A DNA stretch of 64,000 nt. It comes from Halorubrum salinum. GTDB lineage: Archaea > Halobacteriota > Halobacteria > Halobacteriales > Haloferacaceae. The stretch lies in contig NZ_JANHDO010000001.1 in NCBI RefSeq assembly GCF_024494575.1, positions 930,001 to 994,000 of the forward strand. Direction: 5' to 3'. Position 1 is the stretch's first letter. Each line of letters starts with the position of its first letter. Under the pieces are notes generated by a model. It was given only the letters and a program-made list of their open reading frames with translations, ran no database searches and had not been told where the DNA came from. The position numbers and the translations under genes are program-made. This document shows positions 1 through 64,000 of the stretch, in pieces.

Positions 1-13
1 CGGTGAGTCCGAA

Positions 14-829
14 TTAGTCCGCCCCGCTCTCGCCCTCGCCCTCGCCGGTCTCTTCGCGATCGGTCCCGGAACCGTGGCCGTCACCAGTGTCCTCGTCGCC
101 CGCGTCGTCGGCTCCCTCCTCGTCGCCCGTGTCGGAGGCGTCTTCCTCGCCGACCCGCCGCTTGATCGACTCCAGTTCGGACTCCACGTCGACCTCGGGG
201 CTCGTCGATACGTCTTCGGCCGCGTCGCGGCTGTCTGCGTCTTCACCCTCGGCGTCCGGGTCGGTCACGTCGATCTGGACCGCGCCGTCGGTGTCGCTCT
301 CGGCGTCGTCTCCGCGTCGGTTCCCGTCGCTCGGCGATGCCCTCTCCGCGTCGGCGGCGCGTCGAGTCTCGTCGATCCGCGATTCGATCTCCGCGGTGAG
401 GTCGCGCGCGTCGGCGACGATCGACTTCGAGGCCGCGTCCTCGGGGAGATCCACCTCCGAGAGCGCCGTCCGTAGCTCCGCGAGCGACCGCGAGAGCCCG
501 GCGGTCGCCCCGTCGCGTACAGTAGCGAGGCGGTCGCCGGCCGACGCCGCCCCCTCGGCGACGCTTCGCTCCGGATCGGCCAGCCGCAGGGTTCCCTGAA
601 GCAGTTCCAGAGAGGTGATAGTCGTCTCCAGCAGGGCGATGATCGTCGGGATGGTGTACTGTTCGGTGAACCGCACGAGTTCGGACAGCCGGGGGGGACG
701 CGGCGCTCCCGGTGGTCCGCGCCGGTCGCGCTCGGTTTCGCGGAGGTCTCGACGGAGGTCCGACAGGACGTCCTCAAGCTCGTCGAGCCGGTCTTCGAGG
801 TCGTCGTCTCGGCGGTCGCGGGCACTCAT
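14..829 (-). CDS. conserved haloarchaeal acidic protein, unknown function
   Basis: This is a 271-residue protein I do not recognise beyond a haloarchaea-type conserved hypothetical. Residues 1-35 are charged and heptad-like, which suggests a coiled coil. Residues 48-86 form a hydrophobic helical stretch (FTEQYTIPTIIALLE at about 54-68) that looks like the conserved core. From about residue 165 to the end it is a very acidic, low-complexity tail rich in D, E, G and S. I chose the internal ATG at 829 because the sequence above it is basic and unlike a halophile protein, and the divergent promoter region lies there. It may be a soluble or peripherally bound oligomeric protein. Confidence 0.75.
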   Translation of the reverse strand: MSARDRRDDDLEDRLDELEDVLSDLRRDLRETERDRRGPPGAPRPPRLSELVRFTEQYTIPTIIALLETTITSLELLQGTLRLADPERSVAEGAASAGDRLATVRDGATAGLSRSLAELRTALSEVDLPEDAASKSIVADARDLTAEIESRIDETRRAADAERASPSDGNRRGDDAESDTDGAVQIDVTDPDAEGEDADSRDAAEDVSTSPEVDVESELESIKRRVGEEDASDTGDEEGADDAGDEDTGDGHGSGTDREETGEGEGESGAD

Positions 830-973
830 ACCCGCTCGTAGGCGGCGAATGACCAAAAACCCCGGCTGGGCGCGGAGCGCGGTCGGACGCGTATATAACC
901 TTGCGCCGTGGCCGCGCTCTGTGCGCACGACCGCACGATCACTATACGAGCGAGGCCGCTACCGGCTGTCGTA

Positions 974-1330
974 ATGGCAAACGCAGCGATAGTCGTCTTG
1001 GCTGGTACGGAAGGTCACGAGAGTCTCGGCCGCGTCGTGAACGCGCTTCAGGCCGCGACGGAGTTCGCCGAGAACGACGAGGACGAACTCGAACTGATAT
1101 TCGACGGCGCGGGAACGACGTGGATCCCGGAACTGGAAGACGAGTCTCACGACTACCACGCCCTCTATCGGTCGCTCCGCGACGAGGTGTCCGTCTGTGA
1201 CTACTGTTCCGGCGCGTTCGGCGTCGAAGACGCCGTCGACGACGCCGGCGTGTCGACGCTCGACGACCACGACGGCCACCCGAGCATTCGAGACTTGGTC
1301 GACGAGGACTACGAGGTCATCACCTTCTGA
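974..1330 (+). CDS. DsrE/F-like small protein
   Basis: A 118-residue protein that opens with a hydrophobic beta strand and glycine turn (VVLAGTEGHESLGRVVNALQ), then helix and acidic segments, the order seen in DsrE/DsrF-like alpha/beta proteins. A short CDYC motif lies near residue 75 and could be redox active or bind metal. I chose the ATG at 974 because the earlier in-frame start would add a basic, non-conserved extension. It is divergent from the acidic protein to the left. DsrE family membership is a judgement from fold pattern and length, and the substrate is unknown. Confidence 0.75.
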   Translation: MANAAIVVLAGTEGHESLGRVVNALQAATEFAENDEDELELIFDGAGTTWIPELEDESHDYHALYRSLRDEVSVCDYCSGAFGVEDAVDDAGVSTLDDHDGHPSIRDLVDEDYEVITF

Positions 1331-1361
1331 GCGACCCGCCTGACGCTGACGGCCGCCGGGA

Positions 1362-2465
1362 TCAGTCGAAGCGACCCCGCCGGTACTGCACCGGCCACTC
1401 GACGTCCGCGCCGAGTTCGTGAGCCGCTTCGAGCGTCCAGTACGGGTGTCGGAGCAGCTCCCGACCGAGCGCGACGAGGTCGGCTCGGTCGTTTCGCACC
1501 AAGGCGTCGGCGTGGGTCGGCTCGGTTACCCCTCCGACCGCGGCCACTGGTACGTCCGTCTCCTCGCGGATCGCCTCTGCGTAGGGGACTTGGTAGCCCG
1601 GACCGGTGTTCGGCAACTGCTGGGCCGGGTGAATCCCGCCGCCGGAGACGTCGATGAGGTCCGCCCCCGCGTCGGCGAGCAGCGGTGCCAGTCGGACCGA
1701 GTCGTCGACGTCCCACGAGTCGCGCTCGTCGAGCCAGTCCGTCGCGGAGATCCGGACGAATACGGGCTTGTCGTCGGGCCAAACGTCGCGGACGGCAGAG
1801 ACGACCTCCCGGACCAGTCGGGCTCGGTTCTCGAAGCTCCCGCCGTACGCGTCGGCGCGGTCGTTGGTGACCGGCGAGAGGAACTGGTGGAGGAGATACC
1901 CGTGTGCGGCGTGGATCTCGGCGATCTCGAAGCCGGCGTCGAGCGACCGCGACGCGGCGTCGGCGAACGCGTCGACCACGTCGGGGATCTCGTCTGTCGA
2001 GAGACGTCGGGTCGCGGCCGGTCCGTTCGACTCGCTCCGGTCACCGTCCGGGTACGGGTCGTCGGTCGCGGAGACGGTCTCCCAGCCGTCCGCGTCGTCG
2101 GCCGGGATCGGCGTTCCTCCCTCCGAAGGCGGGCGGTGTGACGCTTTTCGGCCGGCGTGTGCCAACTGGATCCCCGGGGTCGCTCCCTGCGAGCGGACGA
2201 ACTCGACCGTCGGCGCGAGCGCTTCGGCGTGCTCGTCGGACCAGATCCCGAGACAGCCCGGCGTGATCCGGCCCCGCTCCTCGACGGCGGTCGCCTCGGT
2301 CATCACGACGCCCGCTCCGCCGACCGCGCGGCTCCCGAGGTGGACCCGGTGCCAGTCGTTCGCGAACCCGCCGTCCGCGGAGTATTGGCACATCGGAGAC
2401 ATCATCACGCGGTTCCGGAACTCGGTTTCGCGCAGCGAAAACGGCGTGAAAAGCGACTGCGTCAT
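1362..2465 (-). CDS. NADH:flavin oxidoreductase, old yellow enzyme family (YqjM type)
   Basis: A 367-residue FMN-dependent ene-reductase that would reduce activated C=C bonds of enals, enones or nitro compounds with NAD(P)H in the cytoplasm. Cys26 and Tyr28 lie in MSPMCQYSA at the positions used by YqjM-type enzymes. A HAAHGYLLHQF motif near residue 175 supplies the paired histidines and tyrosine that bind substrate. The C-terminal half has the beta-barrel FMN phosphate region (AVGGVTEP, VALGRELL). Length fits the family. The ATG at 2465 precedes the conserved LFTPF start. The true substrate is unknown. Confidence 0.93.
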   Translation of the reverse strand: MTQSLFTPFSLRETEFRNRVMMSPMCQYSADGGFANDWHRVHLGSRAVGGAGVVMTEATAVEERGRITPGCLGIWSDEHAEALAPTVEFVRSQGATPGIQLAHAGRKASHRPPSEGGTPIPADDADGWETVSATDDPYPDGDRSESNGPAATRRLSTDEIPDVVDAFADAASRSLDAGFEIAEIHAAHGYLLHQFLSPVTNDRADAYGGSFENRARLVREVVSAVRDVWPDDKPVFVRISATDWLDERDSWDVDDSVRLAPLLADAGADLIDVSGGGIHPAQQLPNTGPGYQVPYAEAIREETDVPVAAVGGVTEPTHADALVRNDRADLVALGRELLRHPYWTLEAAHELGADVEWPVQYRRGRFD

Positions 2466-2605
2466 GTCCGACCGAACGGTCAGCGTCGGGTAATATGCTC
2501 CGATCACACCGGCGGATGGCTGCTTTCGAAGGAAATAGAACCCGTGTCGGCACGCGCCGTCCCCGTCTTGAGACGTCGCTTCCTCCCTCTTTAGGCCGAC
2601 CGAAA

Positions 2606-2613
2606 CCTATATC
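2606..2613 (+). promoter_or_regulatory. TATA-like box for the small gene at 2639
   Basis: The motif CCTATATC is centred 29 bases before the ATG, preceded by purines resembling a BRE. The spacing implies a leaderless transcript. Confidence 0.6.
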
Positions 2614-2638
2614 TCCGGGGGTCGCTGACAGACTGCCA

Positions 2639-2800
2639 ATGAGTACCGGAGATCGGATCGGGCGCAGCGGCGACGGGCCGGCTGACGAGCGACCGGCCGT
2701 CGCGGCGAGCCGCTCGTCTCCCGACAGGACCGTCTTCACAGAGCAGGGAAACACCGACGCGTGGATCGCGACCGACCTGACGGTCGAACTCGAACGCTGA
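2639..2800 (+). CDS. short haloarchaeal protein with conserved AWI C-terminus
   Basis: A 53-residue acidic protein. The N-terminal half is low complexity and the C-terminal half (TEQGNTDAWIATDLTVELE) resembles a small conserved halophile family, possibly DUF7331; the family number is from memory. A TATA-like box sits 29 bases before the ATG. No membrane segment or metal motif is seen. Its function is unknown. Confidence 0.65.
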   Translation: MSTGDRIGRSGDGPADERPAVAASRSSPDRTVFTEQGNTDAWIATDLTVELER

Positions 2801-2825
2801 CGGAACGCGGCGATGAGAACTGACA

Positions 2826-3160
2826 TCCGGCCGGCTTCGCTCGCCGCTGCGCCTTTCTGAGTTCGAGCTCTCGGTGATCGCTCTCACCGCGTTCGAGAAA
2901 TGAACCGGCCGAGATTCCCGTGACCGAAGCGAACGGGAGTACGGGCGGTGCGCGACCGTAGGGAGTGCACCGGCCGAGATTTGAACTAGGGAAAGACGGT
3001 CGGCTCGCTTCGCTCGCCGCTACGCCTTTCTGAGTTCAAACTCTCGGTGATTTCTCTCACCACGTTCGAGAAATGAACCGGCCGAGATTCCCGTGACCGA
3101 AGCGAACGGGAGTACGGGCGGTGCGCGACCGTAGGGAGTGCACCGGCCGAGATTTGAACT
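2826..3160. repeat. 173-base tandem direct duplication next to tRNA-Gly
   Basis: Two copies lie at 2826-2987 and 2999-3160 with a constant offset of 173 bases. The last 97 bases are identical (2891-2987 and 3064-3160) and the left parts differ at scattered positions. Both copies end inside the 3' part of the tRNA-Gly gene, so the left copy carries an extra 22-base tRNA end. Within each copy the core ACCGGCCGAGATT occurs twice, 66 bases apart, so there is a smaller internal repeat too. No protein gene is apparent here. Confidence 0.9.
2966..2987 (-). other. truncated copy of the tRNA-Gly 3' end
   Basis: These 22 bases match the final 22 bases of the tRNA-Gly gene at 3139-3160 (T-arm part and acceptor 3' side) and then stop matching. 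The fragment sits at the edge of the 173-base duplication. It cannot form a tRNA. It looks like the second end of an attachment site or the scar of a tandem duplication. Confidence 0.8.
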
Positions 3161-3209
3161 CGGGTTGCAACCATGGCAAGGTTGCGTGATACCACTACAC
3201 TACCGGTGC
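3139..3209 (-). tRNA. tRNA-Gly (anticodon GCC)
   Basis: The reverse complement folds as a 71-base tRNA. The acceptor GCACCGG pairs with CCGGTGC, the anticodon loop holds GCC, and the T-arm contains GTTCAAATC. The discriminator base is A and no CCA is encoded. A TATA-like TTTAAGTAA lies about 35 bases upstream on the minus strand. No intron is seen. Confidence 0.95.
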
Positions 3210-3317
3210 GTGCTTCGCATCTACCGATTGGCCGGTGTGTTACTTAAACCTGTCACATTCGACCGACGGCACGCAGTCACCGGCCACAGAGTGACGTCTC
3301 GTCGCCCGGTTCGGCGG

Positions 3318-4013
3318 TCAGTCTCCGCGGCTCGCGGCGATCTCCTCGCGGTGCGTGGCGACGAGGTCGGCGAAGGCCGCCGCCTCCGCGCGCTCCTGCG
3401 TTCCGTCTTCCCGGCGGTCGCGCATGCGGCGCTTGATCGTTCGCAGCGCGTCCGGCTTGCCGGAGGCGATCTCGGTGGCGACCGCGCGAGGGTCGTCGAC
3501 GACGCGGGAGACGAGCCCGGCCTGACGCGCCTCCTCGGCGTCGAGGACGCGTCCGGACAGGGCGAACTCCAGCGCGTCACCCTCACGCATCACTCGGGGG
3601 AGCCGGACGGTCCCGCCCCACGCACCGAACAGCCCGAACGAGACTCCCGGTTCGCCGAAGGTCGCGTCCGGGGTCGCGACGCGGACGTCCGACGCCAGTG
3701 CCATCTCGACCCCGCCGCCCCGAGCGGCTCCGTCGATACCGCAGACGACGACGGTGTCGGCGTCTGCGAGCGCCGACGCCGTCCGCTGGCCGCGACGCGC
3801 GAACTCGCTCGGGTCGTCCAGCGCGGCGACGGCGTCGAGATCGGCCCCGGCACAGAAGGCGCTGCCCGCTCCCCGGAGGTACGTCACCGGCGTCTCGGCG
3901 TCGGCGACGGCGACTCGGAGTTCGTCGAGATCGTCCGGCCGTAACGCGTTTCGGCTGTCGGGACGGTCGAGCGTTACGGTGCGGATGTCGTCGTCGTCTC
4001 GGACGCGGATCAT
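3318..4013 (-). CDS. enoyl-CoA hydratase/isomerase family protein
   Basis: A 231-residue crotonase-fold protein, a little shorter than the usual 255-260. GAGSAFCAGADLD gives one oxyanion-hole strand, and GAARGGGVEMALASDVRVA gives the second with the GGG-x-E position used for catalysis in hydratases. FGEPGVSFGLFGAWGG follows in the place of the second acidic residue. It would act on acyl-CoA esters, probably in fatty or aromatic acid degradation. I chose the ATG at 4013, before the IRVRDDDDIRTVTLDRP strand. Other crotonase activities cannot be excluded. Confidence 0.88.
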   Translation of the reverse strand: MIRVRDDDDIRTVTLDRPDSRNALRPDDLDELRVAVADAETPVTYLRGAGSAFCAGADLDAVAALDDPSEFARRGQRTASALADADTVVVCGIDGAARGGGVEMALASDVRVATPDATFGEPGVSFGLFGAWGGTVRLPRVMREGDALEFALSGRVLDAEEARQAGLVSRVVDDPRAVATEIASGKPDALRTIKRRMRDRREDGTQERAEAAAFADLVATHREEIAASRGD

Positions 4014-4072
4014 GACCTCTCGTCTCGTTCGTTTCCAAAGGTCTTTGCCCCTCGCTCGACTACCGTACGGTG

Positions 4073-4738
4073 ATGGACGATGCCTCGCGAGCGCGTGACG
4101 CAGCCCGCGAAGCGCTCGCGGACGTCGAGCCTGACCAGCTTCGCGAGGCCCTCGAAGACCGGATCCTCGACGCCGCCGTGACACCCGGAGTGCTGGCGCT
4201 TATCACCGCTCGTGCGATCGATCCCGACGTCGTCCTCGACGACGTCCTCGACCGCGCCGCCGGCGTCCAGCTCATCTACGAGGGACTCCGTCTCACTCGC
4301 GCGGTAGCGCACGAGGAGCCGTGGGTGACCGAACCGACACGGTCGTCGGACATCGACGCAGACATGGACGTTCTCACCGCCGACGTGCTCGTCTCGCGAG
4401 GGTTCTCGCTTCTGGCCTGCACCGACGCGGCGGGCGCGGCCGTGGAAGTCGTGCGCGCGTTCGGCCGCGACCAGACGCTCAGAGACCGCGAGGGGACGGA
4501 CCCGGCGGCCGCGACCGCGCTCGATCGGAATCTGGAGGTCGACGCCCTCGAACTCGCCGTCGTCGCCGGCACTACCGCCGTCGGCGGCGAGACGCCCGAA
4601 GAGCTGCTGGCGTACGCTCGGGAGCTGGCAGCCGACTACGACGGCGAGTTTCCCCCGCCGGGACGCGCGCTCCCCGAGGCGACCGCGGACCGAATCGCCG
4701 ACATCTCCGACCGTACGGTGAGCGCGACGGACCGGTGA
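4073..4738 (+). CDS. conserved haloarchaeal alpha-helical protein
   Basis: A 221-residue protein of unknown function, predicted mostly helical. Its middle (DADMDVLTADVLVSRGF, LLACT) recalls helices of polyprenyl-synthase-like folds, but no DDxxD motif is present, so I do not call it an enzyme. It may belong to the haloarchaeal DUF7114 group (number from memory). It is divergent from the enoyl-CoA hydratase with only 59 bases between starts. The ATG at 4073 follows a possible in-frame GTG at 4070. Confidence 0.7.
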   Translation: MDDASRARDAAREALADVEPDQLREALEDRILDAAVTPGVLALITARAIDPDVVLDDVLDRAAGVQLIYEGLRLTRAVAHEEPWVTEPTRSSDIDADMDVLTADVLVSRGFSLLACTDAAGAAVEVVRAFGRDQTLRDREGTDPAAATALDRNLEVDALELAVVAGTTAVGGETPEELLAYARELAADYDGEFPPPGRALPEATADRIADISDRTVSATDR

Positions 4739-4809
4739 GTCCGTGACGTATCCCCGTCGGTCTACGTCCGGGTTCAGATCCGGGGACGCGTCGCCGACGG
4801 ATCGAAACC

Positions 4810-4818
4810 CCTAAAGTC
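4810..4818 (+). promoter_or_regulatory. TATA-like box of tRNA-Thr
   Basis: The motif CCTAAAGTC is centred 30 bases before the first base of tRNA-Thr, the usual spacing for archaeal stable RNA promoters. Confidence 0.55.
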
Positions 4819-4843
4819 GAATCGAAGCAACGACTGATTGCGC

Positions 4844-4915
4844 GCCTGGGTAGCTTAGCGGTAAAGCGCGTCCTTGGTAAGGACGAGAGCCCGGGTTCAA
4901 ATCCCGGCCTAGGCT
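4844..4915 (+). tRNA. tRNA-Thr (anticodon GGT)
   Basis: A 72-base cloverleaf. The acceptor GCCTGGG pairs with CCTAGGC (one G-T pair), the anticodon stem CGTCC/GGACG encloses loop TTGGTAA, and the T-arm has GTTCAAATC. The discriminator is T, as usual for archaeal tRNA-Thr. CCA is not encoded. A TCTTTC run follows and may aid termination. Confidence 0.95.
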
Positions 4916-5038
4916 CTTTCTGCCGTACACTCCTCGTACATACACTTTTCCGGCTGCGCTCGTCTGAACGAAATCCGTTCAAGATTCGCTCGCTACCAGA
5001 ACCTATTCGGTCCTGTGGGTCCTCCGCAGAGCTAACTC

Positions 5039-6259
5039 GTGACACGCGACGCCGGCCCGACGCCGCCCTCCGAACGGATCGTCAGCCTCGACGCGCTCAG
5101 AGGGTTCGCCCTGCTCGGGATCTTCCTCATCAACGTCTGGGTGTTCGCGATGCCGGAGTCGACGCTTCTCAACCCGAACATCTACGCCGATTCGGCCGTC
5201 TACGGCGAGTTCTCCGGCGCGAACTACTGGGCGTGGTTCGCCGGCCACGTGTTCGCCCAGTCGAAGTTCATCACGCTCTTCTCGGCGCTCTTCGGCGCGG
5301 GCGTCCTGCTTTTCATCGAGAGCAAAGCCGAAAAGGGCCAAGACGCGGTGCGGCTCCACTACCGTCGGACGGCGATCCTCATCGCGATCGGACTCGCGCA
5401 CGCGTACCTCCTCTGGTACGGCGACATCCTCGTCGCGTACGGCCTCACCGGGCTGTTCGTGGTCACGCTGCGCGACTGGGACGCGAAACAGCTCGCCGGG
5501 CTTGCCGCGGTGTTTCTCGCCTTTGTCCCCGCGCTAGAGCTGTTCGCCGCCGTCACCGTGGGCGGCGAGGCGATCGCCGGCCAGTGGACGCCGCCCGAGG
5601 CTGCGCTCCGTCAGGAGGTGGCCACGTACCGGAGCGGCTGGATCGAACAGATGAGCCACCGCGTCTCCTCCTCGTTCCAGCGACAGACCACCGGCTTCAT
5701 CGGGTCGAGCTTCTGGCGGATCGGAGGCGTCATGCTGCTCGGCATGGCGCTGTACCGGAACGGCGTGTTGACCGGCGAGCGCTCCGATCGGCTCTACCGG
5801 CTGCTCGTCGCCGGCGGCGGCGTCGGCGTCGCGCTCGTCATCGCCGGCGTCGCCTACATCGAGGCCAACGGGTGGAGCGCCGGAGCGGCGCTGTACTGGC
5901 GACAGTTCAACTACGTCGGGAGCCTCCTCCTCGCCGGCGGCTACCTCGGCGCCGTCACGCTCTACACCCGACGACGACCAGACGGTCCGGTGACGAACGC
6001 GCTCGCCGCGGTCGGTCGGACCGCGTTCACGAACTACCTGCTCCAGACCGTGATCGCGACCACCGTCTTCTACGGACACGGTCTCGGGCTGTTCGGGTCC
6101 GTGAACCGCGTCGAGCAGTACGCGCTGGTCCTCGTCGTGTGGGCGGTCCAGATCGCGCTCTCGGTGCTCTGGCTGCGCCGCTACCGCTTCGGCCCCGTCG
6201 AGTGGGTCTGGCGGACGCTCACCTACGGCGAGACGCAGCCGATGCGGAAGTCGGGGTAG
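5039..6259 (+). CDS. DUF418 (YeiB-like) multi-pass membrane protein
   Basis: A 406-residue membrane protein with about nine hydrophobic segments. The N-terminal SLDALRGFALLGIFLINVW is the diagnostic start of YeiB/DUF418 proteins, and the C-terminal region around GRTAFTNYLLQTVIATTVFY is the DUF418 core. The family is related to membrane acyltransferase-3-like proteins; no substrate is known. Length matches the family. The start is a GTG at 5039, and a TATA-like ACCTATTC lies about 34 bases upstream. It follows tRNA-Thr and converges on the gate-domain gene. Confidence 0.9.
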   Translation: MTRDAGPTPPSERIVSLDALRGFALLGIFLINVWVFAMPESTLLNPNIYADSAVYGEFSGANYWAWFAGHVFAQSKFITLFSALFGAGVLLFIESKAEKGQDAVRLHYRRTAILIAIGLAHAYLLWYGDILVAYGLTGLFVVTLRDWDAKQLAGLAAVFLAFVPALELFAAVTVGGEAIAGQWTPPEAALRQEVATYRSGWIEQMSHRVSSSFQRQTTGFIGSSFWRIGGVMLLGMALYRNGVLTGERSDRLYRLLVAGGGVGVALVIAGVAYIEANGWSAGAALYWRQFNYVGSLLLAGGYLGAVTLYTRRRPDGPVTNALAAVGRTAFTNYLLQTVIATTVFYGHGLGLFGSVNRVEQYALVLVVWAVQIALSVLWLRRYRFGPVEWVWRTLTYGETQPMRKSG

Positions 6260-6299
6260 GTCCTCGACGGCGAGGGCGTGCGTACCGCGGCGACCGCGG

Positions 6300-7295
6300 T
6301 CACCACACCGGCGCGAGAAGCAGTGCGACGGTGAGCGAAATGAAGAGCAGTTTCAACGCGGTGTTGACGGCGATCACTTTCGTGCCGAACTCGGCACCCC
6401 AGATCCCGTACTGGAAGGGGATCGACCGCCGGAACGTCGAGACGGCAAAGGAGAGGATTCCGCCGATGAGAAGCGTCGCCACGGCGGTTCGAGTCGTGAA
6501 CGTCCCCGGCTCCGTCCCGGCGATGGTCACGGCACCGGCGGTCGTATCGAGCGTGTAGACGGCGATGACGGGAACGGCCTCGCCGGGGAGTCCGAGCACC
6601 CCGGTGATCGGCTCGGCGACGCTCGTCAGCGAGTCGACGTCGTAGTTGGTGACCAATCCGATCACGACGACGTACACGACCGCGAGCCGCGGGACGATCC
6701 GCCGGAGGGTCGACCACGACTTCTCCGCGGCGTCGCGGACGCGCTCGCGGGGCCCGCGGTCGTCGTCTTCGGGTCCGCCGGCGTCGACGTCCGCGAGGGC
6801 GGCGCGGTCCACGTTGCGCTCGGAGAGGAACAGCCCGCCCAACGCCACGCCCGTGATCGTGATCGCGAGGGCGATCCCGGCGCGCGCGGAGACGTACACC
6901 ACGCCCACCTCGGTGCCGAGGATCGGGATCATCACGGGGACGTAGTAGGTGAACACGTGCTGGACGAACCCGAAGAACGTGTTGATGACCACGGCGACGA
7001 GCGTCGCCCGGTCGTCGAGCAGCCCCGACTCCCGGTACTCGGCGAGCGTCGCGTAGCCGGCCGTCGTCGACGCCGCGGTCGTCAGTATCGCCGTGCCGAC
7101 CTCGTTCGGGAGGTTAGCGGGCCGGGTGAGCCACCCCGCGAGCCCGGCGACGTAGCGGACGAGTCCGAACGCGACCGCGACGTTCGCGGCGAAGACGCCG
7201 GCCGCGATGAACGCCGAGATCCGCGCCAGCCGCGGGGCGACCTCGGCGAGGAGCGAGAGGAGTTCGGCGACGACCGGTTGCACGGGTGTGTCCAC
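6300..7295 (-). CDS. nucleoside-recognition (Gate) domain membrane protein
   Basis: A 331-residue protein with about eight hydrophobic segments. The NEVGTAILTTAASTTAGY and QYGIWGAEFGTKVI stretches resemble the Gate domain found in concentrative nucleoside transporters and SpmA/SpmB-like proteins. It would sit in the cytoplasmic membrane; whether it moves a nucleoside is not shown. I chose a GTG at 7295 (DTPVQPVVAELL) because the longer form runs into the divergent gene at 7448 and adds a low-quality alanine/arginine extension. It stands alone, without a SpmB-type partner. Confidence 0.8.
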   Translation of the reverse strand: MDTPVQPVVAELLSLLAEVAPRLARISAFIAAGVFAANVAVAFGLVRYVAGLAGWLTRPANLPNEVGTAILTTAASTTAGYATLAEYRESGLLDDRATLVAVVINTFFGFVQHVFTYYVPVMIPILGTEVGVVYVSARAGIALAITITGVALGGLFLSERNVDRAALADVDAGGPEDDDRGPRERVRDAAEKSWSTLRRIVPRLAVVYVVVIGLVTNYDVDSLTSVAEPITGVLGLPGEAVPVIAVYTLDTTAGAVTIAGTEPGTFTTRTAVATLLIGGILSFAVSTFRRSIPFQYGIWGAEFGTKVIAVNTALKLLFISLTVALLLAPVW

Positions 7296-7415
7296 GCGAC
7301 CGGCGGTCAAATGGCCATCGGAACGGTCGGTCGCCGCGACTCCCGCGCGGGCGGCGTCGGCCGTCCGGCTCGCCGCGAACCGGGGCTCGCACGCCGGAGA
7401 CGCCGCCCGCGCGGG

Positions 7416-7424
7416 GCTTATGAG
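7416..7424 (+). promoter_or_regulatory. TATA-like box for the beta-propeller gene
   Basis: GCTTATGAG is centred about 28 bases before the ATG at 7448, which suggests a leaderless transcript. Confidence 0.5.
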
Positions 7425-7447
7425 TCCCCCCGCCGAATCGGCTCCCA

Positions 7448-8428
7448 ATGGCACCCGCGGAAGACGACATCTCGATCGAAGAAAAGCGCGTGTACGCCGG
7501 GAACGCCGGGCGAACCGACGCGTATGTCGCTACGGAGACCGGGATCGTGAGAGTCGCGTTCTCGGCCGACAAGGTCGGCGCGTTCGACATGGTGACGCGC
7601 GATCCCGCTCGCGACGCCGCCGTCCTCCCTCGCGAGGCCGCGCCCTCCCTCCTCGGTGTCGCGTCTCCCGACGGGCTCCGCGTCTCCCCCGTCGGCGACG
7701 AGATCGACCCCGTCGGTGTCACCGACGAGCCAGCGGTCGCGATCGGCGTCGACGGAGGAACGATCGGCGACGGCGCGAGCGCCGGTGGCGACGCGTTCTA
7801 CGTCGCCACAGCGGACGGGAGTGTCGACCGCGTCGCGGTCGAGACAACGGCGGATACGGACGCGGCGGACGACGGGTCACTCCCCGCGTTCACTGTAACG
7901 TCGACGCGGATCGGCGAGGTCGCCGAGCCGCGTGCGGTCGACGGTCCGCTCGTCGCGGCCGCGGACGGGGTCCATCGCATCACGGCCGACTCCGCCGCCG
8001 ACTCTGGGTGGTCGCTCGCGTCGGTCGGGCTCGACGACGCGCACGACGTGGCGGGCGCGGGGATGCCGCTCGCAGCGACCGCGACCGGCCTCTACTGGCT
8101 CGGCAACGGCTGGATGACGGCGCGGGCCGGCGACGCGTCGGCCGTCGCGGCCGACGGCGACGGCCACGCGACGGCGGTCGTCGACGGCGACCTGCTCGTC
8201 CGAGACGACCGAAACAACTCCGACACCGGCGACGGCTGGGGCCCCGACGCGTGGCGCGAGTCGGAGCTTCCGGTCGACGAGGTGGCGGTCGCGCTCGGGT
8301 ACGGTCCGGGCGTCGCAGTGGCGGTCACGGCGGCCGGCACGCTCTGTGTCGACGCGGGCGACGGCTGGCGACATCAGGTCATCGGAGTCCGCGACGTGAC
8401 GGGCGTCGCGCTCGCGGAGCGGCAGTGA
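7448..8428 (+). CDS. haloarchaeal beta-propeller protein (HVO_0234-like)
   Basis: A 326-residue soluble protein with an opening block (DDISIEEKRVYAGNAGRTDA) that I recognise from the HVO_0234 family. The rest is a run of short acidic beta-rich blades (for example VYVATETGIVRVAF, AFYVATADGSVDRVAV, PLAATATGLYWLG), consistent with a WD40/YVTN-type propeller of about six blades. There is no signal peptide. The function is unknown; such proteins often act as scaffolds. It is divergent from the gate-domain membrane protein. Confidence 0.85.
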   Translation: MAPAEDDISIEEKRVYAGNAGRTDAYVATETGIVRVAFSADKVGAFDMVTRDPARDAAVLPREAAPSLLGVASPDGLRVSPVGDEIDPVGVTDEPAVAIGVDGGTIGDGASAGGDAFYVATADGSVDRVAVETTADTDAADDGSLPAFTVTSTRIGEVAEPRAVDGPLVAAADGVHRITADSAADSGWSLASVGLDDAHDVAGAGMPLAATATGLYWLGNGWMTARAGDASAVAADGDGHATAVVDGDLLVRDDRNNSDTGDGWGPDAWRESELPVDEVAVALGYGPGVAVAVTAAGTLCVDAGDGWRHQVIGVRDVTGVALAERQ

Positions 8429-8498
8429 CCGAGTCGCGCTCGCGGGCGGGGTTCCCGATGCGACACGCGCGTGTCGTGGCAGCGAACCGATCGACCGA

Positions 8499-9449
8499 TC
8501 ACGCCGTCGGCAGGTCGATCTCGTCGCCGTCGGCGTAGACGGTCGGGTCGCGGAGTATCCCGTCGAGGTGGATCGGCGCGTCGGTTTCCCCGCCGATCCC
8601 CGCGTTGTCGCCGATCGCGATGTGGACGGTGCCGGCCGCCTTCTCGTCTAAGAGGACGGAGCCGACCAGTTCCTCCACGCCGACGTTGGTCCCGATCCCG
8701 AGTTCGGCGAGCGTGTAGGCGGCGTCGCCGACGGACCCCGCCGCGGTCTCGACCTCGGCTCTGACCGCGTCGTCGTCGATGGCCGTGACGCGGCCGTCGT
8801 CGACCTCGAACCGCAGCGTCTGGCCCGCGTCGAGCAGACCGTGTGGCATCATCGTCCCGTCGACGACGAACGTCCCGGTCGCCGTCTCGGGGGCGACGAA
8901 CACCTCACCGGCCGGGAGGTTCGAGAAGTCGCCCGGCTCGCGGACCGATCCGGTGTCCGCGAGCCACTCGCGGTCGTCGATCCCGACGGTGATGTCGGTG
9001 CCAGCCGGCGAGGTGACGCGGACCTCCGCGGCGTCGCCGACCTGCGCCAGCATCTCGTCGCAGGCGGCGTCGATCGCGTCGTAGTCGGCGTCGAGTCCGG
9101 TCGTGAACACGTCCTCTGTGATTCCGGGGAGCGTCGCGCCGCGCGAGCCGGCGTCGCACGCCGCGCCCCGAGCGCGGGTGTGGCTCAGGCTCTTCGTGGT
9201 CGGCGCGAGGAACGCGTCGCTCTCGGCCATCGCGGCCGCGACCGGTGCTGGCGGCTCGGTCCCGTGTTGCTCGGCGGGCGGATATCGGAGGATCGTCGCG
9301 TCGTCGGTGACGGCCGCCGCGGCCGCGTACAGCGCCTCGCCGATCGCCTCGCGCCGGTCGTCCGTGACCACGACGACGGACTCGCCTGCTTCGACGTTCA
9401 GACACTGTTCGACGGCCGTCTCCGCAGCCGGTTTGAGATCCGCTGGCAT
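8499..9449 (-). CDS. M29-like aminopeptidase
   Basis: A 316-residue metallopeptidase of the thermophilic M29 type, which would remove N-terminal residues from peptides in the cytoplasm. Candidate metal ligands are all present in order: Glu in LAELGIGTN, Glu and His in DEKAAGTVHIAIGDN, and His and Asp in HLDGILR. The N-terminal half is a Rossmann-like domain (GESVVVVTDDRRE, LRYPPAEQHGTEPP). It is shorter than the roughly 360-410 residues of bacterial M29 enzymes, as usual in haloarchaea. The ATG at 9449 was chosen over an upstream start with a poor extension. Confidence 0.88.
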   Translation of the reverse strand: MPADLKPAAETAVEQCLNVEAGESVVVVTDDRREAIGEALYAAAAAVTDDATILRYPPAEQHGTEPPAPVAAAMAESDAFLAPTTKSLSHTRARGAACDAGSRGATLPGITEDVFTTGLDADYDAIDAACDEMLAQVGDAAEVRVTSPAGTDITVGIDDREWLADTGSVREPGDFSNLPAGEVFVAPETATGTFVVDGTMMPHGLLDAGQTLRFEVDDGRVTAIDDDAVRAEVETAAGSVGDAAYTLAELGIGTNVGVEELVGSVLLDEKAAGTVHIAIGDNAGIGGETDAPIHLDGILRDPTVYADGDEIDLPTA

Positions 9450-9516
9450 GCGTCCGGCTCGGTGACCGTCGGCGTTAGTCCTTGCCATCGGACGGCGGGG
9501 TCGCCGGTGCGCGTGC

Positions 9517-9894
9517 CTACGCGTTCTCCTTCAGGTACGCCCCGATGAGGCCGCCGAGCGCGCTCAACGCGACGGTGAAGCCGACGCCGATCGCGACGAC
9601 GACGAACACGAGGACGAAGCCGCCGACGGCGACGCCGATATCACCGGTTAGCGGGAGGAAGACGAGCGCGGCGACGAGAATCACGGCCACGGGAAGCGAG
9701 GCGATCAGCCCGGAGAGCGCGCCGATCCGAATCCCGTCGCTGCTCTCGCCGCCTTCGAGGTACGCCGCGAGCGCACCGCCGATCACGGGCGAGACGCCGA
9801 GAAACGAGAGGCCGATCGTCGCGACCGCGCCGATGACCGCGTTGAGGAGGGTGTTGTCGGTGTTCACGTCCCTTCGGTCTCGCGGCGGCGACAT
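9517..9894 (-). CDS. DUF5518-like small membrane protein
   Basis: A 125-residue membrane protein with four hydrophobic segments rich in G, A, V and I. An N-terminal segment (LLNAVIGAVATIGLSFLG) leads into GGALAAYLEGGESSDGIRIG, which resembles haloarchaeal DUF5518 proteins. The end (GGLIGAYLKEN) repeats the GAYL pattern of the first half, so the protein looks like an internal duplication of two hairpins. The ATG at 9894 was chosen because the longer reading is arginine-rich. Function unknown. Confidence 0.8.
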   Translation of the reverse strand: MSPPRDRRDVNTDNTLLNAVIGAVATIGLSFLGVSPVIGGALAAYLEGGESSDGIRIGALSGLIASLPVAVILVAALVFLPLTGDIGVAVGGFVLVFVVVAIGVGFTVALSALGGLIGAYLKENA

Positions 9895-9900
9895 ACGCTT

Positions 9901-9974
9901 TGCGGGACGGCGAGTGGCGAAATGGAGAGCGGCGCGGGCGGAGAGTGTGCGGGACGGCGAGTGGAAGAATGGCG
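9901..9974. repeat. short direct repeat upstream of the DUF5518-like gene
   Basis: TGCGGGACGGCGAGTGG occurs at 9901 and again at 9949, each followed by a near copy of AAATGG, a 48-base period. The rest of 9895-10108 is GC-rich with no gene apparent except a TATA-like ACTTAAGAC at 10079-10087. Confidence 0.6.
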
Positions 9975-10078
9975 CTGTTCTGGACGGGGCGGTGCGGGAC
10001 ACGGGGACGCGGAACGACAGAGATCGGCCGCCTGCGACGGCGCGCCGAGGACACGCGAGTCGTGTGTCGCCGTAACAC

Positions 10079-10087
10079 ACTTAAGAC
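10079..10087 (+). promoter_or_regulatory. TATA-like box for the gene at 10109
   Basis: ACTTAAGAC is centred 26 bases before the GTG start at 10109. It supports the long N-terminal form of that protein and a leaderless transcript. Confidence 0.55.
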
Positions 10088-10108
10088 CGGGCTCTGTACG
10101 GACACTCA

Positions 10109-10864
10109 GTGGCATCCCGACAGGGCGGGTCGGGGGACGCGGAGCCCCTCGGGCCCGGATCGACGGATCGTCGGACCGCTTCCACGGCCGCTCCCGCGGC
10201 TCCCGACACGCGACGGGACGACTCGGGAGCGCGCTCCCGGCCGGGCGTACCTCCTCGGCGTCGGTCTCGCTCTCAGCCGTATCCTGATCGCTCTCGCTCC
10301 TCGGGAGCGACCGAGACGCGGAGAGACGCGGTCGCCAGAACGCCCGAGGACCCGCCGCTGCGGGACCCGGGCCTGTACGCGCTGACGGATCACTTCCGCG
10401 AACGGCTCGAACAGCCGGGCCGGTACGTGTCGACGCGAACCGTGAGCGACGCGATCCGCCGCGGACAGCTCCGGTGGAACCGCACCGACGGCTGGCGGTT
10501 CGCGCTGGTCGACGGCGGGATCCGATTCGTCGTGGTCGTGGGCGATACCGAGACGAACTCGCCGGTCGTCGTCACCGGCTGGACCGAGGTGGCGGACCGC
10601 GAGGACGCCCTCGACGCCGCACGGTGGGACGCGGTCGACGTCGACACCATCGCCGTGCGGGCCGCGCTGAGCGAGTCCGCGTCGACGCCCATCCCCGACC
10701 GGATCCGGCCGCGCGTCGTGACACGCCCCTTCGTGGTGGGCGATCACCGACTCGAAACCGCCCCCGGCGAACCGTTCGTCCGCTGTACCGCCTGCGGTTG
10801 CCGATTCCGCTCGAAGGAGGCGATCACGTCTCGTCGGTGTCGGGATCGGGAGGCGGGGCGGTAG
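10109..10864 (+). CDS. uncharacterised protein with C-terminal cysteine motif
   Basis: A 251-residue protein I do not recognise. Residues 1-85 are disordered and rich in R, S, P and T. From about residue 88 a folded part starts (LYALTDHFRERLEQPGRYVS) with features of a small alpha/beta domain (RFALVDGGIRFVVVVGDTE). Near the C-terminus CTACGCRF then RRCRD gives three or four cysteines that could bind zinc. Start GTG at 10109 is supported by the TATA-like box. It lies 92 bases before the XPB helicase gene and may share a transcript. The basic N-terminal tail is odd for a halophile. Confidence 0.65.
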   Translation: MASRQGGSGDAEPLGPGSTDRRTASTAAPAAPDTRRDDSGARSRPGVPPRRRSRSQPYPDRSRSSGATETRRDAVARTPEDPPLRDPGLYALTDHFRERLEQPGRYVSTRTVSDAIRRGQLRWNRTDGWRFALVDGGIRFVVVVGDTETNSPVVVTGWTEVADREDALDAARWDAVDVDTIAVRAALSESASTPIPDRIRPRVVTRPFVVGDHRLETAPGEPFVRCTACGCRFRSKEAITSRRCRDREAGR

Positions 10865-10956
10865 GCGGCGAGCGCCGCCGGCCGCACGCGCCTGACCCGT
10901 GTCGTGCTCCGGTCGGTGACGCTACCCATTTCCGCCTCGCGACCGAAGCGACGGCG

Positions 10957-12972
10957 ATGACCGACGATTCCGGCGACGACGCCGGCGACGAGTCTACCGA
11001 CGACGCCCCCTCTGAGAACGCGGATCCCGACGCTGACACGGATCCCTCAGACGACGCGGCCGTCCCCGCCGCTGCCGACCTCTCGCTCGCTCGTTTTCAC
11101 GAGGCGCTCGAAGCCGAGGAGCGACCCGTCGCGACCGCGAGCGAGGTCGCGAGACGGCTGGGAACCACCCAGGCGGCCGCCCGCGACGCGCTCGCCGCGC
11201 TCGTCGACCGCGGAGACGTCGACCGGATCGACGTGGAGTCGGACCCGGTCGTCTTCTACCCGTCCGACTGGGGGCGATTGGCGACCCGCGAGCGCGTGGT
11301 GGCGTTCCCGGACCGGCGCGAGATCGTCGTCGACCGGCCGACGCAGTTCACCCGCGCTCGGCTCTCGCAGTTCGCGTACCTGGTCGACACGACGGGCACC
11401 GAGCCCGGCACCCGCGGGTACCTCTACCGGATCCGACAGGAGGACGTCTGGGCCGCGCCGTTCGAGGACGCCGACGCGCTGATAGCGAGCCTCCGCTCCG
11501 TGCTCCCCCGGCGGTACGAGCACCTCGAAGCGTGGGTCCGAGACCAGTGGCGGCGCGCGCACCGCTTCCGGCTGTACACCCACGAGGACGGCTACGTCGT
11601 GCTCGAAGCCGCGAGCGAGAACCTGATGGGGAACGTCGCCGACCAGCACCTCGACGACGACCACCTCCGCGCGCCGATCTCCGAGACCGAGGCGTGGGTG
11701 AACGAGTCGGCCGTCGCCGCGGTCAAGCGCACGCTCTACGACGCCGGCTATCCGGTCGAGGACGACCGCGACTTAGAGACCGGCGACCCCGTCGACGTCG
11801 ACCTCACGACCGACCTCAGAGAGTATCAGGAGACGTGGGTCGAGACGTTCCTCGAACGCAAGTCGGGGGTGTACGTCGGGCCGCCGGGGTCGGGCAAGAC
11901 CGTCGCCGCCATCGCGACGATCGCTGCCGTCGGCGGCGAGACGCTGATACTGGTGCCATCTCGCGAACTGGCGAGCCAGTGGCGCGAGGAGCTTCTGGCA
12001 CACTCCACGGTCGACCCCGAAGACGTCGGCGTGTACCACGGCGGGACGAAGGAGATCCGGCCGATCACGATCGCGACCTACCAGATAGCCGGTATGGACC
12101 GCCATCGGAGCCTGTTCGACTCCCGGAAGTGGGGGCTGATCTGCTTCGACGAGGCACACCACATCACCGCGCCGGTGTTCTCGCGGTCGGCCGAGCTCCA
12201 GAGCAAACATCGCCTCGGGCTGTCGGCGACTCCGGTTCGTGAATCCGGCTCCGAAGAGGAGATTTACACCCTGATCGGCCAGCCGATCGGCGCGGACTGG
12301 GACGCCCTGTTCGACGCCGGCTTCGTGCAGGAGCCCGAAGTCGAGATCCGGTACGTCCCGTGGCGCGACGAGTTCGCACAAAACGAGTACGCCGCCGCCG
12401 ACGGTCGCGAGCGCCGCCGAGCCGCAGCCGAGAACCCGGCGAAGGTCGACGAGATCCGATCGCTGCTCGCGACCCACCGCGGCGCGAACGCCCTCGTCTT
12501 CGTCGAGTACCTCGATCAGGGCGAGGCGATCGCCGACGCGCTCGACGCGCCGTTCGTCAGCGGCGAGACGCCCCACCACGAACGGCGAGCGCTGTTCCGG
12601 CGGTTCCGCGCGGACGGTGACGACGCCGACGCCGATCCGAGCGGTGCGGACGCCGACGCCGGGACGGACGGGGAGAGCGCCGACACCGGGACGGGCGGGG
12701 AGAGCGCCGACCTCGACGTCCTCGTCGTCTCCCGCGTCGGCGACGAGGGCATCGACCTTCCGAACGCCGGACTGGCGATCGTCGCGAGCGGGCTCGGCGG
12801 GTCCCGCCGACAGGGGTCACAGCGCGCCGGTCGGACCATGCGCCCCTCCGGCTCGGCGCTCGTCTACGTCCTCGCGACCCGCGGGTCGAGCGAGGAGGAG
12901 TTCGCCCAGCGACAGATGCGGCACCTCGCGCGCAAAGGCGTCCGCGTGCGAGAGACGAACGTCGCGGAGTGA
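10957..12972 (+). CDS. archaeal XPB/Rad25-type DNA helicase
   Basis: A 671-residue superfamily 2 ATPase. Walker A is GPPGSGKTVA near residue 308, the DEAH box is FDEAHH near 397, then SATPVRE, and the C-terminal motor ends with RVGDEGIDLP and QRAGRTMRPS. The N-terminus adds an acidic tail of about 45 residues, a winged-helix-like segment (ASEVARRLGTTQAAARDAL) and a damage-recognition-like region. XPB unwinds DNA during repair, and archaeal forms often pair with Bax1 nuclease, which is not seen beside it. An acidic insert (residues about 550-588, containing two GESAD repeats) interrupts the second motor domain. Confidence 0.93.
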   Translation: MTDDSGDDAGDESTDDAPSENADPDADTDPSDDAAVPAAADLSLARFHEALEAEERPVATASEVARRLGTTQAAARDALAALVDRGDVDRIDVESDPVVFYPSDWGRLATRERVVAFPDRREIVVDRPTQFTRARLSQFAYLVDTTGTEPGTRGYLYRIRQEDVWAAPFEDADALIASLRSVLPRRYEHLEAWVRDQWRRAHRFRLYTHEDGYVVLEAASENLMGNVADQHLDDDHLRAPISETEAWVNESAVAAVKRTLYDAGYPVEDDRDLETGDPVDVDLTTDLREYQETWVETFLERKSGVYVGPPGSGKTVAAIATIAAVGGETLILVPSRELASQWREELLAHSTVDPEDVGVYHGGTKEIRPITIATYQIAGMDRHRSLFDSRKWGLICFDEAHHITAPVFSRSAELQSKHRLGLSATPVRESGSEEEIYTLIGQPIGADWDALFDAGFVQEPEVEIRYVPWRDEFAQNEYAAADGRERRRAAAENPAKVDEIRSLLATHRGANALVFVEYLDQGEAIADALDAPFVSGETPHHERRALFRRFRADGDDADADPSGADADAGTDGESADTGTGGESADLDVLVVSRVGDEGIDLPNAGLAIVASGLGGSRRQGSQRAGRTMRPSGSALVYVLATRGSSEEEFAQRQMRHLARKGVRVRETNVAE

Positions 12973-13050
12973 CGAACCGCGCCGGTGCCCGACCTCGCGC
13001 GTGGCGCGTGGACGCCGCCGCAGGTGCGTTTCACATCGCTGCAACGAACT

Positions 13051-13058
13051 CTTTATGT
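13051..13058 (+). promoter_or_regulatory. TATA-like box for the gene at 13079
   Basis: CTTTATGT is centred about 25 bases before the ATG at 13079, consistent with leaderless transcription. Confidence 0.5.
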
Positions 13059-13078
13059 CCGGGCGAACGACGTGTCGT

Positions 13079-13555
13079 ATGCGCAATCCGTGGGTTCACG
13101 ACGACGTTCCCGACGCGGCCGGTAGCGGATACGACGGCAACGTCCGGCTCCTCGCGGGCGTCGTCTGGGGGGTGCTCGCGGTCGCGGTGGGCGGGTTCGT
13201 GCTCCTCTCGGCCGGCGGCGTCGTCGACGTCGGGACCGGGGGTGCCGAGCTACAGACGGCGGTCACGGCCGTCGTCGCGGGCGTCGCGTTCGTGCTTCTC
13301 GTTCCGCTACTGTTGAAGCTCCTCACTGTCTCGCGGCTGCTGGCGACGGTCGCGTTCGTCGCGTCGACGGCAGCGCTGGGTCGGTTCGTGTGGGAGCGCG
13401 AGGCGGGACGGATCGAACGGCTCGCGGCGACCAGCGACGCGCTCGCCGGCTCGGATGCGGTCGGCGGCTCGGCCGCGAGCGGCGCTTCCGCGGCGGCGAC
13501 CGAACGGCTCGTCGACGCCCTCGACGTGCTGTTCGGACTGATCGGCGTCGTGTGA
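13079..13555 (+). CDS. uncharacterised membrane protein
   Basis: A 158-residue protein with an acidic N-terminus (WVHDDVPDAAGSGYDGN), three hydrophobic segments at about residues 25-45, 60-85 and 88-102, and a soluble alanine/serine-rich tail ending in a short hydrophobic stretch. No family recognised. The ATG at 13079 is supported by a TATA-like box. It sits between the XPB gene and the ABC transporter, but its own promoter and the gap of 71 bases to the next gene suggest independent expression. Confidence 0.72.
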   Translation: MRNPWVHDDVPDAAGSGYDGNVRLLAGVVWGVLAVAVGGFVLLSAGGVVDVGTGGAELQTAVTAVVAGVAFVLLVPLLLKLLTVSRLLATVAFVASTAALGRFVWEREAGRIERLAATSDALAGSDAVGGSAASGASAAATERLVDALDVLFGLIGVV

Positions 13556-13626
13556 ACGCCGGCGGGGATCGGTAGTTCCACTGTGGATCCGCGCGCTTTT
13601 TGCCTCCGGCACGGAGTTACGGGTGA

Positions 13627-15249
13627 ATGAACCCGGCGGTCCACCTGGACGGCATCACGAAGCGATTCCCCGGGGTCGTCGCGAACGACGACGTTGATCT
13701 CACGGTCGAGCGGGGCAGCGTTCACGCCCTGCTCGGCGAGAACGGGGCCGGCAAGACGACGCTGATGAACGTGTTGTACGGCCTCTACGAGCCGACCGAG
13801 GGAACCGTCGTCCTCGACGGGGAGCCGCAGTCGTTCGACTCGCCGCGTGACGCCATCGACGCCGGTGTCGGAATGATCCACCAGCACTTCATGCTGGTCG
13901 ATCCGATGACAGTCTGGGAGAACGTCGTCTTAGGCAACGAGCCGAAGGCGTGGGGGGGCCTCCGAGTCGACAAGACCGCGGCCCGCGACGCCGTTACCGA
14001 ACTGAGCGAGCGGTACGGGTTCGACGTGGATCCCGACGCGACGATCGCGGACATCTCCGTCGGCGAACAGCAGCGCGTCGAGATCCTGAAGGCGCTGTAC
14101 CGCGGGGCCGACGTGCTCATCATGGACGAGCCGACAGCGGTGCTCACGCCGCAGGAAGTCGAGGAGCTGTACGGGGTCTTCGAGGAACTCACGGACCAGG
14201 GGAAGACCATCATCTTCATCTCACACAAGCTCGGCGAGGCGCTCTCCGCCGCCGACGACATCACGGTCCTCCGGGACGGACTCAACGTCGGAACCGTCTC
14301 GGCCGCGGACGTGACCCGCGAGGACCTCGCGGAGATGATGGTCGGCCGCGAGGTGTTGATGGAGCCCGCGGCGTCCCCGCAGCCTCCGGGCGACTCGGTG
14401 CTCGAAGTGACCGGGCTGTGCGTCGACGACGACCGCGGCGTCGAGGCCGTCTCCGACCTCTCGTTCGAACTCAGGGCCGGCGAGGTGCTCGGCGTCGCCG
14501 GCGTCGACGGCAACGGTCAGTCACAGCTCGTCGAGGCAGTCACGGGCCTCCGAGAGGCGGCGAGCGGTGAGATCCGCTACCGCGGCGAGTCGATTCTCGG
14601 GACGACCCGTCGCGAACGGATCGACGGCGGCATGGCGTTCGTCCCGGAGGACAGACACGAGCGCGGGCTGGTGATGTCGTACGACCTCACCGAGAACGGG
14701 ATCCTCGGGAGCCAACACGACCCGCCGTTCGCACGGGGCGGACGGCTCGACTGGCGGGCCTCGCGCGACCACGCCGAGTCCGTCATCGAGCAGTACGACG
14801 TGCGGCCGCCGGACGCGGAGGCGACCGCCGAGTCGCTGTCGGGCGGGAACCAACAGAAGTTCATCGTCGGCCGCGAGTTCGAGCGCGACCCCGACCTCGT
14901 CGTCGCGATGCACCCGACTCGCGGGGTCGACATCGGCTCCACGGAGTTCCTCCACGACCGCCTGCTCGACCTGCGCGCCGAGGGGAAAGCCGTGTTGCTG
15001 GTCTCCTCGAAGCTCGACGAGGTGCAGGGGCTCTCGGACCGGCTCGCGGTGATGCACGAGGGGTCGTTCTCGGGCGTCGTCGACCCCGCGACCGTGACCG
15101 AAGAGGAGATCGGTCTCTTGATGGCGGGGGAACCGCTCGACGACGACTCGGTCGAGCGCGCGGCCGTCCACGGCGACGCCGACCCGACGGACGGGGGTCC
15201 CGATGAGGATCCGATGGACGGGACCGCGGGCGAGGGGGTGGACGCGTGA
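13627..15249 (+). CDS. ABC transporter ATP-binding protein, BMP/nucleoside-sugar type (two ATPase domains)
   Basis: A 540-residue protein with two fused nucleotide-binding domains, as in RbsA, MglA and NupO-type importers. Domain 1 has Walker A GENGAGKTT near residue 38, signature ISVGEQQRVEI and Walker B VLIMDEPTAVLTP. Domain 2 has a degenerate Walker A (GVDGNGQSQ) and a good signature LSGGNQQK, the usual asymmetry of this group. It energises uptake through the two permeases that follow, with overlapping ends (4 bases, then 8 bases). The probable substrates are nucleosides or related compounds. The acidic tail after residue 505 is halophile-specific. Confidence 0.93.
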   Translation: MNPAVHLDGITKRFPGVVANDDVDLTVERGSVHALLGENGAGKTTLMNVLYGLYEPTEGTVVLDGEPQSFDSPRDAIDAGVGMIHQHFMLVDPMTVWENVVLGNEPKAWGGLRVDKTAARDAVTELSERYGFDVDPDATIADISVGEQQRVEILKALYRGADVLIMDEPTAVLTPQEVEELYGVFEELTDQGKTIIFISHKLGEALSAADDITVLRDGLNVGTVSAADVTREDLAEMMVGREVLMEPAASPQPPGDSVLEVTGLCVDDDRGVEAVSDLSFELRAGEVLGVAGVDGNGQSQLVEAVTGLREAASGEIRYRGESILGTTRRERIDGGMAFVPEDRHERGLVMSYDLTENGILGSQHDPPFARGGRLDWRASRDHAESVIEQYDVRPPDAEATAESLSGGNQQKFIVGREFERDPDLVVAMHPTRGVDIGSTEFLHDRLLDLRAEGKAVLLVSSKLDEVQGLSDRLAVMHEGSFSGVVDPATVTEEEIGLLMAGEPLDDDSVERAAVHGDADPTDGGPDEDPMDGTAGEGVDA

Positions 15250-16571
15250 GCGACTCCGGGCCCGGCTCCGGAACCGATCCGGACCGAGTGCCGTCGCTCG
15301 CGCGTCGGGTGCTCGCTCCGTTCGCCGACCGGAGCGTCGCGGAGCGGCTCGTGATAAGCCTCGCCGCGATCGTGTTGTCGATCGCCGTCGGCTTCGTTAT
15401 CGTGCTCGTCTCCGGTCGCGTCGCCGAGTGCACCACCGCGGCGTGGACGATGCCGGTGACGGGCATGGGGTTCTGTTACGATCCGGTCGAGGTGTACGTC
15501 GTCCTGTTCAACGGCGCGCTCGGGTACCCCTTCGCGGTCGGCGAGCCGGGACTCCTGAACCCGACCTGGTCGCCGTTCAACCTCTCGTTCGGCCTGACCC
15601 TCTCGGAGACGACGCTCCTGATCTTCACCGGGCTCTCCGTCGCCGTCGCGTTCCGCGCCGGCCTGTTCAACATCGGGACGCAGGGCCAGTTGGTCGTGGG
15701 AGCGCTCGCGACCGCGCTGACCGTCCTCGCGGCCGCGCCGCTGTTGCCCGAGGGACCGGCGGCCGGGGTCGTCCTGATACTCGTCGGCACCGCGGCGGGA
15801 GCGGTCGGCGGGGGGTTCTGGGGCGCGATTCCGGGCGCGCTGAAGGCGTACGCCGACGCCAACGAGGTGATCACGACGATCATGCTCAACTTCGTGGCGG
15901 CGAACGTCGCGTACGTCCTCGTGTTAGAGGTGTTCCGCGCCGAGGGCTCGTCGGTCGTCGCGACGCGGTACGTCCCGGAGTACGCACAGATACGCCCGTG
16001 GCTGTTCTCTGACAGCAGCGACTTCGCCCTCGTGGCGCTCGCCGCGGGCGTCGTCTGCATCGCCGGGCTCTATTACCTGCTCGAACACACGCCGTTCGGG
16101 TACGACCTCCGAACGAGCGGGGTGCAGGCGGCGGCCGCCGAGTACGGCGGCGTGAACGCGAAGCTCACGACCGTCAGGGCGATGACGCTCTCCGGAGCCA
16201 TCGGCGGTATCGGCGGATCGGTGTGGGTACTGATGTCCGAGGGTCGCTGGATGGCGTCGGTCCCGGACCTCGGCTTCGACGGGATCACGGTCTCGATCCT
16301 CGCGGGCAACAACCCGATCGGCGTGCTGCCGGCGGCGTTCCTCTTCGGCCTGCTGAAAGGCGGTGCCTTGGAGATCGGCTTCCAGACGGACGTCCCGACC
16401 GAACTCGTCGGCGTGTTACGCGGGCTCATCATCCTCTTCGTCGCGATGCCGGAGTTCTTCCGGATGATCGGCCGGTTCGTCGGGATGGGGTCCGGTGGGA
16501 CCGGCGGCGTCGCGGCGACGTCGTCGGAGGCGGGCGAGGCCGCCACCGAGGGAGGTGAGACCGATGCGTAA
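15246..16571 (+). CDS. ABC transporter permease 1 (BMP/nucleoside type)
   Basis: A 441-residue BPD_transp_2 permease with about ten membrane segments. FNIGTQGQLVVGAL and AYADANEVITTIMLNF are characteristic of the NupP/YufP-like subunit, and IGGIGGSVWVL with ILAGNNPIGVLPAAFLFG forms the conserved C-terminal part. Starts on a GTG that overlaps the ATPase stop. The N-terminal extension of about 40 residues and the acidic C-terminal tail are typical of haloarchaea. It forms the membrane pore with the next gene. Confidence 0.92.
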   Translation: MSDSGPGSGTDPDRVPSLARRVLAPFADRSVAERLVISLAAIVLSIAVGFVIVLVSGRVAECTTAAWTMPVTGMGFCYDPVEVYVVLFNGALGYPFAVGEPGLLNPTWSPFNLSFGLTLSETTLLIFTGLSVAVAFRAGLFNIGTQGQLVVGALATALTVLAAAPLLPEGPAAGVVLILVGTAAGAVGGGFWGAIPGALKAYADANEVITTIMLNFVAANVAYVLVLEVFRAEGSSVVATRYVPEYAQIRPWLFSDSSDFALVALAAGVVCIAGLYYLLEHTPFGYDLRTSGVQAAAAEYGGVNAKLTTVRAMTLSGAIGGIGGSVWVLMSEGRWMASVPDLGFDGITVSILAGNNPIGVLPAAFLFGLLKGGALEIGFQTDVPTELVGVLRGLIILFVAMPEFFRMIGRFVGMGSGGTGGVAATSSEAGEAATEGGETDA

Positions 16572-17580
16572 CGTGATTCAGTCCGACTACGTGCGGTCGC
16601 TCGTCGTCGGAACCGTCGCCGTGCTCGGGCTTCTCGGCGTCGCCGGACTGGCGTTTCCCGAGTCGGTCGCCGGCGACCTCGCCGGGATCGTCTTCTCCGC
16701 GAGTACGGCCACGTCGACGGCGCGGCTCGCGGCACCGATCGTGCTTGCCGGGCTCGGCGGCATCTTCGCCGAGAAGTCCGGCGTCATCAACATCGGGCTG
16801 GAGGGACTGCTGATCATCTCGGCGTTCGCGTCGGTGTACGTCGCGTCGCTCGTCGGGATCGGAAACGCCCTCTTCGGCATCCCCGGGATCTGGGTCGGAT
16901 TCCTCGCCGGGATCGCCGCCTCGACGGCGCTTTCCGGCGTCTTCGGGATCGTCTGCATCGAGTTCAAAGCCGACCAGATCATCGCCGGACTCGCCGTGTG
17001 GCTCATCGCGTTGGGGCTCGCGCCGTTCATGTCGACGGTGTTCTTCGGCGGCGTCAACACCCCGAACCTCGGCGCGAACGTCGGCTGGCGGTACTCGACG
17101 GCGATGGTCGCGCTCGCGACGCTCGCCTCGTGGTGGACGCTCAACCGCACCGCGTTCGGCAAACACCTCCGTGCGGCCGGAGAGAATCCGCAGGCGCTCG
17201 ACACCGTCGGCGTCTCGGTCTCGAGAGTTCGGCACGCCGGAGTGCTCCTGTCCGGCGTGCTCTCGGGCGTCGGCGGGTCGGCGCTGGCGCTGTCGATCGG
17301 TCAGTTCGTCGGCTCGGGCGAGACGATGGTCCAGGGGAAGGGGTTCATCGCCATCGTGGCGTACCTGTTCGGCAACTACAACCCGATCGGCACGCTCGGC
17401 GCGGGCGTGTTGTTCGCCGGCCTCGACGCGGTTCAGGTCCGCCTCCAACAGCTCGGGTACGCCGTCCCCGACACGCTAGTCCAGACGATCCCGTACGTCG
17501 TGGTGATCGTCGTGCTCGCTTTGGTCGGCCGGACGCGGATCCCGGAGGCGGCCGGCGAGCACTACGAGACCGAGGAGTGA
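16564..17580 (+). CDS. ABC transporter permease 2 (BMP/nucleoside type)
   Basis: A 338-residue BPD_transp_2 permease, partner of the preceding gene, overlapping it by 8 bases. FAEKSGVINIGLEGLLIIS and GKGFIAIVAYLFGNYNPIG are conserved marks of the YufQ/NupQ-like subunit. About nine membrane segments. I chose the ATG at 16564; an earlier in-frame start would add an arginine-rich extension inside the upstream gene. No BMP-family solute-binding lipoprotein gene is found on either side of the operon. Confidence 0.92.
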   Translation: MRNVIQSDYVRSLVVGTVAVLGLLGVAGLAFPESVAGDLAGIVFSASTATSTARLAAPIVLAGLGGIFAEKSGVINIGLEGLLIISAFASVYVASLVGIGNALFGIPGIWVGFLAGIAASTALSGVFGIVCIEFKADQIIAGLAVWLIALGLAPFMSTVFFGGVNTPNLGANVGWRYSTAMVALATLASWWTLNRTAFGKHLRAAGENPQALDTVGVSVSRVRHAGVLLSGVLSGVGGSALALSIGQFVGSGETMVQGKGFIAIVAYLFGNYNPIGTLGAGVLFAGLDAVQVRLQQLGYAVPDTLVQTIPYVVVIVVLALVGRTRIPEAAGEHYETEE

Positions 17581-17680
17581 GCCCAGGGGCGTCGGAATCG
17601 TCGCGGGGCGGTCGTGTCGCTGCCGAGGCGACCGAATCGGGAACAAAGAGTTTTGCCACCGGGGCGACCACGCACGTGGT

Positions 17681-19051
17681 ATGAGCATCGACGAGTACGA
17701 CGTCGTCGTGGCGGGTGCCGGCACCGCCGGCTGTTACGCGGCCGCGACGATCGCGAACGAGGGGCTCGACGTCGTGATCGTCGAGCGGAAGGACGCCGAG
17801 GAGGCGGGCCACATCGCCTGCGGCGACGCGCTCAAGGGCGCGGACGCCTTCCCGGAGGCGATCCCGAAATCGCAGTTGGAACCGGCCTTTACCAACACCG
17901 GCGTCGACCACGGGCGCTTCGAGATCCCGCAGGAGGACACCGTTCTCGAGATCCCCGTACCCGGCGAACTCGCAGTCATCGACCGCTGGGAGTACGGTCG
18001 ACGGATCATCGAAGGCGCGGAGAACGCCGGCGTCGACTTCCACTACGACACCGTCATCAACGACGTGGTTCAAGCCGAGGGCGGTCGGGTCACCGGGCTG
18101 CGGGCCAAGCGGAAGGGCGACCAACGGACGTACGAGGCGGACGTGGTCATCGACGGTGCGGGGTCGCTGTCGCTGCTTCAGGACAAAGCCGACTTCGAGG
18201 GGACCACCTTCGACACGAACGTGCGGTACTCGCAGTTCTGTTCGGCCTACCGCGAGATAGTCGAGGTGCCGGAGCCGGTCGAGTGGGACGACGCGCTGGT
18301 GTTCAAGGCGACCGACCGCGCCGCGGGCTACCTCTGGTACTTCCCGCGGACCGCGACCGAGATCAACGTCGGGCTCGGCTTCCAGATGAACGAGGAGCCG
18401 ATGCAGCTCGTCGAGGCGCTGAAACGCGACCTCCGGAACCGCCCCGAGTTCGAGGGCGCGGAGGTCCGCGACAAGCTCGGGGCCGCCCTCCCGACCCGCC
18501 GCCCGTACGACTCCGCGGTCGCGCCGGGGTACATGGCGGTCGGCGACGCGGCGGGCCACGTCAACCCCACCACCGGCGGCGGCATCGCCGGCGCGGCGTA
18601 CGCGGGCAAGTACGCCGGCGAGCAGGCGGTGAAGGCGATAAGCGACGGCGACGTGAGCGAGGAGAACCTCTGGCGATACAACACCCGCGTCATGGACCAC
18701 TTCGGCGGCCGGTACGCCGGTCTCGACGTGTACAACGTCCTCTCGACCGCGGTCGACGTCGACGACCTGATGGGGCTTCTCGCGTCGCTGCCGGGCGAGA
18801 AGCTCGCCGAGGCGCTGTACGAGGGGTCGACGTCGATGTCGTTCGGGCTGAAAGTGAAGGCCGCGATCCAGAGCTTCGGCTACTGGGGGACCATCCGGAA
18901 CTTCTACCAGACGAAGTCGCTGGCGGACGAACTGCTCGACCACTACGACGCATATCCGACCAGTCCGGCCGCGATGGCGAACTGGACCAGCGAGCGCGAC
19001 GCGATCATGGACCGCGTGTACGAGACGACCGGCGCGGACGCGAAGTACTGA
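17681..19051 (+). CDS. geranylgeranyl reductase family flavoprotein
   Basis: A 456-residue FAD protein. The N-terminal Rossmann motif is VVAGAGTAGCYAAATIA and the second FAD motif is GYMAVGDAAGHVNPTTGGG near residue 290. The CGDALK block near residue 50 matches geranylgeranyl reductases, which saturate the isoprenoid chains of archaeal lipids or of quinones and chlorophyll-like tails. In haloarchaea several paralogs exist, so the exact lipid substrate is not certain. A TATA-like GAGTTTTGC is about 29 bases upstream. It is not part of the ABC operon (100-base gap with promoter). Confidence 0.9.
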   Translation: MSIDEYDVVVAGAGTAGCYAAATIANEGLDVVIVERKDAEEAGHIACGDALKGADAFPEAIPKSQLEPAFTNTGVDHGRFEIPQEDTVLEIPVPGELAVIDRWEYGRRIIEGAENAGVDFHYDTVINDVVQAEGGRVTGLRAKRKGDQRTYEADVVIDGAGSLSLLQDKADFEGTTFDTNVRYSQFCSAYREIVEVPEPVEWDDALVFKATDRAAGYLWYFPRTATEINVGLGFQMNEEPMQLVEALKRDLRNRPEFEGAEVRDKLGAALPTRRPYDSAVAPGYMAVGDAAGHVNPTTGGGIAGAAYAGKYAGEQAVKAISDGDVSEENLWRYNTRVMDHFGGRYAGLDVYNVLSTAVDVDDLMGLLASLPGEKLAEALYEGSTSMSFGLKVKAAIQSFGYWGTIRNFYQTKSLADELLDHYDAYPTSPAAMANWTSERDAIMDRVYETTGADAKY

Positions 19052-19087
19052 AGGCGGTCGCGGCCGGACGGAGCGGGGCGGTTCCGC

Positions 19088-19390
19088 TCAGTCCCACGTC
19101 ACCCATAACAGGAACGCGAGCGCGAGCGTCTGGAGCACGTGGACGACGACTCCCGCCCGCCACGCGAGCGGCGGCATGTCGGTTGCGAACCAGCCGGACA
19201 ACACCGGGTGGAACGAGTAGATGTACACCGAAAGCGCGTTCTGTGCGAGCAGGAGCGCACCGAACACCGCCAGCCCGGCGGCGTGTTTCGAGCGTATCGC
19301 GAGGTAGTTGCGCGCCCAGATCCACGTGAGCGCGAACAGCATGGCAACGTTGAGCGCGACGCTGGCCCGCGCGACGTCTATCCAGGGCAT
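19088..19390 (-). CDS. small membrane protein partnered with a winged-helix regulator
   Basis: A 100-residue protein with three hydrophobic segments (about residues 8-26, 40-62 and 75-98). It contains HAAGLAVFGALLLAQNALSV, a pattern I recall next to HTH genes in haloarchaea. It lies 52 bases after the regulator gene on the same strand and is likely cotranscribed. Function unknown; it could be a membrane signal partner of the regulator. Confidence 0.8.
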   Translation of the reverse strand: MPWIDVARASVALNVAMLFALTWIWARNYLAIRSKHAAGLAVFGALLLAQNALSVYIYSFHPVLSGWFATDMPPLAWRAGVVVHVLQTLALAFLLWVTWD

Positions 19391-19442
19391 CGGGGTAGTC
19401 GCCTCCGCTGCGGGAGCCCCGCTCCGATCGCGGGCGGGCCGA

Positions 19443-19721
19443 TCATAACGGTCTGCCCTCTGCGATCTCCTCGACTAAGTCCCAGTGGCGCTGTGTCCCC
19501 TCTGTCGGGTAGTACACCGTTCCGTAGCCGTCGCCGGTGCGTTTCACCACGTCGTGGTCGCGGAGCACGTCCAAGTGGTGTCGCACCGTCGTGTAGTCCA
19601 GATCGAGTCGGTCTGCGAGCTGATTCGCGTTCCGGGGGCGCTCGTCTATCGCCCGGAGAATGCGGACTCGATTCGGGCCGCCGCGGGTCCCGGTGAGCAC
19701 GTACCAGAGGACGGCCTCCAT
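19443..19721 (-). CDS. ArsR-like winged-helix transcriptional regulator
   Basis: A 92-residue DNA-binding protein. A single winged helix spans about residues 15-75: RVRILRAIDERPRNANQLA is the first helices, LDLDYTTVRHHLDVLRDHD the recognition helix, and VVKRTGDGYGTVYY the wing. It lacks the metal-binding cysteines of classical ArsR repressors. Expected role is control of itself and the adjacent small membrane protein gene. The ATG at 19721 begins MEAVLWYVLTGTRGG, which is typical for this haloarchaeal subgroup. Confidence 0.9.
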   Translation of the reverse strand: MEAVLWYVLTGTRGGPNRVRILRAIDERPRNANQLADRLDLDYTTVRHHLDVLRDHDVVKRTGDGYGTVYYPTEGTQRHWDLVEEIAEGRPL

Positions 19722-19802
19722 ACCCGAACAGAAGGGGCTCGCGACGCCTAAACCTACCGCCAGCCCAGAAGAACCGGCGTCGGAACATGAGCGGTTTTCG
19801 GC

Positions 19803-21083
19803 TCATATTTCCCCCGCACCGACCCGTCGGATCGCGCCGGCGAGCACGTCGACGCCGACCGAGATGTCGTCTTCGACCACGTCGAATTCGCCCGTGTGGT
19901 GCCCGCCCGGATGGTCGGTCCCGATCCCCACGTAACAGGCGAGTCCGCCGCGGTCTTGCACCCGCTGCATCAGGTAGGTGGCGTCCTCGGAGCCGCCGAG
20001 GTCGCCGCGGTCGCGGATGGACGTGACGCCGTCGACGCCGGCGGCGACCGATCCGACGACGTCGGCGAGCGCGCCGTCGCTTTTCGCGCTCGGGGCCTCG
20101 CCCTTCGTGGCGATCTCTACGTCGCAGTCGCACATTGCGGCGGCCGAGGTGAGGATCCGGTCGGCGTGTTCGGACGCGTAGTCGGCAAGCTCCGTCGTCG
20201 CGCCGCGGACCTCGCCCTCGATGAACGACTCCTCCGGGATGACGTTCGTCGCCGTGCCGCCGCCGACGACGCCGGCGTTCACCCGCGTCGGGCCGTCCGC
20301 GTGCCGCGGAATCGCGTAGAGGTTCTGTATCGCGACCGCCATCGCCTGCACCGCGTTGCGACCCGCCTCGGGCCGCGCGCCGGCGTGGGCCGACTCGCCC
20401 GTGAACTCCGCGCGGAAGTGGCGAACCGCGAGGAACCCGTCGATCCCGCAGACGACCTCGCCGGAGGGATGGTCGAGGCCGACGTGGACCGCGAAGAGGT
20501 ACTCCACGTCGTCGAGGTGGCCGGATTCGGCCATCGGTCTCCCGCCAGCGACCTGCTCTTCGCCGGGCTGGAAGAACACCTTCAGCGTGCCCGCGAAGTC
20601 GGAATCGAGCACCGCATCGAGCGTCGCGAGTCCGATCGTCGCGTGGGCGTCGTGTCCACAGGCGTGCATGTACCCCTCGTTCTCGGAGCGGAACCCCTCG
20701 GCCACCGGGACGTGGTCGGGCGAATCGGACTCGGCGATCGGAAGCGCGTCGATGTCGACGCGCAGTCCGATCACGGGACCGTCACCCCGCTCGGCGACGG
20801 CGACGCAGCCGGTGTACCCGCCGGACAGGTGGTCGACGACCTCCGGGTCCGCACCCGCCTCGCGGGCTCGCGCTTCCCACTCGGCGAGTTCGTCGTCGCC
20901 GGGGACGTTCATCCGATCGGCGGCCGCGAGCGCGTCGGGCCCGACGTGGAGCGCCGTCAGGTCGCGCTCGCGGAGCGCAGAGACGATTCGAGCGGTCGTG
21001 TAGAACTCACACCACGCGGGCTCCGGATGGCGATGGAGGTCGCGACGGAGCGCGCGGTACTCGGTACTACCGTGGTCTGCCAT
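19803..21083 (-). CDS. M20D amidohydrolase (AbgB/IAA-amino acid hydrolase-like)
   Basis: A 426-residue zinc amidohydrolase that would release an acyl or aromatic group from an amino acid conjugate. Metal-site motifs are RVDIDALPI, HACGHDAHATIGLA, PGEEQVAGG (catalytic and bridging glutamates) and GTDHPGGHHTGEF. The dimerisation lid lies between about residues 215 and 330. Length matches AbgB-like proteins. The start at 21083 follows a short acidic N-terminus. No transporter is adjacent, so the natural substrate is open. Confidence 0.9.
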   Translation of the reverse strand: MADHGSTEYRALRRDLHRHPEPAWCEFYTTARIVSALRERDLTALHVGPDALAAADRMNVPGDDELAEWEARAREAGADPEVVDHLSGGYTGCVAVAERGDGPVIGLRVDIDALPIAESDSPDHVPVAEGFRSENEGYMHACGHDAHATIGLATLDAVLDSDFAGTLKVFFQPGEEQVAGGRPMAESGHLDDVEYLFAVHVGLDHPSGEVVCGIDGFLAVRHFRAEFTGESAHAGARPEAGRNAVQAMAVAIQNLYAIPRHADGPTRVNAGVVGGGTATNVIPEESFIEGEVRGATTELADYASEHADRILTSAAAMCDCDVEIATKGEAPSAKSDGALADVVGSVAAGVDGVTSIRDRGDLGGSEDATYLMQRVQDRGGLACYVGIGTDHPGGHHTGEFDVVEDDISVGVDVLAGAIRRVGAGEI

Positions 21084-21237
21084 ACCAACCCGGTCGCGGG
21101 GCTGGGGCTTAAATTCCAGAGGAGGATGTCGCCCGTGGTACCCTGATCAAACGTCGACCCGTCTGCGTCCGGCAGGCCTCCGTCACGGGTGACCGGAAGT
21201 CCGGTAGCGTCGCTTCGGCGGGTGTCTGAGAGGCCGA

Positions 21238-21570
21238 TCAGTCCCGGCGATGTCCGAGCGGCTTCTTCTGGTCGACTTCGACTTCGACGTGGATCGAGTC
21301 CGGGAAGTCGCGCGCGACGACGTCGCGCGCGATGTCGTCCGAGCCGTGGATCTCCATCGAGCGCTTGTACACGTCGTAGCTCCACGGCGAGAACTCGTCG
21401 CCGGCGCGGAGCCGTTTGTAGAGGGGGACGCGAACCGTCTCGGCGGGCGTAGCGTGGGGGCCCTTACACTCCGCGCCCTTGCGTTCGAGGGTCGACTTCA
21501 GCTCTTGGACGGTCTCTGCGAGCACGTCGCGGTCGCCGGACGCGAACGAGAGTTTCGTGACGAAGGTCAT
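21238..21570 (-). CDS. ribosomal protein uS10-like paralog (uS10/mL48 family)
   Basis: A 110-residue protein that keeps the uS10 layout: a first strand (FVTKLSFASGDRDVL), a helix (AETVQELKSTLERKG), then KGPHATPAETVRVPLYKRL in the position of the uS10 loop. The DFPDSIHVEVEVDQ strand closes the fold. It is divergent in sequence and sits outside a ribosomal operon, so it is more likely a paralog than the main S10. I chose the ATG at 21570, with a TATA-like GCTTTTACTC about 35 bases upstream on the minus strand. It could have an accessory role in the ribosome or in transcription antitermination. Confidence 0.75.
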   Translation of the reverse strand: MTFVTKLSFASGDRDVLAETVQELKSTLERKGAECKGPHATPAETVRVPLYKRLRAGDEFSPWSYDVYKRSMEIHGSDDIARDVVARDFPDSIHVEVEVDQKKPLGHRRD

Positions 21571-21761
21571 CTGGGGGTCGTGCGTGTGTGGTGGCCCGAA
21601 GAGTAAAAGCGCACCTACCTGTCCGGCGGTCCGCGACGTTCCCGCGCGGTTCCGGCCGATCCGCCGGGATGCGTACAAAAACGGGTGCGTGTCACCGGCT
21701 GCCCGCCGCGCAGATCCGCCGACGGCGGCTGAAACGCCCGGTGCGTTGATGAGTCCGACAC

Positions 21762-21770
21762 CCTCTTTAG
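21762..21770 (+). promoter_or_regulatory. TATA-like box for the NUDIX gene
   Basis: CCTCTTTAG is centred 27 bases before the ATG at 21794. The divergent uS10-like gene has its own TATA-like box at about 21601-21610, so the 223-base region carries two outward promoters. Confidence 0.5.
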
Positions 21771-21793
21771 GGGTGGTTGCTTACCTGACGCTA

Positions 21794-22240
21794 ATGACGG
21801 TCGAAGCGACAAGCGCTGGAGCCATCCTCTTCCGCGATACCCGCGGCGAACGGGAGTACTTGCTCCTGAAGAGCCGTCCGGGGGACTGGGAGTTCCCCAA
21901 AGGCGGGGTCGAGGGGGACGAGGAACTCCAGCAGACGGCGATACGAGAGGTCTCCGAGGAGGCCGGGATCGAGGATTTCCGGCTGATCGACGGCTTCCGG
22001 AAGGAGTACGACTACGTGTTCGAGGCGAACGGAAACACCATCCACAAGACGGTTCACCTGTTCATCGCCCGCTCGTTCGAGGCGAGCGCCGAGATATCGA
22101 ACGAACACCGCGACCTGCAGTGGCGCGACTACGACCAGGCGATAAACACGATCACCCAAGACGGCCCCCGTGACATCCTCGAAGACGCACACGAGTACCT
22201 CGACGAGCGGAAAGACGAGGAGACGGACGAATATATCTGA
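21794..22240 (+). CDS. NUDIX hydrolase, diadenosine tetraphosphatase-like
   Basis: A 148-residue NUDIX protein. The Nudix box is GGVEGDEELQQTAIREVSEE followed by AGI, complete with the catalytic REVSEE core. The start (SAGAILFRDT) and SRPGDWEFPKGGVE are typical of bis(5'-nucleosyl)-tetraphosphatases, which hydrolyse Ap4A and similar stress nucleotides. Length fits. Expressed from its own promoter, divergent from the uS10-like gene. Substrate is inferred from family only. Confidence 0.9.
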   Translation: MTVEATSAGAILFRDTRGEREYLLLKSRPGDWEFPKGGVEGDEELQQTAIREVSEEAGIEDFRLIDGFRKEYDYVFEANGNTIHKTVHLFIARSFEASAEISNEHRDLQWRDYDQAINTITQDGPRDILEDAHEYLDERKDEETDEYI

Positions 22241-22369
22241 GACGGCGCGATCGCCCGGAGTGATTCGGTCAGTGGGTCACAGACGGTTCTCCCGTCCTCG
22301 TCCGGAGCAAAGCGCCGGCGGTGTCTCCGAGCAGACCGTTTTTTGTCGACCGGCACCGAGCCCCGAGTC

Positions 22370-23422
22370 GTGACTCCCGACGCCGAGTTCGGCTACGAGC
22401 TCCTCGTCTGTCGGTACGCCGAACTGGCGTGGCACCCCGGCGACGGCCCGCGGCCGGTGATCGTCTCCCGCCAGCTCGGCACCCGCGAGCGCCGGTGGGA
22501 CACGGTGGTGATCGAGGTCGATCCGGCGGCGTTCGCGGCGCGGCGGGCCTTCGGCGACCGGGCGATCGGCTCGGACCTCCTCCACGTCGTCCGGAACGCG
22601 CCCGCCGAGTGGGCGTGGTACCGCGACGCGCTCCCCGATCCCGGCTACCCGTGGCGCTACGTCCGCGAGGCGATCCATCGGGCCGCCGACCGAAATCTGA
22701 TCGAGACGCGCCGGAACGGTAACCGGATACAGACCCGCCGGAAGCGACCGTACCCGGACTGGGTCCGACGGATCGTCGCGGTCGAGAACAAACCCGACCT
22801 GGACCGGTCCGCCGCCGATCGGCTCGCCGACCAGCTCTCACACGACGTCGAGACCTCCCTCGCGGACGAGGCCTGGCTCGCGACCGAGACGACGGGCGAT
22901 CGGATCGAGCGCGCCCTGCTGCGCGAGATGCCCGTCGAGGTCGGCGTCCTCGCGACCGACTTCTCCGACGGCGTCGACGGCGCGAGCGGTGACGTCGCGT
23001 GGCACCCGAGCGACCTGTCGCCGGCCGGCGGCGACCGCGATCCCGACGCGGAGACCCGACGGCTGGAGATCGCAGAGCGGGCGTACGGGAAGGGGTGGCG
23101 GTCGTTCCACGACACGATGCGACCCGACTGCCGCCACTTCGAACTCCGCCGCGAAGGCAGGGCGCTCGTGCCGAACTGCGCAGCGAAGTCAACGCTCCCG
23201 ACCGCGCGGGAGTGCTCGGGGTCGTGTCCCCAGTTCTCGCCCGAGCCGCCCCAGTGGCGAACGCGGGGGTGGCCGATCGGCGGCGGCCCCGGAAAGGGGA
23301 TTCAGTGGCTTCTGGACCGCCGCCGGGAGCGCGAGCGCGACGGGATCTCGGGCGACGACGCGGTCGGTCGCGGCGGCGCGGGAGGAGATCGGGGCTCGGC
23401 CGAGCCCGACCGCGACGCCTGA
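22370..23422 (+). CDS. DUF5787-like protein with PD-(D/E)XK-type motif and cysteine cluster
   Basis: A 350-residue haloarchaeal protein. VAVENKPDLD (Glu139, Lys141) after an acidic strand (TVVIEVD) resembles the E-x-K half of a PD-(D/E)XK nuclease site, followed by a helix QLSHDVETSLADEAWLATE. Cys14 lies in VCRYAELAW, and Cys254, Cys270, Cys282 and Cys286 lie near the C-terminus, an arrangement reminiscent of Cas4/AddB Fe-S nucleases. I chose the GTG at 22370 because upstream in-frame starts are rare TTG. The family number is from memory. The nuclease role is inference. Confidence 0.75.
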   Translation: MTPDAEFGYELLVCRYAELAWHPGDGPRPVIVSRQLGTRERRWDTVVIEVDPAAFAARRAFGDRAIGSDLLHVVRNAPAEWAWYRDALPDPGYPWRYVREAIHRAADRNLIETRRNGNRIQTRRKRPYPDWVRRIVAVENKPDLDRSAADRLADQLSHDVETSLADEAWLATETTGDRIERALLREMPVEVGVLATDFSDGVDGASGDVAWHPSDLSPAGGDRDPDAETRRLEIAERAYGKGWRSFHDTMRPDCRHFELRREGRALVPNCAAKSTLPTARECSGSCPQFSPEPPQWRTRGWPIGGGPGKGIQWLLDRRRERERDGISGDDAVGRGGAGGDRGSAEPDRDA

Positions 23423-23459
23423 CGGAACGATTCAAGTGCGTATCGACGCGATCGGAGGT

Positions 23460-23669
23460 ATGCGGTTCCCGAACCCGCCGCTCTCCGAGTACGCCACGAC
23501 GACGGTGATCGTGGTCGCCACCCTCGCCGTCCTCCAGTACACCGGTCTCCTCGCCGACGGTTCGGGCGAGTTCGACCCGGTGTTCCTCGTCGTGGTCGCC
23601 GTGACGTTCCCGGTGTTCTCGTACCTGATCGCCGCCCTCGCCGCGAACGTTCGGTGGCTCCCCGAGTGA
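23460..23669 (+). CDS. small two-helix membrane protein
   Basis: A 69-residue protein with two hydrophobic segments (about residues 14-31 and 40-62) and short soluble ends (FPNPPLSEY at the start, RWLPE at the end). No family recognised with confidence. It follows the DUF5787-like gene by 37 bases on the same strand and converges on the lactate-dehydrogenase gene. Regular amino acid use and a start ATG after GGAGGT (a good Shine-Dalgarno, about 23454-23459) support expression. Confidence 0.7.
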   Translation: MRFPNPPLSEYATTTVIVVATLAVLQYTGLLADGSGEFDPVFLVVVAVTFPVFSYLIAALAANVRWLPE

Positions 23670-23720
23670 GCGTCGCGAGGTACGGAGCGCGCGCCGGTGG
23701 GGCGCCCGCGTCAGCGCCGC

Positions 23721-26700
23721 CTACGCCAGCGCCGCAGCCAGCTTCTCGACCGGGTGCGGCGGCTCCGGCGCGCTCGCGTCGCGCTCTTTCAGCTGCGTCC
23801 GACAGGAGGCACCGGGTGCGACGACCTCGTCCCCGTCGCTCGCGTCGACCTGATCGAAGAGCGTCTCGCCGATGGCCTTGCTCATGGAGTAGTGTTCGGC
23901 CTCGTAGCCGAACGACCCGGCCATGCCGCAACACGAGGAGTCGAGGGGGTCGACGCCGTAGCCGGCACGGCGGAGCACGCCGACCGCGTGGTGGTCCTTC
24001 TTCGTCGCCTTCTGATGACAGTGTCCGTGGTACGTGAGCGCCTCCGTGGGCGCGTCGAGACCCATCGTCTCGTCGAGGCGGTGCGCGTCGACGTACTCCA
24101 TGATTCCGTAGGTGTTCTCCGAGACGGCCGCCACGTCGGCGTCGGGGACCGAACTGGCGTCGCCGTCGAGCAGGTCGTGATAGTCGGACTGGAGCATGAC
24201 GGCGTCCGTCGGCTCGACGACGACCACGTCTTTCCCCTCTCGAACCTCGGGCGCGAGCGTCTCGACGGCGTCTCTCGCCGTCGCTCGCGACTTCTCTAGT
24301 AACCCCTTCGAGTGCGGGGGCCGACCGCTGCCGTCGACGTCCGGAATCCGCACGTGGCAGTTCGCGGCCTCCAACACCCGGACCGCGGCCTTGCCGGCAC
24401 CGGGGTTCGTGTAGGTCGTGTACACGTCGGGGAACAACAACACCTCGCGGTCGGCCTCGGCTCGCGGGATTCCCGCGCCGCCGCGCGCGTCGAACCAGTC
24501 GGTGAGGCTCTCCGACCGGAACGCCGGGAGGTCGCGTTCCTTGGCGATCCCGAGGAGCTTCTCGCCGAGGAGCCCCGCGCCGGGCAGCTTGTTCGGGAGG
24601 TTCGACAGCGGCGCGAGCTTCGACCCGAGCGGGGCGAGCGACTCGAAGCTCCCCAGAAGACGGGTGCGGAGGTCGACGCCGTGTTCCTCGTGGTGGGCGT
24701 GTTCGACCTCGGCTTTCAGCTTCGCCATGTCGACGCCGCTCGGGCAGTCGACCTTACAGCCCTTACAGCCGACACACAGGTCCATCACCTCGGTGACGAA
24801 CTCGTCGTCGGTGGGATCCTCCGGAAGCTCTCCGCTCATCGCTCCGCGGAGCATGTTGGCGCGCCCGCGCGTCGCTTGAATCTCCTCGTCTGCGGCGCGG
24901 TAGGTCGGACACATCACGCCGCCGGTCGTCTCCTGTCGCCCCCGACAGCCGCCGCAGCCGTGACAGAGTTCGACCATCCCCTGCATGCCGTTGTCGACCG
25001 CCCACTCCAGAGCGGGGTCGAACTCGGCGTCGTACTCGTACTCGGAGTCGAATCGCAGGTCCTCGCTCATGTCGTGGTCGCCGCAGACGTTCCCGGGGTT
25101 GAGAAGCCAGTCCGGGTCGAACGCGGTCTTCAGATCGCGGAAGGCGTCCCACAGGTCGTCGCCGTAGAGCTTCCGGTTCCACTGCGTCCGCGCGTGTCCG
25201 TCCCCGTGCTCGCCCGACACCGACCCGCCGAGCCGGACGACGGCGTCGGTGACCCGGTCCGCGATGTCGACCATCGCGTCCACCTCCTCGACGTTCTTCG
25301 TGTTGATCAGCGGGCGGATGTGGAGCACGCCCGGACCGGCGTGCGCGTAGAACGTCGCGAAGGTGTCGTTGTCTTCGAGGATCTCCTGGAACTCGCGGGT
25401 GTACTCGGGGAGGTGCTCCGGCGGGATCGCGCAGTCCTCGATGAAGGAGATGTGCTTCTCGTCCGTGGTGCGCGAGAGCAGGATCGGGAGCCCGGACTTG
25501 CGCATCTTCCAGAAGCGCTCGCGGTCGTCGGGGTCGTGCGCCTCCATCGCGTCGACGGCGCGGCGCGGCTGGCTCGTCGTCTCGGCGGCTCCGTCGTCCG
25601 GGGTCTCGATCGTCTCCGGGCCGCCCTCGGCCTCGGGCCCGACGCGGTCGGCGACCAGATCGGCGACCTTCTGTCGCCCCTCTTCGTCGCTCTCGGCGTA
25701 GAACTCGACTAAGAGGACGGAGTCGGTTCCGTCCGGCAGCATGCCGACCACGTCGGCGAACTCGGGCGTGTCCGCCGCGAGTCCGAGAAGCACGTCGTCC
25801 ATCACCTCGACCGCCGAGGGGTCGTGTTCGAGGATCGGAGCCACGTCCTCCATCGCGTCGAGCAGGTCGTCGTAGGTGAGAAGCGCCACCGCCTTCGTCT
25901 CGGGGATCTCGACGAGCGAGACGGTCGCCTCCGTGACCGTCGCGAGCGTTCCCTCGCTGCCGGCCATGAGCCGACCGAGGTTGACGACGCCCTCCTCGCC
26001 GTACTCCCCGCGGTACTCCGCGAGCAGCCGGTCGAGGTTGTAGCCGGAGACGTTGCGTTTCATCTCCGGGAATCGCTCGTCTATCTCCGCGGCCTCCTCG
26101 TCCAGAATGCGGACGATCTCGGCGTGGATCCGGTCGAGGAGGTCGTCGCTGTCGGCGTCGGCGGACTCGCGCAGGTCCGAGACGCGCTCTTCTCCGAAGG
26201 TCGTCACGGTGCCGTCCGCGAGCACGACCTCCAGTTCCTCGACGTAGTGGTCCGTCTTGCCGTACTTCAGCGAGTGCGACCCGGTGGAGTTGTTGCCGAT
26301 CGCGCCGCCGACCGCGGACTTGTCGCGCCACGCCGGGTCGGGCGCGAACTTCAGTCCGTCCGACTCGACGGCGGCGTTGAGGTCGCCGACGTACGCCCCG
26401 GCCTGCACCCGCGCCGTCGCCGCGTCGGGATCCGCCTCGAGAACCGCGTCCATCTCGCCGGTGAGATCGAGGACGACCGCCTCGTTGACGGTCTGCCCCG
26501 CGAGCGACGTGCCGCCGCCGCGCGGGAGCACCGGGACCCCCTCCTCGAAGCAGTACTCGTGGACCGCGGCGACGTCCGCGGTCGACTCGGGGATGACCAC
26601 GCCGATCGGCGTCACCTCGTACGCCGAGGCGTCCGTCGCGTACATTCGCTTCGAGTACTCGTCGAACCGTACGTCGCCGTCGACCCGGCGGTCCAGCGCG

Positions 26701-26783
26701 TCGACGAGGTCCGGCCGATCGACCGCTCCCCCGGTGTAATCGAAGTTCCCCCCGTCCCGCGGGTCCGGCGTGTTGGTTGCCAT
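23721..26783 (-). CDS. FAD-binding and Fe-S fused dehydrogenase (D-lactate/glycolate type)
   Basis: A 1020-residue fusion. The N-terminal PCMH-type FAD domain has PRGGGTSLAGQ at residues 87-97 and GGAIGNNSTGSHSLKYG. A GlcD-like C-terminal cap includes the SGEHGDGHART motif. Two ferredoxin-like clusters follow (CHGCGGC near 606, CVGCKGCKVDCP near 668). The CCG domain ends the protein (GHCHQK near 918, SCCGMAG near 949). It would oxidise D-lactate or a 2-hydroxy acid and pass electrons to the quinone pool. It is divergent from lutC and lutB-like genes, so the three probably form one pathway. A TATA-like GGTTTTTGACC lies about 27 bases before its ATG. Confidence 0.93.
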   Translation of the reverse strand: MATNTPDPRDGGNFDYTGGAVDRPDLVDALDRRVDGDVRFDEYSKRMYATDASAYEVTPIGVVIPESTADVAAVHEYCFEEGVPVLPRGGGTSLAGQTVNEAVVLDLTGEMDAVLEADPDAATARVQAGAYVGDLNAAVESDGLKFAPDPAWRDKSAVGGAIGNNSTGSHSLKYGKTDHYVEELEVVLADGTVTTFGEERVSDLRESADADSDDLLDRIHAEIVRILDEEAAEIDERFPEMKRNVSGYNLDRLLAEYRGEYGEEGVVNLGRLMAGSEGTLATVTEATVSLVEIPETKAVALLTYDDLLDAMEDVAPILEHDPSAVEVMDDVLLGLAADTPEFADVVGMLPDGTDSVLLVEFYAESDEEGRQKVADLVADRVGPEAEGGPETIETPDDGAAETTSQPRRAVDAMEAHDPDDRERFWKMRKSGLPILLSRTTDEKHISFIEDCAIPPEHLPEYTREFQEILEDNDTFATFYAHAGPGVLHIRPLINTKNVEEVDAMVDIADRVTDAVVRLGGSVSGEHGDGHARTQWNRKLYGDDLWDAFRDLKTAFDPDWLLNPGNVCGDHDMSEDLRFDSEYEYDAEFDPALEWAVDNGMQGMVELCHGCGGCRGRQETTGGVMCPTYRAADEEIQATRGRANMLRGAMSGELPEDPTDDEFVTEVMDLCVGCKGCKVDCPSGVDMAKLKAEVEHAHHEEHGVDLRTRLLGSFESLAPLGSKLAPLSNLPNKLPGAGLLGEKLLGIAKERDLPAFRSESLTDWFDARGGAGIPRAEADREVLLFPDVYTTYTNPGAGKAAVRVLEAANCHVRIPDVDGSGRPPHSKGLLEKSRATARDAVETLAPEVREGKDVVVVEPTDAVMLQSDYHDLLDGDASSVPDADVAAVSENTYGIMEYVDAHRLDETMGLDAPTEALTYHGHCHQKATKKDHHAVGVLRRAGYGVDPLDSSCCGMAGSFGYEAEHYSMSKAIGETLFDQVDASDGDEVVAPGASCRTQLKERDASAPEPPHPVEKLAAALA

Positions 26784-26804
26784 GTGAGACTGTCACGGTC
26801 GAAC

Positions 26805-26815
26805 GGTCAAAAACC
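26805..26815 (-). promoter_or_regulatory. TATA-like box for the D-lactate dehydrogenase gene
   Basis: Read on the minus strand the motif is GGTTTTTGACC, about 27 bases before the ATG at 26783. The intergenic region 26784-26943 also holds CCATATGC near 26917-26924 for the opposite genes. Confidence 0.5.
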
Positions 26816-26943
26816 TCCTGACGTCGGCGAGGGTGACGGGCGCGCTGTCGGCGGCCCTGCCCGCGGCGAGTGACGGGGAACGCGGCGAGACTCTCACGAA
26901 CGATCGGCACAACACCCATATGCGTCCCCCCGAATCGTCCGAT

Positions 26944-27492
26944 ATGTCACTCGCCGACCGATCGACGTTCAAACGTCGGCTCGACGATCTCGGAGTCACC
27001 GTCAGCGAGGGCCCCGAGAGCGCGTGCCGCGATCTGATAGCCGAGGCCGCGGGCGACCCCGCCGTAGGCGTCTCGGACGCCCCGCTTCCCGACCGGGTCG
27101 AGACGGCCCCGACGACGGCCGACCTGCGGGCGGCCCACACCGGCGTCACCGACGCCGAACTCGGCGTCGCGGAGTACGGCAGCGTCGCGATCGAGGCCGA
27201 CGCCGCCGGCACGGAGCCGGTGAGCCTCTTCGTCGACCGCCACGTCGTCGTCCTCCGCGAGCGCGACCTCGTTCCCGACATGCCGGACGCGTTCGACTGG
27301 CTCGGCCCGAAGACCCGCGAGGGGTCCGTCGACGTCGTGTTCGCGACCGGTCCGAGCGCGACCGCCGACATGGGCGGGCTCGTCCACGGCGCGCACGGTC
27401 CGAAGGAGGTCCACGTGGTGCTGCTTCGCGAGGACGGGGAGACGGAAGACGGCGGACCGGCGGGGACCGAAGGGGGAGACCGCGATGAGTAG
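26944..27492 (+). CDS. LutC-like LUD-domain protein
   Basis: A 182-residue protein with the LUD (LutC/LldG) domain. Marks are TGVTDAELGVAEYGSVAIE, VSLFVDRHVVVLRE and a C-terminal GPSATADMGGLVHGAHGPKEVHVVLL, a classic end of LutC. LutC works with LutA and LutB in oxidation of lactate to pyruvate. Its stop overlaps the start of the next gene by 8 bases, so the two are one operon. The ATG at 26944 follows a TATA-like CCATATGC by about 24 bases. Confidence 0.9.
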   Translation: MSLADRSTFKRRLDDLGVTVSEGPESACRDLIAEAAGDPAVGVSDAPLPDRVETAPTTADLRAAHTGVTDAELGVAEYGSVAIEADAAGTEPVSLFVDRHVVVLRERDLVPDMPDAFDWLGPKTREGSVDVVFATGPSATADMGGLVHGAHGPKEVHVVLLREDGETEDGGPAGTEGGDRDE

Positions 27493-29719
27493 CGACGCCG
27501 CGAAGGCCGACCGGATCCGCGAACTGATGGCGACCGAGGGCGACGCGGTCGCAGAGAACACCCGCGGGTTCAACGAGGGTCGGTACGAGTCGACGTCGCG
27601 GCTCGACGACTACGAGGAGCTGAAAGGCGAGGCGCGCTCGATAAAGGAGGACGCGATCGCCCGGCTCCCGGAGCTTATCGAGGAGGTGAAAGAGACCGTC
27701 GAGGCCAACGGCGGCACCGTCTACGTCGCCGACGACGCCGACGACGCGAACCGGTACATCACGGAGCTGACCGCCGAGGAGCGCGACGCCGACCGGCTGG
27801 TGAAATCGAAGTCGATGACCTCCGAGGAGATCGAGGTCAACGAGGCGCTCGAAGCCGAGGGCGTCGACGTGGTCGAGACCGACCTCGGCGAGTGGGTGCT
27901 TCAAGTGGCCGACGAGGCCCCGTCGCACATCGTCGCGCCGGCGATCCACAAGTCCCGCGAGGGGATAGCGGAGCTGTTCGAAGAGCGGTTCGACCCCGAG
28001 GACCCCCCGGAGACCGCGGAGGAGCTGACGATGTTCGCCCGCGAGCGGCTCGGCGAGCTGATCGAGGACGCGGACGTGGGGATGACGGGCGCGAACTTCA
28101 TCGCCGCGGACTCGGGCACGATGATGCTCGTCACGAGCGAGGGGAACGCCCGGAAGACGGTGACGGCGACCGATACCCACGTCGCGGTCGCCGGCGTCGA
28201 GAAGATCGTCCCGAGCGCCGAGGAGTTCGCCCCCTTCGTCGAGCTGATCGGCCGGTCGGGTACCGGACAGGACGTGACCTCCTACATCTCGACGCTCACG
28301 CCGCCGGTCGATTCACCGGTCCCGGACTTCGAAGACGACGACGAGCCGCTCGCCGACGGCTCCGGCGACGACCGCGACTTCCATCTCGTTCTGATCGACA
28401 ACGGCCGGCTGGCGATGCGCGAGGACGAGGAGCTGAAAGAGACGCTGTACTGCATCCGCTGTTCGGCCTGCTCGAACTCCTGCGGGAACTTCCAGAGCGT
28501 GGGCGGCCACGCCTTCGGCGGCGAGACGTACTCCGGCGGCATCGCCACCGGCTGGGAGGCGGGAATCGAGGGGCTCGACACCGCCGCCGAGTTCAACGAC
28601 CTCTGTACCGGCTGCTCGCGCTGCGTGCCGGCGTGTCCCGTCGAGATCGACATCCCGTGGATCAACACGGTCGTGCGTGACCGGATCAACCGCGGCGAGG
28701 CCGATCCCGGCCAGACGGACTGGATGTTCGAGGAGCTGGTGCCGGACGAGGAGCCCGCGGGCCTCGACCTCGGCACTCGGATCGTCGGCAACTACGAGAC
28801 GCTCGCGAAGTGGGGGAGCCGGACCGCACCGATAGCGAACCGCCTCGCCGACGTCGGGCCGCTCCGCGCGCTCGGCGAGCGCGTGGCGGGGATCGACCGC
28901 CGACGCGACCTCCCCGACTTCGCGAGCCAGTCGCTCGTCGACTGGTTCGAGGCCCGCGGCGGGGCCGCGGTGTCGCCCGAGAACGCGAGCCGCGAGGCCG
29001 TGCTCTACCCGGACACCGCGACCAACTACGTCGACGTCGACCGCGGGAAGGCGGCCGTGCGCGCGTTGGAGGCGATGGACGTGCACGTCAGGGTCCCCGA
29101 CCTGCCGGGGAGCGGACGACCCCCGCTCTCGCAGGGTATGGTCTCGACGGCCGCGGCGAAGGCCGAGGACGTGTACGCCGGACTCGCGACCCACGTCGAC
29201 GCCGGCCGCGACGTGGTCGTGATCGAGCCGAGCGACCTCGGGATGTTCCGCCGCGAGTACGAGAAGTTCCTCCCCGAGGCGTCTCACGAGCGCCTCGCCG
29301 ACGCCAGCTACGACGTGATGGAGTACCTGTTCGGACTCTTGGAGAACGGCGGCGACCCGGCCGGTCTGCGCGCGCCGACCGCGGGGACCGGCCCCGTCGC
29401 GTCCGGGACGCGCGTCGCGTACCACCCGCACTGTCAGGCCCGGACGATCGGCGTCGGCGAGCACGCGACAGCCGTGATGGAGCGACTCGGCTACGACGTG
29501 CGGACCTCCGACACCGAGTGCTGCGGGATGGCCGGCTCCTTCGGCTACAAACACGACTACTACGAGCTGAGCATGGACGTGGGCGAACCCATCCGCGAGC
29601 AGTTCGGCGACACGGACCGGACGGTCGTCGCCGCCGGCACGTCGTGTACCGAGCAGATCGACGCGCTGCTCGGAGACGCGCCGATGCACCCGGTCCAGCT
29701 GGTCGCCCCGCGGGAGTGA
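27485..29719 (+). CDS. LutB-like LUD/Fe-S protein fused to a CCG domain
   Basis: A 744-residue protein. Residues 1-290 are a LUD domain (TGANFIAADSGTMMLVTSEGN), then ferredoxin-like clusters CIRCSACSNSCG near 322 and CTGCSRCVPACPVE near 373, then a linker. From about residue 470 a CCG/heterodisulfide-reductase-like region has HPHCQARTIG near 648 and TECCGMAGSFGYKHDYY near 677. It combines LutB and LutA (LldF and LldE) roles in one chain. The linker and CCG region parallel those of the 1020-residue protein opposite. Substrate L- or D-lactate is inferred. Confidence 0.93.
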   Translation: MSSDAAKADRIRELMATEGDAVAENTRGFNEGRYESTSRLDDYEELKGEARSIKEDAIARLPELIEEVKETVEANGGTVYVADDADDANRYITELTAEERDADRLVKSKSMTSEEIEVNEALEAEGVDVVETDLGEWVLQVADEAPSHIVAPAIHKSREGIAELFEERFDPEDPPETAEELTMFARERLGELIEDADVGMTGANFIAADSGTMMLVTSEGNARKTVTATDTHVAVAGVEKIVPSAEEFAPFVELIGRSGTGQDVTSYISTLTPPVDSPVPDFEDDDEPLADGSGDDRDFHLVLIDNGRLAMREDEELKETLYCIRCSACSNSCGNFQSVGGHAFGGETYSGGIATGWEAGIEGLDTAAEFNDLCTGCSRCVPACPVEIDIPWINTVVRDRINRGEADPGQTDWMFEELVPDEEPAGLDLGTRIVGNYETLAKWGSRTAPIANRLADVGPLRALGERVAGIDRRRDLPDFASQSLVDWFEARGGAAVSPENASREAVLYPDTATNYVDVDRGKAAVRALEAMDVHVRVPDLPGSGRPPLSQGMVSTAAAKAEDVYAGLATHVDAGRDVVVIEPSDLGMFRREYEKFLPEASHERLADASYDVMEYLFGLLENGGDPAGLRAPTAGTGPVASGTRVAYHPHCQARTIGVGEHATAVMERLGYDVRTSDTECCGMAGSFGYKHDYYELSMDVGEPIREQFGDTDRTVVAAGTSCTEQIDALLGDAPMHPVQLVAPRE

Positions 29720-29811
29720 CCCCGCCGTCACCGGCCCGATCCGAGCCACACGCTCGGCCGGTCCGCCGGTCGAGCGCGCACCGTCTGACGGGCGTCGTTC
29801 GACAACGAACG

Positions 29812-29818
29812 CTTATTA
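29812..29818 (+). promoter_or_regulatory. TATA-like box for the PRC-barrel gene
   Basis: CTTATTA is centred 28 bases before the ATG at 29843, supporting that start over an upstream GTG and a leaderless message. Confidence 0.55.
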
Positions 29819-29842
29819 GGCGCGCTCGTGACCGTATCGGAT

Positions 29843-30142
29843 ATGAACGCGGCTCCACAGGAGATCACGTCGCTCGTCGGTCGTGAGGTCTACTCGAACA
29901 ACGGGGTTTTCGTCGGTGAGATCGAGGACGTGCGCCTCGATCTGGACGCGCAGGCGGTGACCGGGCTCGCGCTCGCCGAACTCAACCACGAGCTGTTCGC
30001 GGGGCGTGTCGAGCGGAACACGGGCGTTATCGTCCCGTACCGCTGGGTGCGCGCCGTCGGCGACGTGGTGTTGGTCAACGACGTCATCGAGCGGTTCGAC
30101 ACAGGGTCCGACGAGGAGGAGGCCGACCAGCCGCCGCGGTGA
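29843..30142 (+). CDS. PRC-barrel domain protein
   Basis: A 99-residue protein with one PRC-barrel: ITSLVGREVYSNNGVFVGEI opens it and VPYRWVRAVGDVVLVNDVIE closes it. Archaeal PRC-barrels are linked to CdvA/CdpB-type cell-division scaffolds and to RimM-like RNA work; single-domain haloarchaeal forms such as CdpB proteins bind SepF. Which paralog this is cannot be told from sequence alone. The acidic tail is short. The start was set by the TATA-like box. Confidence 0.9.
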   Translation: MNAAPQEITSLVGREVYSNNGVFVGEIEDVRLDLDAQAVTGLALAELNHELFAGRVERNTGVIVPYRWVRAVGDVVLVNDVIERFDTGSDEEEADQPPR

Positions 30143-30165
30143 ATACGCCCTCAGGCCGAACGGTC

Positions 30166-30489
30166 TCAGAACGGTAACGCGTCGCGAAGGGTCGATAAGA
30201 CGCCGCCGCTCGTCCGCCGCTTCTCGTCGAACACGGGGTACACCGCGTCGAGGAGTTCCGTCTCGTTCTCGAACCGACGCTGAGGAAGCTCGTCGAGCAC
30301 CGCGGCGAGCGAGACCGTTCGACCCGCGGCGTCGTACGGGATCTCCGGGTCGTCGAGCGCGCCGACGATCTCCTCGCTCGTCGCGGGGAACGACACGCCA
30401 GCTTCCTCGATCCGGGCGTCGAGCACGGCGATCCCGAACTCGATCGCCTCGGGTTCCGAGGATCCGCCGCCGGGTGGGCGTGCTGCCAT
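30166..30489 (-). CDS. DUF5789-like small protein
   Basis: A 107-residue acidic protein. FGIAVLDARIEEAGVSFPAT, IPYDAAGRTVSLAAVLDELP and FENETELLDAVYPVF are repeated features of a haloarchaeal family I recall as DUF5789. It is mostly helical with no membrane segment. Convergent with the PRC-barrel gene. Function unknown. Confidence 0.75.
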   Translation of the reverse strand: MAARPPGGGSSEPEAIEFGIAVLDARIEEAGVSFPATSEEIVGALDDPEIPYDAAGRTVSLAAVLDELPQRRFENETELLDAVYPVFDEKRRTSGGVLSTLRDALPF

Positions 30490-30551
30490 CGAGACGGCTT
30501 ACTCGCCCCGAACGCTTGAAACCCATGCTCTTTCGCGGGCGGGTCGCTTTC

Positions 30552-30968
30552 TCACTCGGGTACCGACTCCTCCGGCGGCGCGGCGTCGAGCACGGCGAGT
30601 TCGACCCCGTCGCCGGCGCGGTCGAACGCGGCGACGGCGTCGTCGTCGTACGGCGGGACGGCGACGAGCACGACCGCGGCGAGGTCGTCCGTCTTCGAGA
30701 CGCCGAGAAACCCCTTCGGATGCGAGAGGAACCGCGCGCCGCCTCGCCCGACGGGCGTCCCGAGGTCGACGCCGAACACGGCGTTCACCGCGCCGCCGAC
30801 GCCCGCCGGCGTGAAGTGTGTCAGCACCGGCGTCTCCGGATCGAGTCCGGTGGGTTCCTCGAAGTCGCCGGCGGGAGTCGACGAGAGGCGGAGGTTCGTC
30901 GCGGTCGGGTCGCGGTCGGCGGCGTGGTCGAGCAAGACCGTCAACAGGCCGCGCGTGACGTGGATCAC
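30552..30968 (-). CDS. haloarchaeal protein of unknown function
   Basis: A 138-residue protein with alternating beta strands and short helices (LLTVLLDHAADRDP, VLTHFTPAGVGGAVNAVFG, AAVVLVAVPPYDDD). The start is a GTG at 30968. I recall similar sequences in many haloarchaea but no function. It lies 24 bases after the MBL-like gene and is probably cotranscribed with it. A JAMM-like or metal site is not evident. Confidence 0.65.
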   Translation of the reverse strand: MIHVTRGLLTVLLDHAADRDPTATNLRLSSTPAGDFEEPTGLDPETPVLTHFTPAGVGGAVNAVFGVDLGTPVGRGGARFLSHPKGFLGVSKTDDLAAVVLVAVPPYDDDAVAAFDRAGDGVELAVLDAAPPEESVPE

Positions 30969-30992
30969 GGCGAGGCGAGTCCGGCCATCGGA

Positions 30993-31691
30993 TCAGATAC
31001 CGATCGCGTCGCGGAGCGTCTTCGCGTACAGCCCCGGCGCTTTGCATCTGGACCCGGAAAGCGCGTCCTCGACCGCGATCGCGGCCCGCTCGTGGACGCC
31101 GACGCCGTGACCGACTAACACGCGGTCCGGGTCGCGTCCGGACAGCGCCGTCGTCGGGGGCGTGAGCCGGAGCATCGGGTGGACGCCGAGCCGCTCGCGG
31201 TCGCCCCGGAAGTACGACGCGGAGCCGAGCGACTCGGGAACGACGAGCGTCTCGCCGTCGAAGAACCCGACCTCCTGCCACGGCGGCACGGCGGTGTCGC
31301 GGACCCGGAACGTCTCGAATCCGGTGTCGGCCAGCCGAGATCCGAACCGCTCGACCGGCGCGTCGAGGTCGTCCGCGACCCCGGTCATCCAGTCGGCGAC
31401 GTAGACGGGAACGTCGTGACGGTTCGCGATCGCCGCCGCGTCGCGCTTGTGGCGGTCGAGCCCGACGACGACGCCGGCGACGGTGCCGAGTTCTGCGATG
31501 AGGTCGTCGACGCCCGGCGCGTCGACCGGGTCGAACACCCACACGTCGCTCTCTCCCGTCTCGTCGTTCGAGACCGCGACGGCGTGGCTCGCGCGCTCCA
31601 TCGTCTCGTTCGGATAGGCGATCCAGCCGACGCCGCCGTCGTATCTGTCGATCTCGTGGAGGTCGGCCTCGCCGTCCGCTTTCATTCCCAT
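30993..31691 (-). CDS. degenerate metallo-beta-lactamase-like protein
   Basis: A 232-residue protein with the layout of a small MBL-fold protein: an N-terminal strand (GVGWIAYPNE), then VVVGLDRHKRDAAAIANRHD, where active enzymes have an HxHxDH motif. Here the pattern is DRHKRD, so at least one metal ligand looks lost. Later LVGHGVGVHERAA could supply one histidine. Activity is therefore doubtful. I chose the ATG at 31691; a second ATG at 31685 is possible. It precedes the 30552-30968 gene by 24 bases. Confidence 0.65.
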   Translation of the reverse strand: MGMKADGEADLHEIDRYDGGVGWIAYPNETMERASHAVAVSNDETGESDVWVFDPVDAPGVDDLIAELGTVAGVVVGLDRHKRDAAAIANRHDVPVYVADWMTGVADDLDAPVERFGSRLADTGFETFRVRDTAVPPWQEVGFFDGETLVVPESLGSASYFRGDRERLGVHPMLRLTPPTTALSGRDPDRVLVGHGVGVHERAAIAVEDALSGSRCKAPGLYAKTLRDAIGI

Positions 31692-31765
31692 ACCCGTCGT
31701 TCGGGCCGAACCCCTTTCAACCCGTCTCCGGCGGAAGGAGTCGAGGAACCGACGGGCCGCGGTCC

Positions 31766-32335
31766 CTACGCCTCCGTCTCGGCGACGAGCCGCTCGCGGA
31801 TGTCGGTCGCGTCGACCGCAGCCCACGCCTCGACGTCGTACGTCACGTCCGCGAGCGTTTCCAGTCGGTCGGCGTCACCGCTCTTGATTGCCGCGACCGC
31901 GTCCGCGGAGAGCCGATCGAGCACCGCCGTAGAGAGCGCCTCGCGGTCGACGCTCCGCTCCGGCACGTCGAGGATGTGCGGGAGGTCCTCGGCGTCGGGC
32001 GGGAGCGACGGGAAGGCGGCGGGACCGACCGCGAGCGCGACGCGGTCCGACGAATCGACCGTCGTACCGGCGTCGTTCGCGTCCGGCGGCGCAACCGACT
32101 CCGGCGTCGACCCGGACTCCGCGAGCGCGTCCGGCGGCGCGGGGACGAGCGCGTACTCCGCGACGGCGACGTCGATGGCGGCCGCGATGGCCTCCTCGTC
32201 GACCGCCGCGCGCTGTTTGAACGCGAGCTCTGCGAGCGCCCGAGAGAGTTCCGCGCGCGTGAGCCACTCGAAGAGGTCGACGACTCCGGCGAGATCGTCG
32301 CGGGCCGCCACGCTCGGCGCGTCCTCCGCCGTCAC
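31766..32335 (-). CDS. conserved haloarchaeal acidic protein
   Basis: A 189-residue acidic protein. The N-terminal third (DLFEWLTRAELSRALAELAFK) is helical and well conserved in haloarchaea, the middle is a loop rich in D and A, and the C-terminal part (DAVAAIKSGDADRLETLADV) is helical again. It may be DUF7109 (number from memory). The GTG start overlaps the TGA of the glycosyltransferase gene by four bases, so the two are translated together. Confidence 0.7.
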   Translation of the reverse strand: MTAEDAPSVAARDDLAGVVDLFEWLTRAELSRALAELAFKQRAAVDEEAIAAAIDVAVAEYALVPAPPDALAESGSTPESVAPPDANDAGTTVDSSDRVALAVGPAAFPSLPPDAEDLPHILDVPERSVDREALSTAVLDRLSADAVAAIKSGDADRLETLADVTYDVEAWAAVDATDIRERLVAETEA

Positions 32336-33549
32336 GTCTCGTCACCCGGAGCTGTGTCGGGTGCGGTGTCCTCCGGCGTTCGATGGCCGTTCCGGCGCCG
32401 GCGTACGTCCTCGGCCGTCGCCCGTTCCGCGGCGGGAGCGGCCGTTGCGGAATCAGTGACGTCTGCGATATCGGTGCTCGCCGCCTCGGCGACGTCGGCG
32501 GGCGATATCGGCGCGTCCCTCCACGCCGGGAGCCGCGTGTCCGGCCCCGGCGGCGCGAGCGCGTCGGCGTACGTCTCGACCTGTGCGCGCTCGTCCTCCC
32601 GGTCGAACGCGAGCCCGTTGAACGCGGCGTCGGTCTCGTAGCCGCGGATCAGGTCTGCAGCCGCCTCGCGATAGCGGCTCGCGAGCGTGTCGTACGCGAC
32701 CGAGACGCCGGCGTTCTCGACGGCCCGGAGCGTCGCCGCCCCGACGGCTCGGCTCATGTCCGCGAGCCCGGTCGGCCCGTCGACGGAGCGGTGGTCGTGC
32801 TCGTACCGCCCGAGGTCGACCTGCGCGCTGTCCGCGAATCCGGCGTGCTCGAACGCCTCGCCGAGCGTCCCGACCTCCAACCCCCACCCGCGCTGGAGCC
32901 GGAGCCGGGAGACGAGGTCGCTCGTCGCCGCGAACTCGCCCGCGAGCGCGTAGCGGAACGCGTCGAGGTACGCCACGACCTCCTCGTCGCCCTCGGCGTC
33001 GTCGGCGATCGCTCGCACGAGCGGGCGGAAGAACAGCCGGAAGAGCCGCCCGTACAGCGACCCGTCCTCGACGCGCGCGTAGTACCCCTTCGAGAACTCG
33101 TGGCCCCGGGCGAGCGGGAACAGCAGCCGGTCGACGAACGCGGGCGAGTACGTCTTCGTGTCGGCGTCGTGGACGACGACGTACTCCGAACCGAGCGCGC
33201 GGCCGAGCCCGAGCCACACGTCGCGTCCCTTCCCGCGGCTGCCGTCGAGCCCGTGGTCGCGGAGCAGGTCAGAGAGACGGGGGCCGCCACACCAGAGCGT
33301 CTCCACGTCGACGTCGAACCCGTCGAGCCAGCGGACGAAGGGCGCCACGCGTTCGGCGGGGGCGCGGAGGGGAACGATCACGCGGGCCGGCGCGACGGTT
33401 TCGAGCGCGGTCAGGACGCGCTCGGCCGCGAGCGTCCCGTACTCGCGTTCCGTCATCGGGACCACGACCGCCGCCCGGCCGGTGGGGGCGTCCGGCCGGT
33501 GGTCGGTCAACGCGTGCAGTGTCGTCACGCGCTCTTGGACGTACTCCAT
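32332..33549 (-). CDS. glycosyltransferase, GpgS/MpgS-like (GT81/GT2-like)
   Basis: A 405-residue cytoplasmic nucleotide-sugar transferase. The N-terminal half is a GT-A fold: VVVPMTEREYG, then GSRGKGRDVWLG and VVHDADTKTYSP (the DxD-type metal motif). Such enzymes make glucosyl- or mannosyl-3-phosphoglycerate, precursors of compatible solutes. No cognate phosphatase lies beside it, so this role is inference. The C-terminal 70 residues are a disordered tail. A TATA-like CTATTTAG lies about 29 bases upstream. Confidence 0.85.
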   Translation of the reverse strand: MEYVQERVTTLHALTDHRPDAPTGRAAVVVPMTEREYGTLAAERVLTALETVAPARVIVPLRAPAERVAPFVRWLDGFDVDVETLWCGGPRLSDLLRDHGLDGSRGKGRDVWLGLGRALGSEYVVVHDADTKTYSPAFVDRLLFPLARGHEFSKGYYARVEDGSLYGRLFRLFFRPLVRAIADDAEGDEEVVAYLDAFRYALAGEFAATSDLVSRLRLQRGWGLEVGTLGEAFEHAGFADSAQVDLGRYEHDHRSVDGPTGLADMSRAVGAATLRAVENAGVSVAYDTLASRYREAAADLIRGYETDAAFNGLAFDREDERAQVETYADALAPPGPDTRLPAWRDAPISPADVAEAASTDIADVTDSATAAPAAERATAEDVRRRRNGHRTPEDTAPDTAPGDET

Positions 33550-33574
33550 TGGAAGGAGACAGGGGCGCGACACC

Positions 33575-33582
33575 CTAAATAG
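33575..33582 (-). promoter_or_regulatory. TATA-like box for the glycosyltransferase gene
   Basis: On the minus strand the motif is CTATTTAG, about 29 bases before the ATG at 33549. Confidence 0.5.
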
Positions 33583-33612
33583 GTGCGATACCCGCGGTGC
33601 GTTCCGGTCCCG

Positions 33613-33719
33613 GTCGACGCCGGATCCCGCGCCCTGCGACACGGTGTCGACGCCGGTCGGCCTCAGTCGACGCCGGTCAGCCTCGGACGACACTGGTCGA
33701 CGCCGGTCGACTCCGGTCG
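33613..33719. repeat. short imperfect tandem repeats (GTCGACGCCGGT)
   Basis: The core GTCGACGCCGG recurs at 33613, 33646, 33666 and 33696 with spacings of 33, 20 and 30 bases, plus half copies. The stretch fills the 176 bases between the glycosyltransferase and MFS genes. No gene is apparent in it. It could form hairpins because GTCGAC is palindromic, or it could be a terminator or recombination product. Confidence 0.7.
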
Positions 33720-33725
33720 TCGCTC

Positions 33726-34910
33726 TCAGGCCGCCGACTCCGCGCCGGCCGCGCCGCCCGGCACGCGGCCCGCTCGATCGAGGACCGCGTAGACGGCGAC
33801 GAGGGCGACGAGCCCGCCGGCGAGCGCGAGGAAGACGGCGTCGTAGCTCACGCCGGCCTCGATCGCCTCGCCGACGACCCACGACCCGGCCGCCTGCGTG
33901 GACATCATCCCGGCCGAGAACACGGCGTACGCCGAGGCCCGCGACTCGTCCGGCAGCGACGCGAGGAGGTAGGTGTCGCCCGCGGGAAACAGCATGTGGA
34001 TCGCGAACCCCACGACGACGCTCGCGGCGACCACGGTGACGACCCCCGACGCGAAGACGACGAACACGACGCCGACGATGAACGTCGAGACGATCCCGAG
34101 GAGGTACGGGACGTGCGGGAGCCGGTCGGCGAGGTCGCCGGAGACGAGGAACGCGGGGACGCCGGCGGCGAAGATCACCGTGAGCAGGTTGCGCGCGGTC
34201 GCCGTCGGAAGCCCCTTGTCGATCATGTACAGCTCGTAGAAGTTGAACAGCCCCTGCCAGACGAAGCTCGTGAGGCCCATCAACACGACGCCCGCGAGGA
34301 TCAGCCTCCACTCGCCGCGCGCGGCGCCGAGGAAGTCCGTGTCCCGCGCGCCGGCCTCCGGGAGGTCGGTCCGGTTCGCGAGCGCGACGAAGACGAGCGT
34401 GGTCGCGGCGGCGACCGCGGCGAGCCCGTAGAAGGCCGCGCGCCAGTCGTACCACAGCGCGACGGTGACGATTGGCGCGGCGGCGACCGCGGCGAGCTGG
34501 CTCGCCATCCCGTGGACGCCCATCACCCGACCGACGCGGTCGGGGAACAGCTCCGCGACGAACGGGTTCGCGGCCACGAAGTAGACGCCCGAGGCGCAGC
34601 CGATGGCGAACGCGGCGACCATCAGCGTCGGCACACCGGGGGCCACCGCGACGCCGAGCGCGCCGAGCGTCACCACCGCACCGGAGACGCAGACGACGAC
34701 CTGCCGCGAGATGCGGGTGAGCGCCCATCCGGCCGGGACGCGCGGGGCGGCCGACCCCAGCCACGCGAGCGTGACGATGAGTCCGGCGGTCCCCTCGCCG
34801 ATCCCGAACTCGCCGATGAACTCACCCACGAGCGGGGCGAACACCACCCGCGCGAAGTTCACGAGGAAGACGAGGGCACAGAGCGAGCCGAACAGGCGAG
34901 TCCGTGACAC
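33726..34910 (-). CDS. MFS transporter
   Basis: A 394-residue major-facilitator carrier with about 12 membrane segments. The GWALTRISRQ loop with LPDRVGRVMGVHG and an MLFPAGDTYLLASLPDESRASAYAVFSAGMM region are standard MFS marks. The start is a GTG at 34910; a longer reading adds a basic, non-hydrophobic extension. Substrate not predictable. It is divergent from the small zinc protein gene at 35079. Confidence 0.85.
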   Translation of the reverse strand: MSRTRLFGSLCALVFLVNFARVVFAPLVGEFIGEFGIGEGTAGLIVTLAWLGSAAPRVPAGWALTRISRQVVVCVSGAVVTLGALGVAVAPGVPTLMVAAFAIGCASGVYFVAANPFVAELFPDRVGRVMGVHGMASQLAAVAAAPIVTVALWYDWRAAFYGLAAVAAATTLVFVALANRTDLPEAGARDTDFLGAARGEWRLILAGVVLMGLTSFVWQGLFNFYELYMIDKGLPTATARNLLTVIFAAGVPAFLVSGDLADRLPHVPYLLGIVSTFIVGVVFVVFASGVVTVVAASVVVGFAIHMLFPAGDTYLLASLPDESRASAYAVFSAGMMSTQAAGSWVVGEAIEAGVSYDAVFLALAGGLVALVAVYAVLDRAGRVPGGAAGAESAA

Positions 34911-35046
34911 GAGCGGCCTTTCTCGCGGTGTGAGACAAACGTTCCGAAAGGCCGCGACGCGTCGAGCTGGGTCGAGACGCGCGGGCGTCCGATCGAGCGG
35001 CAACGGGTCGCCACCGCCCGCACCGTCCGACCGACGTCGTACGGGG

Positions 35047-35055
35047 TTTTTATAC
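35047..35055 (+). promoter_or_regulatory. TATA-like box for the zinc protein gene
   Basis: TTTTTATAC is centred 27 bases before the ATG at 35079, one of the clearest promoters in the window. Confidence 0.65.
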
Positions 35056-35078
35056 AGCCACGCGATCAACGAGGATTC

Positions 35079-35249
35079 ATGAAATCGACACGGAAGGGAC
35101 TGCGGGACGGCGACCTGTTCAAGGACACATACGAGCGGCTCAACTGCGCCGAGTGCGAGATGGTCTTGAAAAAGAAGAACGATCCCGACGAAGTGTTCGC
35201 GGTCCGCGTCTGCCCGGAGTGCGGAGCGACGTACAAGGAACTCCGGTAA
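35079..35249 (+). CDS. small zinc finger protein (HVO_0758-like)
   Basis: A 56-residue protein with two CxxC pairs: NCAEC near residues 22-26 and VCPECG near 44-49, forming one zinc ribbon. The N-terminus (KSTRKGLRDGDLFKDTYERL) is basic and conserved in the haloarchaeal HVO_0758 group. A strong TATA-like box precedes it. Likely a small nucleic-acid- or protein-binding module. It is easily missed because of its size. Confidence 0.88.
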   Translation: MKSTRKGLRDGDLFKDTYERLNCAECEMVLKKKNDPDEVFAVRVCPECGATYKELR

Positions 35250-35385
35250 CGGTCCCCGTCCCCGGATCGGTCGTCACCGCCGATCGCGACCCCGCCTTTG
35301 CGGCGGGAATCGGTCTCTCCCTCCCCTCGCCGTCACCGCTTTTCTCTCGAGCCCGGAACGCGTCTCGCAGCTTCACCGCCGCGAT

Positions 35386-36498
35386 CTACTCGAACACCGC
35401 GTCGAACGCCGACGCGCCGAGCGGATCGAACGTGCCGGCCGCGACGTTCTCGCGGACGTGACGGAGGTCGGCCGTTCCGACGAGCGACGACGTGACGCCG
35501 GGCGCGCTCCGCGCGAAGTTGAGCGCGCGTTGAGCCGGCGTCTCGCCCGAGAGCGTCGCGTCGACGTCGTCCGGGATCGCGCCCTCGACCGCGAGGTCGC
35601 CCTGTCCGATGCTCGCGCTCGTCACCACCGAGAGACCGGCCTCGTGGGCGAATTCGAGCGCCGAGAGCGGACCGTCGGCGTCGGAACCGGGCGGGGTCGG
35701 CTGGTTCGCCCGCGTGAACGCGTCGGCCATCGCGACGTTGAAGGGGAGTTGGACCGCCTCGAAGCCGTGGTCGTCGTCCGGGCCGACGGCCGCGCCGGCG
35801 GCCTCGGCCCGCGAGAGCACCTCGGCGAGCGAGAGGTACCCCTCCGCGCCGGCGGGCACGCGGAACGCGTCCCACGTCGCGACGCCGTACGCGCCGACGT
35901 CCCCCGCGGCTCGCCGCCGCTCCAACAGCTCGAAGGCGGCCTCCAGCTGGTCGTACACCTCGTCTCTGGAGCGGGCCGCGAGCTGCGTCTCCGGGTTGTG
36001 CACGTAAAAGTAGTCGACCGCGTCGAGCCCGAGCCGCTCCAGCGACCGGTCGAGCGACCACGACAGGAACGCCGGTGCGATCGCGTGCGCGCCGTTCGCG
36101 AGGTGAGCCCGGTCGACGATACCCGGATCGAGGAACCGCTCGCGGACGTACGCGCCCGGGTCGTCGGGACGCTCGCCGTCGAACGGGAGGAACCCGCCCT
36201 TCGTCGCCACGACGACCGCCTCTCGGTCCGTCGGCGAGCGGCGGACCGCCTCGCCGACGACGCGCTCCGCGCGCCCGGCCCGGTAGTTGCTCGCGGTGTC
36301 GACGTGGTTCGCGCCGGACCGGAGCGCGAGTTCGATCGCCGCCCGGGAGGCATCGTCGACCGCGGCCGTCGGCTCGCCGAGGTACGTCCCGATCCCCACG
36401 CTCGCGGCCACGCCGGGGCCGAACCGCCTGAAGTACGTCCGGCCGAAGGCGTCGCCGAACGCGTCGCGGTAGTTCCAGAGGGCTTCGCGGGTCGCCAT
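35386..36498 (-). CDS. aldo/keto reductase family protein
   Basis: A 370-residue AKR protein. The GANHVDTASNYRAGRAERVVGEA block has the catalytic-motif aspartate and tyrosine, VVVATKGGF the lysine, and YFYVHNPETQL replaces the usual DxxxxH pattern with a histidine. The C-terminal part (SVVTSASIGQGDLAV) fits NADPH-binding aldo/keto reductases, somewhat like pyridoxal reductases. The ATG at 36498 was chosen over a longer cysteine- and proline-rich reading. Substrate unknown. Confidence 0.88.
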   Translation of the reverse strand: MATREALWNYRDAFGDAFGRTYFRRFGPGVAASVGIGTYLGEPTAAVDDASRAAIELALRSGANHVDTASNYRAGRAERVVGEAVRRSPTDREAVVVATKGGFLPFDGERPDDPGAYVRERFLDPGIVDRAHLANGAHAIAPAFLSWSLDRSLERLGLDAVDYFYVHNPETQLAARSRDEVYDQLEAAFELLERRRAAGDVGAYGVATWDAFRVPAGAEGYLSLAEVLSRAEAAGAAVGPDDDHGFEAVQLPFNVAMADAFTRANQPTPPGSDADGPLSALEFAHEAGLSVVTSASIGQGDLAVEGAIPDDVDATLSGETPAQRALNFARSAPGVTSSLVGTADLRHVRENVAAGTFDPLGASAFDAVFE

Positions 36499-36613
36499 GC
36501 GTGTGGGTCCGGCCGTCGAAGACATAAGGTGCGTGCACGCGGTCGGTCGCCGTTCGGATGGGTCTCTGAACCGGAAATCCGGCGTCAGACGCGTGCAAGA
36601 CGGCGACACAACG

Positions 36614-36620
36614 ATTATAC
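36614..36620 (+). promoter_or_regulatory. TATA-like box of the dacZ-mscS operon
   Basis: ATTATAC is centred 27 bases before the ATG at 36644, implying a leaderless dacZ message. Confidence 0.65.
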
Positions 36621-36643
36621 GTTATCCGAGAGTTCGTGAAACA

Positions 36644-37465
36644 ATGGCCTCGCTCACCGACCACCTGTCCGACCTCGTCGAGGACGCGGACGCCGCGCTG
36701 CTGTTCTCGCCGACCAGTTCCTTCCACGACCGGTTCGTCGACGACGGCGGGGGCGACGACCCCGACGTCGTCGTCGTCGCGCCCGACAACGACGTCGACG
36801 CCGAGGTGTTCGTCGAGTTACCCCTCCCCTTCGACAACGTCAAAGACCGGATCCGGTTCGGCATCGAGGGCGCGATGGACGCCGACCTCGTGGCCGAGGG
36901 CGACGCGGTCGTCTGCATAGCGTCGGTGTTCGACGGCGGCTCCGACGCGGTGGTCCGCGTCACCGCCGACGAGACGATCCACACCGGCATCTACGACCTG
37001 TTCGTCAACTCCCGGGCCGAGCCGAGCGTCATTCGCGACGTCTTCGAGGTCGCCATCGAACTCGGAAAGAAGGGACAGAAGGGGAAGCCGGTCGGCGCGC
37101 TGTTCGTCGTCGGCGACGCGGGGAAGGTGATGAACAAGTCGCGGCCGCTCTCGTACAACCCCTTCGAGAAGTCGCACGTCCACGTCGGCGACCCCATCGT
37201 CAACGTGATGTTGAAGGAGTTCTCGCGGCTCGACGGCGCGTTCGTCGTCTCCGACTCCGGGAAGATCGTCTCCGCGTACCGCTACCTCGAACCGGGCGCG
37301 GAGGGCGTCGACATCCCGAAGGGGCTCGGCGCGCGCCACATGGCCGGCGGTGCGATCACCCGCGACACGAACGCGACCGCGATCGTGCTCTCCGAGTCCG
37401 ACGGGCTCGTGCGAGCGTTCAAGGCCGGCGAACTCGTCTTAGAGATCGACCCGGAGGAGTACTGA
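36644..37465 (+). CDS. dacZ: diadenylate cyclase DacZ (c-di-AMP synthase)
   Basis: A 273-residue protein with an N-terminal alpha/beta domain and a C-terminal DisA_N (DAC) domain from about residue 115. DAC motifs are LDGAFVVSDSGKIVSAYRYL and GLGARHMAGGAITRDTNATAIVLSES, the DGA and RH-containing motifs that bind ATP. It makes cyclic di-AMP from two ATP. Haloarchaeal DacZ is essential and tied to osmotic balance. A promoter and leaderless start are seen, and the next gene (an MscS-type channel) follows after 4 bases, so they form an operon. Confidence 0.93.
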   Translation: MASLTDHLSDLVEDADAALLFSPTSSFHDRFVDDGGGDDPDVVVVAPDNDVDAEVFVELPLPFDNVKDRIRFGIEGAMDADLVAEGDAVVCIASVFDGGSDAVVRVTADETIHTGIYDLFVNSRAEPSVIRDVFEVAIELGKKGQKGKPVGALFVVGDAGKVMNKSRPLSYNPFEKSHVHVGDPIVNVMLKEFSRLDGAFVVSDSGKIVSAYRYLEPGAEGVDIPKGLGARHMAGGAITRDTNATAIVLSESDGLVRAFKAGELVLEIDPEEY

Positions 37466-37469
37466 ACCG

Positions 37470-38258
37470 ATGTCCACGGTCACGAGCGCGCTCGCCGGGG
37501 CGGTCGCGGCCGTCCCCGACCGGCTCTGGCTCGCCCTGTTCGTGCTCGCGTTCGGGCTCGTCGCGGCGTACGTCGTCGGCGTGATCAACCGCCGGCTGTT
37601 GACGAGAGCCGGGATCCCCGAAGTCATCGAGGGGACCGCCTTCGAGCGGACCGCCCGCGAGTTCGACACCTCCACGGTCCACATCCTCGCGCAACTGTCG
37701 AGTTACTTCATCGTCGCCGTCACGGTCATCGTCGCGCTCACGGTCGCCGACGTGAACTACCTCGAACAGTTCTGGTCCGGCGTCGCGGCCTTCCTTCCCC
37801 GCGTGTTCGTCGCCGTCATCGTCCTCATCGTCGGGATCGTCGTCGGCGACAAGGCGGAACTGCTCGTCGCCGAGCGGCTCCGAGGAATCAAGCTCCCGGA
37901 ACTCGGCGTGTTCCCGCCGCTCGTCAAATACAGCGTGGTGTACGTCGCCGCGCTCGTCGCCCTCGGACAGGTCGGCGTCCAGACGCTCGCGCTCGTCGTG
38001 CTGCTGGCGGCGTTCGCGCTGGCGATCGTGTTGTTCGCCGCGCTGGCGACGAAGGACCTCGTCGCATCCGCCGCCGCGGGCGTCTTCCTCCTGTTGCGAC
38101 AGCCGTACGGGGTCGGCGACGAGGTCCGCGTCGCCGGCGAGCGCGGGATCGTCCAAGAGGTCGACCTGTTCGTCACGCGCATCGAGGCCGACGGCGAGGA
38201 GCACGTGCTCCCGAATCACTCCGTGTTCCGCGACGGGATCGTGCTGATCCGAGAGTGA
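37470..38258 (+). CDS. MscS-like mechanosensitive channel family protein
   Basis: A 262-residue membrane protein with four to five hydrophobic segments (first at about residues 17-40, then 70-92, 100-128, 145-165 and 168-195). The last is followed by GVFLLLRQPYGVGDEVRVAG and GIVQEVDLFVTRIEADGEEHVLPNHSVF, the MscS beta-domain signature. It would release solutes on hypo-osmotic shock. It is coupled to dacZ with a 4-base gap, which suggests that c-di-AMP level and channel output are coordinated. The C-terminal alpha/beta cage is missing, so it is shorter than E. coli MscS. Confidence 0.9.
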   Translation: MSTVTSALAGAVAAVPDRLWLALFVLAFGLVAAYVVGVINRRLLTRAGIPEVIEGTAFERTAREFDTSTVHILAQLSSYFIVAVTVIVALTVADVNYLEQFWSGVAAFLPRVFVAVIVLIVGIVVGDKAELLVAERLRGIKLPELGVFPPLVKYSVVYVAALVALGQVGVQTLALVVLLAAFALAIVLFAALATKDLVASAAAGVFLLLRQPYGVGDEVRVAGERGIVQEVDLFVTRIEADGEEHVLPNHSVFRDGIVLIRE

Positions 38259-38341
38259 CTGGCGCGAGGAGACGACCGGATGCGAGGAGCGAACCGAGAC
38301 GCGTCGAGACGGTGGTCACGAGACGTGCCGTGTGATCCGTT

Positions 38342-38420
38342 CATACGGACCGTATGTTTATATATCTCTTTTCGTATTGGTCGTACGTTACCTCAATAGG
38401 CATATATACTTAAATAATTA
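38342..38420. promoter_or_regulatory. AT-rich island with palindrome and two TATA-like boxes
   Basis: CATACGG-A-CCGTATG at 38342-38356 is a perfect 7-1-7 inverted repeat, followed at once by TTTATATAT (38357-38365). A second TATA-like CATATATACTT lies at 38401-38411. The island is much more AT-rich than the window. The palindrome beside a TATA box looks like an operator-promoter pair. The gene it once served may be the kinase whose remnant follows. Confidence 0.6.
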
Positions 38421-38752
38421 AGATCGACCACGCGCTCCGGAACGCGGTCGACCACAACGATCGTGAGTCGCCGTCAGTCACCGTCTCAGTGGTCGACGAG
38501 GGGGAGACCGCGCAGGGAACGGTCCGTATCGCCGATGACGGGCCGTCGATTCCGAAGACGGAGATCGACGTCCTCTTGGAGGACGTCGAGACCAGCAGCA
38601 CCTTTCACGGTACGAGCGTCGGTCTGTGGGTGATGCAGTGGTGCGTCGAGTCTCTCGGCGGCGAGTTGACGTTCGAGGAGAACTCCCCCCGCGGGAACGT
38701 CGTCTCCATCTCGCTTCCGAAGGTATCGGAGCCGCCGACAGACGACGGGTAA
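38414..38752 (+). pseudogene. histidine kinase C-terminal remnant (HATPase domain only)
   Basis: The open frame from 38414 encodes about 112 residues of a kinase ATPase domain: N-box DHALRNAVDHND, G1 box VRIADDGPSIP, and G2 region FHGTSVGLWVMQWCVESLGG with closing strands FEENSPRGNVVSISLP. The sensor, PAS and HisKA parts are absent, and an in-frame stop lies at 38411. No ATG precedes the domain; the first in-frame candidate is a GTG at 38489, after the N-box. The break coincides with the AT-rich island. It is probably a decayed kinase, though a short expressed ATPase fragment cannot be excluded. Confidence 0.78.
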
Positions 38753-38843
38753 TCGGAGACGGCGGCGCGGTCACGGCGCTCGGACGACAGGACGACGCCC
38801 GATCCCCGGTGCGCTTATCGCCGTGCGACCGTCAGGGTCGCGT

Positions 38844-39518
38844 ATGGCACCGACGCTGGTCAGCGCCGCCGTCGGCGCGCTGCTCGCGGCGGCCTTGCTC
38901 GGGTCCGCCTTCGACCGCCGATCGGTCGCGATCGTCGTCGCGGCCGCGGCGGCTCCCGACCTCGACGCGGTCGCGAGCCTCGCCGTTCCGGGGGCGACGA
39001 ACGCGCTCTTTCACGCGCTCTGGATCCCGCTCGCAGTCGGGGTCGCGCTCCGGTGGGACACGGCACACCGCGAGCGGTCGTGGCTCCGCGAGCGCGCGGT
39101 CGGGGCGACGGGCGACCGCGCCGTCCGGGTCGCGTGGGTGGCGCTGGCGTCGTTCGTCGTCGCCGGGATCGGGCCCGACCTGTTCTGGCGGGCGGGAGTG
39201 AACCCCTTGTATCCGGTCCACGACGCCTACTACCTCGTCTCCGGACGGCTCGTGTTCTCGACACAGGAGGGGATAGTCCAGACGTTCGTGACGCTCGGCA
39301 GAGAGGGCCCGGGCGTGCTCCCGATCGAACGGCTCGGTACGAGCGCGACCCACGCCGTTCCGACGTGGGTGAACCCGGACGGCCGACCGGGGCTCTCGCT
39401 CGACGCCGAGCGGGAAATCGCGCTCGTCCGGACCGGCTGGCAGCTGATCGTCGTCGCGAGCGCGGTCGCGATGCTCGCGGTCCGGTTCCGGGAGACGGAC
39501 GCGGAGGTGACGCGCTGA
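38844..39518 (+). CDS. YdjM-like (DUF457) membrane protein, paralog A
   Basis: A 224-residue protein with about five hydrophobic segments, annotated in the family as membrane-bound metal-dependent hydrolase. It keeps APDLDAVAS and FHALW but has TLVSAAVGAL where paralog B has TVVHAGFALL, so the N-terminal histidine is missing. GIGPDLFW replaces paralog B's HVGLDW. A TATA-like GCTTATC lies 28 bases upstream. It is followed directly by paralog B, which starts one base after its stop. Confidence 0.8.
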   Translation: MAPTLVSAAVGALLAAALLGSAFDRRSVAIVVAAAAAPDLDAVASLAVPGATNALFHALWIPLAVGVALRWDTAHRERSWLRERAVGATGDRAVRVAWVALASFVVAGIGPDLFWRAGVNPLYPVHDAYYLVSGRLVFSTQEGIVQTFVTLGREGPGVLPIERLGTSATHAVPTWVNPDGRPGLSLDAEREIALVRTGWQLIVVASAVAMLAVRFRETDAEVTR

Positions 39519-40196
39519 ATGCCCTCGACGGTCGTCCACGCCGGCTTCGCGCTCCTGTTGGCCGCCGGTCTCCTCGGAAGGCACTACGACCGGCGGGCGC
39601 TCGCGGCGCTGCTCGTGATCGTCGTGGTCCCCGAGGTGGACAGCTTCCTCGGCCCGTTCATGCCCGGCGCACACCGGACGGTCGGCCACACCCTCGTGTT
39701 CCCCGCCCTCGCCGCGGGGCTCCTCTACTACGACACCCGAATTCGGGACCGATCGCTCGTCCGGAGCCGACTCGACGACTTCGAGCGCGCGGACCGGTGG
39801 ATCGCCGTCGCGTGGGTCGCGCTGTTCGCCCACGCGTTCGCGCACGTCGGCCTCGATTGGACGCATCTCGACGGCGTCAACGTCGCCTGGCCGCTCGTCG
39901 ACCGGTTCGTCCACCTCGACGGGGAGGTCGTCTTCTCGACCGCCGAGGGGTTCACGCAGACGTTCGTGGAGGTGCAGGTAGATCCCGAAACGGGGCGGCG
40001 GGCGGTCGACGCCGGCGTGACCGGAACCACAGAGACGGTCCACGTGAACAACCCCGTCGAGCCACGGGACCCCGACGAGGTCACCGAGGAGCCGGTCGAC
40101 CGCCGGTTCCCGGTCGCGAACGCGGGCTGGCGGCTCTACCTGATCGGACTCGGGCTGTTCACGCTCGCGGCGCGGCGGCTGCAAGGCGACGTGTGA
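39519..40196 (+). CDS. YdjM-like (DUF457) metal-dependent hydrolase, paralog B
   Basis: A 225-residue membrane protein of the YdjM/LexA-regulated family. Candidate metal ligands are intact: VHAGFA near the N-terminus, VVPEVDSFLG, GHTLVFP and HAFAHVGLDW. About five membrane segments. It is coupled to paralog A and shares the blocks PVHDAYYLVSGRLVFSTQEG and PLVDRFVHLDGEVVFSTAEG, so the pair arose by tandem duplication. The substrate is unknown. Confidence 0.85.
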   Translation: MPSTVVHAGFALLLAAGLLGRHYDRRALAALLVIVVVPEVDSFLGPFMPGAHRTVGHTLVFPALAAGLLYYDTRIRDRSLVRSRLDDFERADRWIAVAWVALFAHAFAHVGLDWTHLDGVNVAWPLVDRFVHLDGEVVFSTAEGFTQTFVEVQVDPETGRRAVDAGVTGTTETVHVNNPVEPRDPDEVTEEPVDRRFPVANAGWRLYLIGLGLFTLAARRLQGDV

Positions 40197-40254
40197 ACCC
40201 GCAAGCTGTGAAAATCGGCGCGAGGTTCGTCCGTCCGCGGCGCAGCGGCGTCGC

Positions 40255-41295
40255 CTACGGCGTGATCACGGCGCGGCCGTCGATCTCACCGTGTTCGAGC
40301 TTTTCTGCGACGGTGTTCACGTCGCCGAGGTCGTACCGGCTGGTGTGTAGATCCACGTCGCCCTGCTCGACGAGCGCGACGAGCTCCTGTAGCTCGGCGT
40401 ACCGCCCGACGATGTTGCCGACGAACGAGAACTCGCCGTTCACCAAGGCCTGCGCCGGCTCGTGGATGTGTCCGCCGTAGCCGATGATGTGGTGGTCGCC
40501 GCCGGCGGCGGTGACGTCGGGCGCGTAGGCGGTCGTCTGGTCCGCGCCGACGAAGTCGAGCACCTGCGCGGCACCCGTCCCGTCGGTGATGGACTCGACT
40601 TCGGCGGGCACGTCGGCCTCCGTCGGGTTGACGAGGTGGTCGGCGCCGTACCGGTCCGCGAGGTCGAGCGCGGCGTTTTTCACGTCGACCGCGGTGATCC
40701 GCGCCGCGCTCATCGCGTCGAGACACTGGAGCCCGATGTGGCCGAGCCCACCGATGCCGATGACGACCGCGTGGTCGCCGGGGTTCAGTTCGCCGACCGC
40801 CTTCTTCGCCGCGTGGTACGCCGTGATGCCGGCGTCGGCGTGCGGCGCGATGTCGACCGGATCGACGCCGCCCGGCAGCGGGATCACGGAGCGCTCGCTG
40901 GTGTGGAGGTAGTCGGCGAAGCCGCCGTCGGTCGTCAGCCCGTTGAACGCGTCGTTCTCGCAGTACATCGTCTCGCCGAGCCGGCAGGGCCGACAGGTGC
41001 CACAGGTCTGTACGGGGTGACAGATCACCGCGTCCCCCTCGGAGACGATCTCGACGTCGTCGCCCGTCTCGACGACGGTCCCCGCGTTCTCGTGGCCCAA
41101 GGTCATCGGGAGGTCCTGCGGGACGTACTCCTCCCACATCCCCTCGATGATGTGATTGTCGGTCTGACACCAGCCCGCGCCCTCGACCTCGACTATCACG
41201 TCGCTGGCTCCGGTCGCGTGCGGCCGATCGACCTCGTCGATCTGCAGCCCCTCGGTCATGTCGTCCGTGTACTCGTGGAGTCGGGCAGCTTGCAT
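40255..41295 (-). CDS. zinc-dependent alcohol dehydrogenase
   Basis: A 346-residue medium-chain dehydrogenase. Catalytic zinc ligands are Cys43, His68 and Glu69 (GHENAG); the structural zinc has Cys98, Cys101, Cys104 and Cys112. The NAD(P) motif is VVIGIGGLGHIGLQ. It would interconvert an alcohol and an aldehyde or ketone. It is divergent from the amidohydrolase and MIP18 genes, whose bacterial relatives lie in soluble di-iron monooxygenase clusters that also carry an alcohol dehydrogenase. Propanol-type substrates are therefore inferred, not shown. A 6-1-6 palindrome lies just before its ATG. Confidence 0.92.
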   Translation of the reverse strand: MQAARLHEYTDDMTEGLQIDEVDRPHATGASDVIVEVEGAGWCQTDNHIIEGMWEEYVPQDLPMTLGHENAGTVVETGDDVEIVSEGDAVICHPVQTCGTCRPCRLGETMYCENDAFNGLTTDGGFADYLHTSERSVIPLPGGVDPVDIAPHADAGITAYHAAKKAVGELNPGDHAVVIGIGGLGHIGLQCLDAMSAARITAVDVKNAALDLADRYGADHLVNPTEADVPAEVESITDGTGAAQVLDFVGADQTTAYAPDVTAAGGDHHIIGYGGHIHEPAQALVNGEFSFVGNIVGRYAELQELVALVEQGDVDLHTSRYDLGDVNTVAEKLEHGEIDGRAVITP

Positions 41296-41297
41296 GT

Positions 41298-41310
41298 GAG
41301 ACACTGTCTC
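41298..41310. promoter_or_regulatory. palindrome next to the alcohol dehydrogenase start
   Basis: GAGACA-C-TGTCTC is a perfect 6-1-6 inverted repeat that begins two bases from the dehydrogenase ATG (41295). A TATA-like CGTTTATGC on the minus strand lies at 41322-41330, so the palindrome overlaps the presumed start of transcription. Candidate operator or 5' hairpin. Confidence 0.5.
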
Positions 41311-41372
41311 GTTTCCTCCTGCATAAACGTTCGTTATAGTCTTGTAATTATACTGAACGATCCTTATTGTTA

Positions 41373-41391
41373 TGTGTGGTCGGACCACACA
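41373..41391. promoter_or_regulatory. palindromic operator candidate before the amidohydrolase
   Basis: TGTGTGGTC-G-GACCACACA is a perfect 9-1-9 inverted repeat ending nine bases before the ATG at 41401. The AT-rich CCTTATTGTTA (41362-41372) directly upstream is the TATA candidate. The position between TATA and start is where an archaeal repressor would block initiation. Confidence 0.65.
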
Positions 41392-41400
41392 CAGAAACGC

Positions 41401-42462
41401 ATGTACGAGATGGACGGTGAGGAGATCTTCGTCATCGACGGGCACGTCCACCTGTGGGACGCTCGCACGGAGAACATCACGCACGAGGGGGGCGAGCAGT
41501 TCATCCAGTGTTTCTACGATTATCACACGGGATTCACGCCGGAGGAGAAGCAGTGGGACATGGAGGAGTACCGTCACTACGGCGCAGACCGGATGGCGAC
41601 CGACCTGTTCGGGAACGCGGCGGCCGACATGGCGATCTTCCAGCCCACGTACCTCACGGAGTTCTACGACGAGGGGTTCAACACGACCGAACAGAACGCC
41701 GAGTTGGCCGAGGAGTACCCGGAGCGGTTCGTGTTGAACGGGAGCTTCGACCCCCGTGACGGCGAGGAGGGGCTCCGTTACCTCGAACACCTCAAAGAGG
41801 AGTACGACATCCCCGGCGTGAAGCTGTACACGGCTGCGTGGCGCGACGACTCGAAGGGGTGGCGGCTCGACAGCGACGACGCCTTCGAGTTCTTAGAGAA
41901 GTGCGCCGACCTCGGGATCGAGAACATCAACGCCCACAAGGGACCGACGATCCGCCCGCTCAACCGCGACGCCTTCGACGTGAAGGACGTCGACGACGCC
42001 GCGTCGTCGTTCCCCGAACTCAACTTCATCGTCAACCACGTCGGGCTCCCGCGGCTCGACGACTTCTGTTGGATCGCGGCTCAGGAGCCGAACGTCTACG
42101 GCGGCCTCGCGGTCGCGTCGGCGATGTCGACGAACCGGAAGCGGAAGTTCGGCGAGATCATGGGCGAGCTGCTCTACTGGCTCGGCGAAGACCGCATCCT
42201 GTTCGGCTCCGACTACGCGCTGTGGAACCCCGACTGGCTCGTCGATCAGGTGATGAACGCCGAACTCACCGACGAGCAGCGCGACGAGTACGGCGTCGAA
42301 CTCGACGTCGACACGATGAAGAAAGTCATGGGCGAGAACGCCGCCCGGCTGTACGATATCGACATCGAAGAGAAGAAACGCCAGTTCCGAGACGACGCCG
42401 TCACCGAACGGTTCGACCTCGCCGACCACTACGGCGGCGACGCGGGGGCCGCGGCGGACTGA
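41401..42462 (+). CDS. amidohydrolase family protein (monooxygenase-cluster type)
   Basis: A 353-residue Amidohydrolase_2 TIM-barrel protein. Metal-site candidates are H15 and H17 in GHVHLWD, a lysine in PGVKLYTAAW, histidines in NAHKGPTIRPLNRDAFDV and FIVNHVGLPR, and the aspartate in FGSDYALWNPDWL. The blocks EQFIQCFYDYH, HKGPTIRPLNRDAFDV, LPRLDDFCWIA and SDYALW recall the amidohydrolase encoded in actinobacterial propane/THF soluble di-iron monooxygenase clusters. Its exact reaction is unknown there too. It shares one base with the next gene (TGATG), so the two are coupled. Confidence 0.88.
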   Translation: MYEMDGEEIFVIDGHVHLWDARTENITHEGGEQFIQCFYDYHTGFTPEEKQWDMEEYRHYGADRMATDLFGNAAADMAIFQPTYLTEFYDEGFNTTEQNAELAEEYPERFVLNGSFDPRDGEEGLRYLEHLKEEYDIPGVKLYTAAWRDDSKGWRLDSDDAFEFLEKCADLGIENINAHKGPTIRPLNRDAFDVKDVDDAASSFPELNFIVNHVGLPRLDDFCWIAAQEPNVYGGLAVASAMSTNRKRKFGEIMGELLYWLGEDRILFGSDYALWNPDWLVDQVMNAELTDEQRDEYGVELDVDTMKKVMGENAARLYDIDIEEKKRQFRDDAVTERFDLADHYGGDAGAAAD

Positions 42463-43277
42463 TGTCTGGGAGCCGCACGGACCCCGGCGGCGACGCCGGT
42501 TCCGCCGACACCGGCGACACCGCCGACGCCGCGGAGCTGACAGACGGTCCGCGCGTCGTGGCGGTTCGCGACAGGCTCGACCGCGTCGAGGACCCCGAGC
42601 TGGCCCGGTCGATCGTCGAACTCGACTACGTCGACGCGATCGATATCGACGGCGGACGCGTGCTCGTGCAGTTCACCCTCCCGACCGCGTGGTGTTCGCC
42701 GGCGTTCGCGTGGATGATGGCGGTCGACGCCCGCGACGAGGTCGAGTCGCTCGCGTGGGTCGACACGGCGCGGATCGAGCTGTGCGACCACATGCACGAC
42801 GAGGAGATCACGACGGGCGTCAACGCCCGCGACACCTTCGGCGAGACGTTCCCAGACGCCGACGGCGGCGTCGCCGAAGTCAGGGCCGCCATCGCCGACA
42901 AGGCCCGGGTCTCGCGACAGCGCGAGGCGATCTCGACGCTGCTCGACGCCGGCGTCGATCCGGCGCAGATCGTCGCGCTCGACCGCGACGACGTGACGTT
43001 CGACGGCGAGGCCGCGCACGTCGAACTCGACGGGCTCTCCGTCGTCGTCGACCGCGACCCGATCGAGACGTACGTGAACCGGGCGGCCGCGAGCGGCCAC
43101 GTCACCGACGCCGGTGACACGCTGTTTCTGACGCCAGAGGGCGATCAGATCGCGCCCGACCGGCTCGACCGGGTCCAGAAGCGCGCCCGCCTCGCCGACG
43201 TCAACATGAGCGGACAGGGCGCGGTGTGCGACGCGCTCCACAGGGCTCGCCACGGGTCGGACGACGAGAGCGGGTAA
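42462..43277 (+). CDS. MIP18/DUF59-type iron-sulfur or metal-cluster assembly protein
   Basis: A 271-residue protein. The DUF59 part (about residues 35-110) has RVEDPELARSIVELDYV and LVQFTLPTAWCSPAFAWMM, with the single conserved cysteine of the family. The remaining 150 residues (from CDHMHDEEITTGVNARDTFG) are an extension seen in the monooxygenase-cluster variety. DUF59 proteins help insert metal or Fe-S centres in clients, so it may mature the amidohydrolase, a dehydrogenase or a distant di-iron oxygenase. Coupled to the preceding gene by TGATG. Confidence 0.85.
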   Translation: MSGSRTDPGGDAGSADTGDTADAAELTDGPRVVAVRDRLDRVEDPELARSIVELDYVDAIDIDGGRVLVQFTLPTAWCSPAFAWMMAVDARDEVESLAWVDTARIELCDHMHDEEITTGVNARDTFGETFPDADGGVAEVRAAIADKARVSRQREAISTLLDAGVDPAQIVALDRDDVTFDGEAAHVELDGLSVVVDRDPIETYVNRAAASGHVTDAGDTLFLTPEGDQIAPDRLDRVQKRARLADVNMSGQGAVCDALHRARHGSDDESG

Positions 43278-43299
43278 GCGCGTCTCGGCTCCGCCCCGG

Positions 43300-43503
43300 T
43301 CACCGTATCGGGCCGAGCCCGCCGAGTCCGCCCCCGGCCGCGCCGGAACGACCGTCTTCGTCGGGCTCGCCGTGGCCGTCTTTTTGCAGGCCGTGTCGAC
43401 CGCGGTCGGCCCACTCGTCGCGGCTCCAGCCGCACGCCGGACAGTCGCCGTCTCCCCAGTCGAACGGTTCGCCACAGCCGAGACAGGCGGTGTCAGTGTT
43501 CAC
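43300..43503 (-). CDS. small zinc-ribbon protein
   Basis: A 67-residue protein with CLGCGE and CPACGW, two CxxCG knuckles that bind one zinc, followed by RDEWADRGRHG and a glycine-rich tail. I chose the GTG at 43503 (first residues NTDTACLGCG); a GTG at 43539 would add 12 residues. A TATA-like CTTTTGTCG lies about 28 bases upstream. It may be a nucleic-acid- or protein-binding adaptor. Confidence 0.7.
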   Translation of the reverse strand: MNTDTACLGCGEPFDWGDGDCPACGWSRDEWADRGRHGLQKDGHGEPDEDGRSGAAGGGLGGLGPIR

Positions 43504-43575
43504 AGGTCGCGATACGTTCCGAACGACAAAAGCGTTCACCGCGAGTTGGTCGACCGGCTTCGACGCGAACCGACG

Positions 43576-44295
43576 TCACCGCCCGAATCCGGTCGGCGGC
43601 TCGGCGTGACGGGAGCGGCGGCCTCGTCCCCGTCGGCTCGCCGCGTCGGCCTCCCGGGGCGTGCCGCTTCGGTCACTCCGTTCGCCGACGTGGTTGCGAG
43701 CCGTCGCGTACGCCTCCCGGACGCGTCGGAACGACTCCTCGTCGCCGCCCTGATCGGGATGCGTCTCCTTGACGCGCTCGCGGTACGCGCGTTTCACCTC
43801 GTCGCCGTCGGCGCCGCGGGGGACGTCGAGCTCGTCGAACGCGGCGGCGACCGGATCGGGGGCCGACGTGGCGGCACCTCCCCGCGTCCCCCAGTCGGGC
43901 TCGGTCACGTCGAAGGGCAACCGCCGGCCGAGCCCGCGTCCGGGCATCTCGTGTTCACAGAGCACCGTGTACACGCCTTCTCCCTCCAGTCTGAAGTAGT
44001 CGTGCGCGTCGAACGTGATGGCGACGTCTCGCTCGGGTAGATAAAAGGGAACGCCGACCTCGCCGAGGGCGTGGTCCTCGGTGAATCGGACGTCCGTCGC
44101 CGTCAGGTAGTCTCGGATCTCGCGGCGGCGGCGCTCGTCGCCCGTGTGCCGTCTGCCGTCGCTCGCCGTTCCGCCGGGAGCGATGAGTCTGTCGCCGAGG
44201 TAGAAGACGAGCGCGACGACGCCGGAGGCGACGATGCCGGCCGCGACCCCGAGGAGTACCCACGTCGGCAGCGCGGTGACGGATTCGACGACCAC
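43576..44295 (-). CDS. membrane-anchored J-domain protein
   Basis: A 239-residue protein with one N-terminal membrane helix (about residues 10-34), a soluble middle domain, and a J-domain near residues 155-210: AFDELDVPRGADGDEVKRAY then RERVKETHPDQGGDEESF with the HPD tripeptide. J-domains stimulate Hsp70 ATPase, so it would recruit DnaK to the membrane. The C-terminal basic tail (RRGRGRRSRH) is unusual for a halophile. Starts on a GTG. Confidence 0.88.
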   Translation of the reverse strand: MVVESVTALPTWVLLGVAAGIVASGVVALVFYLGDRLIAPGGTASDGRRHTGDERRRREIRDYLTATDVRFTEDHALGEVGVPFYLPERDVAITFDAHDYFRLEGEGVYTVLCEHEMPGRGLGRRLPFDVTEPDWGTRGGAATSAPDPVAAAFDELDVPRGADGDEVKRAYRERVKETHPDQGGDEESFRRVREAYATARNHVGERSDRSGTPREADAASRRGRGRRSRHAEPPTGFGR

Positions 44296-44415
44296 GACGC
44301 TAGTTGCGGCTCGCCGCGTATCAACCTCTCGCCCGGTCCGGGTCTGGACAGCCGCAACGACGCGGGCGAGAGGCGGCGAACAGCGCTCAGCGTCGGCGGT
44401 GGGCGGTCGGTCCGA

Positions 44416-44673
44416 TCAGATCAGGCCCTTCGCTTCGAGCCCGTCGAGGATGTCGTCGACGAGCGCCTCCGCCGACTCGTACGGGAACTCCTGTTCGCCG
44501 CCGAGCTTCGAGGCGAGCTCCATCGCGGTGACGCGCACGTCTCCGGCCTCGAACGTCGTCGTCGGACCGTCGGGGAGCACCGGGACGAGGTCCATCTGGG
44601 ATTCGACCGGGTAGTCCGCGCCGTCGAAGGCGTCCAGGAACTGTTCGCGAAGCTCAGATCTCACGTCGCTCAT
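44416..44673 (-). CDS. MTH865-like small protein
   Basis: An 85-residue EF-hand-like helical protein that matches the MTH865 family: VRSELREQFLDAFDGADYPV at the start, LVPVLPDGPTTTFEAGDVRV in the middle and ALVDDILDGLEAKGLI at the end. The ATG at 44673 was chosen over an extension starting at 44700. Known only as a conserved archaeal fold; function unknown. It may bind metal or a partner protein. Confidence 0.85.
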   Translation of the reverse strand: MSDVRSELREQFLDAFDGADYPVESQMDLVPVLPDGPTTTFEAGDVRVTAMELASKLGGEQEFPYESAEALVDDILDGLEAKGLI

Positions 44674-44802
44674 ACACCCCAGTCCCGTGAGTGACCGCAA
44701 AAGCGTTGCGACACACAGAGCGGGCGTCTGCGAGGACTCAGTCGCCGGGGCGTCGTCCGCGCCCTCGCCGCGCTTCGGTCGTCGTCGGAACGCCGAGCCG
44801 CT

Positions 44803-45882
44803 TCAGTCGTCGTCGGCCCGCGGCGTCTCGGCGGCCGCCTCTCGGTTCGCTTCCTCTCGCGGCCCGCCCGCGTGCCCCTCGTGGGCGACGGCGGTCGCCA
44901 TGAGTTCGGGCGAGATGGCGGGCACCTCGTCGTCGGCGACGGGGCCGTCTCGGGCGACGGACTCCTTCGAGCGGGGGAACTCGCGAAGTTCCTTGTGGAT
45001 CGCGAGTCCGGCTTTCGCGCCCTGACCCATCGCGACGGGCACCTGATTGTGTCCGGGCGTCACGTCTCCGACGGCGTACACGCCCTCGACGCTCGTACGG
45101 CCGTGGTCGTCGACGTCGACCGTGCCGTCGTCGGTGAGGTCACAGCCGAGCCCCTTCGCGAGGCCGGTGTTGTAGTCGGAGCCGTACATGGGGAAGCCGC
45201 CGCGGTACTCGCGGGTCGTCCCGTCCTCGAACTCTAAGGCGTCGAGCCAGCCGGAGTCCGGATCGTTCTCGACGCCGACCACGTCCTCGTGAACGACGTC
45301 GACCGGGTGGGCCTCCAGCTGGGCGGCGGTCTCGTCGCTCCACGTCGGCTCCGCGCCGCGGGTCAGGAGGTCCACCTCGTCGGTGACGTTGAGCATGATC
45401 ATCGCGACGTGGGCGGCCGCCTCGCCGTGGCCCATCACGTACACCGGCTCGTCGACGAACATGTAGGCGTCACAGTGGAGACAGTAGTGCAGTCCCTTGC
45501 CGGTCCGCGGGAGCGGCGGGTCGGGACGCTCGTCGGAGAACCCGGTCGCGAGCACGACGCGGTCGGCGCGAAGCTCGTCGTCGCCGACCGAGAGACGGAA
45601 CCGACCGTCGTCGTCGCGGTCGATGTCGGTGACGAACCCGCGCTCGAACGTGCCGCCGTACGACTGCACCTGCTCGCGACCGATCGCGAGGAACTCGTTG
45701 CCGGAGGTCTCCTCGGTGACGCCGATCACGTTATGGGTGTCTGCCATCATCGCCGCTCGGCCCCCGCCGCGGTCGACGAGCACCGTGTCGTGACCCAGTC
45801 GCGTACCGTACAGCGCGGTCGTCAGCCCGGCCGGGCCGCCGCCGACCACCGCGATATCGTAGTCGTCGTCGGACGAACTCAT
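44803..45882 (-). CDS. thioredoxin-reductase-like FAD/NAD(P) oxidoreductase
   Basis: A 359-residue flavoprotein. FAD motifs are IAVVGGGPAGLTTALYG and GVYAVGDVTPGHNQVPVAMG; the NAD(P) region has VYVMGHGEAAAH. The redox pair is CLHC in GLHYCLHCDAYMF, in place of the CAxC of typical thioredoxin reductases, which suggests a different disulfide partner. An acidic extension of about 50 residues ends the protein. It could serve thioredoxin or another small thiol carrier; haloarchaea use gamma-glutamylcysteine. A TATA-like CATTTAAAC lies 27 bases upstream. Confidence 0.88.
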   Translation of the reverse strand: MSSSDDDYDIAVVGGGPAGLTTALYGTRLGHDTVLVDRGGGRAAMMADTHNVIGVTEETSGNEFLAIGREQVQSYGGTFERGFVTDIDRDDDGRFRLSVGDDELRADRVVLATGFSDERPDPPLPRTGKGLHYCLHCDAYMFVDEPVYVMGHGEAAAHVAMIMLNVTDEVDLLTRGAEPTWSDETAAQLEAHPVDVVHEDVVGVENDPDSGWLDALEFEDGTTREYRGGFPMYGSDYNTGLAKGLGCDLTDDGTVDVDDHGRTSVEGVYAVGDVTPGHNQVPVAMGQGAKAGLAIHKELREFPRSKESVARDGPVADDEVPAISPELMATAVAHEGHAGGPREEANREAAAETPRADDD

Positions 45883-46222
45883 TACCGCTAGTTGGGCGTC
45901 CTCCGGTTTAAATGGCGTCGTGCTGTGCGCGCGCCGCGACCAGCCCGCGGTCACGGTCGGTGGCAGTCGCGTCGAGATCCTGCCCGTCTTCGGTCCGAAC
46001 GGAGGCCGTGCGGCGTACGAGACGTGGACGGCGTACGTGGCCCCGGCCACTCCGCCCGCGCCCGTCGGGCCGACGCCGTTCGGCTGGTTCCTCCTCGGCT
46101 GGGTCGCCGTCGTCGCGCTCGGCCTCCTGCTCGGCTGGGGGGAACACCGACTGCGGAGATCGCGCGCCGCGACCGCTCCGCGCCCCGGAAACTTATTTGC
46201 GCGCGCCGCGTTCGGTCGCTCA
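45883..46222. other. 340-base region without a sure gene
   Basis: A TATA-like TTTAAA near 45907 faces both ways. An in-frame extension of the following DUF5658 gene runs back to a GTG at 45920 and encodes a beta-rich stretch and one hydrophobic helix (GWFLLGWVAVVALGLLLGW). It may be an extra domain, but the clear promoter at 46191-46198 argues against it. I leave it unassigned. Confidence 0.5.
46191..46198 (+). promoter_or_regulatory. TATA-like box for the DUF5658-like gene
   Basis: ACTTATTT is centred 28 bases before the GTG at 46223. It sets the start of that gene. Confidence 0.6.
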
Positions 46223-46537
46223 GTGCCCTCCCGTCTCGCTCTCGCCGCGGTCCTCCTCGTCGTCGGCACCCTCGCCGACGTGGGGTCCACGTACCTCGCC
46301 ATCACCACCGGCGAGTACGTCGAGGGGTCGCCGGTCGGCGGCGCGCTCATCACCCTGTTCGGTCCGCTCCGCGGGATGGTGATCACCAAGGCCGTCGGCA
46401 TGGTGCTCATCGGCGTCCCGGTCGCGATCGCGGGCGGCTCCCGCCGGCTCGTCGCCACGCTGATGTGCGGCGGCGTCGGGCTGCTCTCGATTCTCGCGGC
46501 CGCGCGGAACCTCCTGATGCTCGCCGGGGTCTGGTGA
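46223..46537 (+). CDS. DUF5658-like small membrane protein
   Basis: A 104-residue protein with three to four membrane segments. The core GTLADVGSTYLAITTGEYVEG fits the haloarchaeal DUF5658 pattern (D and E in the loop after helix 1), and LRGMVITKAVGMVLIGVPV follows. It begins at a GTG with a TATA-like box 28 bases upstream. The last codons and stop are duplicated just downstream. Function unknown. Confidence 0.75.
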   Translation: MPSRLALAAVLLVVGTLADVGSTYLAITTGEYVEGSPVGGALITLFGPLRGMVITKAVGMVLIGVPVAIAGGSRRLVATLMCGGVGLLSILAAARNLLMLAGVW

Positions 46538-46579
46538 CCCCGCTTCGTGATGCTCGCCGGGGTTGGTGACCGCGCTTCG
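46515..46579. repeat. 33-base tandem duplication at the end of the DUF5658-like gene
   Basis: TGATGCTCGCCGGGG starts copies at 46515 and 46548. The first copy (33 bases) covers the last seven codons and the stop; the second (32 bases) has lost one base and is out of frame. A recent local duplication. Confidence 0.7.
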
Positions 46580-46605
46580 AGCCTCGGACGAGAGCGACCG
46601 TGCGG

Positions 46606-47277
46606 TCACTTCCCCTGATAGAGCCGCTCTGCGGTCCGCTCCGGGAGCCCGGCGTCAGCGGCCGCCTCGGCGACGCGATCGACGTCGTAACCGACCCGTC
46701 GGAGGTCCGCTTCGTCGCTCGCGGCGTCGAGGACGGCGTAGGCGGCGTCGGGGTCGCCGTCGCGGGGCTGACCGACGCTACCGGGGTTGACCACGACGCC
46801 GCCACCGACCGAGCGCGCCCCCTGTACGTGGGTGTGCCCGAGCACGATCCCGTCGTACTCGCCCATGTGGCGGTCGAGCGATCCGAACTCCTCCGGGTAG
46901 ACGTAGGCGTCCTCGCGCTCCGCCGCGGGGTGTGAGTGGACCAGCAGGTACCGCCCGCCCGCGACCTCTGCGGACCGCGGGAGCCCGCGGATCCACGCGA
47001 GCTGATCGTCGGACAGCGACGTCTTCGCGTGTTCGAGCCCCGCCTCGGCCATTCGGTTCGCCCGATAGCGCTCGGGCGTCTCGACCGTCCGATCGTGGTT
47101 GCCGCGAACCGTCGCCGCCGCGACGTCGCGAACGCGCTCGACGCACTCGGCCGGCCACGGGTTGTAGCCGACCACGTCGCCGGCACAGACGATCCGGTCG
47201 ACGGCTGGCATGTCGTCGAGGACGGCCTCGAGCGCTGGCAGGTTCGCGTGAACGTCCGAGATGAGCCCCACCTTCAT
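46606..47277 (-). CDS. metallophosphoesterase (YfcE-like)
   Basis: A 223-residue calcineurin-like phosphoesterase. The motifs appear in order: ISDVHAN, CAGDVVGYNP, RGNHDRT, VHSHPAA and GHTHVQGA, giving the two-metal site. Likely substrates are phosphodiesters or phosphomonoesters. Starts at an ATG at 47277 with no extension (MKVGLISDVHAN is canonical). No cotranscribed gene is evident. Confidence 0.9.
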   Translation of the reverse strand: MKVGLISDVHANLPALEAVLDDMPAVDRIVCAGDVVGYNPWPAECVERVRDVAAATVRGNHDRTVETPERYRANRMAEAGLEHAKTSLSDDQLAWIRGLPRSAEVAGGRYLLVHSHPAAEREDAYVYPEEFGSLDRHMGEYDGIVLGHTHVQGARSVGGGVVVNPGSVGQPRDGDPDAAYAVLDAASDEADLRRVGYDVDRVAEAAADAGLPERTAERLYQGK

Positions 47278-47340
47278 CGAGACGGGGTTCGCCGCCGAGG
47301 CCCGAAGAAGTTCGGGTCACCGGGTGAGAACGCGGGGTCA

Positions 47341-48006
47341 TCAGCGCACCTTCGTCGACACCGTGATTCCGGAGCCGACCGGGAGGACCGCGGTCTCGAC
47401 CGCGTCGTCGGAGCAGACGGTACCGACGTACTCGCCGATGCCGCGCGTCTCGGCGTCGACTTCGGCGTCCGGGAGCGGCGCGCCGTCCTCGAAGTGCGCC
47501 ACGAGGTCGGCGAACTCGATGGGGCCGCGCGTGACGTTGTCCGCGACGATCACGCCGCCGGCCCGGACCTTCGAGAGGACCGCTCGATAGGCGTCGGCGT
47601 ACCGGTGTTTCTGGTGGTCGATCAGGACGAGGTCGAAGGGGCCGTCGTAACGCGTTATCGTCTCCATCGCGTCGCCTACTTCGAACGTCACCCTATCGGC
47701 GTAGCCGCCCTCGGCCGCGAACTGCACGCCGCGTTCGGCCTCCTCCTCGTCGAATTCGGTGCAGACCACGGCGTCCGCGCCGCCGCGGAGGAACCAACTC
47801 GCGGAGTAGCCGAACCCGGAGCCGAACTCGAAGACGCGCTCGGCGTCGGTCAGCCGGGCGAGGAGCCGGAGCACCGCGCCAGCTTCCGGCCCGATGGTCG
47901 GAAACCCCCAGTCGTCGGCGAGGTCGGCCATCTCCGCCTGTATCGGCGTGTGGTCGGGCGCGGTCGCGGCGAGGAACCGCTCGACGGCGTCTGCGCGTGC
48001 GTCCAT
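47341..48006 (-). CDS. O-methyltransferase (SAM-dependent)
   Basis: A 221-residue class I methyltransferase of the catechol/caffeoyl-CoA type. VFEFGSGFGYSASWFLRGG is motif I; FDLVLIDHQKHRYADAYRAVL holds the metal-binding aspartate; GGVIVADNVTRG supplies the second (DN). The N-terminal helices (AEMADLADDWGFPTIGPEAG) are typical. The ATG at 48006 follows a TATA-like TACTTGAAA on the minus strand. Substrate unknown, probably a small catechol-like molecule. Confidence 0.88.
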   Translation of the reverse strand: MDARADAVERFLAATAPDHTPIQAEMADLADDWGFPTIGPEAGAVLRLLARLTDAERVFEFGSGFGYSASWFLRGGADAVVCTEFDEEEAERGVQFAAEGGYADRVTFEVGDAMETITRYDGPFDLVLIDHQKHRYADAYRAVLSKVRAGGVIVADNVTRGPIEFADLVAHFEDGAPLPDAEVDAETRGIGEYVGTVCSDDAVETAVLPVGSGITVSTKVR

Positions 48007-48158
48007 GCGTGCGAATCTACCGCACGATACTTGAAACCGGGCGACCGCTCGTCCCCCGCGTGCTCCGCCGTCTGCTCGCGGGCGAGCGACGCGCGACCTC
48101 GGCGCGCCTCGTGGACGTCGGAAGGGACGACGTCCGTCGATGAACGAGATTCTGAAAA

Positions 48159-48167
48159 CTGTTAAGT
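48159..48167 (+). promoter_or_regulatory. TATA-like box for methylmalonyl-CoA mutase
   Basis: CTGTTAAGT is centred 29 bases before the ATG at 48192, consistent with a leaderless message. Confidence 0.55.
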
Positions 48168-48191
48168 CGCGTTCGCCACTCTGTCTCACTA

Positions 48192-49868
<1,677 letters not shown>

Positions 49869-49892
49869 TCCGACCCGGGTCGGGGTTCGCCG

Positions 49893-50708
49893 TCAGTCCG
49901 CACCGCGGACGACGTGGCCGTACTTCAGCGTCGCGACGAACACCGAGCCGCCGACCGCGTTGCCGACCGTCGCGAGCGCGAGGAACGTCAGGTAGTCGGC
50001 CACGGTGATCGCGGGGGAGACGAACAGCCCGAAGAGCACCTCCACGTTGCCCGCGATCGAGTGCGGCAGGTGGAGCAGACCGATGGTCCCCGTCACGACG
50101 ACGACCAGAATGAGTCGGCTCGTCGTCTCTTGGGCCGCCGCGATGAGCCACGCCAACAGTCCCATCAGCCATCCGGCGAACAGCCCGCCGACGAACAGCC
50201 ACGGCAGGTCGTGGGTGACGAGTTTGAGCGCGATTTCCTCGAAGGCGGACGCCTCGACGACGCCCAGTCCGGGAGTCAAAAGCACCGCGAGCAGGGTGAA
50301 ACACAGCCCGCCGACGAGGTTGCCGACGTACACCAACCCCCAGAGCCGCCCCAGCTCTCCCCACGACGCCTGCCGGTCGAGGACGGGGATCACCGCGAGC
50401 ATGGTGTGTTCCGTGAACAGCTCCGACCGTCCGAGGATCACGAACACGAAGCCGACGGAGTAGACGGTCGCGAGGAGCAGTTCGGTCGTGAGGTCGCCGT
50501 ACCCGCCCGGTGAGAGCGTCAGCACCACGGCCATCACCAGCGGTCCGAACCCGATGTCGAGCCCCGCGGAGAACCCCGACAACAGCAGGCCGGACCGCTC
50601 CCGATGGATCTCGTTGAGCGCGCTGTCGATGATCGAATCGAGGATGTTCCGAGACGTCGGCGTCGACGACCCGTCAGGGACGTCCGCGTCGGTGGTAGTG
50701 TCGTTCAC
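49893..50708 (-). CDS. formate/nitrite transporter (FNT) family protein
   Basis: A 271-residue channel with six membrane segments. GRSELFTEHTMLAVIPVLD and LFVGGLFAGWLMGLLAWLI, together with GNAVGGSVFVATLKYGHV at the end, are typical FNT blocks. It would move formate, acetate, lactate, nitrite or hydrosulfide. The start is a GTG at 50708. It lies between the mutase and epimerase genes on the opposite strand, so it is not in their operon; a carboxylate role is plausible but unproven. Confidence 0.9.
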   Translation of the reverse strand: MNDTTTDADVPDGSSTPTSRNILDSIIDSALNEIHRERSGLLLSGFSAGLDIGFGPLVMAVVLTLSPGGYGDLTTELLLATVYSVGFVFVILGRSELFTEHTMLAVIPVLDRQASWGELGRLWGLVYVGNLVGGLCFTLLAVLLTPGLGVVEASAFEEIALKLVTHDLPWLFVGGLFAGWLMGLLAWLIAAAQETTSRLILVVVVTGTIGLLHLPHSIAGNVEVLFGLFVSPAITVADYLTFLALATVGNAVGGSVFVATLKYGHVVRGAD

Positions 50709-50801
50709 GACGAGTCCGGTTCCCGGTTGCGGCCGTCGGCACCCAAGCCTTTCGTCCGTACTACAGGTGCGATGACCCGCGTTCGGCGGGCCTCTCGTTG
50801 C

Positions 50802-50809
50802 TTTTTATA
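50802..50809 (+). promoter_or_regulatory. TATA-like box for methylmalonyl-CoA epimerase
   Basis: TTTTTATA is centred 27 bases before the ATG at 50833 and is one of the strongest promoters in the window. Confidence 0.65.
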
Positions 50810-50832
50810 CGGTGGCCGCGGGATCCGCGACA

Positions 50833-51219
50833 ATGCGATTCGACCACGTCGGGGTCGCCACGCGCGATGCGGCCGACCTCGCCGACCTGTTCGACGGTCT
50901 GTTCGACGCCCCGATCGCTCACGAGGAGACGTTCGACGGGATGTCTCTCGTCTTCCTCGAACTCGACGACGGCGGATATTTCGAGCTGTTGGAGCCGGCC
51001 GAAGCCGGGACGATAGCCGACTACTTGGAGCGCGAGGGTCCGGGGATTCATCACGTCGCGCTCGCGACGGACGACCTCCCGACGGCGCTCGACCGCGCCC
51101 GTACCCTCGGCGTCGATCTCATCGACGAGGAACCGCGGCCGGGCGCGTGGGGCCACGAGGTCGCCTTCTTGCACCCGGGCTCGACGGGCGGCGTGCTCGT
51201 GGAGTTCGTCGAGCACTGA
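50833..51219 (+). CDS. mce: methylmalonyl-CoA epimerase
   Basis: A 128-residue VOC-fold enzyme that converts the (S) and (R) forms of methylmalonyl-CoA. Metal ligands are in FDHVGVAT, FELLEP, GIHHVALA and LVEFVEH, and GGYFELLEPAE and AWGHEVAFLHP fit the epimerase subgroup. The ATG at 50833 has a strong TATA-like box 27 bases upstream. It supplies the substrate form used by the mutase encoded 1 kb upstream. Confidence 0.93.
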   Translation: MRFDHVGVATRDAADLADLFDGLFDAPIAHEETFDGMSLVFLELDDGGYFELLEPAEAGTIADYLEREGPGIHHVALATDDLPTALDRARTLGVDLIDEEPRPGAWGHEVAFLHPGSTGGVLVEFVEH

Positions 51220-51240
51220 CCGCGACGCCTCGGACGACGA

Positions 51241-51249
51241 CTTTTATCC
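51241..51249 (+). promoter_or_regulatory. TATA-like box for the cyclase-family gene
   Basis: CTTTTATCC is centred about 26 bases before the ATG at 51271, giving the cyclase-family gene its own promoter. Confidence 0.55.
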
Positions 51250-51270
51250 GATACGGGGTCATCTCCGACC

Positions 51271-51972
51271 ATGTTCCGCGACCTCTCGCGGCCGATCGAG
51301 ACGGGAATGCCGACCTACCCCGGCGACCCCGAGGTGACGCTGTCGCCGGACGCGACACACGCGGAAGACGGCTACGCGACGAGCGAGCTGCGGGCCGGGA
51401 GCCACGCCGGCACCCACGTCGACGCGCCCCGACACACGCTGGCCGACGGAGAGCCGGTAGACGCGGTCGACGCGGGCTCGTTCGCGCTCGACGCCCGCCT
51501 CGTCGACCTCTCGGACGCCCTCGGCGAGCGCGAGCCGATCGCGGCCGAGACGCTACCCGGGTCGGTCCGCGACGAGTGCGACCTCCTCGTCGTTCACACG
51601 GGGTGGGCGGACCGCTGGGGAACCGACAGCTACCGCGACCACCCCCACCTGACCGAGGCGTCCGCGGAGCGCTGTCGAGACTTGGGCGTGGGGGTCGGCC
51701 TCGACACGTTCGGGCCGGACCCGACGCCCCCGGCTCCGACGGCGTCGAAGTCGGGCGATCCGTCTACCGGCGAGCCGACCGGCACGCCCGCAGGCGACGA
51801 GCCGACCGGCACGCCCGCCCACGACGCGTTGTTGGGAGCCGGACTGCCGATAGTCGAGAACCTCTGCTCTCTCGCCCGCCTGCCGGATCGATTCCGGCTG
51901 TACGCGTTTCCGCTCCGCCTCCGCGACGGCGACGGATCGCCGGTGCGGGCGGTCGCGGAGTGGGAGGCGTGA
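51271..51972 (+). CDS. cyclase family protein (kynurenine-formamidase-like)
   Basis: A 233-residue metal-dependent hydrolase. SHAGTHVDAPRH is the diagnostic HxGTHxDxPxH motif for the metal site; SRPIETGMPTYPGDPEV opens the fold, and LVVHTGWADRWG follows. Family members hydrolyse N-formylkynurenine or act as polyketide cyclases. Residues about 168-185 carry a loop repeat (EPTGTPA twice) that extends the normal protein. Own promoter; no kynurenine gene is adjacent. Confidence 0.88.
   Translation: MFRDLSRPIETGMPTYPGDPEVTLSPDATHAEDGYATSELRAGSHAGTHVDAPRHTLADGEPVDAVDAGSFALDARLVDLSDALGEREPIAAETLPGSVRDECDLLVVHTGWADRWGTDSYRDHPHLTEASAERCRDLGVGVGLDTFGPDPTPPAPTASKSGDPSTGEPTGTPAGDEPTGTPAHDALLGAGLPIVENLCSLARLPDRFRLYAFPLRLRDGDGSPVRAVAEWEA
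51771..51818. repeat. 27-base period repeat inside the cyclase-family gene
   Basis: CGAGCCGACCGGCACGCCCG occurs at 51771 and at 51798, an in-frame 9-codon period that writes EPTGTPA twice in a surface loop. Confidence 0.7.
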
Positions 51973-52079
51973 CGCTCGACGCCGGACTGGGACCCGCCTC
52001 GCACGGGCGTCCCCGGGTGCGAGACAGACCAAACCCGTTTTAAGCGTCGGCGACGAACCGCGATTCAAGGTCGATATAC

Positions 52080-52361
52080 ATGGAGATGCCACGTCGTTTC
52101 AACACGTACTGTCCCAACTGTGACTCCCATCAGGAGCACGAAGTGGAGAAGGTTCGATCGGGTCGGGCGACCGGGATGAAACGCGACGCGCGCCAGCGAC
52201 GCCGCGCGCTCGCGACGATCGGCAACGCCGGCGGGTACTCGAAGGTGCCCGGTGGCGACAAGCCGACGAAGAAGACCCACCTGAAGTACCGCTGCGGCGA
52301 CTGCGGCAAAGCGCACATGCGCGAGGGCTGGCGCGCCGGTCGGCTCACGTTCCAGGAGTAA
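52080..52361 (+). CDS. rpl44e: ribosomal protein L44e
   Basis: A 93-residue large-subunit protein. [20 protein letters not shown] and [20 protein letters not shown] contain the two zinc pairs (CPNC, CGDC). [19 protein letters not shown] is the basic RNA-binding part. First gene of a conserved archaeal operon with S27e two bases later. A TATA-like GTTTTAAGC lies about 39 bases upstream, so a short leader is likely. Confidence 0.97.
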
Positions 52362-52363
52362 GC

Positions 52364-52537
52364 ATGGCAGGAAGCTTCCACCGCGTCGCCTGCGGCGACT
52401 GCGAGAACGAACAGGTCGTCTTCGGCAAAGCCTCCTCCACGGTGTCGTGTGCGGTCTGCGGCACGACGCTCGCGACCCCGACCGGCGGGGAGGCCGAGTT
52501 CCACGGCGAGATCGTCGAGACCGTTGAGGCACGGTAA
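52364..52537 (+). CDS. rps27e: ribosomal protein S27e
   Basis: A 57-residue small-subunit zinc protein. It carries CGDC near residues 10-13 and CAVC near 29-32, which bind one zinc, with FHRVACGDCENEQVVFGKAS at the start. Length matches haloarchaeal S27e. It is read from the rpl44e promoter, two bases after that gene, and is followed 18 bases later by aIF2-alpha. Confidence 0.97.
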   Translation: MAGSFHRVACGDCENEQVVFGKASSTVSCAVCGTTLATPTGGEAEFHGEIVETVEAR

Positions 52538-52555
52538 CCGCCTCACTACCTCCGT

Positions 52556-53356
52556 ATGAAGTACAGCGGCTGGCCCGAACCCGGCGAGTTGGTCGTCGGC
52601 GACGTCGACGAGATCGCCGACTTCGGCGTGTTCGTCGACCTCGACGAGTACGAGGACAAGCGCGGGCTCTGTCACATAAGCGAGGTCGCCTCCGGCTGGA
52701 TCAAGAACGTCCGCGACCACGTCCGCGAGGGACAGACGGTCGTCGCGAAGGTGCTGGAGGTCGACGAGTCTGCGAACCAGATCGATCTGTCGATCAAAGA
52801 CGTCAACGAGCACCAGCGGAAAGACAAGATACAGGCCTGGAAGAACTCGCAGAAGGCCGACAACTGGATGCTCATCGCGCTCGGTGAAGACGTCGACGAC
52901 GACCGCTACACCGAGGTCGCCAACGCGCTCTTAGCGGAGTACGACACGCTCTACGACGCCTTCGAGTCGGCCGCGATCAGCGGGAGCGAGGCCCTCGACG
53001 CGGTCGACGTCGACGACGCGGCCGCGGAGTCGATAGTCGAGGCGGCCCGCGACAACGTCTCCGTCCCCTACGTCGACGTGACCGGATACGTGGATCTCGA
53101 ATCCGCGGCGTCAGACGGCGTCGACGACGTGAAGGCGGCGCTCGAAGCGGCCGAAGGCAACGGCGAGATCCCCGACGGCGTCGACCTCGAAGTCGGCTAC
53201 GTCGGCTCGCCGGAGTACCGGATCAAGGTTCGCGCGCCCGACTACAAGACGGCCGAGGACCAGCTCGAAGCCGCGGCCGACCGCGCCCGCGAAGCGATCG
53301 AGGCCGCGGGCGGTACCGGCGAGTACCACCGCGAGCGCCGCGAAGACGACGAGTAA
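52556..53356 (+). CDS. translation initiation factor aIF2 subunit alpha
   Basis: A 266-residue factor. Residues 1-85 are an S1 RNA-binding domain ([58 protein letters not shown]). A helical domain and the C-terminal gamma-subunit-binding alpha/beta domain follow ([20 protein letters not shown]). It joins the beta and gamma subunits to bring Met-tRNA to the small subunit. Its place in the L44e-S27e-aIF2a-Nop10 operon is a classic archaeal order. Confidence 0.97.
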
Positions 53357-53371
53357 CTTCTCCGTTTTTCC

Positions 53372-53557
53372 GTGAAATCCGACATCCGCGTCTGTGCGAG
53401 TTGGGAGACCGCCCACGACCGACCGGTGTACGCGCTCGGCGACCGCTGTCCGGAGTGCGACGGGCCGACAGAGAACAGCGCGCCCGCGCCGTTCAGCCCC
53501 GAGGATCCGTACGGCGAGTACCGCCGCCGCGTTCGGCGGCGGGCGGCCGACCGGTAG
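53372..53557 (+). CDS. nop10: H/ACA ribonucleoprotein subunit Nop10
   Basis: A 61-residue protein of the H/ACA pseudouridylation complex. The zinc ribbon here has one clear CPEC pair and a single upstream cysteine (VCASW) in place of the first pair; YALGDRCPECDGPTENSAPA and the FSPEDPYGEYRR tail fit Nop10. It bridges Cbf5 and L7Ae. GTG start at 53372, 15 bases after aIF2-alpha; a T5 run (53364-53368) between them might attenuate transcription. Confidence 0.92.
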   Translation: MKSDIRVCASWETAHDRPVYALGDRCPECDGPTENSAPAPFSPEDPYGEYRRRVRRRAADR

Positions 53558-53645
53558 CGGCGACACCCACTTTGCCGCCCGCGACCCCCCGCTCCGTCCG
53601 GACGAATAGCCACCCTCTTGTGAACGCCGCCCGGAGGGACTGGAC

Positions 53646-54398
53646 ATGGACGACATCGAGATCGACGCGGTCGCGACGCCGGAGCTCGACGATCCGGTGC
53701 TCATCGAGGGACTACCGGGCGTCGGCCACGTGGGGAAGCTCGCGGCCGAACACCTCCTCGAAGAGTTCGAAAGCGAGCTCGTCCGACGCGTGTACACCAC
53801 CGAGTTCCCGCCGCAGGTGAACGTCGACAGTGACGGCGTCGCCGAGTTGACCTGTGCTGAGTTCCACGCGATCGAGACCGACGGCGCGGACCTGCTGGTG
53901 TTGACCGGCGACCACCAGGCCGGTTCGAACGCGGGACACTACAGGCTCACCACGACGTTTCTCGACATCGCCGAGGAGTTCGGCGCGAGCCGCGCGTACG
54001 CGCTCGGCGGCGTGCCGACCGGCGAACTCGTCGAGGAGTACACCGTGCTCGGTGCGGTCTCGGACGGCGACCTCATCGAGGGGCTCGAAGACGCCGGCGT
54101 CGAGTTCCGCCCGGACGAGCCGGCCGGCGGCATCGTCGGCGTCTCGGGGCTCGTGCTCGGGCTCGGCGAGCGTCGCGGCTTCGACGCCGCCTGCCTGATG
54201 GGCGAGACGAGCGGCTACCTCGTCGACCCCAAGAGCGCGCGCACCGTCTTGGAGACGCTCGAAACCCTGCTCGACTTCTCCGTCGACTACGAGACGCTGG
54301 AAGAGCGCGCCGAGGAGATGGAGGAGGTCGTCGGAAAGATCCGCGAGATGCAGGACGGGCCGGCGGTCCCCGACGACGACCTCCGATATATCGGCTGA
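53646..54398 (+). CDS. proteasome assembly chaperone family (PAC2) protein
   Basis: A 250-residue protein of the PAC2 family (archaeal PbaB-like). The opening DDPVLIEGLPGVGHVGKLAA and the middle YALGGVPTGEL and VGVSGLVLGLGERRG are characteristic of the family. The C-terminal helical end (LETLLDFSVDYETLEERAEE) may bind proteasome alpha rings. It closes the translation operon, as in other archaea. Whether it directs proteasome assembly here is inference from family. Confidence 0.92.
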   Translation: MDDIEIDAVATPELDDPVLIEGLPGVGHVGKLAAEHLLEEFESELVRRVYTTEFPPQVNVDSDGVAELTCAEFHAIETDGADLLVLTGDHQAGSNAGHYRLTTTFLDIAEEFGASRAYALGGVPTGELVEEYTVLGAVSDGDLIEGLEDAGVEFRPDEPAGGIVGVSGLVLGLGERRGFDAACLMGETSGYLVDPKSARTVLETLETLLDFSVDYETLEERAEEMEEVVGKIREMQDGPAVPDDDLRYIG

Positions 54399-54448
54399 TC
54401 GGCCGTCGTCTGTGGCTCGCGCGTATCGATTCTCACCGATTCCGGCAG

Positions 54449-54457
54449 GGATAAACC
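54449..54457 (+). promoter_or_regulatory. TATA-like box for the thiolase operon
   Basis: GGATAAACC is centred 27 bases before the ATG at 54480. Confidence 0.55.
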
Positions 54458-54479
54458 CGATCCGGATCATCGTTCGTGT

Positions 54480-55646
54480 ATGACAGACGTACGCGTCGCG
54501 GGAGTCGGGCTCACGCGCTTCGGGAACCACCCGGAGCGGACGGGGCGTGACCTCTTCGCGACCGCCGCGCTCCGCGCGTTCGAGGACGCCGGCGTCCCCC
54601 GCGAGGACGTCGAGGAACTGAACTACGGCAACTTCATGGGCGCGCTCGCCGAGCACCAGGGCCATCAGGCTCCGCTGATGGCGGAAGCGGCCGGCGTTCG
54701 CTGTCCGGCGACCCGATACGAGTCGGCGTGCGCCTCGGCCGGCGTCGCCGTTCGCGAGGCGGTCAGAACGGTCCGCGCGGGCGACGCCGACGTGGTGTTG
54801 GCCGGCGGGATGGAGCGCATGACGAACCTCCCGACTGCGGAGGTGACGGAGGGGCTCGCCATCGCGGCCGACGACCTCTTCGAGGTCCGCGAGGGCGTGA
54901 CGTTCCCCGGCGCGTACGCGCTGATGGCGAACGCGTACTTCGACGCGTACGGCGGGGAACGCGAGGACCTCGCGCATATCGCCTCGAAGAACCACGCGAA
55001 CGCGGTCCCGAACGAGTACGCCCAGTTCCGCTCGGAGGTGTCCGTCGAGGAGGCGATGGACGCGCCGCCGGTCGCGGAGCCGCTACACCTCTACGACGCC
55101 TGTCCGATCACCGACGGCGCGAGCGCGCTGGTGATCGTCTCCGAGGAGTACGCCGCAGACCACGACGTGGACGCGCCGGTGGCGGTGACGGGCGTCGGGC
55201 AGGGGACGGATCGGCTGGCGCTCGCTGACCGCGAGCACGTCGCGCGGACGCCCGCCGCGGACGACGCGGCGGAGACGGCGTACGCGGCCGCCGGCGTGGA
55301 GCCCGCCGACGTTGACGTGGCCGAGGTCCACGACTGTTTCACCATCGCCGAGGTGCTCGCGATCGAGTCGCTCGGTATCGCGCCCCGCGGCGAGGGGATC
55401 ACGGCCGCCCGCGACGGACGCACCACCGCCGACGGCGACGTGCCGGTGAACCTCTCCGGCGGGCTGAAGGCGAAGGGACACCCCGTCGGCGCGACCGGCG
55501 GGTCACAGATAGCGGAACTGACCCGACTCCTCCGGGGCGACCACCCGAACAGCGAGCACGTCGCCGACGCGGAGGTCGGCGTCGCGCACAACGCCGGCGG
55601 GACGGTGGCGAGCGCCGTCGTGCACGTCCTGGAGGTGGCCGAATGA
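54480..55646 (+). CDS. thiolase-domain acetyl-CoA acetyltransferase-like protein
   Basis: A 388-residue SCP2-like thiolase. Cys84 (YESACASAG) is the nucleophile; HDCFTIAEVL and GGLKAKGHPVGATG carry the histidines. Archaeal forms of this type work with a DUF35 zinc-ribbon protein and HMG-CoA synthase in mevalonate synthesis, or in beta-oxidation. Here the DUF35 partner overlaps by four bases (ATGA). HMG-CoA synthase is not next to it, so a degradation role is also possible. A TATA-like GGATAAACC is 27 bases upstream. Confidence 0.92.
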   Translation: MTDVRVAGVGLTRFGNHPERTGRDLFATAALRAFEDAGVPREDVEELNYGNFMGALAEHQGHQAPLMAEAAGVRCPATRYESACASAGVAVREAVRTVRAGDADVVLAGGMERMTNLPTAEVTEGLAIAADDLFEVREGVTFPGAYALMANAYFDAYGGEREDLAHIASKNHANAVPNEYAQFRSEVSVEEAMDAPPVAEPLHLYDACPITDGASALVIVSEEYAADHDVDAPVAVTGVGQGTDRLALADREHVARTPAADDAAETAYAAAGVEPADVDVAEVHDCFTIAEVLAIESLGIAPRGEGITAARDGRTTADGDVPVNLSGGLKAKGHPVGATGGSQIAELTRLLRGDHPNSEHVADAEVGVAHNAGGTVASAVVHVLEVAE

Positions 55647-56068
55647 GCGACGATACGGCGGACGGCGGGTCGGTGCCGGCGACGAACGCCGGCTACGACG
55701 AGTGGCTCGACGCGGTCGCCGACGGCGAAGGGTACGCGCTCGTCTGTCCGGACGGCCACGGGTCGCTCCCGCCGCGCCGGGTGTGTCCCGAGTGCGGGTC
55801 GACGGAACTCTCCCGCGAGCCGCTCGCTGCGACGGGGACGGTCGAGACGCAGAGCGTCGTGCACGTTCCCTCGCCGCGCTTCGCCGAGGACGCGCCGTAC
55901 GTGACCGCGATCGCCGACTTCGGACCGGTCCGAGTCACGGGCGTCGTGCGGGGGATCGACCCGGAGCCGGACGCGATCGAGGCCGGCGACGAGCTCGAAG
56001 CGTCCGTCGGGACGCGCGAAACGGACGGCGAGCGTATCGTCGTGTTTCGGCCGACGGACGAGGCGTGA
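55643..56068 (+). CDS. DUF35 zinc-ribbon OB-fold partner of thiolase
   Basis: A 141-residue protein with an N-terminal zinc ribbon and C-terminal OB fold. The ribbon reads LVCPDGHGSLPPRRVCPECGS: the second knuckle is CPEC, while the first is C followed by H four residues later, not CxxC. The OB part (GTVETQSVVHVPSPRFAEDA, GPVRVTGVVRG) channels acetoacetyl-CoA in the archaeal thiolase/HMGCS complex. Overlaps the thiolase gene, so the two proteins are produced together. Confidence 0.92.
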   Translation: MSDDTADGGSVPATNAGYDEWLDAVADGEGYALVCPDGHGSLPPRRVCPECGSTELSREPLAATGTVETQSVVHVPSPRFAEDAPYVTAIADFGPVRVTGVVRGIDPEPDAIEAGDELEASVGTRETDGERIVVFRPTDEA

Positions 56069-56101
56069 GGCGTCGCGGGACGGCAGAGAAGGGAAGGAGG
56101 A

Positions 56102-56869
56102 CTACTCGGTGACGAGCAGTTCGACCTCGTGGCCGTCCTGATCTTTCGTGAACGCGTAGCGGTTGTCACAGGACTCGGGGTCGCGGTAGTCCGGTGCTTC
56201 GCGGGTCATGAGCGTCTCCCACGCCTCGTCGAGGTCGTCGACGCGGACGCAGACGTGTCCCCAGCCGTCGCCCATCGTGTATTCGCGGCCGTCGTAGTTG
56301 TACGTCAGTTCTAGCTTCATCGCCTCCTGCGGGGCGTCGTCGGGTGCCACGAAGTAGTTCGCGAAGGAGTCGGCTTCCCAGCGGCCGGGGACCTCCGTGT
56401 GCTCGAACTTGCGGGTCCAGTAGCCGAGCGCCTCGTCGGCGTCCTCGACGCGGATCATCGTGTGGTCGATGCTCCACTTCGCGCCGTAGTCGCGCTTGAC
56501 GATCTCGATCTCGTGGCCGTCGGGGTCTTTCACGAACGCGTAGCGGTTGTCACAGGACTCGGGGTCGCGGTAGTCGTCGACGCCCTCCTCCATCAGTTGG
56601 TCGTACGACTCCTGTAAGGCGTCCTCCGGCACGCGAACGGCGATGTGTCCCCACGCGTCGCCGATCTCGTAGGTGTGGTCGCCGTGGTTGTAGGTGAGCT
56701 CCAGGGTCGCCCCGTCCTCGTGCATGTCTTCGGGACCGAGATAGACGTTGGTGAACGTGTCTGCCTCCCATCGGTCCTTCTCCTCGTAGTTCAGGTGCGT
56801 CTGGTACCAGTCGAGGCTCTCCTCTAAGTCCTCGACGCGGATCATCACGTGGTCGAAGGTTCCGTCCAT
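56102..56869 (-). CDS. two-domain VOC/glyoxalase-family protein
   Basis: A 255-residue protein made of two VOC modules in tandem. Module 1 has FDHVMIRVEDLE, LELTYNH, AWGHIAVRVP and DGHEIEIV; module 2 has IDHTMIRVEDAD, LELTYNYD, GWGHVCVRVD and DGHEVELLV. Both carry full H/E/H/E metal sets. SCDNRYAFVKDPDGHE and SCDNRYAFTKDQDGHE show recent duplication. It probably acts as a glyoxalase I on gamma-glutamylcysteine hemithioacetals. TATA-like CGCTTTTGAGG lies 28 bases upstream. Confidence 0.9.
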   Translation of the reverse strand: MDGTFDHVMIRVEDLEESLDWYQTHLNYEEKDRWEADTFTNVYLGPEDMHEDGATLELTYNHGDHTYEIGDAWGHIAVRVPEDALQESYDQLMEEGVDDYRDPESCDNRYAFVKDPDGHEIEIVKRDYGAKWSIDHTMIRVEDADEALGYWTRKFEHTEVPGRWEADSFANYFVAPDDAPQEAMKLELTYNYDGREYTMGDGWGHVCVRVDDLDEAWETLMTREAPDYRDPESCDNRYAFTKDQDGHEVELLVTE

Positions 56870-56936
56870 ACGCCCTGATATCGGTCGCTCGCCTCAAAAG
56901 CGTACTGAAGCCGCGGACCGCGGAGGACCGACGCGG

Positions 56937-59936
56937 CTACGACCCGCGGTCGAACCGCTCTTGGTGGAGCGACTCGCTGTCGTTGAAAACGACGACACCC
57001 ACGTGCGGCTCCTCGTCGACCGCGACGGTCGTCTCGTCGCCGGCCGTCACCTCGCCGCCGTCGGCGTCCCACGGGCGGAGCCCGTCGCTTCCGGGCTCGA
57101 CGACTACGTCGATCTGTTCGGCCGAGACGGCGTCGCCGCCGGCGTGCGTGAACGTAACGTCCCCGCCGTCGCCGTCCGCGGCGGGATCGTACGCCACGTC
57201 GAACGTCGCCTGCGGCGGGATCACGTGTTCGGTCACGGTCCGAGTCCGGTCGCCGGCGGTCCACTCCACGGCGACCGTCGTTCCGGCCGACAGACCGCCG
57301 AGCGTGAGCGTTTCGCCGCCGGTCAACCGATCCGTCACGTCGGACGGCTGCACCTCGGCCGGCTCGCCGTCGACGAGGACCCGAAACGCGTCGGAATCGC
57401 GGTGGACCTCGCCGAGGTAGCGCAGGGTCGTCCCCGAAGCGCTCTCCCCGCCTTCGGCGCTTTCGCCGCCCGTTCCGTCCGCACCGCCCGCGGCGCGTCC
57501 CCCGTCTTCGACGACGAACCCGCGGCGGGGCGTCGCCGGGAAGTGTCCCACGGAGCTGGACGCCGCGCCGTTCTCGAACTCGGTGTGGACGCTGACGACC
57601 ACGGTGTCGTCGCCGGCGACGCCGTCGACGGTGACCGCGTCGCCGGCCGTCAGCTCGTCGTGTTCGGCCGCGAACCGCGACTCGCGCTCGCTCTCTCGCC
57701 CTCGCGGCCCGTTCGAGCCGGTAACTGAGAGGCGCAGTCGGCTCGGATCGACCGGTCGGTCGCCGACGTACTCCACGGTCATCTCTTCTGCGGCGGCGTC
57801 GTACCGCGCGATCACGGCGTCGCGTGCCGTCGTCGTCCCGCCGAGGTGGTGCTCGCGCTCGCCGCCGACCCACACGAGCCGCACCCGCGAGAGGGGCGGA
57901 ACGGGGGCGGTGAACGCGTCGTCGGGGCCGAACTCGTCCAGCTCGTCGGCGGGCTGTACCCCGGTCGGCTCCCGGCCGGCCTGTAGCTCTAGCTCCGACG
58001 CGGGGAGCGTTCGCCCGCCGCGGTGGCGCACCGTGACCTCTCCGGCGTCCGGGTCGTACTCGATCTCAGCGCGGGTGTTCGGGACGACCTCCTGCTCGGC
58101 GACGACGACCGGCTCGTCGGGCTCGCGCCACTCGACCGCGACGGCGCTTCCAAGCCGAAGCTCTCCGAGGACCAGTTCGTCCCCGTCCGAGAGAGAGTCG
58201 TGTTCGTCGGCGAACTGCGCGTCGGTCGGCTCCCCGTCGACCAGCGTCACGAACGCGTCCGCGGGGCGAGACTCCTCGCCGGCGTACCGTACGGTCGTAC
58301 CCTCCTCGGCGCGCGAGTGGATCCAGACGTGCGGCGGCGACGCGCGGTAGTGCGCGAGCGACCCTCTCCCGACGCCCGGCGGGGTCTCCACGTCGAACTC
58401 CAGCCGCACGCTGTCGCCGATACTCACGTCGTCGACGACGACCTCGTCGCCCGGTTCGAGCGTGGCGTCGGTGAACTCCTCGCCGACCGTTCGGGCACCG
58501 CTCTCCCCGCGGTGGACCAGCCGGAGGTCGCTCGGGTCGGCCGCGCGCTCGCCCTCGTAGGTCAGCTCCAGCGTCTCGGCGTCCATGTCGTACGAGAAGG
58601 AGAACGCCTCGCGGTCGACGCGCTCGCTGGCGTACGTGTAGTAGGCGTTCTCGGCGGCGTCGAACCACCGCAGCGTGACGGTTCCGATCCGGCCGGTGTC
58701 GACGGTGAGCGCGTCGCCCGCCTCGAACGTCCCGCCGTCGAGGACGGCGTCGCTCACATCTTCGCCGTCGTGCCACACCTCGAGCTCGTCGGCGGGCACC
58801 GCCTCGCCTCCGCGGTGTTCGAACGTCACCGTGCCTTCCTCGCGGTCGAACCGCGAGCGAACGTCCGCGTCCGGGGCCGCCTCGCGGTCCAGTTCCGGCG
58901 GTGCTTCGACCGTGACGTCGACGAGTATCAGCCCGTCCGCCCGCGAGACGTCCGTCTCGACCGGTTCGGCGGGATCGACCGCGCGAACGAACCGTTCGAC
59001 CGCGTCGTCGTCGGGCGACGCTCCCCCGGACCCGGTGCCGGACGCGTCGTCCGCAGTGCGGATGACGTAGGCGTTCTCGGCGGTTCCGTCCAGCTCGCGC
59101 AGGTCCGCCGGAGCCGTCTCGAAGCCGGCGGCGAACGCGTCGACGCCGCCCGGAACTCGCGACGGGAACGGCCCTCCGTCGGCGTCGGGGACGAGGAGCA
59201 CCGTCTCGAACCCGCCGAGCCGCGGGAGCGCCGCCTCGCCGATCGCCGACTCCGCGAGCCGATCGACCTCGCCTGTGGCGGTGCGGCCGGCGATTCGAGC
59301 GGTCTCGATCCGTCGATCGGCCTCGTCCCCGCTCGCATCCGCCGCGCCGGAGGCGGCTGGAACAGCGGCGGCGGTGGCCGCCGCCACGCCTTCACCGGCG
59401 ACGACGGCGGTGTCGCCGTCGTCGGCGAGCCGCCAGCCTGCGGGGAGTTCGTCCGTCGTCTCGGCGTCCGTCGCGGGGCCGGAACTCCCGCCGCGATCAC
59501 CGTCGACGACGCTGCCAGCGTCACCGCTCTCGCCGACCGCGATCGTCTCCCCGAGTTCGACCCGGTCGAACGATCCCGCGGCGGTCAGCAGGCGGACTCC
59601 GCGGTCTGACGGCGTGACCGAGACCGTCGCCGACAGCGCGTCCGCGTCCACGCCGAGCGTCTCGGTCGCGGACCGAGCGCGATACGACAGGTCCTCGGTC
59701 GCGTCCGCGTCGACCCGGTCGGCGATGACGGTCGCGTACGTCGTCGACAGCGCCTCAGCCGCCGGCACGGGGAGGAAGGCGTCTGCGAACGGCGCGGGAA
59801 CGTCGACGTCGAGGTCGGCCGGTGTGCCGTCCGGTGAGCGTTCGTCTCCGTCGACCTCCGGGTCGACGAAGCCGGTCAGCGCGGCGAGCGTCAGGGCGCT
59901 TCCACCGAGGAAGTCCCGACGGGAGGGGCGTACCAT
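56937..59936 (-). CDS. Tat-exported protein with seven Ig-like repeats
   Basis: A 999-residue protein I do not recognise as a whole. RRDFLGGSALTLAALTG is a twin-arginine signal, so it folds in the cytoplasm and is exported. Residues 40-345 form a non-repeated domain with an alanine-rich linker. Residues about 361-996 hold seven repeats of 75-100 residues, each with a TVxxxHxGG or TxRYxGE strand, an xxELxV strand, and an LxxGDxxTV turn; they recall the beta domain of haloarchaeal pilins. No C-terminal membrane helix or sorting motif is seen. Start ATG at 59936; a TATA-like motif lies 28 bases upstream. Confidence 0.85.
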   Translation of the reverse strand: MVRPSRRDFLGGSALTLAALTGFVDPEVDGDERSPDGTPADLDVDVPAPFADAFLPVPAAEALSTTYATVIADRVDADATEDLSYRARSATETLGVDADALSATVSVTPSDRGVRLLTAAGSFDRVELGETIAVGESGDAGSVVDGDRGGSSGPATDAETTDELPAGWRLADDGDTAVVAGEGVAAATAAAVPAASGAADASGDEADRRIETARIAGRTATGEVDRLAESAIGEAALPRLGGFETVLLVPDADGGPFPSRVPGGVDAFAAGFETAPADLRELDGTAENAYVIRTADDASGTGSGGASPDDDAVERFVRAVDPAEPVETDVSRADGLILVDVTVEAPPELDREAAPDADVRSRFDREEGTVTFEHRGGEAVPADELEVWHDGEDVSDAVLDGGTFEAGDALTVDTGRIGTVTLRWFDAAENAYYTYASERVDREAFSFSYDMDAETLELTYEGERAADPSDLRLVHRGESGARTVGEEFTDATLEPGDEVVVDDVSIGDSVRLEFDVETPPGVGRGSLAHYRASPPHVWIHSRAEEGTTVRYAGEESRPADAFVTLVDGEPTDAQFADEHDSLSDGDELVLGELRLGSAVAVEWREPDEPVVVAEQEVVPNTRAEIEYDPDAGEVTVRHRGGRTLPASELELQAGREPTGVQPADELDEFGPDDAFTAPVPPLSRVRLVWVGGEREHHLGGTTTARDAVIARYDAAAEEMTVEYVGDRPVDPSRLRLSVTGSNGPRGRESERESRFAAEHDELTAGDAVTVDGVAGDDTVVVSVHTEFENGAASSSVGHFPATPRRGFVVEDGGRAAGGADGTGGESAEGGESASGTTLRYLGEVHRDSDAFRVLVDGEPAEVQPSDVTDRLTGGETLTLGGLSAGTTVAVEWTAGDRTRTVTEHVIPPQATFDVAYDPAADGDGGDVTFTHAGGDAVSAEQIDVVVEPGSDGLRPWDADGGEVTAGDETTVAVDEEPHVGVVVFNDSESLHQERFDRGS

Positions 59937-59958
59937 GATCGGCGGTACAGACGCGCGG

Positions 59959-59970
59959 TGCAAAAGGGTA
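59959..59970 (-). promoter_or_regulatory. TATA-like box for the Tat-exported repeat protein
   Basis: On the minus strand the region reads TACCCTTTTGCA, centred about 28 bases before the ATG at 59936. Confidence 0.45.
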
Positions 59971-60065
59971 CGGGAGGGACAAATCGGCGTCGTAGTTATC
60001 GCGACCCGCTCGCCTCTCCGTCCGCTTTCGGCAGGCACTTCGCGCGGGAGTGCGACGTTCGGCGT

Positions 60066-60497
60066 GTGAACACTGGATACCTCTCGTACGCGCTGCTCGC
60101 GATGGGGGCGTACGCGTTCGTCCCGCCGCTCATGCGCGTCGCAACGACGGGTCCGAATGCGGTTCCGAGCGACGTCGCGGTCGTCCTCTCGAACACGCTT
60201 CTCGTCGCGATGGCGCTCGGCGTGCTGGCGTACACCGGTCAGGGATTCTCGACGCATCTCGGTTCGCCGAAGATCCCCTACGTCCTCGCAGCCGGACTGT
60301 TCTTGGGGATCGGTATCCTGGCGCTGTACCGCGCGCTCTCGCTCGGGCCGGTGAGCGTCGTGACGCCCGTCTTCGCGATGTTCCTCGCGTTCTCCTCCGT
60401 GATCGGGTTCTTCGTCTTGGGCGAGTCGTTCACCGCGCGCAAGGCGTTCGGGATAGCGCTCGCGGCCGCGTCGGTGTATCTCGTGTCCGGGACGTGA
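60066..60497 (+). CDS. single-EamA-domain transporter
   Basis: A 143-residue protein with five hydrophobic segments. It is a single EamA (DMT) unit, half the length of the usual 10-helix carriers: GYLSYALLAMGAYAFVPPLM, LGIGILALYRALSLGPVSVV and VIGFFVLGESFTARKAFGIA are family blocks. Half-size members work as dimers. The start is a GTG at 60066. Substrate unknown; it is divergent from the Tat protein and precedes the MATE gene by 66 bases. Confidence 0.85.
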   Translation: MNTGYLSYALLAMGAYAFVPPLMRVATTGPNAVPSDVAVVLSNTLLVAMALGVLAYTGQGFSTHLGSPKIPYVLAAGLFLGIGILALYRALSLGPVSVVTPVFAMFLAFSSVIGFFVLGESFTARKAFGIALAAASVYLVSGT

Positions 60498-60528
60498 CGA
60501 CACCCCGTACGACGCCCGTGACGAAATC

Positions 60529-60537
60529 CCTATACTT
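60529..60537 (+). promoter_or_regulatory. TATA-like box for the MATE gene
   Basis: CCTATACTT is centred about 31 bases before the GTG at 60564. GGAGGT (60543-60548) could serve as a Shine-Dalgarno, although it lies far from the start. Confidence 0.5.
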
Positions 60538-60563
60538 CGCACGGAGGTAGCGTCACCCCCGCA

Positions 60564-62066
60564 GTGACCCGCCTCCCGAACCCGTTTCGTGCCGCGATCG
60601 TCTACATCGGTCTGGCCCTCGCCCGCGTCGGCCTGATCGACCGCCACCGTGTGGTCCGGACGGCGGACCTCGCGTGGCCGCGGATCGTCACGGGGATCGC
60701 CCGCATGTCGAAGAACGCCGTCGACGTGGCCATGGTCGGCGTCGCCGTCGGCACCAGCGCGGTCGCCGGCGTCGGCTTCGCCGGCCCGTACTGGGGGCTC
60801 GCGTTCGCGATCGGCGGCGGCGTCGCGGGCGGTACCATCGCCTTAGTCTCACAGCGGTACAGCGCCGAGGCGTTCGCGGAGCTCGGCGACGCCGTCCGGG
60901 CGAGCGTCCTCCTCGTCGTGGCCGTCACCGTCCCCGTCTCCGTGACCTTCTGGACGCAGTCGGCCGCGCTCATCGACGTCCTCAGTAGCAACGAGGCGGC
61001 GATCGCGTACGGCTCCGCGTACCTCCGGATCGTCGGCCTCGGCGTCCCGTTCGCCGCGTTGAACCTCGTCGGGAGCCGCGCGCTCGTCGGCTGTGACGAC
61101 GCCTACACCGCGATGCAGGTCCGCGCCGGCGGCGCGCTCGCGAACATCGTCCTCAGCGCCGCGTTCATCTTCGGGCTCGGCTGGGGCGTCGAGGGGGCCG
61201 CCGTCGGAACGGTGCTCTCGAACGTCGTCGCGGCGAGCGCCTTCGCCGTCGGCCTCGTCCGCGGCAGCGTACCGGGTATCGGCGCGTTCCCGGTGTCTAT
61301 CGACCCGTTCGGGTCGTACGTGAACCCGGACATGCTCAGCGACCTCGTCTCGATCGGGCTCCCCGTCGGCGCGCGCAACCTCGTGTGGACCGTCGCGGAG
61401 TTCCCGATGCTGGCCATCCTGGACGTGTTCGGCGAGAACACCGTCGCGGCGTTCGTCATCGCGCGGCGCATCTGGGGGATCATGAACACGCCGGGATGGG
61501 GGTTCGGGCTCGCCTCCTCCAGTCTCGTCGGACAGGAACTGGGCGTCGAGCGCGTCGCCGAGGCCGAGGCGTACGCCCGCGACATCATTCGCTTCTCCGT
61601 GGCGACGTACGTCGTCTTCGCGGCGCTTACGGCCGTCTTCGCGACCGACATCGTCACGCTGTTCGCGGAGAGCCCGGACAGCCCCGAGATACCGATCGCC
61701 GTGACCCTCGTGTACGCGGCCTGCGTCGCCGTCGTCTTTCAGGGCGTCTCGGGCGGGGCCGCGGGGCCGCTCGACGCCGCCGGCGACACGAAGATCCCCT
61801 TCGCGAGCCAGTTCATCGGGATGTTCTGCGTCTCGATCCCGCTCGCGTACGTCGGCGCACACGACGCCACGCCCGCGATCGACGTGCCGCTCGTCGGCGT
61901 GACGGTCCCCGAGATCGCGCTGCCCGCGATCGGGTTGTGGGGCCTCTATCTCGCGTTCCTCGCCGAGACGACGATCCCCGCCGCGATCAACTACTGGCGG
62001 TTCCGCTCCGGCAAGTGGAAGAAGATAAGCGAGGCGTACAGGCCCGACGCGCCTGCGGACGACTAG
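60564..62066 (+). CDS. MATE family efflux transporter
   Basis: A 500-residue membrane protein with about 12 membrane segments in two MATE halves. GGGVAGGTIALVSQRYSAEA and GLPVGARNLVWTVAEFPMLA mark the start of each half, and GWGFGLASSSLVGQELGVER is a DinF/NorM-like motif. It would export drugs or metabolites using sodium or proton gradient. GTG start at 60564. Own promoter, likely independent of the EamA gene. Confidence 0.9.
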   Translation: MTRLPNPFRAAIVYIGLALARVGLIDRHRVVRTADLAWPRIVTGIARMSKNAVDVAMVGVAVGTSAVAGVGFAGPYWGLAFAIGGGVAGGTIALVSQRYSAEAFAELGDAVRASVLLVVAVTVPVSVTFWTQSAALIDVLSSNEAAIAYGSAYLRIVGLGVPFAALNLVGSRALVGCDDAYTAMQVRAGGALANIVLSAAFIFGLGWGVEGAAVGTVLSNVVAASAFAVGLVRGSVPGIGAFPVSIDPFGSYVNPDMLSDLVSIGLPVGARNLVWTVAEFPMLAILDVFGENTVAAFVIARRIWGIMNTPGWGFGLASSSLVGQELGVERVAEAEAYARDIIRFSVATYVVFAALTAVFATDIVTLFAESPDSPEIPIAVTLVYAACVAVVFQGVSGGAAGPLDAAGDTKIPFASQFIGMFCVSIPLAYVGAHDATPAIDVPLVGVTVPEIALPAIGLWGLYLAFLAETTIPAAINYWRFRSGKWKKISEAYRPDAPADD

Positions 62067-62098
62067 CAGAACCGGACGGTTACCCCGCGGAACCGCCG

Positions 62099-62284
62099 TC
62101 AGAGCCGCCGATAGAGCGTCCATCCGACCGCGAGGAGGGCAGCGGCGACGCCGAGGGCGAACGGTACGGAGCCGGTAGGTGCGCCGAACTGCCAGTCGAA
62201 CTGGGCGGATCCGACGATCGCGACGATCGCGGCGATCACTCCGACGTACCGGAGGAGCGCGGACTGCGAGGACCGTCCGGGCAT
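62099..62284 (-). CDS. small two-helix membrane protein
   Basis: A 61-residue protein with hydrophobic segments at about residues 12-27 and 39-56 and a basic RRL end. No family recognised. A TATA-like GCTACTTAC is about 29 bases upstream on the minus strand. It converges with the MATE gene and lies downstream of the iron-ADH-family gene. Confidence 0.65.
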   Translation of the reverse strand: MPGRSSQSALLRYVGVIAAIVAIVGSAQFDWQFGAPTGSVPFALGVAAALLAVGWTLYRRL

Positions 62285-62348
62285 ACGTTCCCGTTCCGTT
62301 GGGATCCAGTAAGTAGCTTGTCCCGCGCTACGCGGCTCGCGTCTCGCA

Positions 62349-63566
62349 TCACCACGCGGCGCGCAACACGTCCTCGACCTCCTCGGGCGTGGCGTCGAGG
62401 CCGTCGGGGGCGCGGTCCATACACCAGTCGTCGACGACGTACTCGGCGACGGCCGGCAGGTCCGCCTCGCTCGTCTCCGGGAGGTCGCGAAGCCGCGAGG
62501 GGACGGCGAGGTCGTCGCGGACCGCGGCGACCGCCTCGACGACGCCCTCGGCGACCGCCTCGTCGGACCGCCCCTGGGCGTCGACGTTCAGTCCGGCCGC
62601 GAGCGCCCGTCGACTGCCGTCGACCTCCTCGAAGAGGTACGCGAGGACGTGGGGCGCGACGACGGCGTGGACGGCCCCCTGTTGGACGTCGTACCGGCGG
62701 GCGAACCCGTGACCGACCGCGTGGATCACGCTTATCTTGCGGTCGATCTGGACGAGCAGCGCGCCGACCACGGCGCGGTCCATCGCGGCTTCGGGGTCGA
62801 GATGAGCGCGATCGCCCGCGACGGCCGGCAGCGAGTCGGCGAGAAGCCGTAGGCCGTGGACCGCGGCCGCGTCGCTCACGGGCGTCGCGTCGGCGGCGTA
62901 GGGCGTCTCGATACCCTTGTCGAAGCCGTTCATCGCCGACCCCGCGAGCACCGACTCGGGGCTGGTCTCGAACAGCGCCGGGTCCGCTAAGTCCGCGATC
63001 GGCATCGGGGCGTCGCCGCTGACGGTGATCGGCTGCCCGGTCGGCGAGGCGTCGGCGGAGCGCACAACGAGCGACCCGCCGGTCGAGAGGTCGGCCCCCG
63101 CGAACGTCGTCGGGATCACGACGACCGGGAACGCGGGATCGGCGTCGAGCGCGAGCGGGCCGAGGTCTCCCGGCGACTCCTCCGCGGCCGCACGGATCCG
63201 GTCGAGGTCGCGGCCGTCCGCGGCGAGCATCGGGGCCTGACGCGCCGTGTCGAGGCTGCTCCCGCCGCCGACGGCGACGAGGACGTCCGCGCCCGCGGCC
63301 GCCCGCTCGTCGAGGAGCGCGTACGCGTCCTCGATCCGCTTGTCGGGGGTCGTGCCGTCGAAGACGCCGGCGAACCGGTCGCCGAGTCCCTCGCGGATCG
63401 GCTCCATGAGGTCGTCGTTCGCGCCCACGTTCGAGCCGCAGACGACGAGCGCGTCGTCGAGTCCCCGGTCGCCGAGGAACGCGCCGAGGTCCGCGGCGCG
63501 CCCGCGGCCGTACAGGATCTCACAGCCGTGATACCCGTGCTCGAACGAGTCCGCGATCGGTAGCAT
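62349..63566 (-). CDS. iron-alcohol-dehydrogenase-family protein with altered metal site
   Basis: A 405-residue protein with the Fe-ADH fold: the NAD(P) loop AVGGGSSLDTARQA (98-111), IPTTFAGADLSTGG, and helical C-terminal domain. In usual members four residues hold the metal (D, H, H, H). By the local pattern these are here Asn213, Lys217, His282 and Gln296, with spacings of 4, 65 and 14 that fit family spacing. So three of four ligands look replaced, although His300 and other residues might compensate. The ATG at 63566 precedes IADSFEHGYHG. Function unknown. Confidence 0.85.
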   Translation of the reverse strand: MLPIADSFEHGYHGCEILYGRGRAADLGAFLGDRGLDDALVVCGSNVGANDDLMEPIREGLGDRFAGVFDGTTPDKRIEDAYALLDERAAAGADVLVAVGGGSSLDTARQAPMLAADGRDLDRIRAAAEESPGDLGPLALDADPAFPVVVIPTTFAGADLSTGGSLVVRSADASPTGQPITVSGDAPMPIADLADPALFETSPESVLAGSAMNGFDKGIETPYAADATPVSDAAAVHGLRLLADSLPAVAGDRAHLDPEAAMDRAVVGALLVQIDRKISVIHAVGHGFARRYDVQQGAVHAVVAPHVLAYLFEEVDGSRRALAAGLNVDAQGRSDEAVAEGVVEAVAAVRDDLAVPSRLRDLPETSEADLPAVAEYVVDDWCMDRAPDGLDATPEEVEDVLRAAW

Positions 63567-63749
63567 GGACGGTGGGTGGTCGGGCGTCGGCTTGTAGCTG
63601 TGGGAGTTCGATCGCCGGCGCGAGTCGGGGATCGGACGTGTCGGGAGCGGATCGGGCACCCCGGGACGGGCCCGCCGGTGGCGGTCGCGTCCGCCGCGTC
63701 CCAAAGAGCCAACCCGCTCGGGGCCGCACGCTTCGAGACAGCACCCCGC

Positions 63750-64000
63750 ATGCACTCGTTTCCCCCGCTTCCGGACCTCACGGGTCCGAACGCGCCCGAC
63801 GACCTCCTCGACGGCCACCTCTGGGTGCTCGAACTGATCGACGGGACGGGGCTCCGCTTCCGGATGGAGGAGTCGGGACTGCTCCGGTTCGGCGGTCCGG
63901 AGACGACGTACGCCGACGACGAGGACGTTCCGCTCGCGCTCCGCCCCGCGGTCCGTCACGTCCGCGAGGCGTTCGATCGGGAGGCGCTCCGGTCCGCGGC
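63750..64000 (+). CDS. partial gene, possible haloarchaeal RNA-ligase-like protein
   Basis: Eighty-three codons are seen before the window ends. The opening MHSFPPLPDLTGPNAPDDLL, then GHLWVLELIDGTGLRFRMEE and SGLLRFGG, resembles the N-terminus of haloarchaeal RNA/DNA-ligase-like proteins, in which EL-DG residues lie near the nucleotide site. The catalytic lysine motif is not visible here, so the call is tentative. Divergent from the iron-ADH-family gene, with 183 bases between starts and no clear extra gene. Confidence 0.55.
   Translation, partial: MHSFPPLPDLTGPNAPDDLLDGHLWVLELIDGTGLRFRMEESGLLRFGGPETTYADDEDVPLALRPAVRHVREAFDREALRSA

Follow-up and report, generated by a model that had tools for sequence, protein, structure and literature searches.

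What do three genes that recall the accessory genes of bacterial soluble di-iron monooxygenase (SDIMO) operons do in a haloarchaeon? The question is raised by positions 40255-43277 of the window, the 64,000-nucleotide stretch of Halorubrum salinum DNA analyzed here, where genes encoding an alcohol dehydrogenase (ADH), an amidohydrolase (AH) and a long DUF59 protein are direct neighbors. The locus comprises the following features:

complement(40255..41295), minus strand: ADH, a zinc, NAD(P)-type medium-chain alcohol dehydrogenase of 346 aa (Pfam ADH_N, 91 bits, and ADH_zinc_N, 76 bits)
41296..41400, no strand: 105 bp between ADH and AH, the divergent promoter region common to both, containing two perfect inverted repeats
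41401..42462, plus strand: AH, a predicted TIM-barrel metallo-enzyme of the Amidohydro_2 family (PF04909), 353 aa (Pfam Amidohydro_2, 160.2 bits against a cut-off of 26.4, full profile)
42462..43277, plus strand: DUF59/MIP18 protein of 271 aa that carries an additional C-terminal domain (Pfam FeS_assembly_P, 53 bits against a cut-off of 23.5, residues 34-103)

All three family assignments lie above the curated Pfam cut-offs, in agreement with the first-pass annotation, which had read the locus as ADH, Amidohydrolase_2 and extended DUF59 genes lying together. The stop codon of AH (TGA, 42460-42462) overlaps the start codon of the DUF59 gene (ATG, 42462-42464), and because of this overlap the two are probably translationally coupled. 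The perfect inverted repeats between ADH and AH, at 41373-41391 (TGTGTGGTC-G-GACCACACA) and 41298-41310 (GAGACA-C-TGTCTC), are putative operators; when the divergent promoters were compared across loci, no single motif was clearly conserved and a shared operator motif was weakly enriched. The flanking genes at 36.5-44.3 kb encode DacZ, an MscS-type channel, two YdjM proteins and DnaJ. The closest AH locus is that of Halorubrum laminariae, at 98% identity.

Conservation and pairing of the three genes

AH matches at E<=1e-20 were found in 152 of the 391 genomes of the class, and their identities are separated by a clear gap between 55% and 35%. Orthologs (at least 55% identical, and up to 96% in relatives) are present in 123 genomes, as counted from the match table, and a further 29 carry paralogs alone (at most 35%). 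Forty 20-kb regions, genome-contig loci and one plasmid were compared, and removal of near copies gave a non-redundant set of 41 haloarchaeal loci. The DUF59 gene adjoins AH downstream on the same strand in all 41, and the AH-DUF59 pair is the invariant unit of the locus. An orthologous ADH lies within 3 kb of AH in 36 of the 41 loci and on the strand opposite AH in 34, and the co-location of the trio is far above chance. Since ADH is not nearby in five loci, and is also missing from those of Peribacillus and Rhizobium N324, it may be a common partner but not an essential one. The next commonest neighbor families around AH reach at most 7 of 40 loci; one neighbor count above this figure appears to be an antisense frame of the DUF59 gene.

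Pairing with DUF59 extends to divergent AH paralogs (25-35% identity), which have a directly adjoining DUF59 gene in 20 of 20 haloarchaeal regions, and likewise to paralogs of a Natrinema plasmid and Nonomuraea. As a control, other Amidohydro_2 matches above 50 bits were compared with PF01883 matches in 25 related genomes. Twelve of the 13 AH orthologs in these genomes adjoin a PF01883 match, the thirteenth lying at a contig end, and two AH paralogs do so as well. None of the other Amidohydro_2 matches above 50 bits adjoins one (0/29 in the 25 genomes), and in the genome of H. salinum itself none of the five other Amidohydro_2 matches lies near a PF01883 match. The paralog and control counts therefore indicate that pairing characterizes this branch of amidohydrolases, whether or not an oxygenase is present.

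The same counts bear on whether the three genes serve separate pathways and are found together through inheritance of the locus, with the DUF59 protein acting as a generic SufT-like Fe-S factor. Such an explanation could draw on the five loci with no ADH nearby and on the 65 of 79 DUF59 matches in the 25-genome sample that are not near an amidohydrolase. It is nevertheless highly improbable, given that the gene set linked to AH is kept at 55-98% AH identity, in many genera, amid unrelated flanks and across domains, that AH and DUF59 overlap from stop to start, and that unrelated Amidohydro_2 matches are not paired with DUF59. The protein also misses by far the NCBIfam equivalog cut-offs for haloarchaeal PaaD (paad_haloarch; 31.4 against 180) and SufT (16.3 against 202.6).

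Relatives in bacterial monooxygenase clusters

The breadth of the family in bacteria was drawn from plasmids, searched by tblastn, together with four genome-contig loci. Bacterial AH orthologs detected on plasmids are about 49-58% identical to the window AH and come from Caballeronia, Thermomicrobium, Peribacillus, Rhizobium, Aminobacter, Bradyrhizobium, Paracoccus, Ponticoccus, Gemmobacter and Rhodococcus; a DUF59 gene is present in every plasmid record with an AH ortholog. The bacterial DUF59 neighbors are 26-36% identical to the window protein, and the ADHs of AH clusters 44-49%. A complete SDIMO (alpha, reductase, beta and coupling protein) is present in ten bacterial AH clusters, adjoining AH in Caballeronia zhejiangensis, Aminobacter, Ponticoccus, Paracoccus aminophilus, Bradyrhizobium CB82 and Gemmobacter, and detected by tblastn in Caballeronia SBC1, Rhizobium CB3060, Rhodococcus JS3073 and a candidate Eremiobacterota bacterium. 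The statement in the first-pass annotation that such genes accompany di-iron monooxygenases thus held for close homologs of all three proteins, and sequence blocks that it had thought common to the SDIMO-linked proteins do align with those of Aminobacter: EQFIQCFYDYH in the window with KQFVECFYAYH, and HKGPTIRPLNRDAFDV with HKGPTIIPLNKDAFDV. In most of the ten clusters AH and DUF59 stand directly behind the coupling-protein gene and are followed by GroEL, and in some ADH lies between the coupling-protein gene and AH/DUF59. The window locus resembles these bacterial group V-type SDIMO clusters (mim/prm type) in having orthologous AH, DUF59 and secondary-type ADH in one cluster, but the haloarchaeal version is without alpha, reductase, beta, coupling protein and GroEL, and its ADH is usually divergent, whereas that of the group V-type clusters is co-directional.

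Rhodococcus aetherivorans BW2 has kept AH, DUF59, ADH and GroEL, but of the four SDIMO proteins an alpha-subunit remnant was all that could be found. AH and DUF59 also occur in Thermomicrobium roseum, Peribacillus, Rhizobium N324 and Bauldia, where the stretch read contains no SDIMO. The megaplasmid of T. roseum DSM 5159 carries an SDIMO-free ortholog trio, as in haloarchaea, but in the one-strand order DUF59-AH-ADH and with a linked IclR regulator. In a tree of 49 rows the SDIMO-linked rows do not form one clade (3 changes), which implies repeated gain or loss of the oxygenase link; the haloarchaeal rows group in a single supported clade (100/100), so that the haloarchaeal version is explained by one acquisition or a common origin.

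An SDIMO encoded elsewhere in the genome, as a form of the unseen oxygenase suggested in the first-pass annotation, is not supported. No Phenol_Hydrox (PF02332) domain, and hence no SDIMO alpha or beta subunit, was found in the H. salinum genome, which is 99.86% complete; a search for the MmoB coupling protein also gave no match, a weak absence since the control set was equally empty. An SDIMO alpha/beta domain occurs in 4 of the 391 haloarchaea, none of which has an AH ortholog, and neither AH nor DUF59 lies beside the SDIMO genes of these four. The conserved haloarchaeal trio without di-iron oxygenase genes that had been envisaged was found, in about one third of the sampled genomes.

AH and DUF59 could instead be maturation or accessory factors, originating in SDIMO operons, that serve a different oxygenase elsewhere in haloarchaea. 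Their usual place in the bacterial clusters, behind the coupling-protein gene and before GroEL, would suit such a role, as would the SDIMO operon figure of PMC9213486, in which the two accessory genes are marked 'a' (amidohydrolase) and 'b' (DUF59). This is made unlikely by the lack of SDIMO alpha/beta domains in the H. salinum genome, by the absence of AH orthologs and of adjoining AH/DUF59 genes in the four SDIMO-bearing haloarchaea, and by the retention of AH-DUF59 at SDIMO-free bacterial loci, while full conservation of the predicted metal ligands suggests that AH is catalytic. Taken with the unpaired control matches, the pairing seen in the paralogs implies that DUF59 most likely serves the amidohydrolase and not an oxygenase. 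The oxygenase-free version separates two functions, pointing to an AH-DUF59 pair with a job of its own.

The AH active site and its DUF59 partner

Among AH orthologs D13, H15, K141, Y143, H179, K180, H213 and D271 are invariant, and H17 is lost in 3 of 27 ortholog rows. In the AlphaFold2 model (pLDDT 86, pTM 0.89) K141 sits within strand 4 and H179 at the end of strand 5, H213 comes after strand 6, and D271 after the final strand of the barrel; AH is modeled as a TIM barrel with predicted metal ligands at strand ends (H15/H17, H179, H213 and D271). The order of these ligands appears to resemble that of binuclear hydrolases of the dihydroorotase kind, and Lys141 may be a carbamate-type lysine, judging by the KLY(T/P)A motif and by its position where strand 4 ends, although a profile-profile comparison of AH with dihydroorotase did not align and so leaves this assignment unconfirmed. 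Structural comparison places AH nearest to Amidohydro_2 decarboxylases, hydratases and hydrolases, with Z scores up to 25.4 (3irs), and a profile search of solved structures returned distant Amidohydro_2 members only. Designed PPR proteins, returned when solved structures were searched with the single sequence, were rejected as relatives, the match (residues 122-173) being a chance helix match. The AH paralogs keep D13, H17, K141, H179 and H213 but not H15 or D271, and where the window AH has N276 they carry a conserved His. Because paralogs without H15 and D271 also have an attached DUF59 gene, it is not certain that all AH-DUF59 pairs share one metal chemistry.

The family to which AH belongs, PF04909, contains known monooxygenases (PMC10811679; PMC7782822), and AH might itself be an O2-activating enzyme like AibH2, PtmU3 or SfbO that replaces the SDIMO in haloarchaea, with DUF59 assembling its iron site and ADH oxidizing the hydroxylated product. 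AH has in common with AibH1H2, PtmU3 and SfbO the PF04909 TIM barrel and, by prediction, a metal site; its Foldseek matches include AibH1H2 (8ful) and 8sm8, one of the oxygenase candidates of PMC10811679, and a dedicated DUF59 partner, a feature that sets AH apart from these oxygenases, would fit an iron enzyme. The ligand positions appear to differ, however. The ligands of AibH2 are Asp25, His27, His211, Glu265, Asp337 and His340 (PMC7782822); by strand order its Glu corresponds to His213 in AH, the residue three positions after Asp271 (274) is Leu/Ile and not His, and Lys141 is invariant instead. Nor does a Rieske or ferredoxin gene occur among the flanking genes of the window (Pfam, 36.5-44.3 kb), and the nearest structural matches are the decarboxylases, hydratases and hydrolases named above. 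Given this apparently different ligand pattern, an oxygenase role is a minority reading, and a distinctly unlikely one. The same degree of doubt attaches to the wider proposal that AH-DUF59 represents an amidohydrolase-fold redox enzyme of a new class, perhaps able to activate O2, with a cofactor installed by DUF59; were it true, haloarchaea would be using the pair as the missing oxygenase.

In the DUF59 protein the residues D44-P45-E46-L47 (DPEL motif) and C78 are invariant, and the predicted structure (pLDDT 88) matches DUF59/CIAO2B. The motif and fold are common to the DUF59/MIP18 Fe-S assembly proteins PaaD, SufT and CIAO2B, from which the window protein differs in its scores under the PaaD and SufT cut-offs and in its long C-terminal extension, which bears a weak resemblance to tyrosine-recombinase domains. 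From the co-location, and from the roles of DUF59 proteins elsewhere, we infer that it may mature the AH cofactor. The pairing rule makes this a testable claim, namely that enzymes of the amidohydrolase superfamily can require maturation by a DUF59 protein dedicated to them, for which the urease accessory proteins provide a loose parallel. The usual role of DUF59 proteins is Fe-S assembly, and the AH alignment contains no conserved cysteine set able to bind a cluster, which counts against maturation.

A candidate catabolic cassette

The reading that we prefer, with a probability of roughly 0.55, is that the trio is a self-standing catabolic cassette in which ADH makes a ketone and a DUF59-matured AH acts next. 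To the linkage, SDIMO-free persistence, pairing and family membership observed here, it would add a maturation role, a substrate class and a reaction type. ADH would form a ketone by oxidizing a small secondary alcohol (or hydroxy compound), and AH, with its predicted H-x-H/Lys/His/His/Asp metal site, would carry out a hydrolytic or carbon-carbon lytic step on the ketone or its product. DUF59 would be the dedicated assembly partner of AH, supplying or installing the metal cofactor. In bacteria the cassette would have become attached to di-iron monooxygenase operons whose products turn propane or acetone into the alcohol or hydroxyketone, and haloarchaea and some bacteria would use it without the monooxygenase step. 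A self-standing pathway in which DUF59 matures the amidohydrolase had been proposed in the first-pass annotation; its independence fits the persistence of AH-DUF59 without an SDIMO and in divergent paralogs, and the maturation step is suggested by co-location.

In the literature covered, which took in little of the subscription journals, no description of the SDIMO-free trio or of AH-DUF59 pairing was found, nor any role assigned to the amidohydrolase and DUF59 genes that accompany propane/acetone monooxygenases in their operons. For about one in three of the haloarchaeal genomes sampled, the trio would point to a small-alcohol or ketone pathway that has yet to be described.

The ketone idea draws on the likely clade of ADH and on the bacterial context. 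Among solved structures the best match of ADH is the Aeropyrum pernix enzyme (1h2b, 326 bits), followed by Rhodococcus ruber secondary ADH-A and its variants (about 190-196 bits), scores that would place it in the secondary-alcohol dehydrogenase clade; the next best ADH in the H. salinum genome is 31% identical to it. In Actinomycetospora chiangmaiensis growing on 2-hydroxyisobutyrate (2-HIBA), the amidohydrolase-like protein of the Mim cluster made up 3.2% of the proteome and the Adh1 of this cluster 6.1%, with similar levels on acetone, whose proposed route runs through acetol and methylglyoxal to pyruvate (PMC7176365). Together with the neighboring genes, these proteome data favor small-alcohol or ketone catabolism. 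Paralogous AH-DUF59 pairs adjoin genes for SDR or ADH, aldehyde dehydrogenase or AFOR, and acetyl-CoA-synthetase-like proteins. At the haloarchaeal loci, a pyruvate-dehydrogenase-type E1 alpha gene lies behind ADH in 5 of 40 and a glycolaldehyde/glycerol dehydrogenase gene is present in 3 of 40, and IclR regulators are present at some of them.

Genes flanking the trio and its divergent promoter region

The zinc alcohol dehydrogenase gene (ADH), the Amidohydro_2 gene (AH) and the DUF59/MIP18 gene are flanked in the window by the following:

38823-39515, YdjM-type membrane protein gene, first of a tandem pair, directly downstream of ADH
39519-40196, second YdjM-type gene of the pair, likewise directly downstream of ADH
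43576-44295, membrane-anchored DnaJ-domain gene, after the trio

A similar DnaJ-domain gene lies near the trio in several other loci as well, suggesting that the trio and this gene share chromosomal synteny among loci. Between the divergent ADH and AH genes (41296-41400) are two inverted repeats that are possible operators:

41298-41310, inverted repeat, 6-1-6, adjoining the ADH start
41373-41391, perfect inverted repeat, 9-1-9, immediately upstream of the AH start

Soluble di-iron monooxygenases (SDIMO) and the trio

On a plasmid of Rhodococcus aetherivorans BW2 (L154, 5427-8272), an SDIMO alpha remnant (64% identity) continues directly into an ADH-like stretch; AH, DUF59, ADH and GroEL are all kept, and searches of this locus for the SDIMO reductase, beta subunit and coupling protein found none. 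The locus is a natural case of oxygenase loss. SDIMO alpha subunits (PF02332, about 198 bits) were found in four haloarchaeal genomes (L193, L194, L195 and L196), two of the loci being:

L193 (genome G064), 4-12 kb, PF02332
L194 (genome G217), 9-15 kb, PF02332

All four share 24-26% identity with the propane type, their accompanying small subunits are apparently toluene-4-monooxygenase-like, and neither AH nor DUF59 adjoins alpha at any of these loci.

The DUF59 protein and AH relatives

The C-terminal domain of the window DUF59 protein (42462-43277) bears weak sequence likeness to tyrosine recombinase catalytic domains (XerA/XerD/Cre; E=0.14), and Foldseek matched it weakly to that fold, with probability up to 0.99 and low TM. 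In haloarchaeal AH paralogs beside short DUF59 proteins (L173-L192), H15 and the strand-8 Asp are gone, Lys141, His179 and His213 are retained and an extra conserved His has been acquired, a pattern that predicts an unusual metal site. The AH ortholog of one haloarchaeal genome (G323:C1:1594378-1595426) appears as two overlapping matches in different frames, a split that is a frameshift or sequencing error.

Follow-up and report, generated by a model that had tools for sequence, protein, structure and literature searches.

A haloarchaeal protein with a Tat signal and seven tandem repeats resembling the head domain of type IV pilins

RESULTS

A gene of Halorubrum salinum, located in a window of 64,000 nucleotides (the whole stretch of DNA analyzed) of a 2.73-Mb genome assembled in six contigs, encodes an exported protein in which a Tat signal and an N-terminal domain are followed by seven tandem repeats (Table 1). 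That these repeats correspond to the Ig-like head domain of type IV pilins from haloarchaea is well supported by profile comparisons and by predicted structures. The start methionine corresponds to the start in the Halorubrum orthologues. A GTG-started upstream extension (1236 amino acids) was ruled out because the orthologues align from the methionine of the Tat signal. Compared with four Halorubrum-like orthologues, the gene showed dN/dS values of approximately 0.21 to 0.41, indicating purifying selection, and the repeats were conserved at least as well as the N-terminal domain (pN 0.14–0.15 and 0.18–0.22, respectively).

Table 1. Features of the seven-repeat gene in the window
Feature	Position in the window	Strand	Residues	Remarks
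Whole gene	56937..59936	(−)	999 plus stop	Tat signal and N-terminal domain, followed by seven repeats of the type IV pilin-head kind (from the translation)
Tat signal	59847..59936	(−)	1–30	MVRPSRRDFLGGSALTLAALTGFVDPEVDG; weak match to TIGR01409; comparison with family members carrying LAGC or VSGC
N-terminal domain, alpha/beta	58869..59798	(−)	47–356	Common to the family; AlphaFold2 mean pLDDT 84.2
R1, type A	58611..58868	(−)	357–442	Pairs with R4; pilin head 8fj5 with Z 10.2, rmsd 2.4 over 91 amino acids
R2, type B	58332..58610	(−)	443–535	Pairs with R5
R3, type C	58080..58331	(−)	536–619	Pairs with R6
R4, type A	57813..58079	(−)	620–708	Pairs with R1; pilin-head profile match 98.2%
R5, type B	57525..57812	(−)	709–804	Pairs with R2
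R6, type C	57213..57524	(−)	805–908	Pairs with R3; Gly/Ser/acidic insert near the start, low confidence
R7, terminal type D, A-like	56940..57212	(−)	909–999	Most similar to true pilin heads among the repeats

The nearest relative, from Halorubrum sp. SD626R, is 98% identical across the matched part of the protein; named Halorubrum relatives share 67% to 73% identity. On the DNA level, the SD626R sequence (L042) shares 99.6% identity with the window across 3378 bases, as far as the middle of R2, where its position 3379 corresponds to window position 58437. Beyond this breakpoint, it changes abruptly to unrelated DNA apparently encoding a peptide ABC transporter, and the gene is truncated, which appears to reflect a rearrangement or an assembly join. 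In a Halorubrum-like genome (L108, G176:C1:1274500-1283500), the gene is split near R2/R3 into two overlapping open reading frames in different frames, an apparent frameshift.

Relationship of the repeats to type IV pilin heads

AlphaFold2 predicted residues 345–999 confidently as a chain of beta-sandwich domains (mean pLDDT 86.6, pTM 0.65), as expected from the initial annotation, which had described seven Ig-like repeats in the region now delimited as residues 357–999. At this pTM, the model gives the domain folds and is little informative on domain–domain geometry. The insert of R6 forms a low-pLDDT segment (model residues 471–489). Pfam recognized a single family in the protein, Pilin_N (PF07790; E 2.6e-13, 51.1 bits compared with a cut-off of 25.2), in three stretches. 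The match is restricted to positions 33–76, which is the second half of the model and covers the start of the head. A profile of residues 345–999 retrieved a type IV pilin of Haloferax volcanii (8fj5, E 9.5e-8) as the sole significant solved protein, and the AlphaFold2 models superimposed on this structure with Z 10.2–10.4 and an rmsd of 2.4–2.6 Å over 91 residues. In a profile comparison with true pilin heads, two from the host genome among them, R7 matched best (98.7%, score 86), followed by R4, R1 (96.2%), and R2 (94.6%); lower values were obtained for R5 (89.8%), R6 (70.0%), and R3, which was the weakest (64.3%).

Head fold and sequence are thus similar to those of archaeal type IV pilins (PF07790; H. 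volcanii 8fj5; PilA1/PilA2 of Natrinema J7-2, 9myg and 8gi2), whereas the protein lacks the class III signal and the hydrophobic helix of the pilins, carries seven heads per chain and an additional N-terminal domain, and has a Tat signal for export. TIGR02537, which describes the class III signal and helix, did not match the protein, whose N-terminus is a Tat signal; for a true pilin, this model gave E 4.1e-14. Pilins are single small subunits with one head (about 150–180 amino acids), in contrast to the 999 amino acids and seven heads found here. Since class III signal and helix are missing, the protein was rejected as a pilin. Foldseek gave many matches of the AlphaFold2 model to FnIII arrays. 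The beta-sandwich chain is shared with tandem Ig/FnIII surface rods such as fibronectin, receptor ectodomains, and bacterial stalk adhesins, which differ in that the units of the window protein are related to pilin heads and can be sorted into classes A, B, and C that recur in blocks of three.

Repeat classes

From the sequence, the repeats had initially been arranged in a strict A-B-C-A-B-C-A order. Local alignments within this one sequence, with Z scores calculated against 200 shuffles, paired R1 with R4 (Z 11.0), R2 with R5 (15.1), and R3 with R6 (29.7). R7 scored 11.4 with R1 and 6.7 with R4, and all remaining pairs were in the range of 0.5 to 6.5. With per-repeat profiles built from seven-repeat relatives, the scores were 131 for R1–R4, 131–132 for R2–R5, and 173–175 for R3–R6, compared with 70 for R7–R4, 54–58 for R7–R1, and at most 79 for the remaining pairs. 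Z scores and profile scores rule out chance similarity or low complexity as the source of the repeats; the A-B-C-A-B-C order of the first six exceeds chance, and their pairing upholds the proposed duplication of a three-domain unit.

In the repeat tree, the B types formed one supported group, the C types likewise, and A1 and A4 clustered together. The grouping by type, which had been set beforehand as a check, was therefore recovered for R1–R4, R2–R5, and R3–R6, but R7 was placed outside the A1/A4 group. Because of this placement and its lower profile scores with the A repeats, the "A" label of R7 is approximate, and R7 is better named a fourth class, D, which resembles A. The motifs quoted for the types A, B, and C were all found in R1/R4, R2/R5, and R3/R6, while R7 (THAGGDAVSAEQID) fits the A motif "HRGG..PAxELE" only loosely. 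Within seven-repeat proteins, the C repeats R3 and R6 share an identity of 0.40–0.51, about the same as between different-family orthologues; A and B repeats differ in that respect. Gene conversion or stronger constraint could account for this similarity of the C repeats.

Export signal and N-terminal domain

The protein starts with a Tat signal, MVRPSRRDFLGGSALTLAALTG, as had been recognized before. It contains the twin-arginine motif SRRDFL, which reads SRR[RG]FL in the Halorubrum orthologues, and narrowly misses the cut-off of TIGR01409 (E 0.011). The lipobox-like LTG is kept, but F takes the place of the cysteine (LTG-F), and not a single cysteine occurs among the 999 amino acids. A second strongly hydrophobic stretch, a transmembrane segment, and a C-terminal anchor or hydrophobic stretch are also absent from the protein. 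In some family members, the lipobox is present as LAGC or VSGC; its cysteine was found in proteins with seven (L111), six (L096, L097, and L099), four (L020, L021, L091, and L093), three (L113), and one head (L121–L123). Most of the seven-repeat proteins and several others carry F, V, Y, I, L, or N instead. The family thus resembles haloarchaeal Tat lipoproteins in the Tat signal and, for several members, in the lipobox, although the lipobox cysteine is absent from the window protein and from most relatives with seven repeats. The absence of a visible anchor, already described in the initial annotation, can be traced to the loss of this cysteine within a family that includes Tat lipoproteins. 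Relatives with the cysteine are predicted to be membrane-tethered. A tether is also possible for the window protein, because some C-to-S lipobox mutants in Haloferax remain cell-associated, perhaps via an uncleaved signal (PMC2945643).

No named family was assigned to the N-terminal domain by Pfam and NCBIfam. Its best fold match was TP0453 of Treponema pallidum, a membrane-associated lipoprotein (3k8j; Z 10.4–10.5, 206 residues, rmsd 4.4–4.7 Å, 10–11% identity), which suggests a TP0453-like alpha/beta fold over about 200 residues. The relationship is unproven given this low identity and high rmsd, and a profile search with the domain did not match TP0453. Within the family, profiles linked the domain to that of four-repeat relatives (98.8%) and the latter to that of one-repeat lipoproteins (97.8%).

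Distribution and architectures of the family

A clear family member (E below 1e-40) was counted in about 80 of 391 haloarchaeal genomes. In a sample of the phylum (392 genomes), 18 genomes gave matches at E ≤ 1e-20, all of them from the same order. Related N-terminal domains are found in haloarchaeal proteins with one (L121–L124), three (A/D-like; L113), four (A-B-C-D; L020, L021, L093, L026, L092, and others), six (A-B-C-C-C-D; L096–L100), and seven heads (A-B-C-A-B-C-D, as in the window protein). These architectures were assigned with repeat models, which score the first and last head classes weakly in more distant members. The R7 model best matched the last repeat in the four-repeat relatives L020, L021, L091, and L093.

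In a tree of the N-terminal domain built without the repeats, in which the root is uncertain and the one-head outgroup rows are long, the seven-repeat proteins and L090 formed one clade (98/99). The four-repeat proteins were distributed over two other clades, both of which also include six-repeat proteins (L100 in one, L096–L099 in the other). As the A-B-C-C-C-D forms are located in two different clades, the C repeat was probably expanded twice independently. For L020-like proteins, the repeat tree placed the second repeat closer to R5 than to R2, so that a reduction from seven to four heads may have occurred in this clade. The short first repeats of L026-like proteins were placed close to R7, but this position is unreliable, since the branch is long and based on few columns. 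L090 belongs to the seven-repeat proteins, yet has the order R1-R2-R3-R7. Its third repeat is chimeric, with an R3-like start and an R6-like end (EIRDHVVAPDADFEI), and is followed by R7, as expected if recombination between R3 and R6 had removed exactly one ABC block; the last residues of L090 are frameshifted.

The neighbors of the gene in the window are not common to other Halorubrum copies, the exceptions being SD626R, which is near-identical, and L039, where a single glyoxalase matched. Because the neighborhoods of relatives are unrelated, the gene likely acts on its own. A seven-repeat-size copy is located on a 357-kb plasmid of Natronorubrum aibiense (L138, NZ_CP045490.1), with thiolase-pathway genes at a distance of a few kb. 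The window gene likewise has a thiolase nearby, which was not found beside the gene in 28 named relatives. A mobile origin was rejected, since no phage match was found for the gene and the plasmid was the only such record; its copy, the sole annotated one seen, is labeled "hypothetical protein."

DISCUSSION

In the simplest history consistent with the trees and architectures, a four-head ancestor would have duplicated its ABC block once, the C repeat would have been expanded on two separate occasions, and one block would have been lost. A pilin head may first have been captured by a Tat lipoprotein, giving rise to one-head forms, from which the A-B-C-D array would have grown; the ABC block would then have been duplicated via unequal recombination between similar repeats, although the direction of these steps is itself inferred. 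The duplication could have occurred by the same kind of unequal exchange as the loss in L090. The earlier idea that the seventh repeat was added last has to be abandoned: R7 is a distinct class that already terminates the four-repeat A-B-C-D relatives, so that a duplication of the ABC block ahead of it is the simplest explanation.

Regarding function, we consider it an evenly balanced proposition that the window protein is a Tat-exported envelope or surface protein, in which a rod of pilin heads on the N-terminal domain makes contacts through or beyond the S-layer. The protein would be exported in the folded state by Tat, the alpha/beta domain would adjoin the membrane, and the seven heads would project as a rod reaching through or past the S-layer, where it may mediate adhesion, cell–cell contacts, or lateral contacts with pili. 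With the lipobox cysteine lost, the tether might be the uncleaved signal or the N-terminal domain; otherwise, the protein would be released. Rod shape, orientation, membrane tether, and contact function are deduced from the predicted architecture, and the initially suggested role as a stalk or adhesin remains plausible. The protein contains no catalytic or ligand motif pointing to a partner.

The homology of all seven domains to the pilin head and the presence of five pilin-type genes above the Pfam cut-off in the host genome would also suit a factor whose heads bind filaments or pilins by head–head contacts, acting as a cap, decoy, tether, or retention factor. We consider this unlikely, because the loci read through showed no linkage of the gene to pil genes, the helix used in pilin assembly is missing from the heads, and the B and C types have diverged far from pilins. 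An envelope protein handling lipids or other ligands, in which the TP0453-like domain would be the active part and the repeats would serve as spacers that position it, is less likely still. The similarity in fold to a membrane-associated lipoprotein (Z 10.5, 206 residues) and the occurrence of the N-terminal domain in the family at any repeat number favor such a role, but they are set against the low identity, the high rmsd, the small number of invariant residues, and the conservation of the repeats, which is at least that of the N-terminal domain.

Similarly improbable is a freely secreted, anchorless matrix or biofilm protein. The protein could be released, as it combines a Tat signal with the lack of cysteine, transmembrane segment, and C-terminal hydrophobic stretch, and other haloarchaeal lipobox mutants are released according to work cited in PMC2945643. 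However, the relatives with a lipobox cysteine are predicted to be membrane-tethered, and LTG is retained ahead of the missing cysteine. The surface rod on the N-terminal domain is preferred here over these alternatives.

More tentatively, and with less confidence than for the surface rod, we propose that the pilin head serves haloarchaea as a general rod-building module outside pili on Tat proteins and lipoproteins, the length of which would be set by block duplication and loss (one, three, four, six, or seven heads). Such a protein would be a "single-chain pilus" that spans the S-layer without assembly. A description of tandem Pilin_N/DUF1628 (pilin) heads on Tat proteins was not found in searches of the open-access literature; the domain is known, and its architecture and history appear to be new. 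The window protein shows that a domain of pilus subunits has been reused outside pili, where several copies of it are present within one exported chain. The family retains likely steps of this history, from one head via A-B-C-D and the ABC duplication to C expansions in parallel and a single loss by recombination. In haloarchaeal annotation, a Pilin_N match can accordingly come from a protein other than a pilin. Members of the family occur widely in haloarchaea, and existing haloarchaeal genetics could test their role in adhesion.
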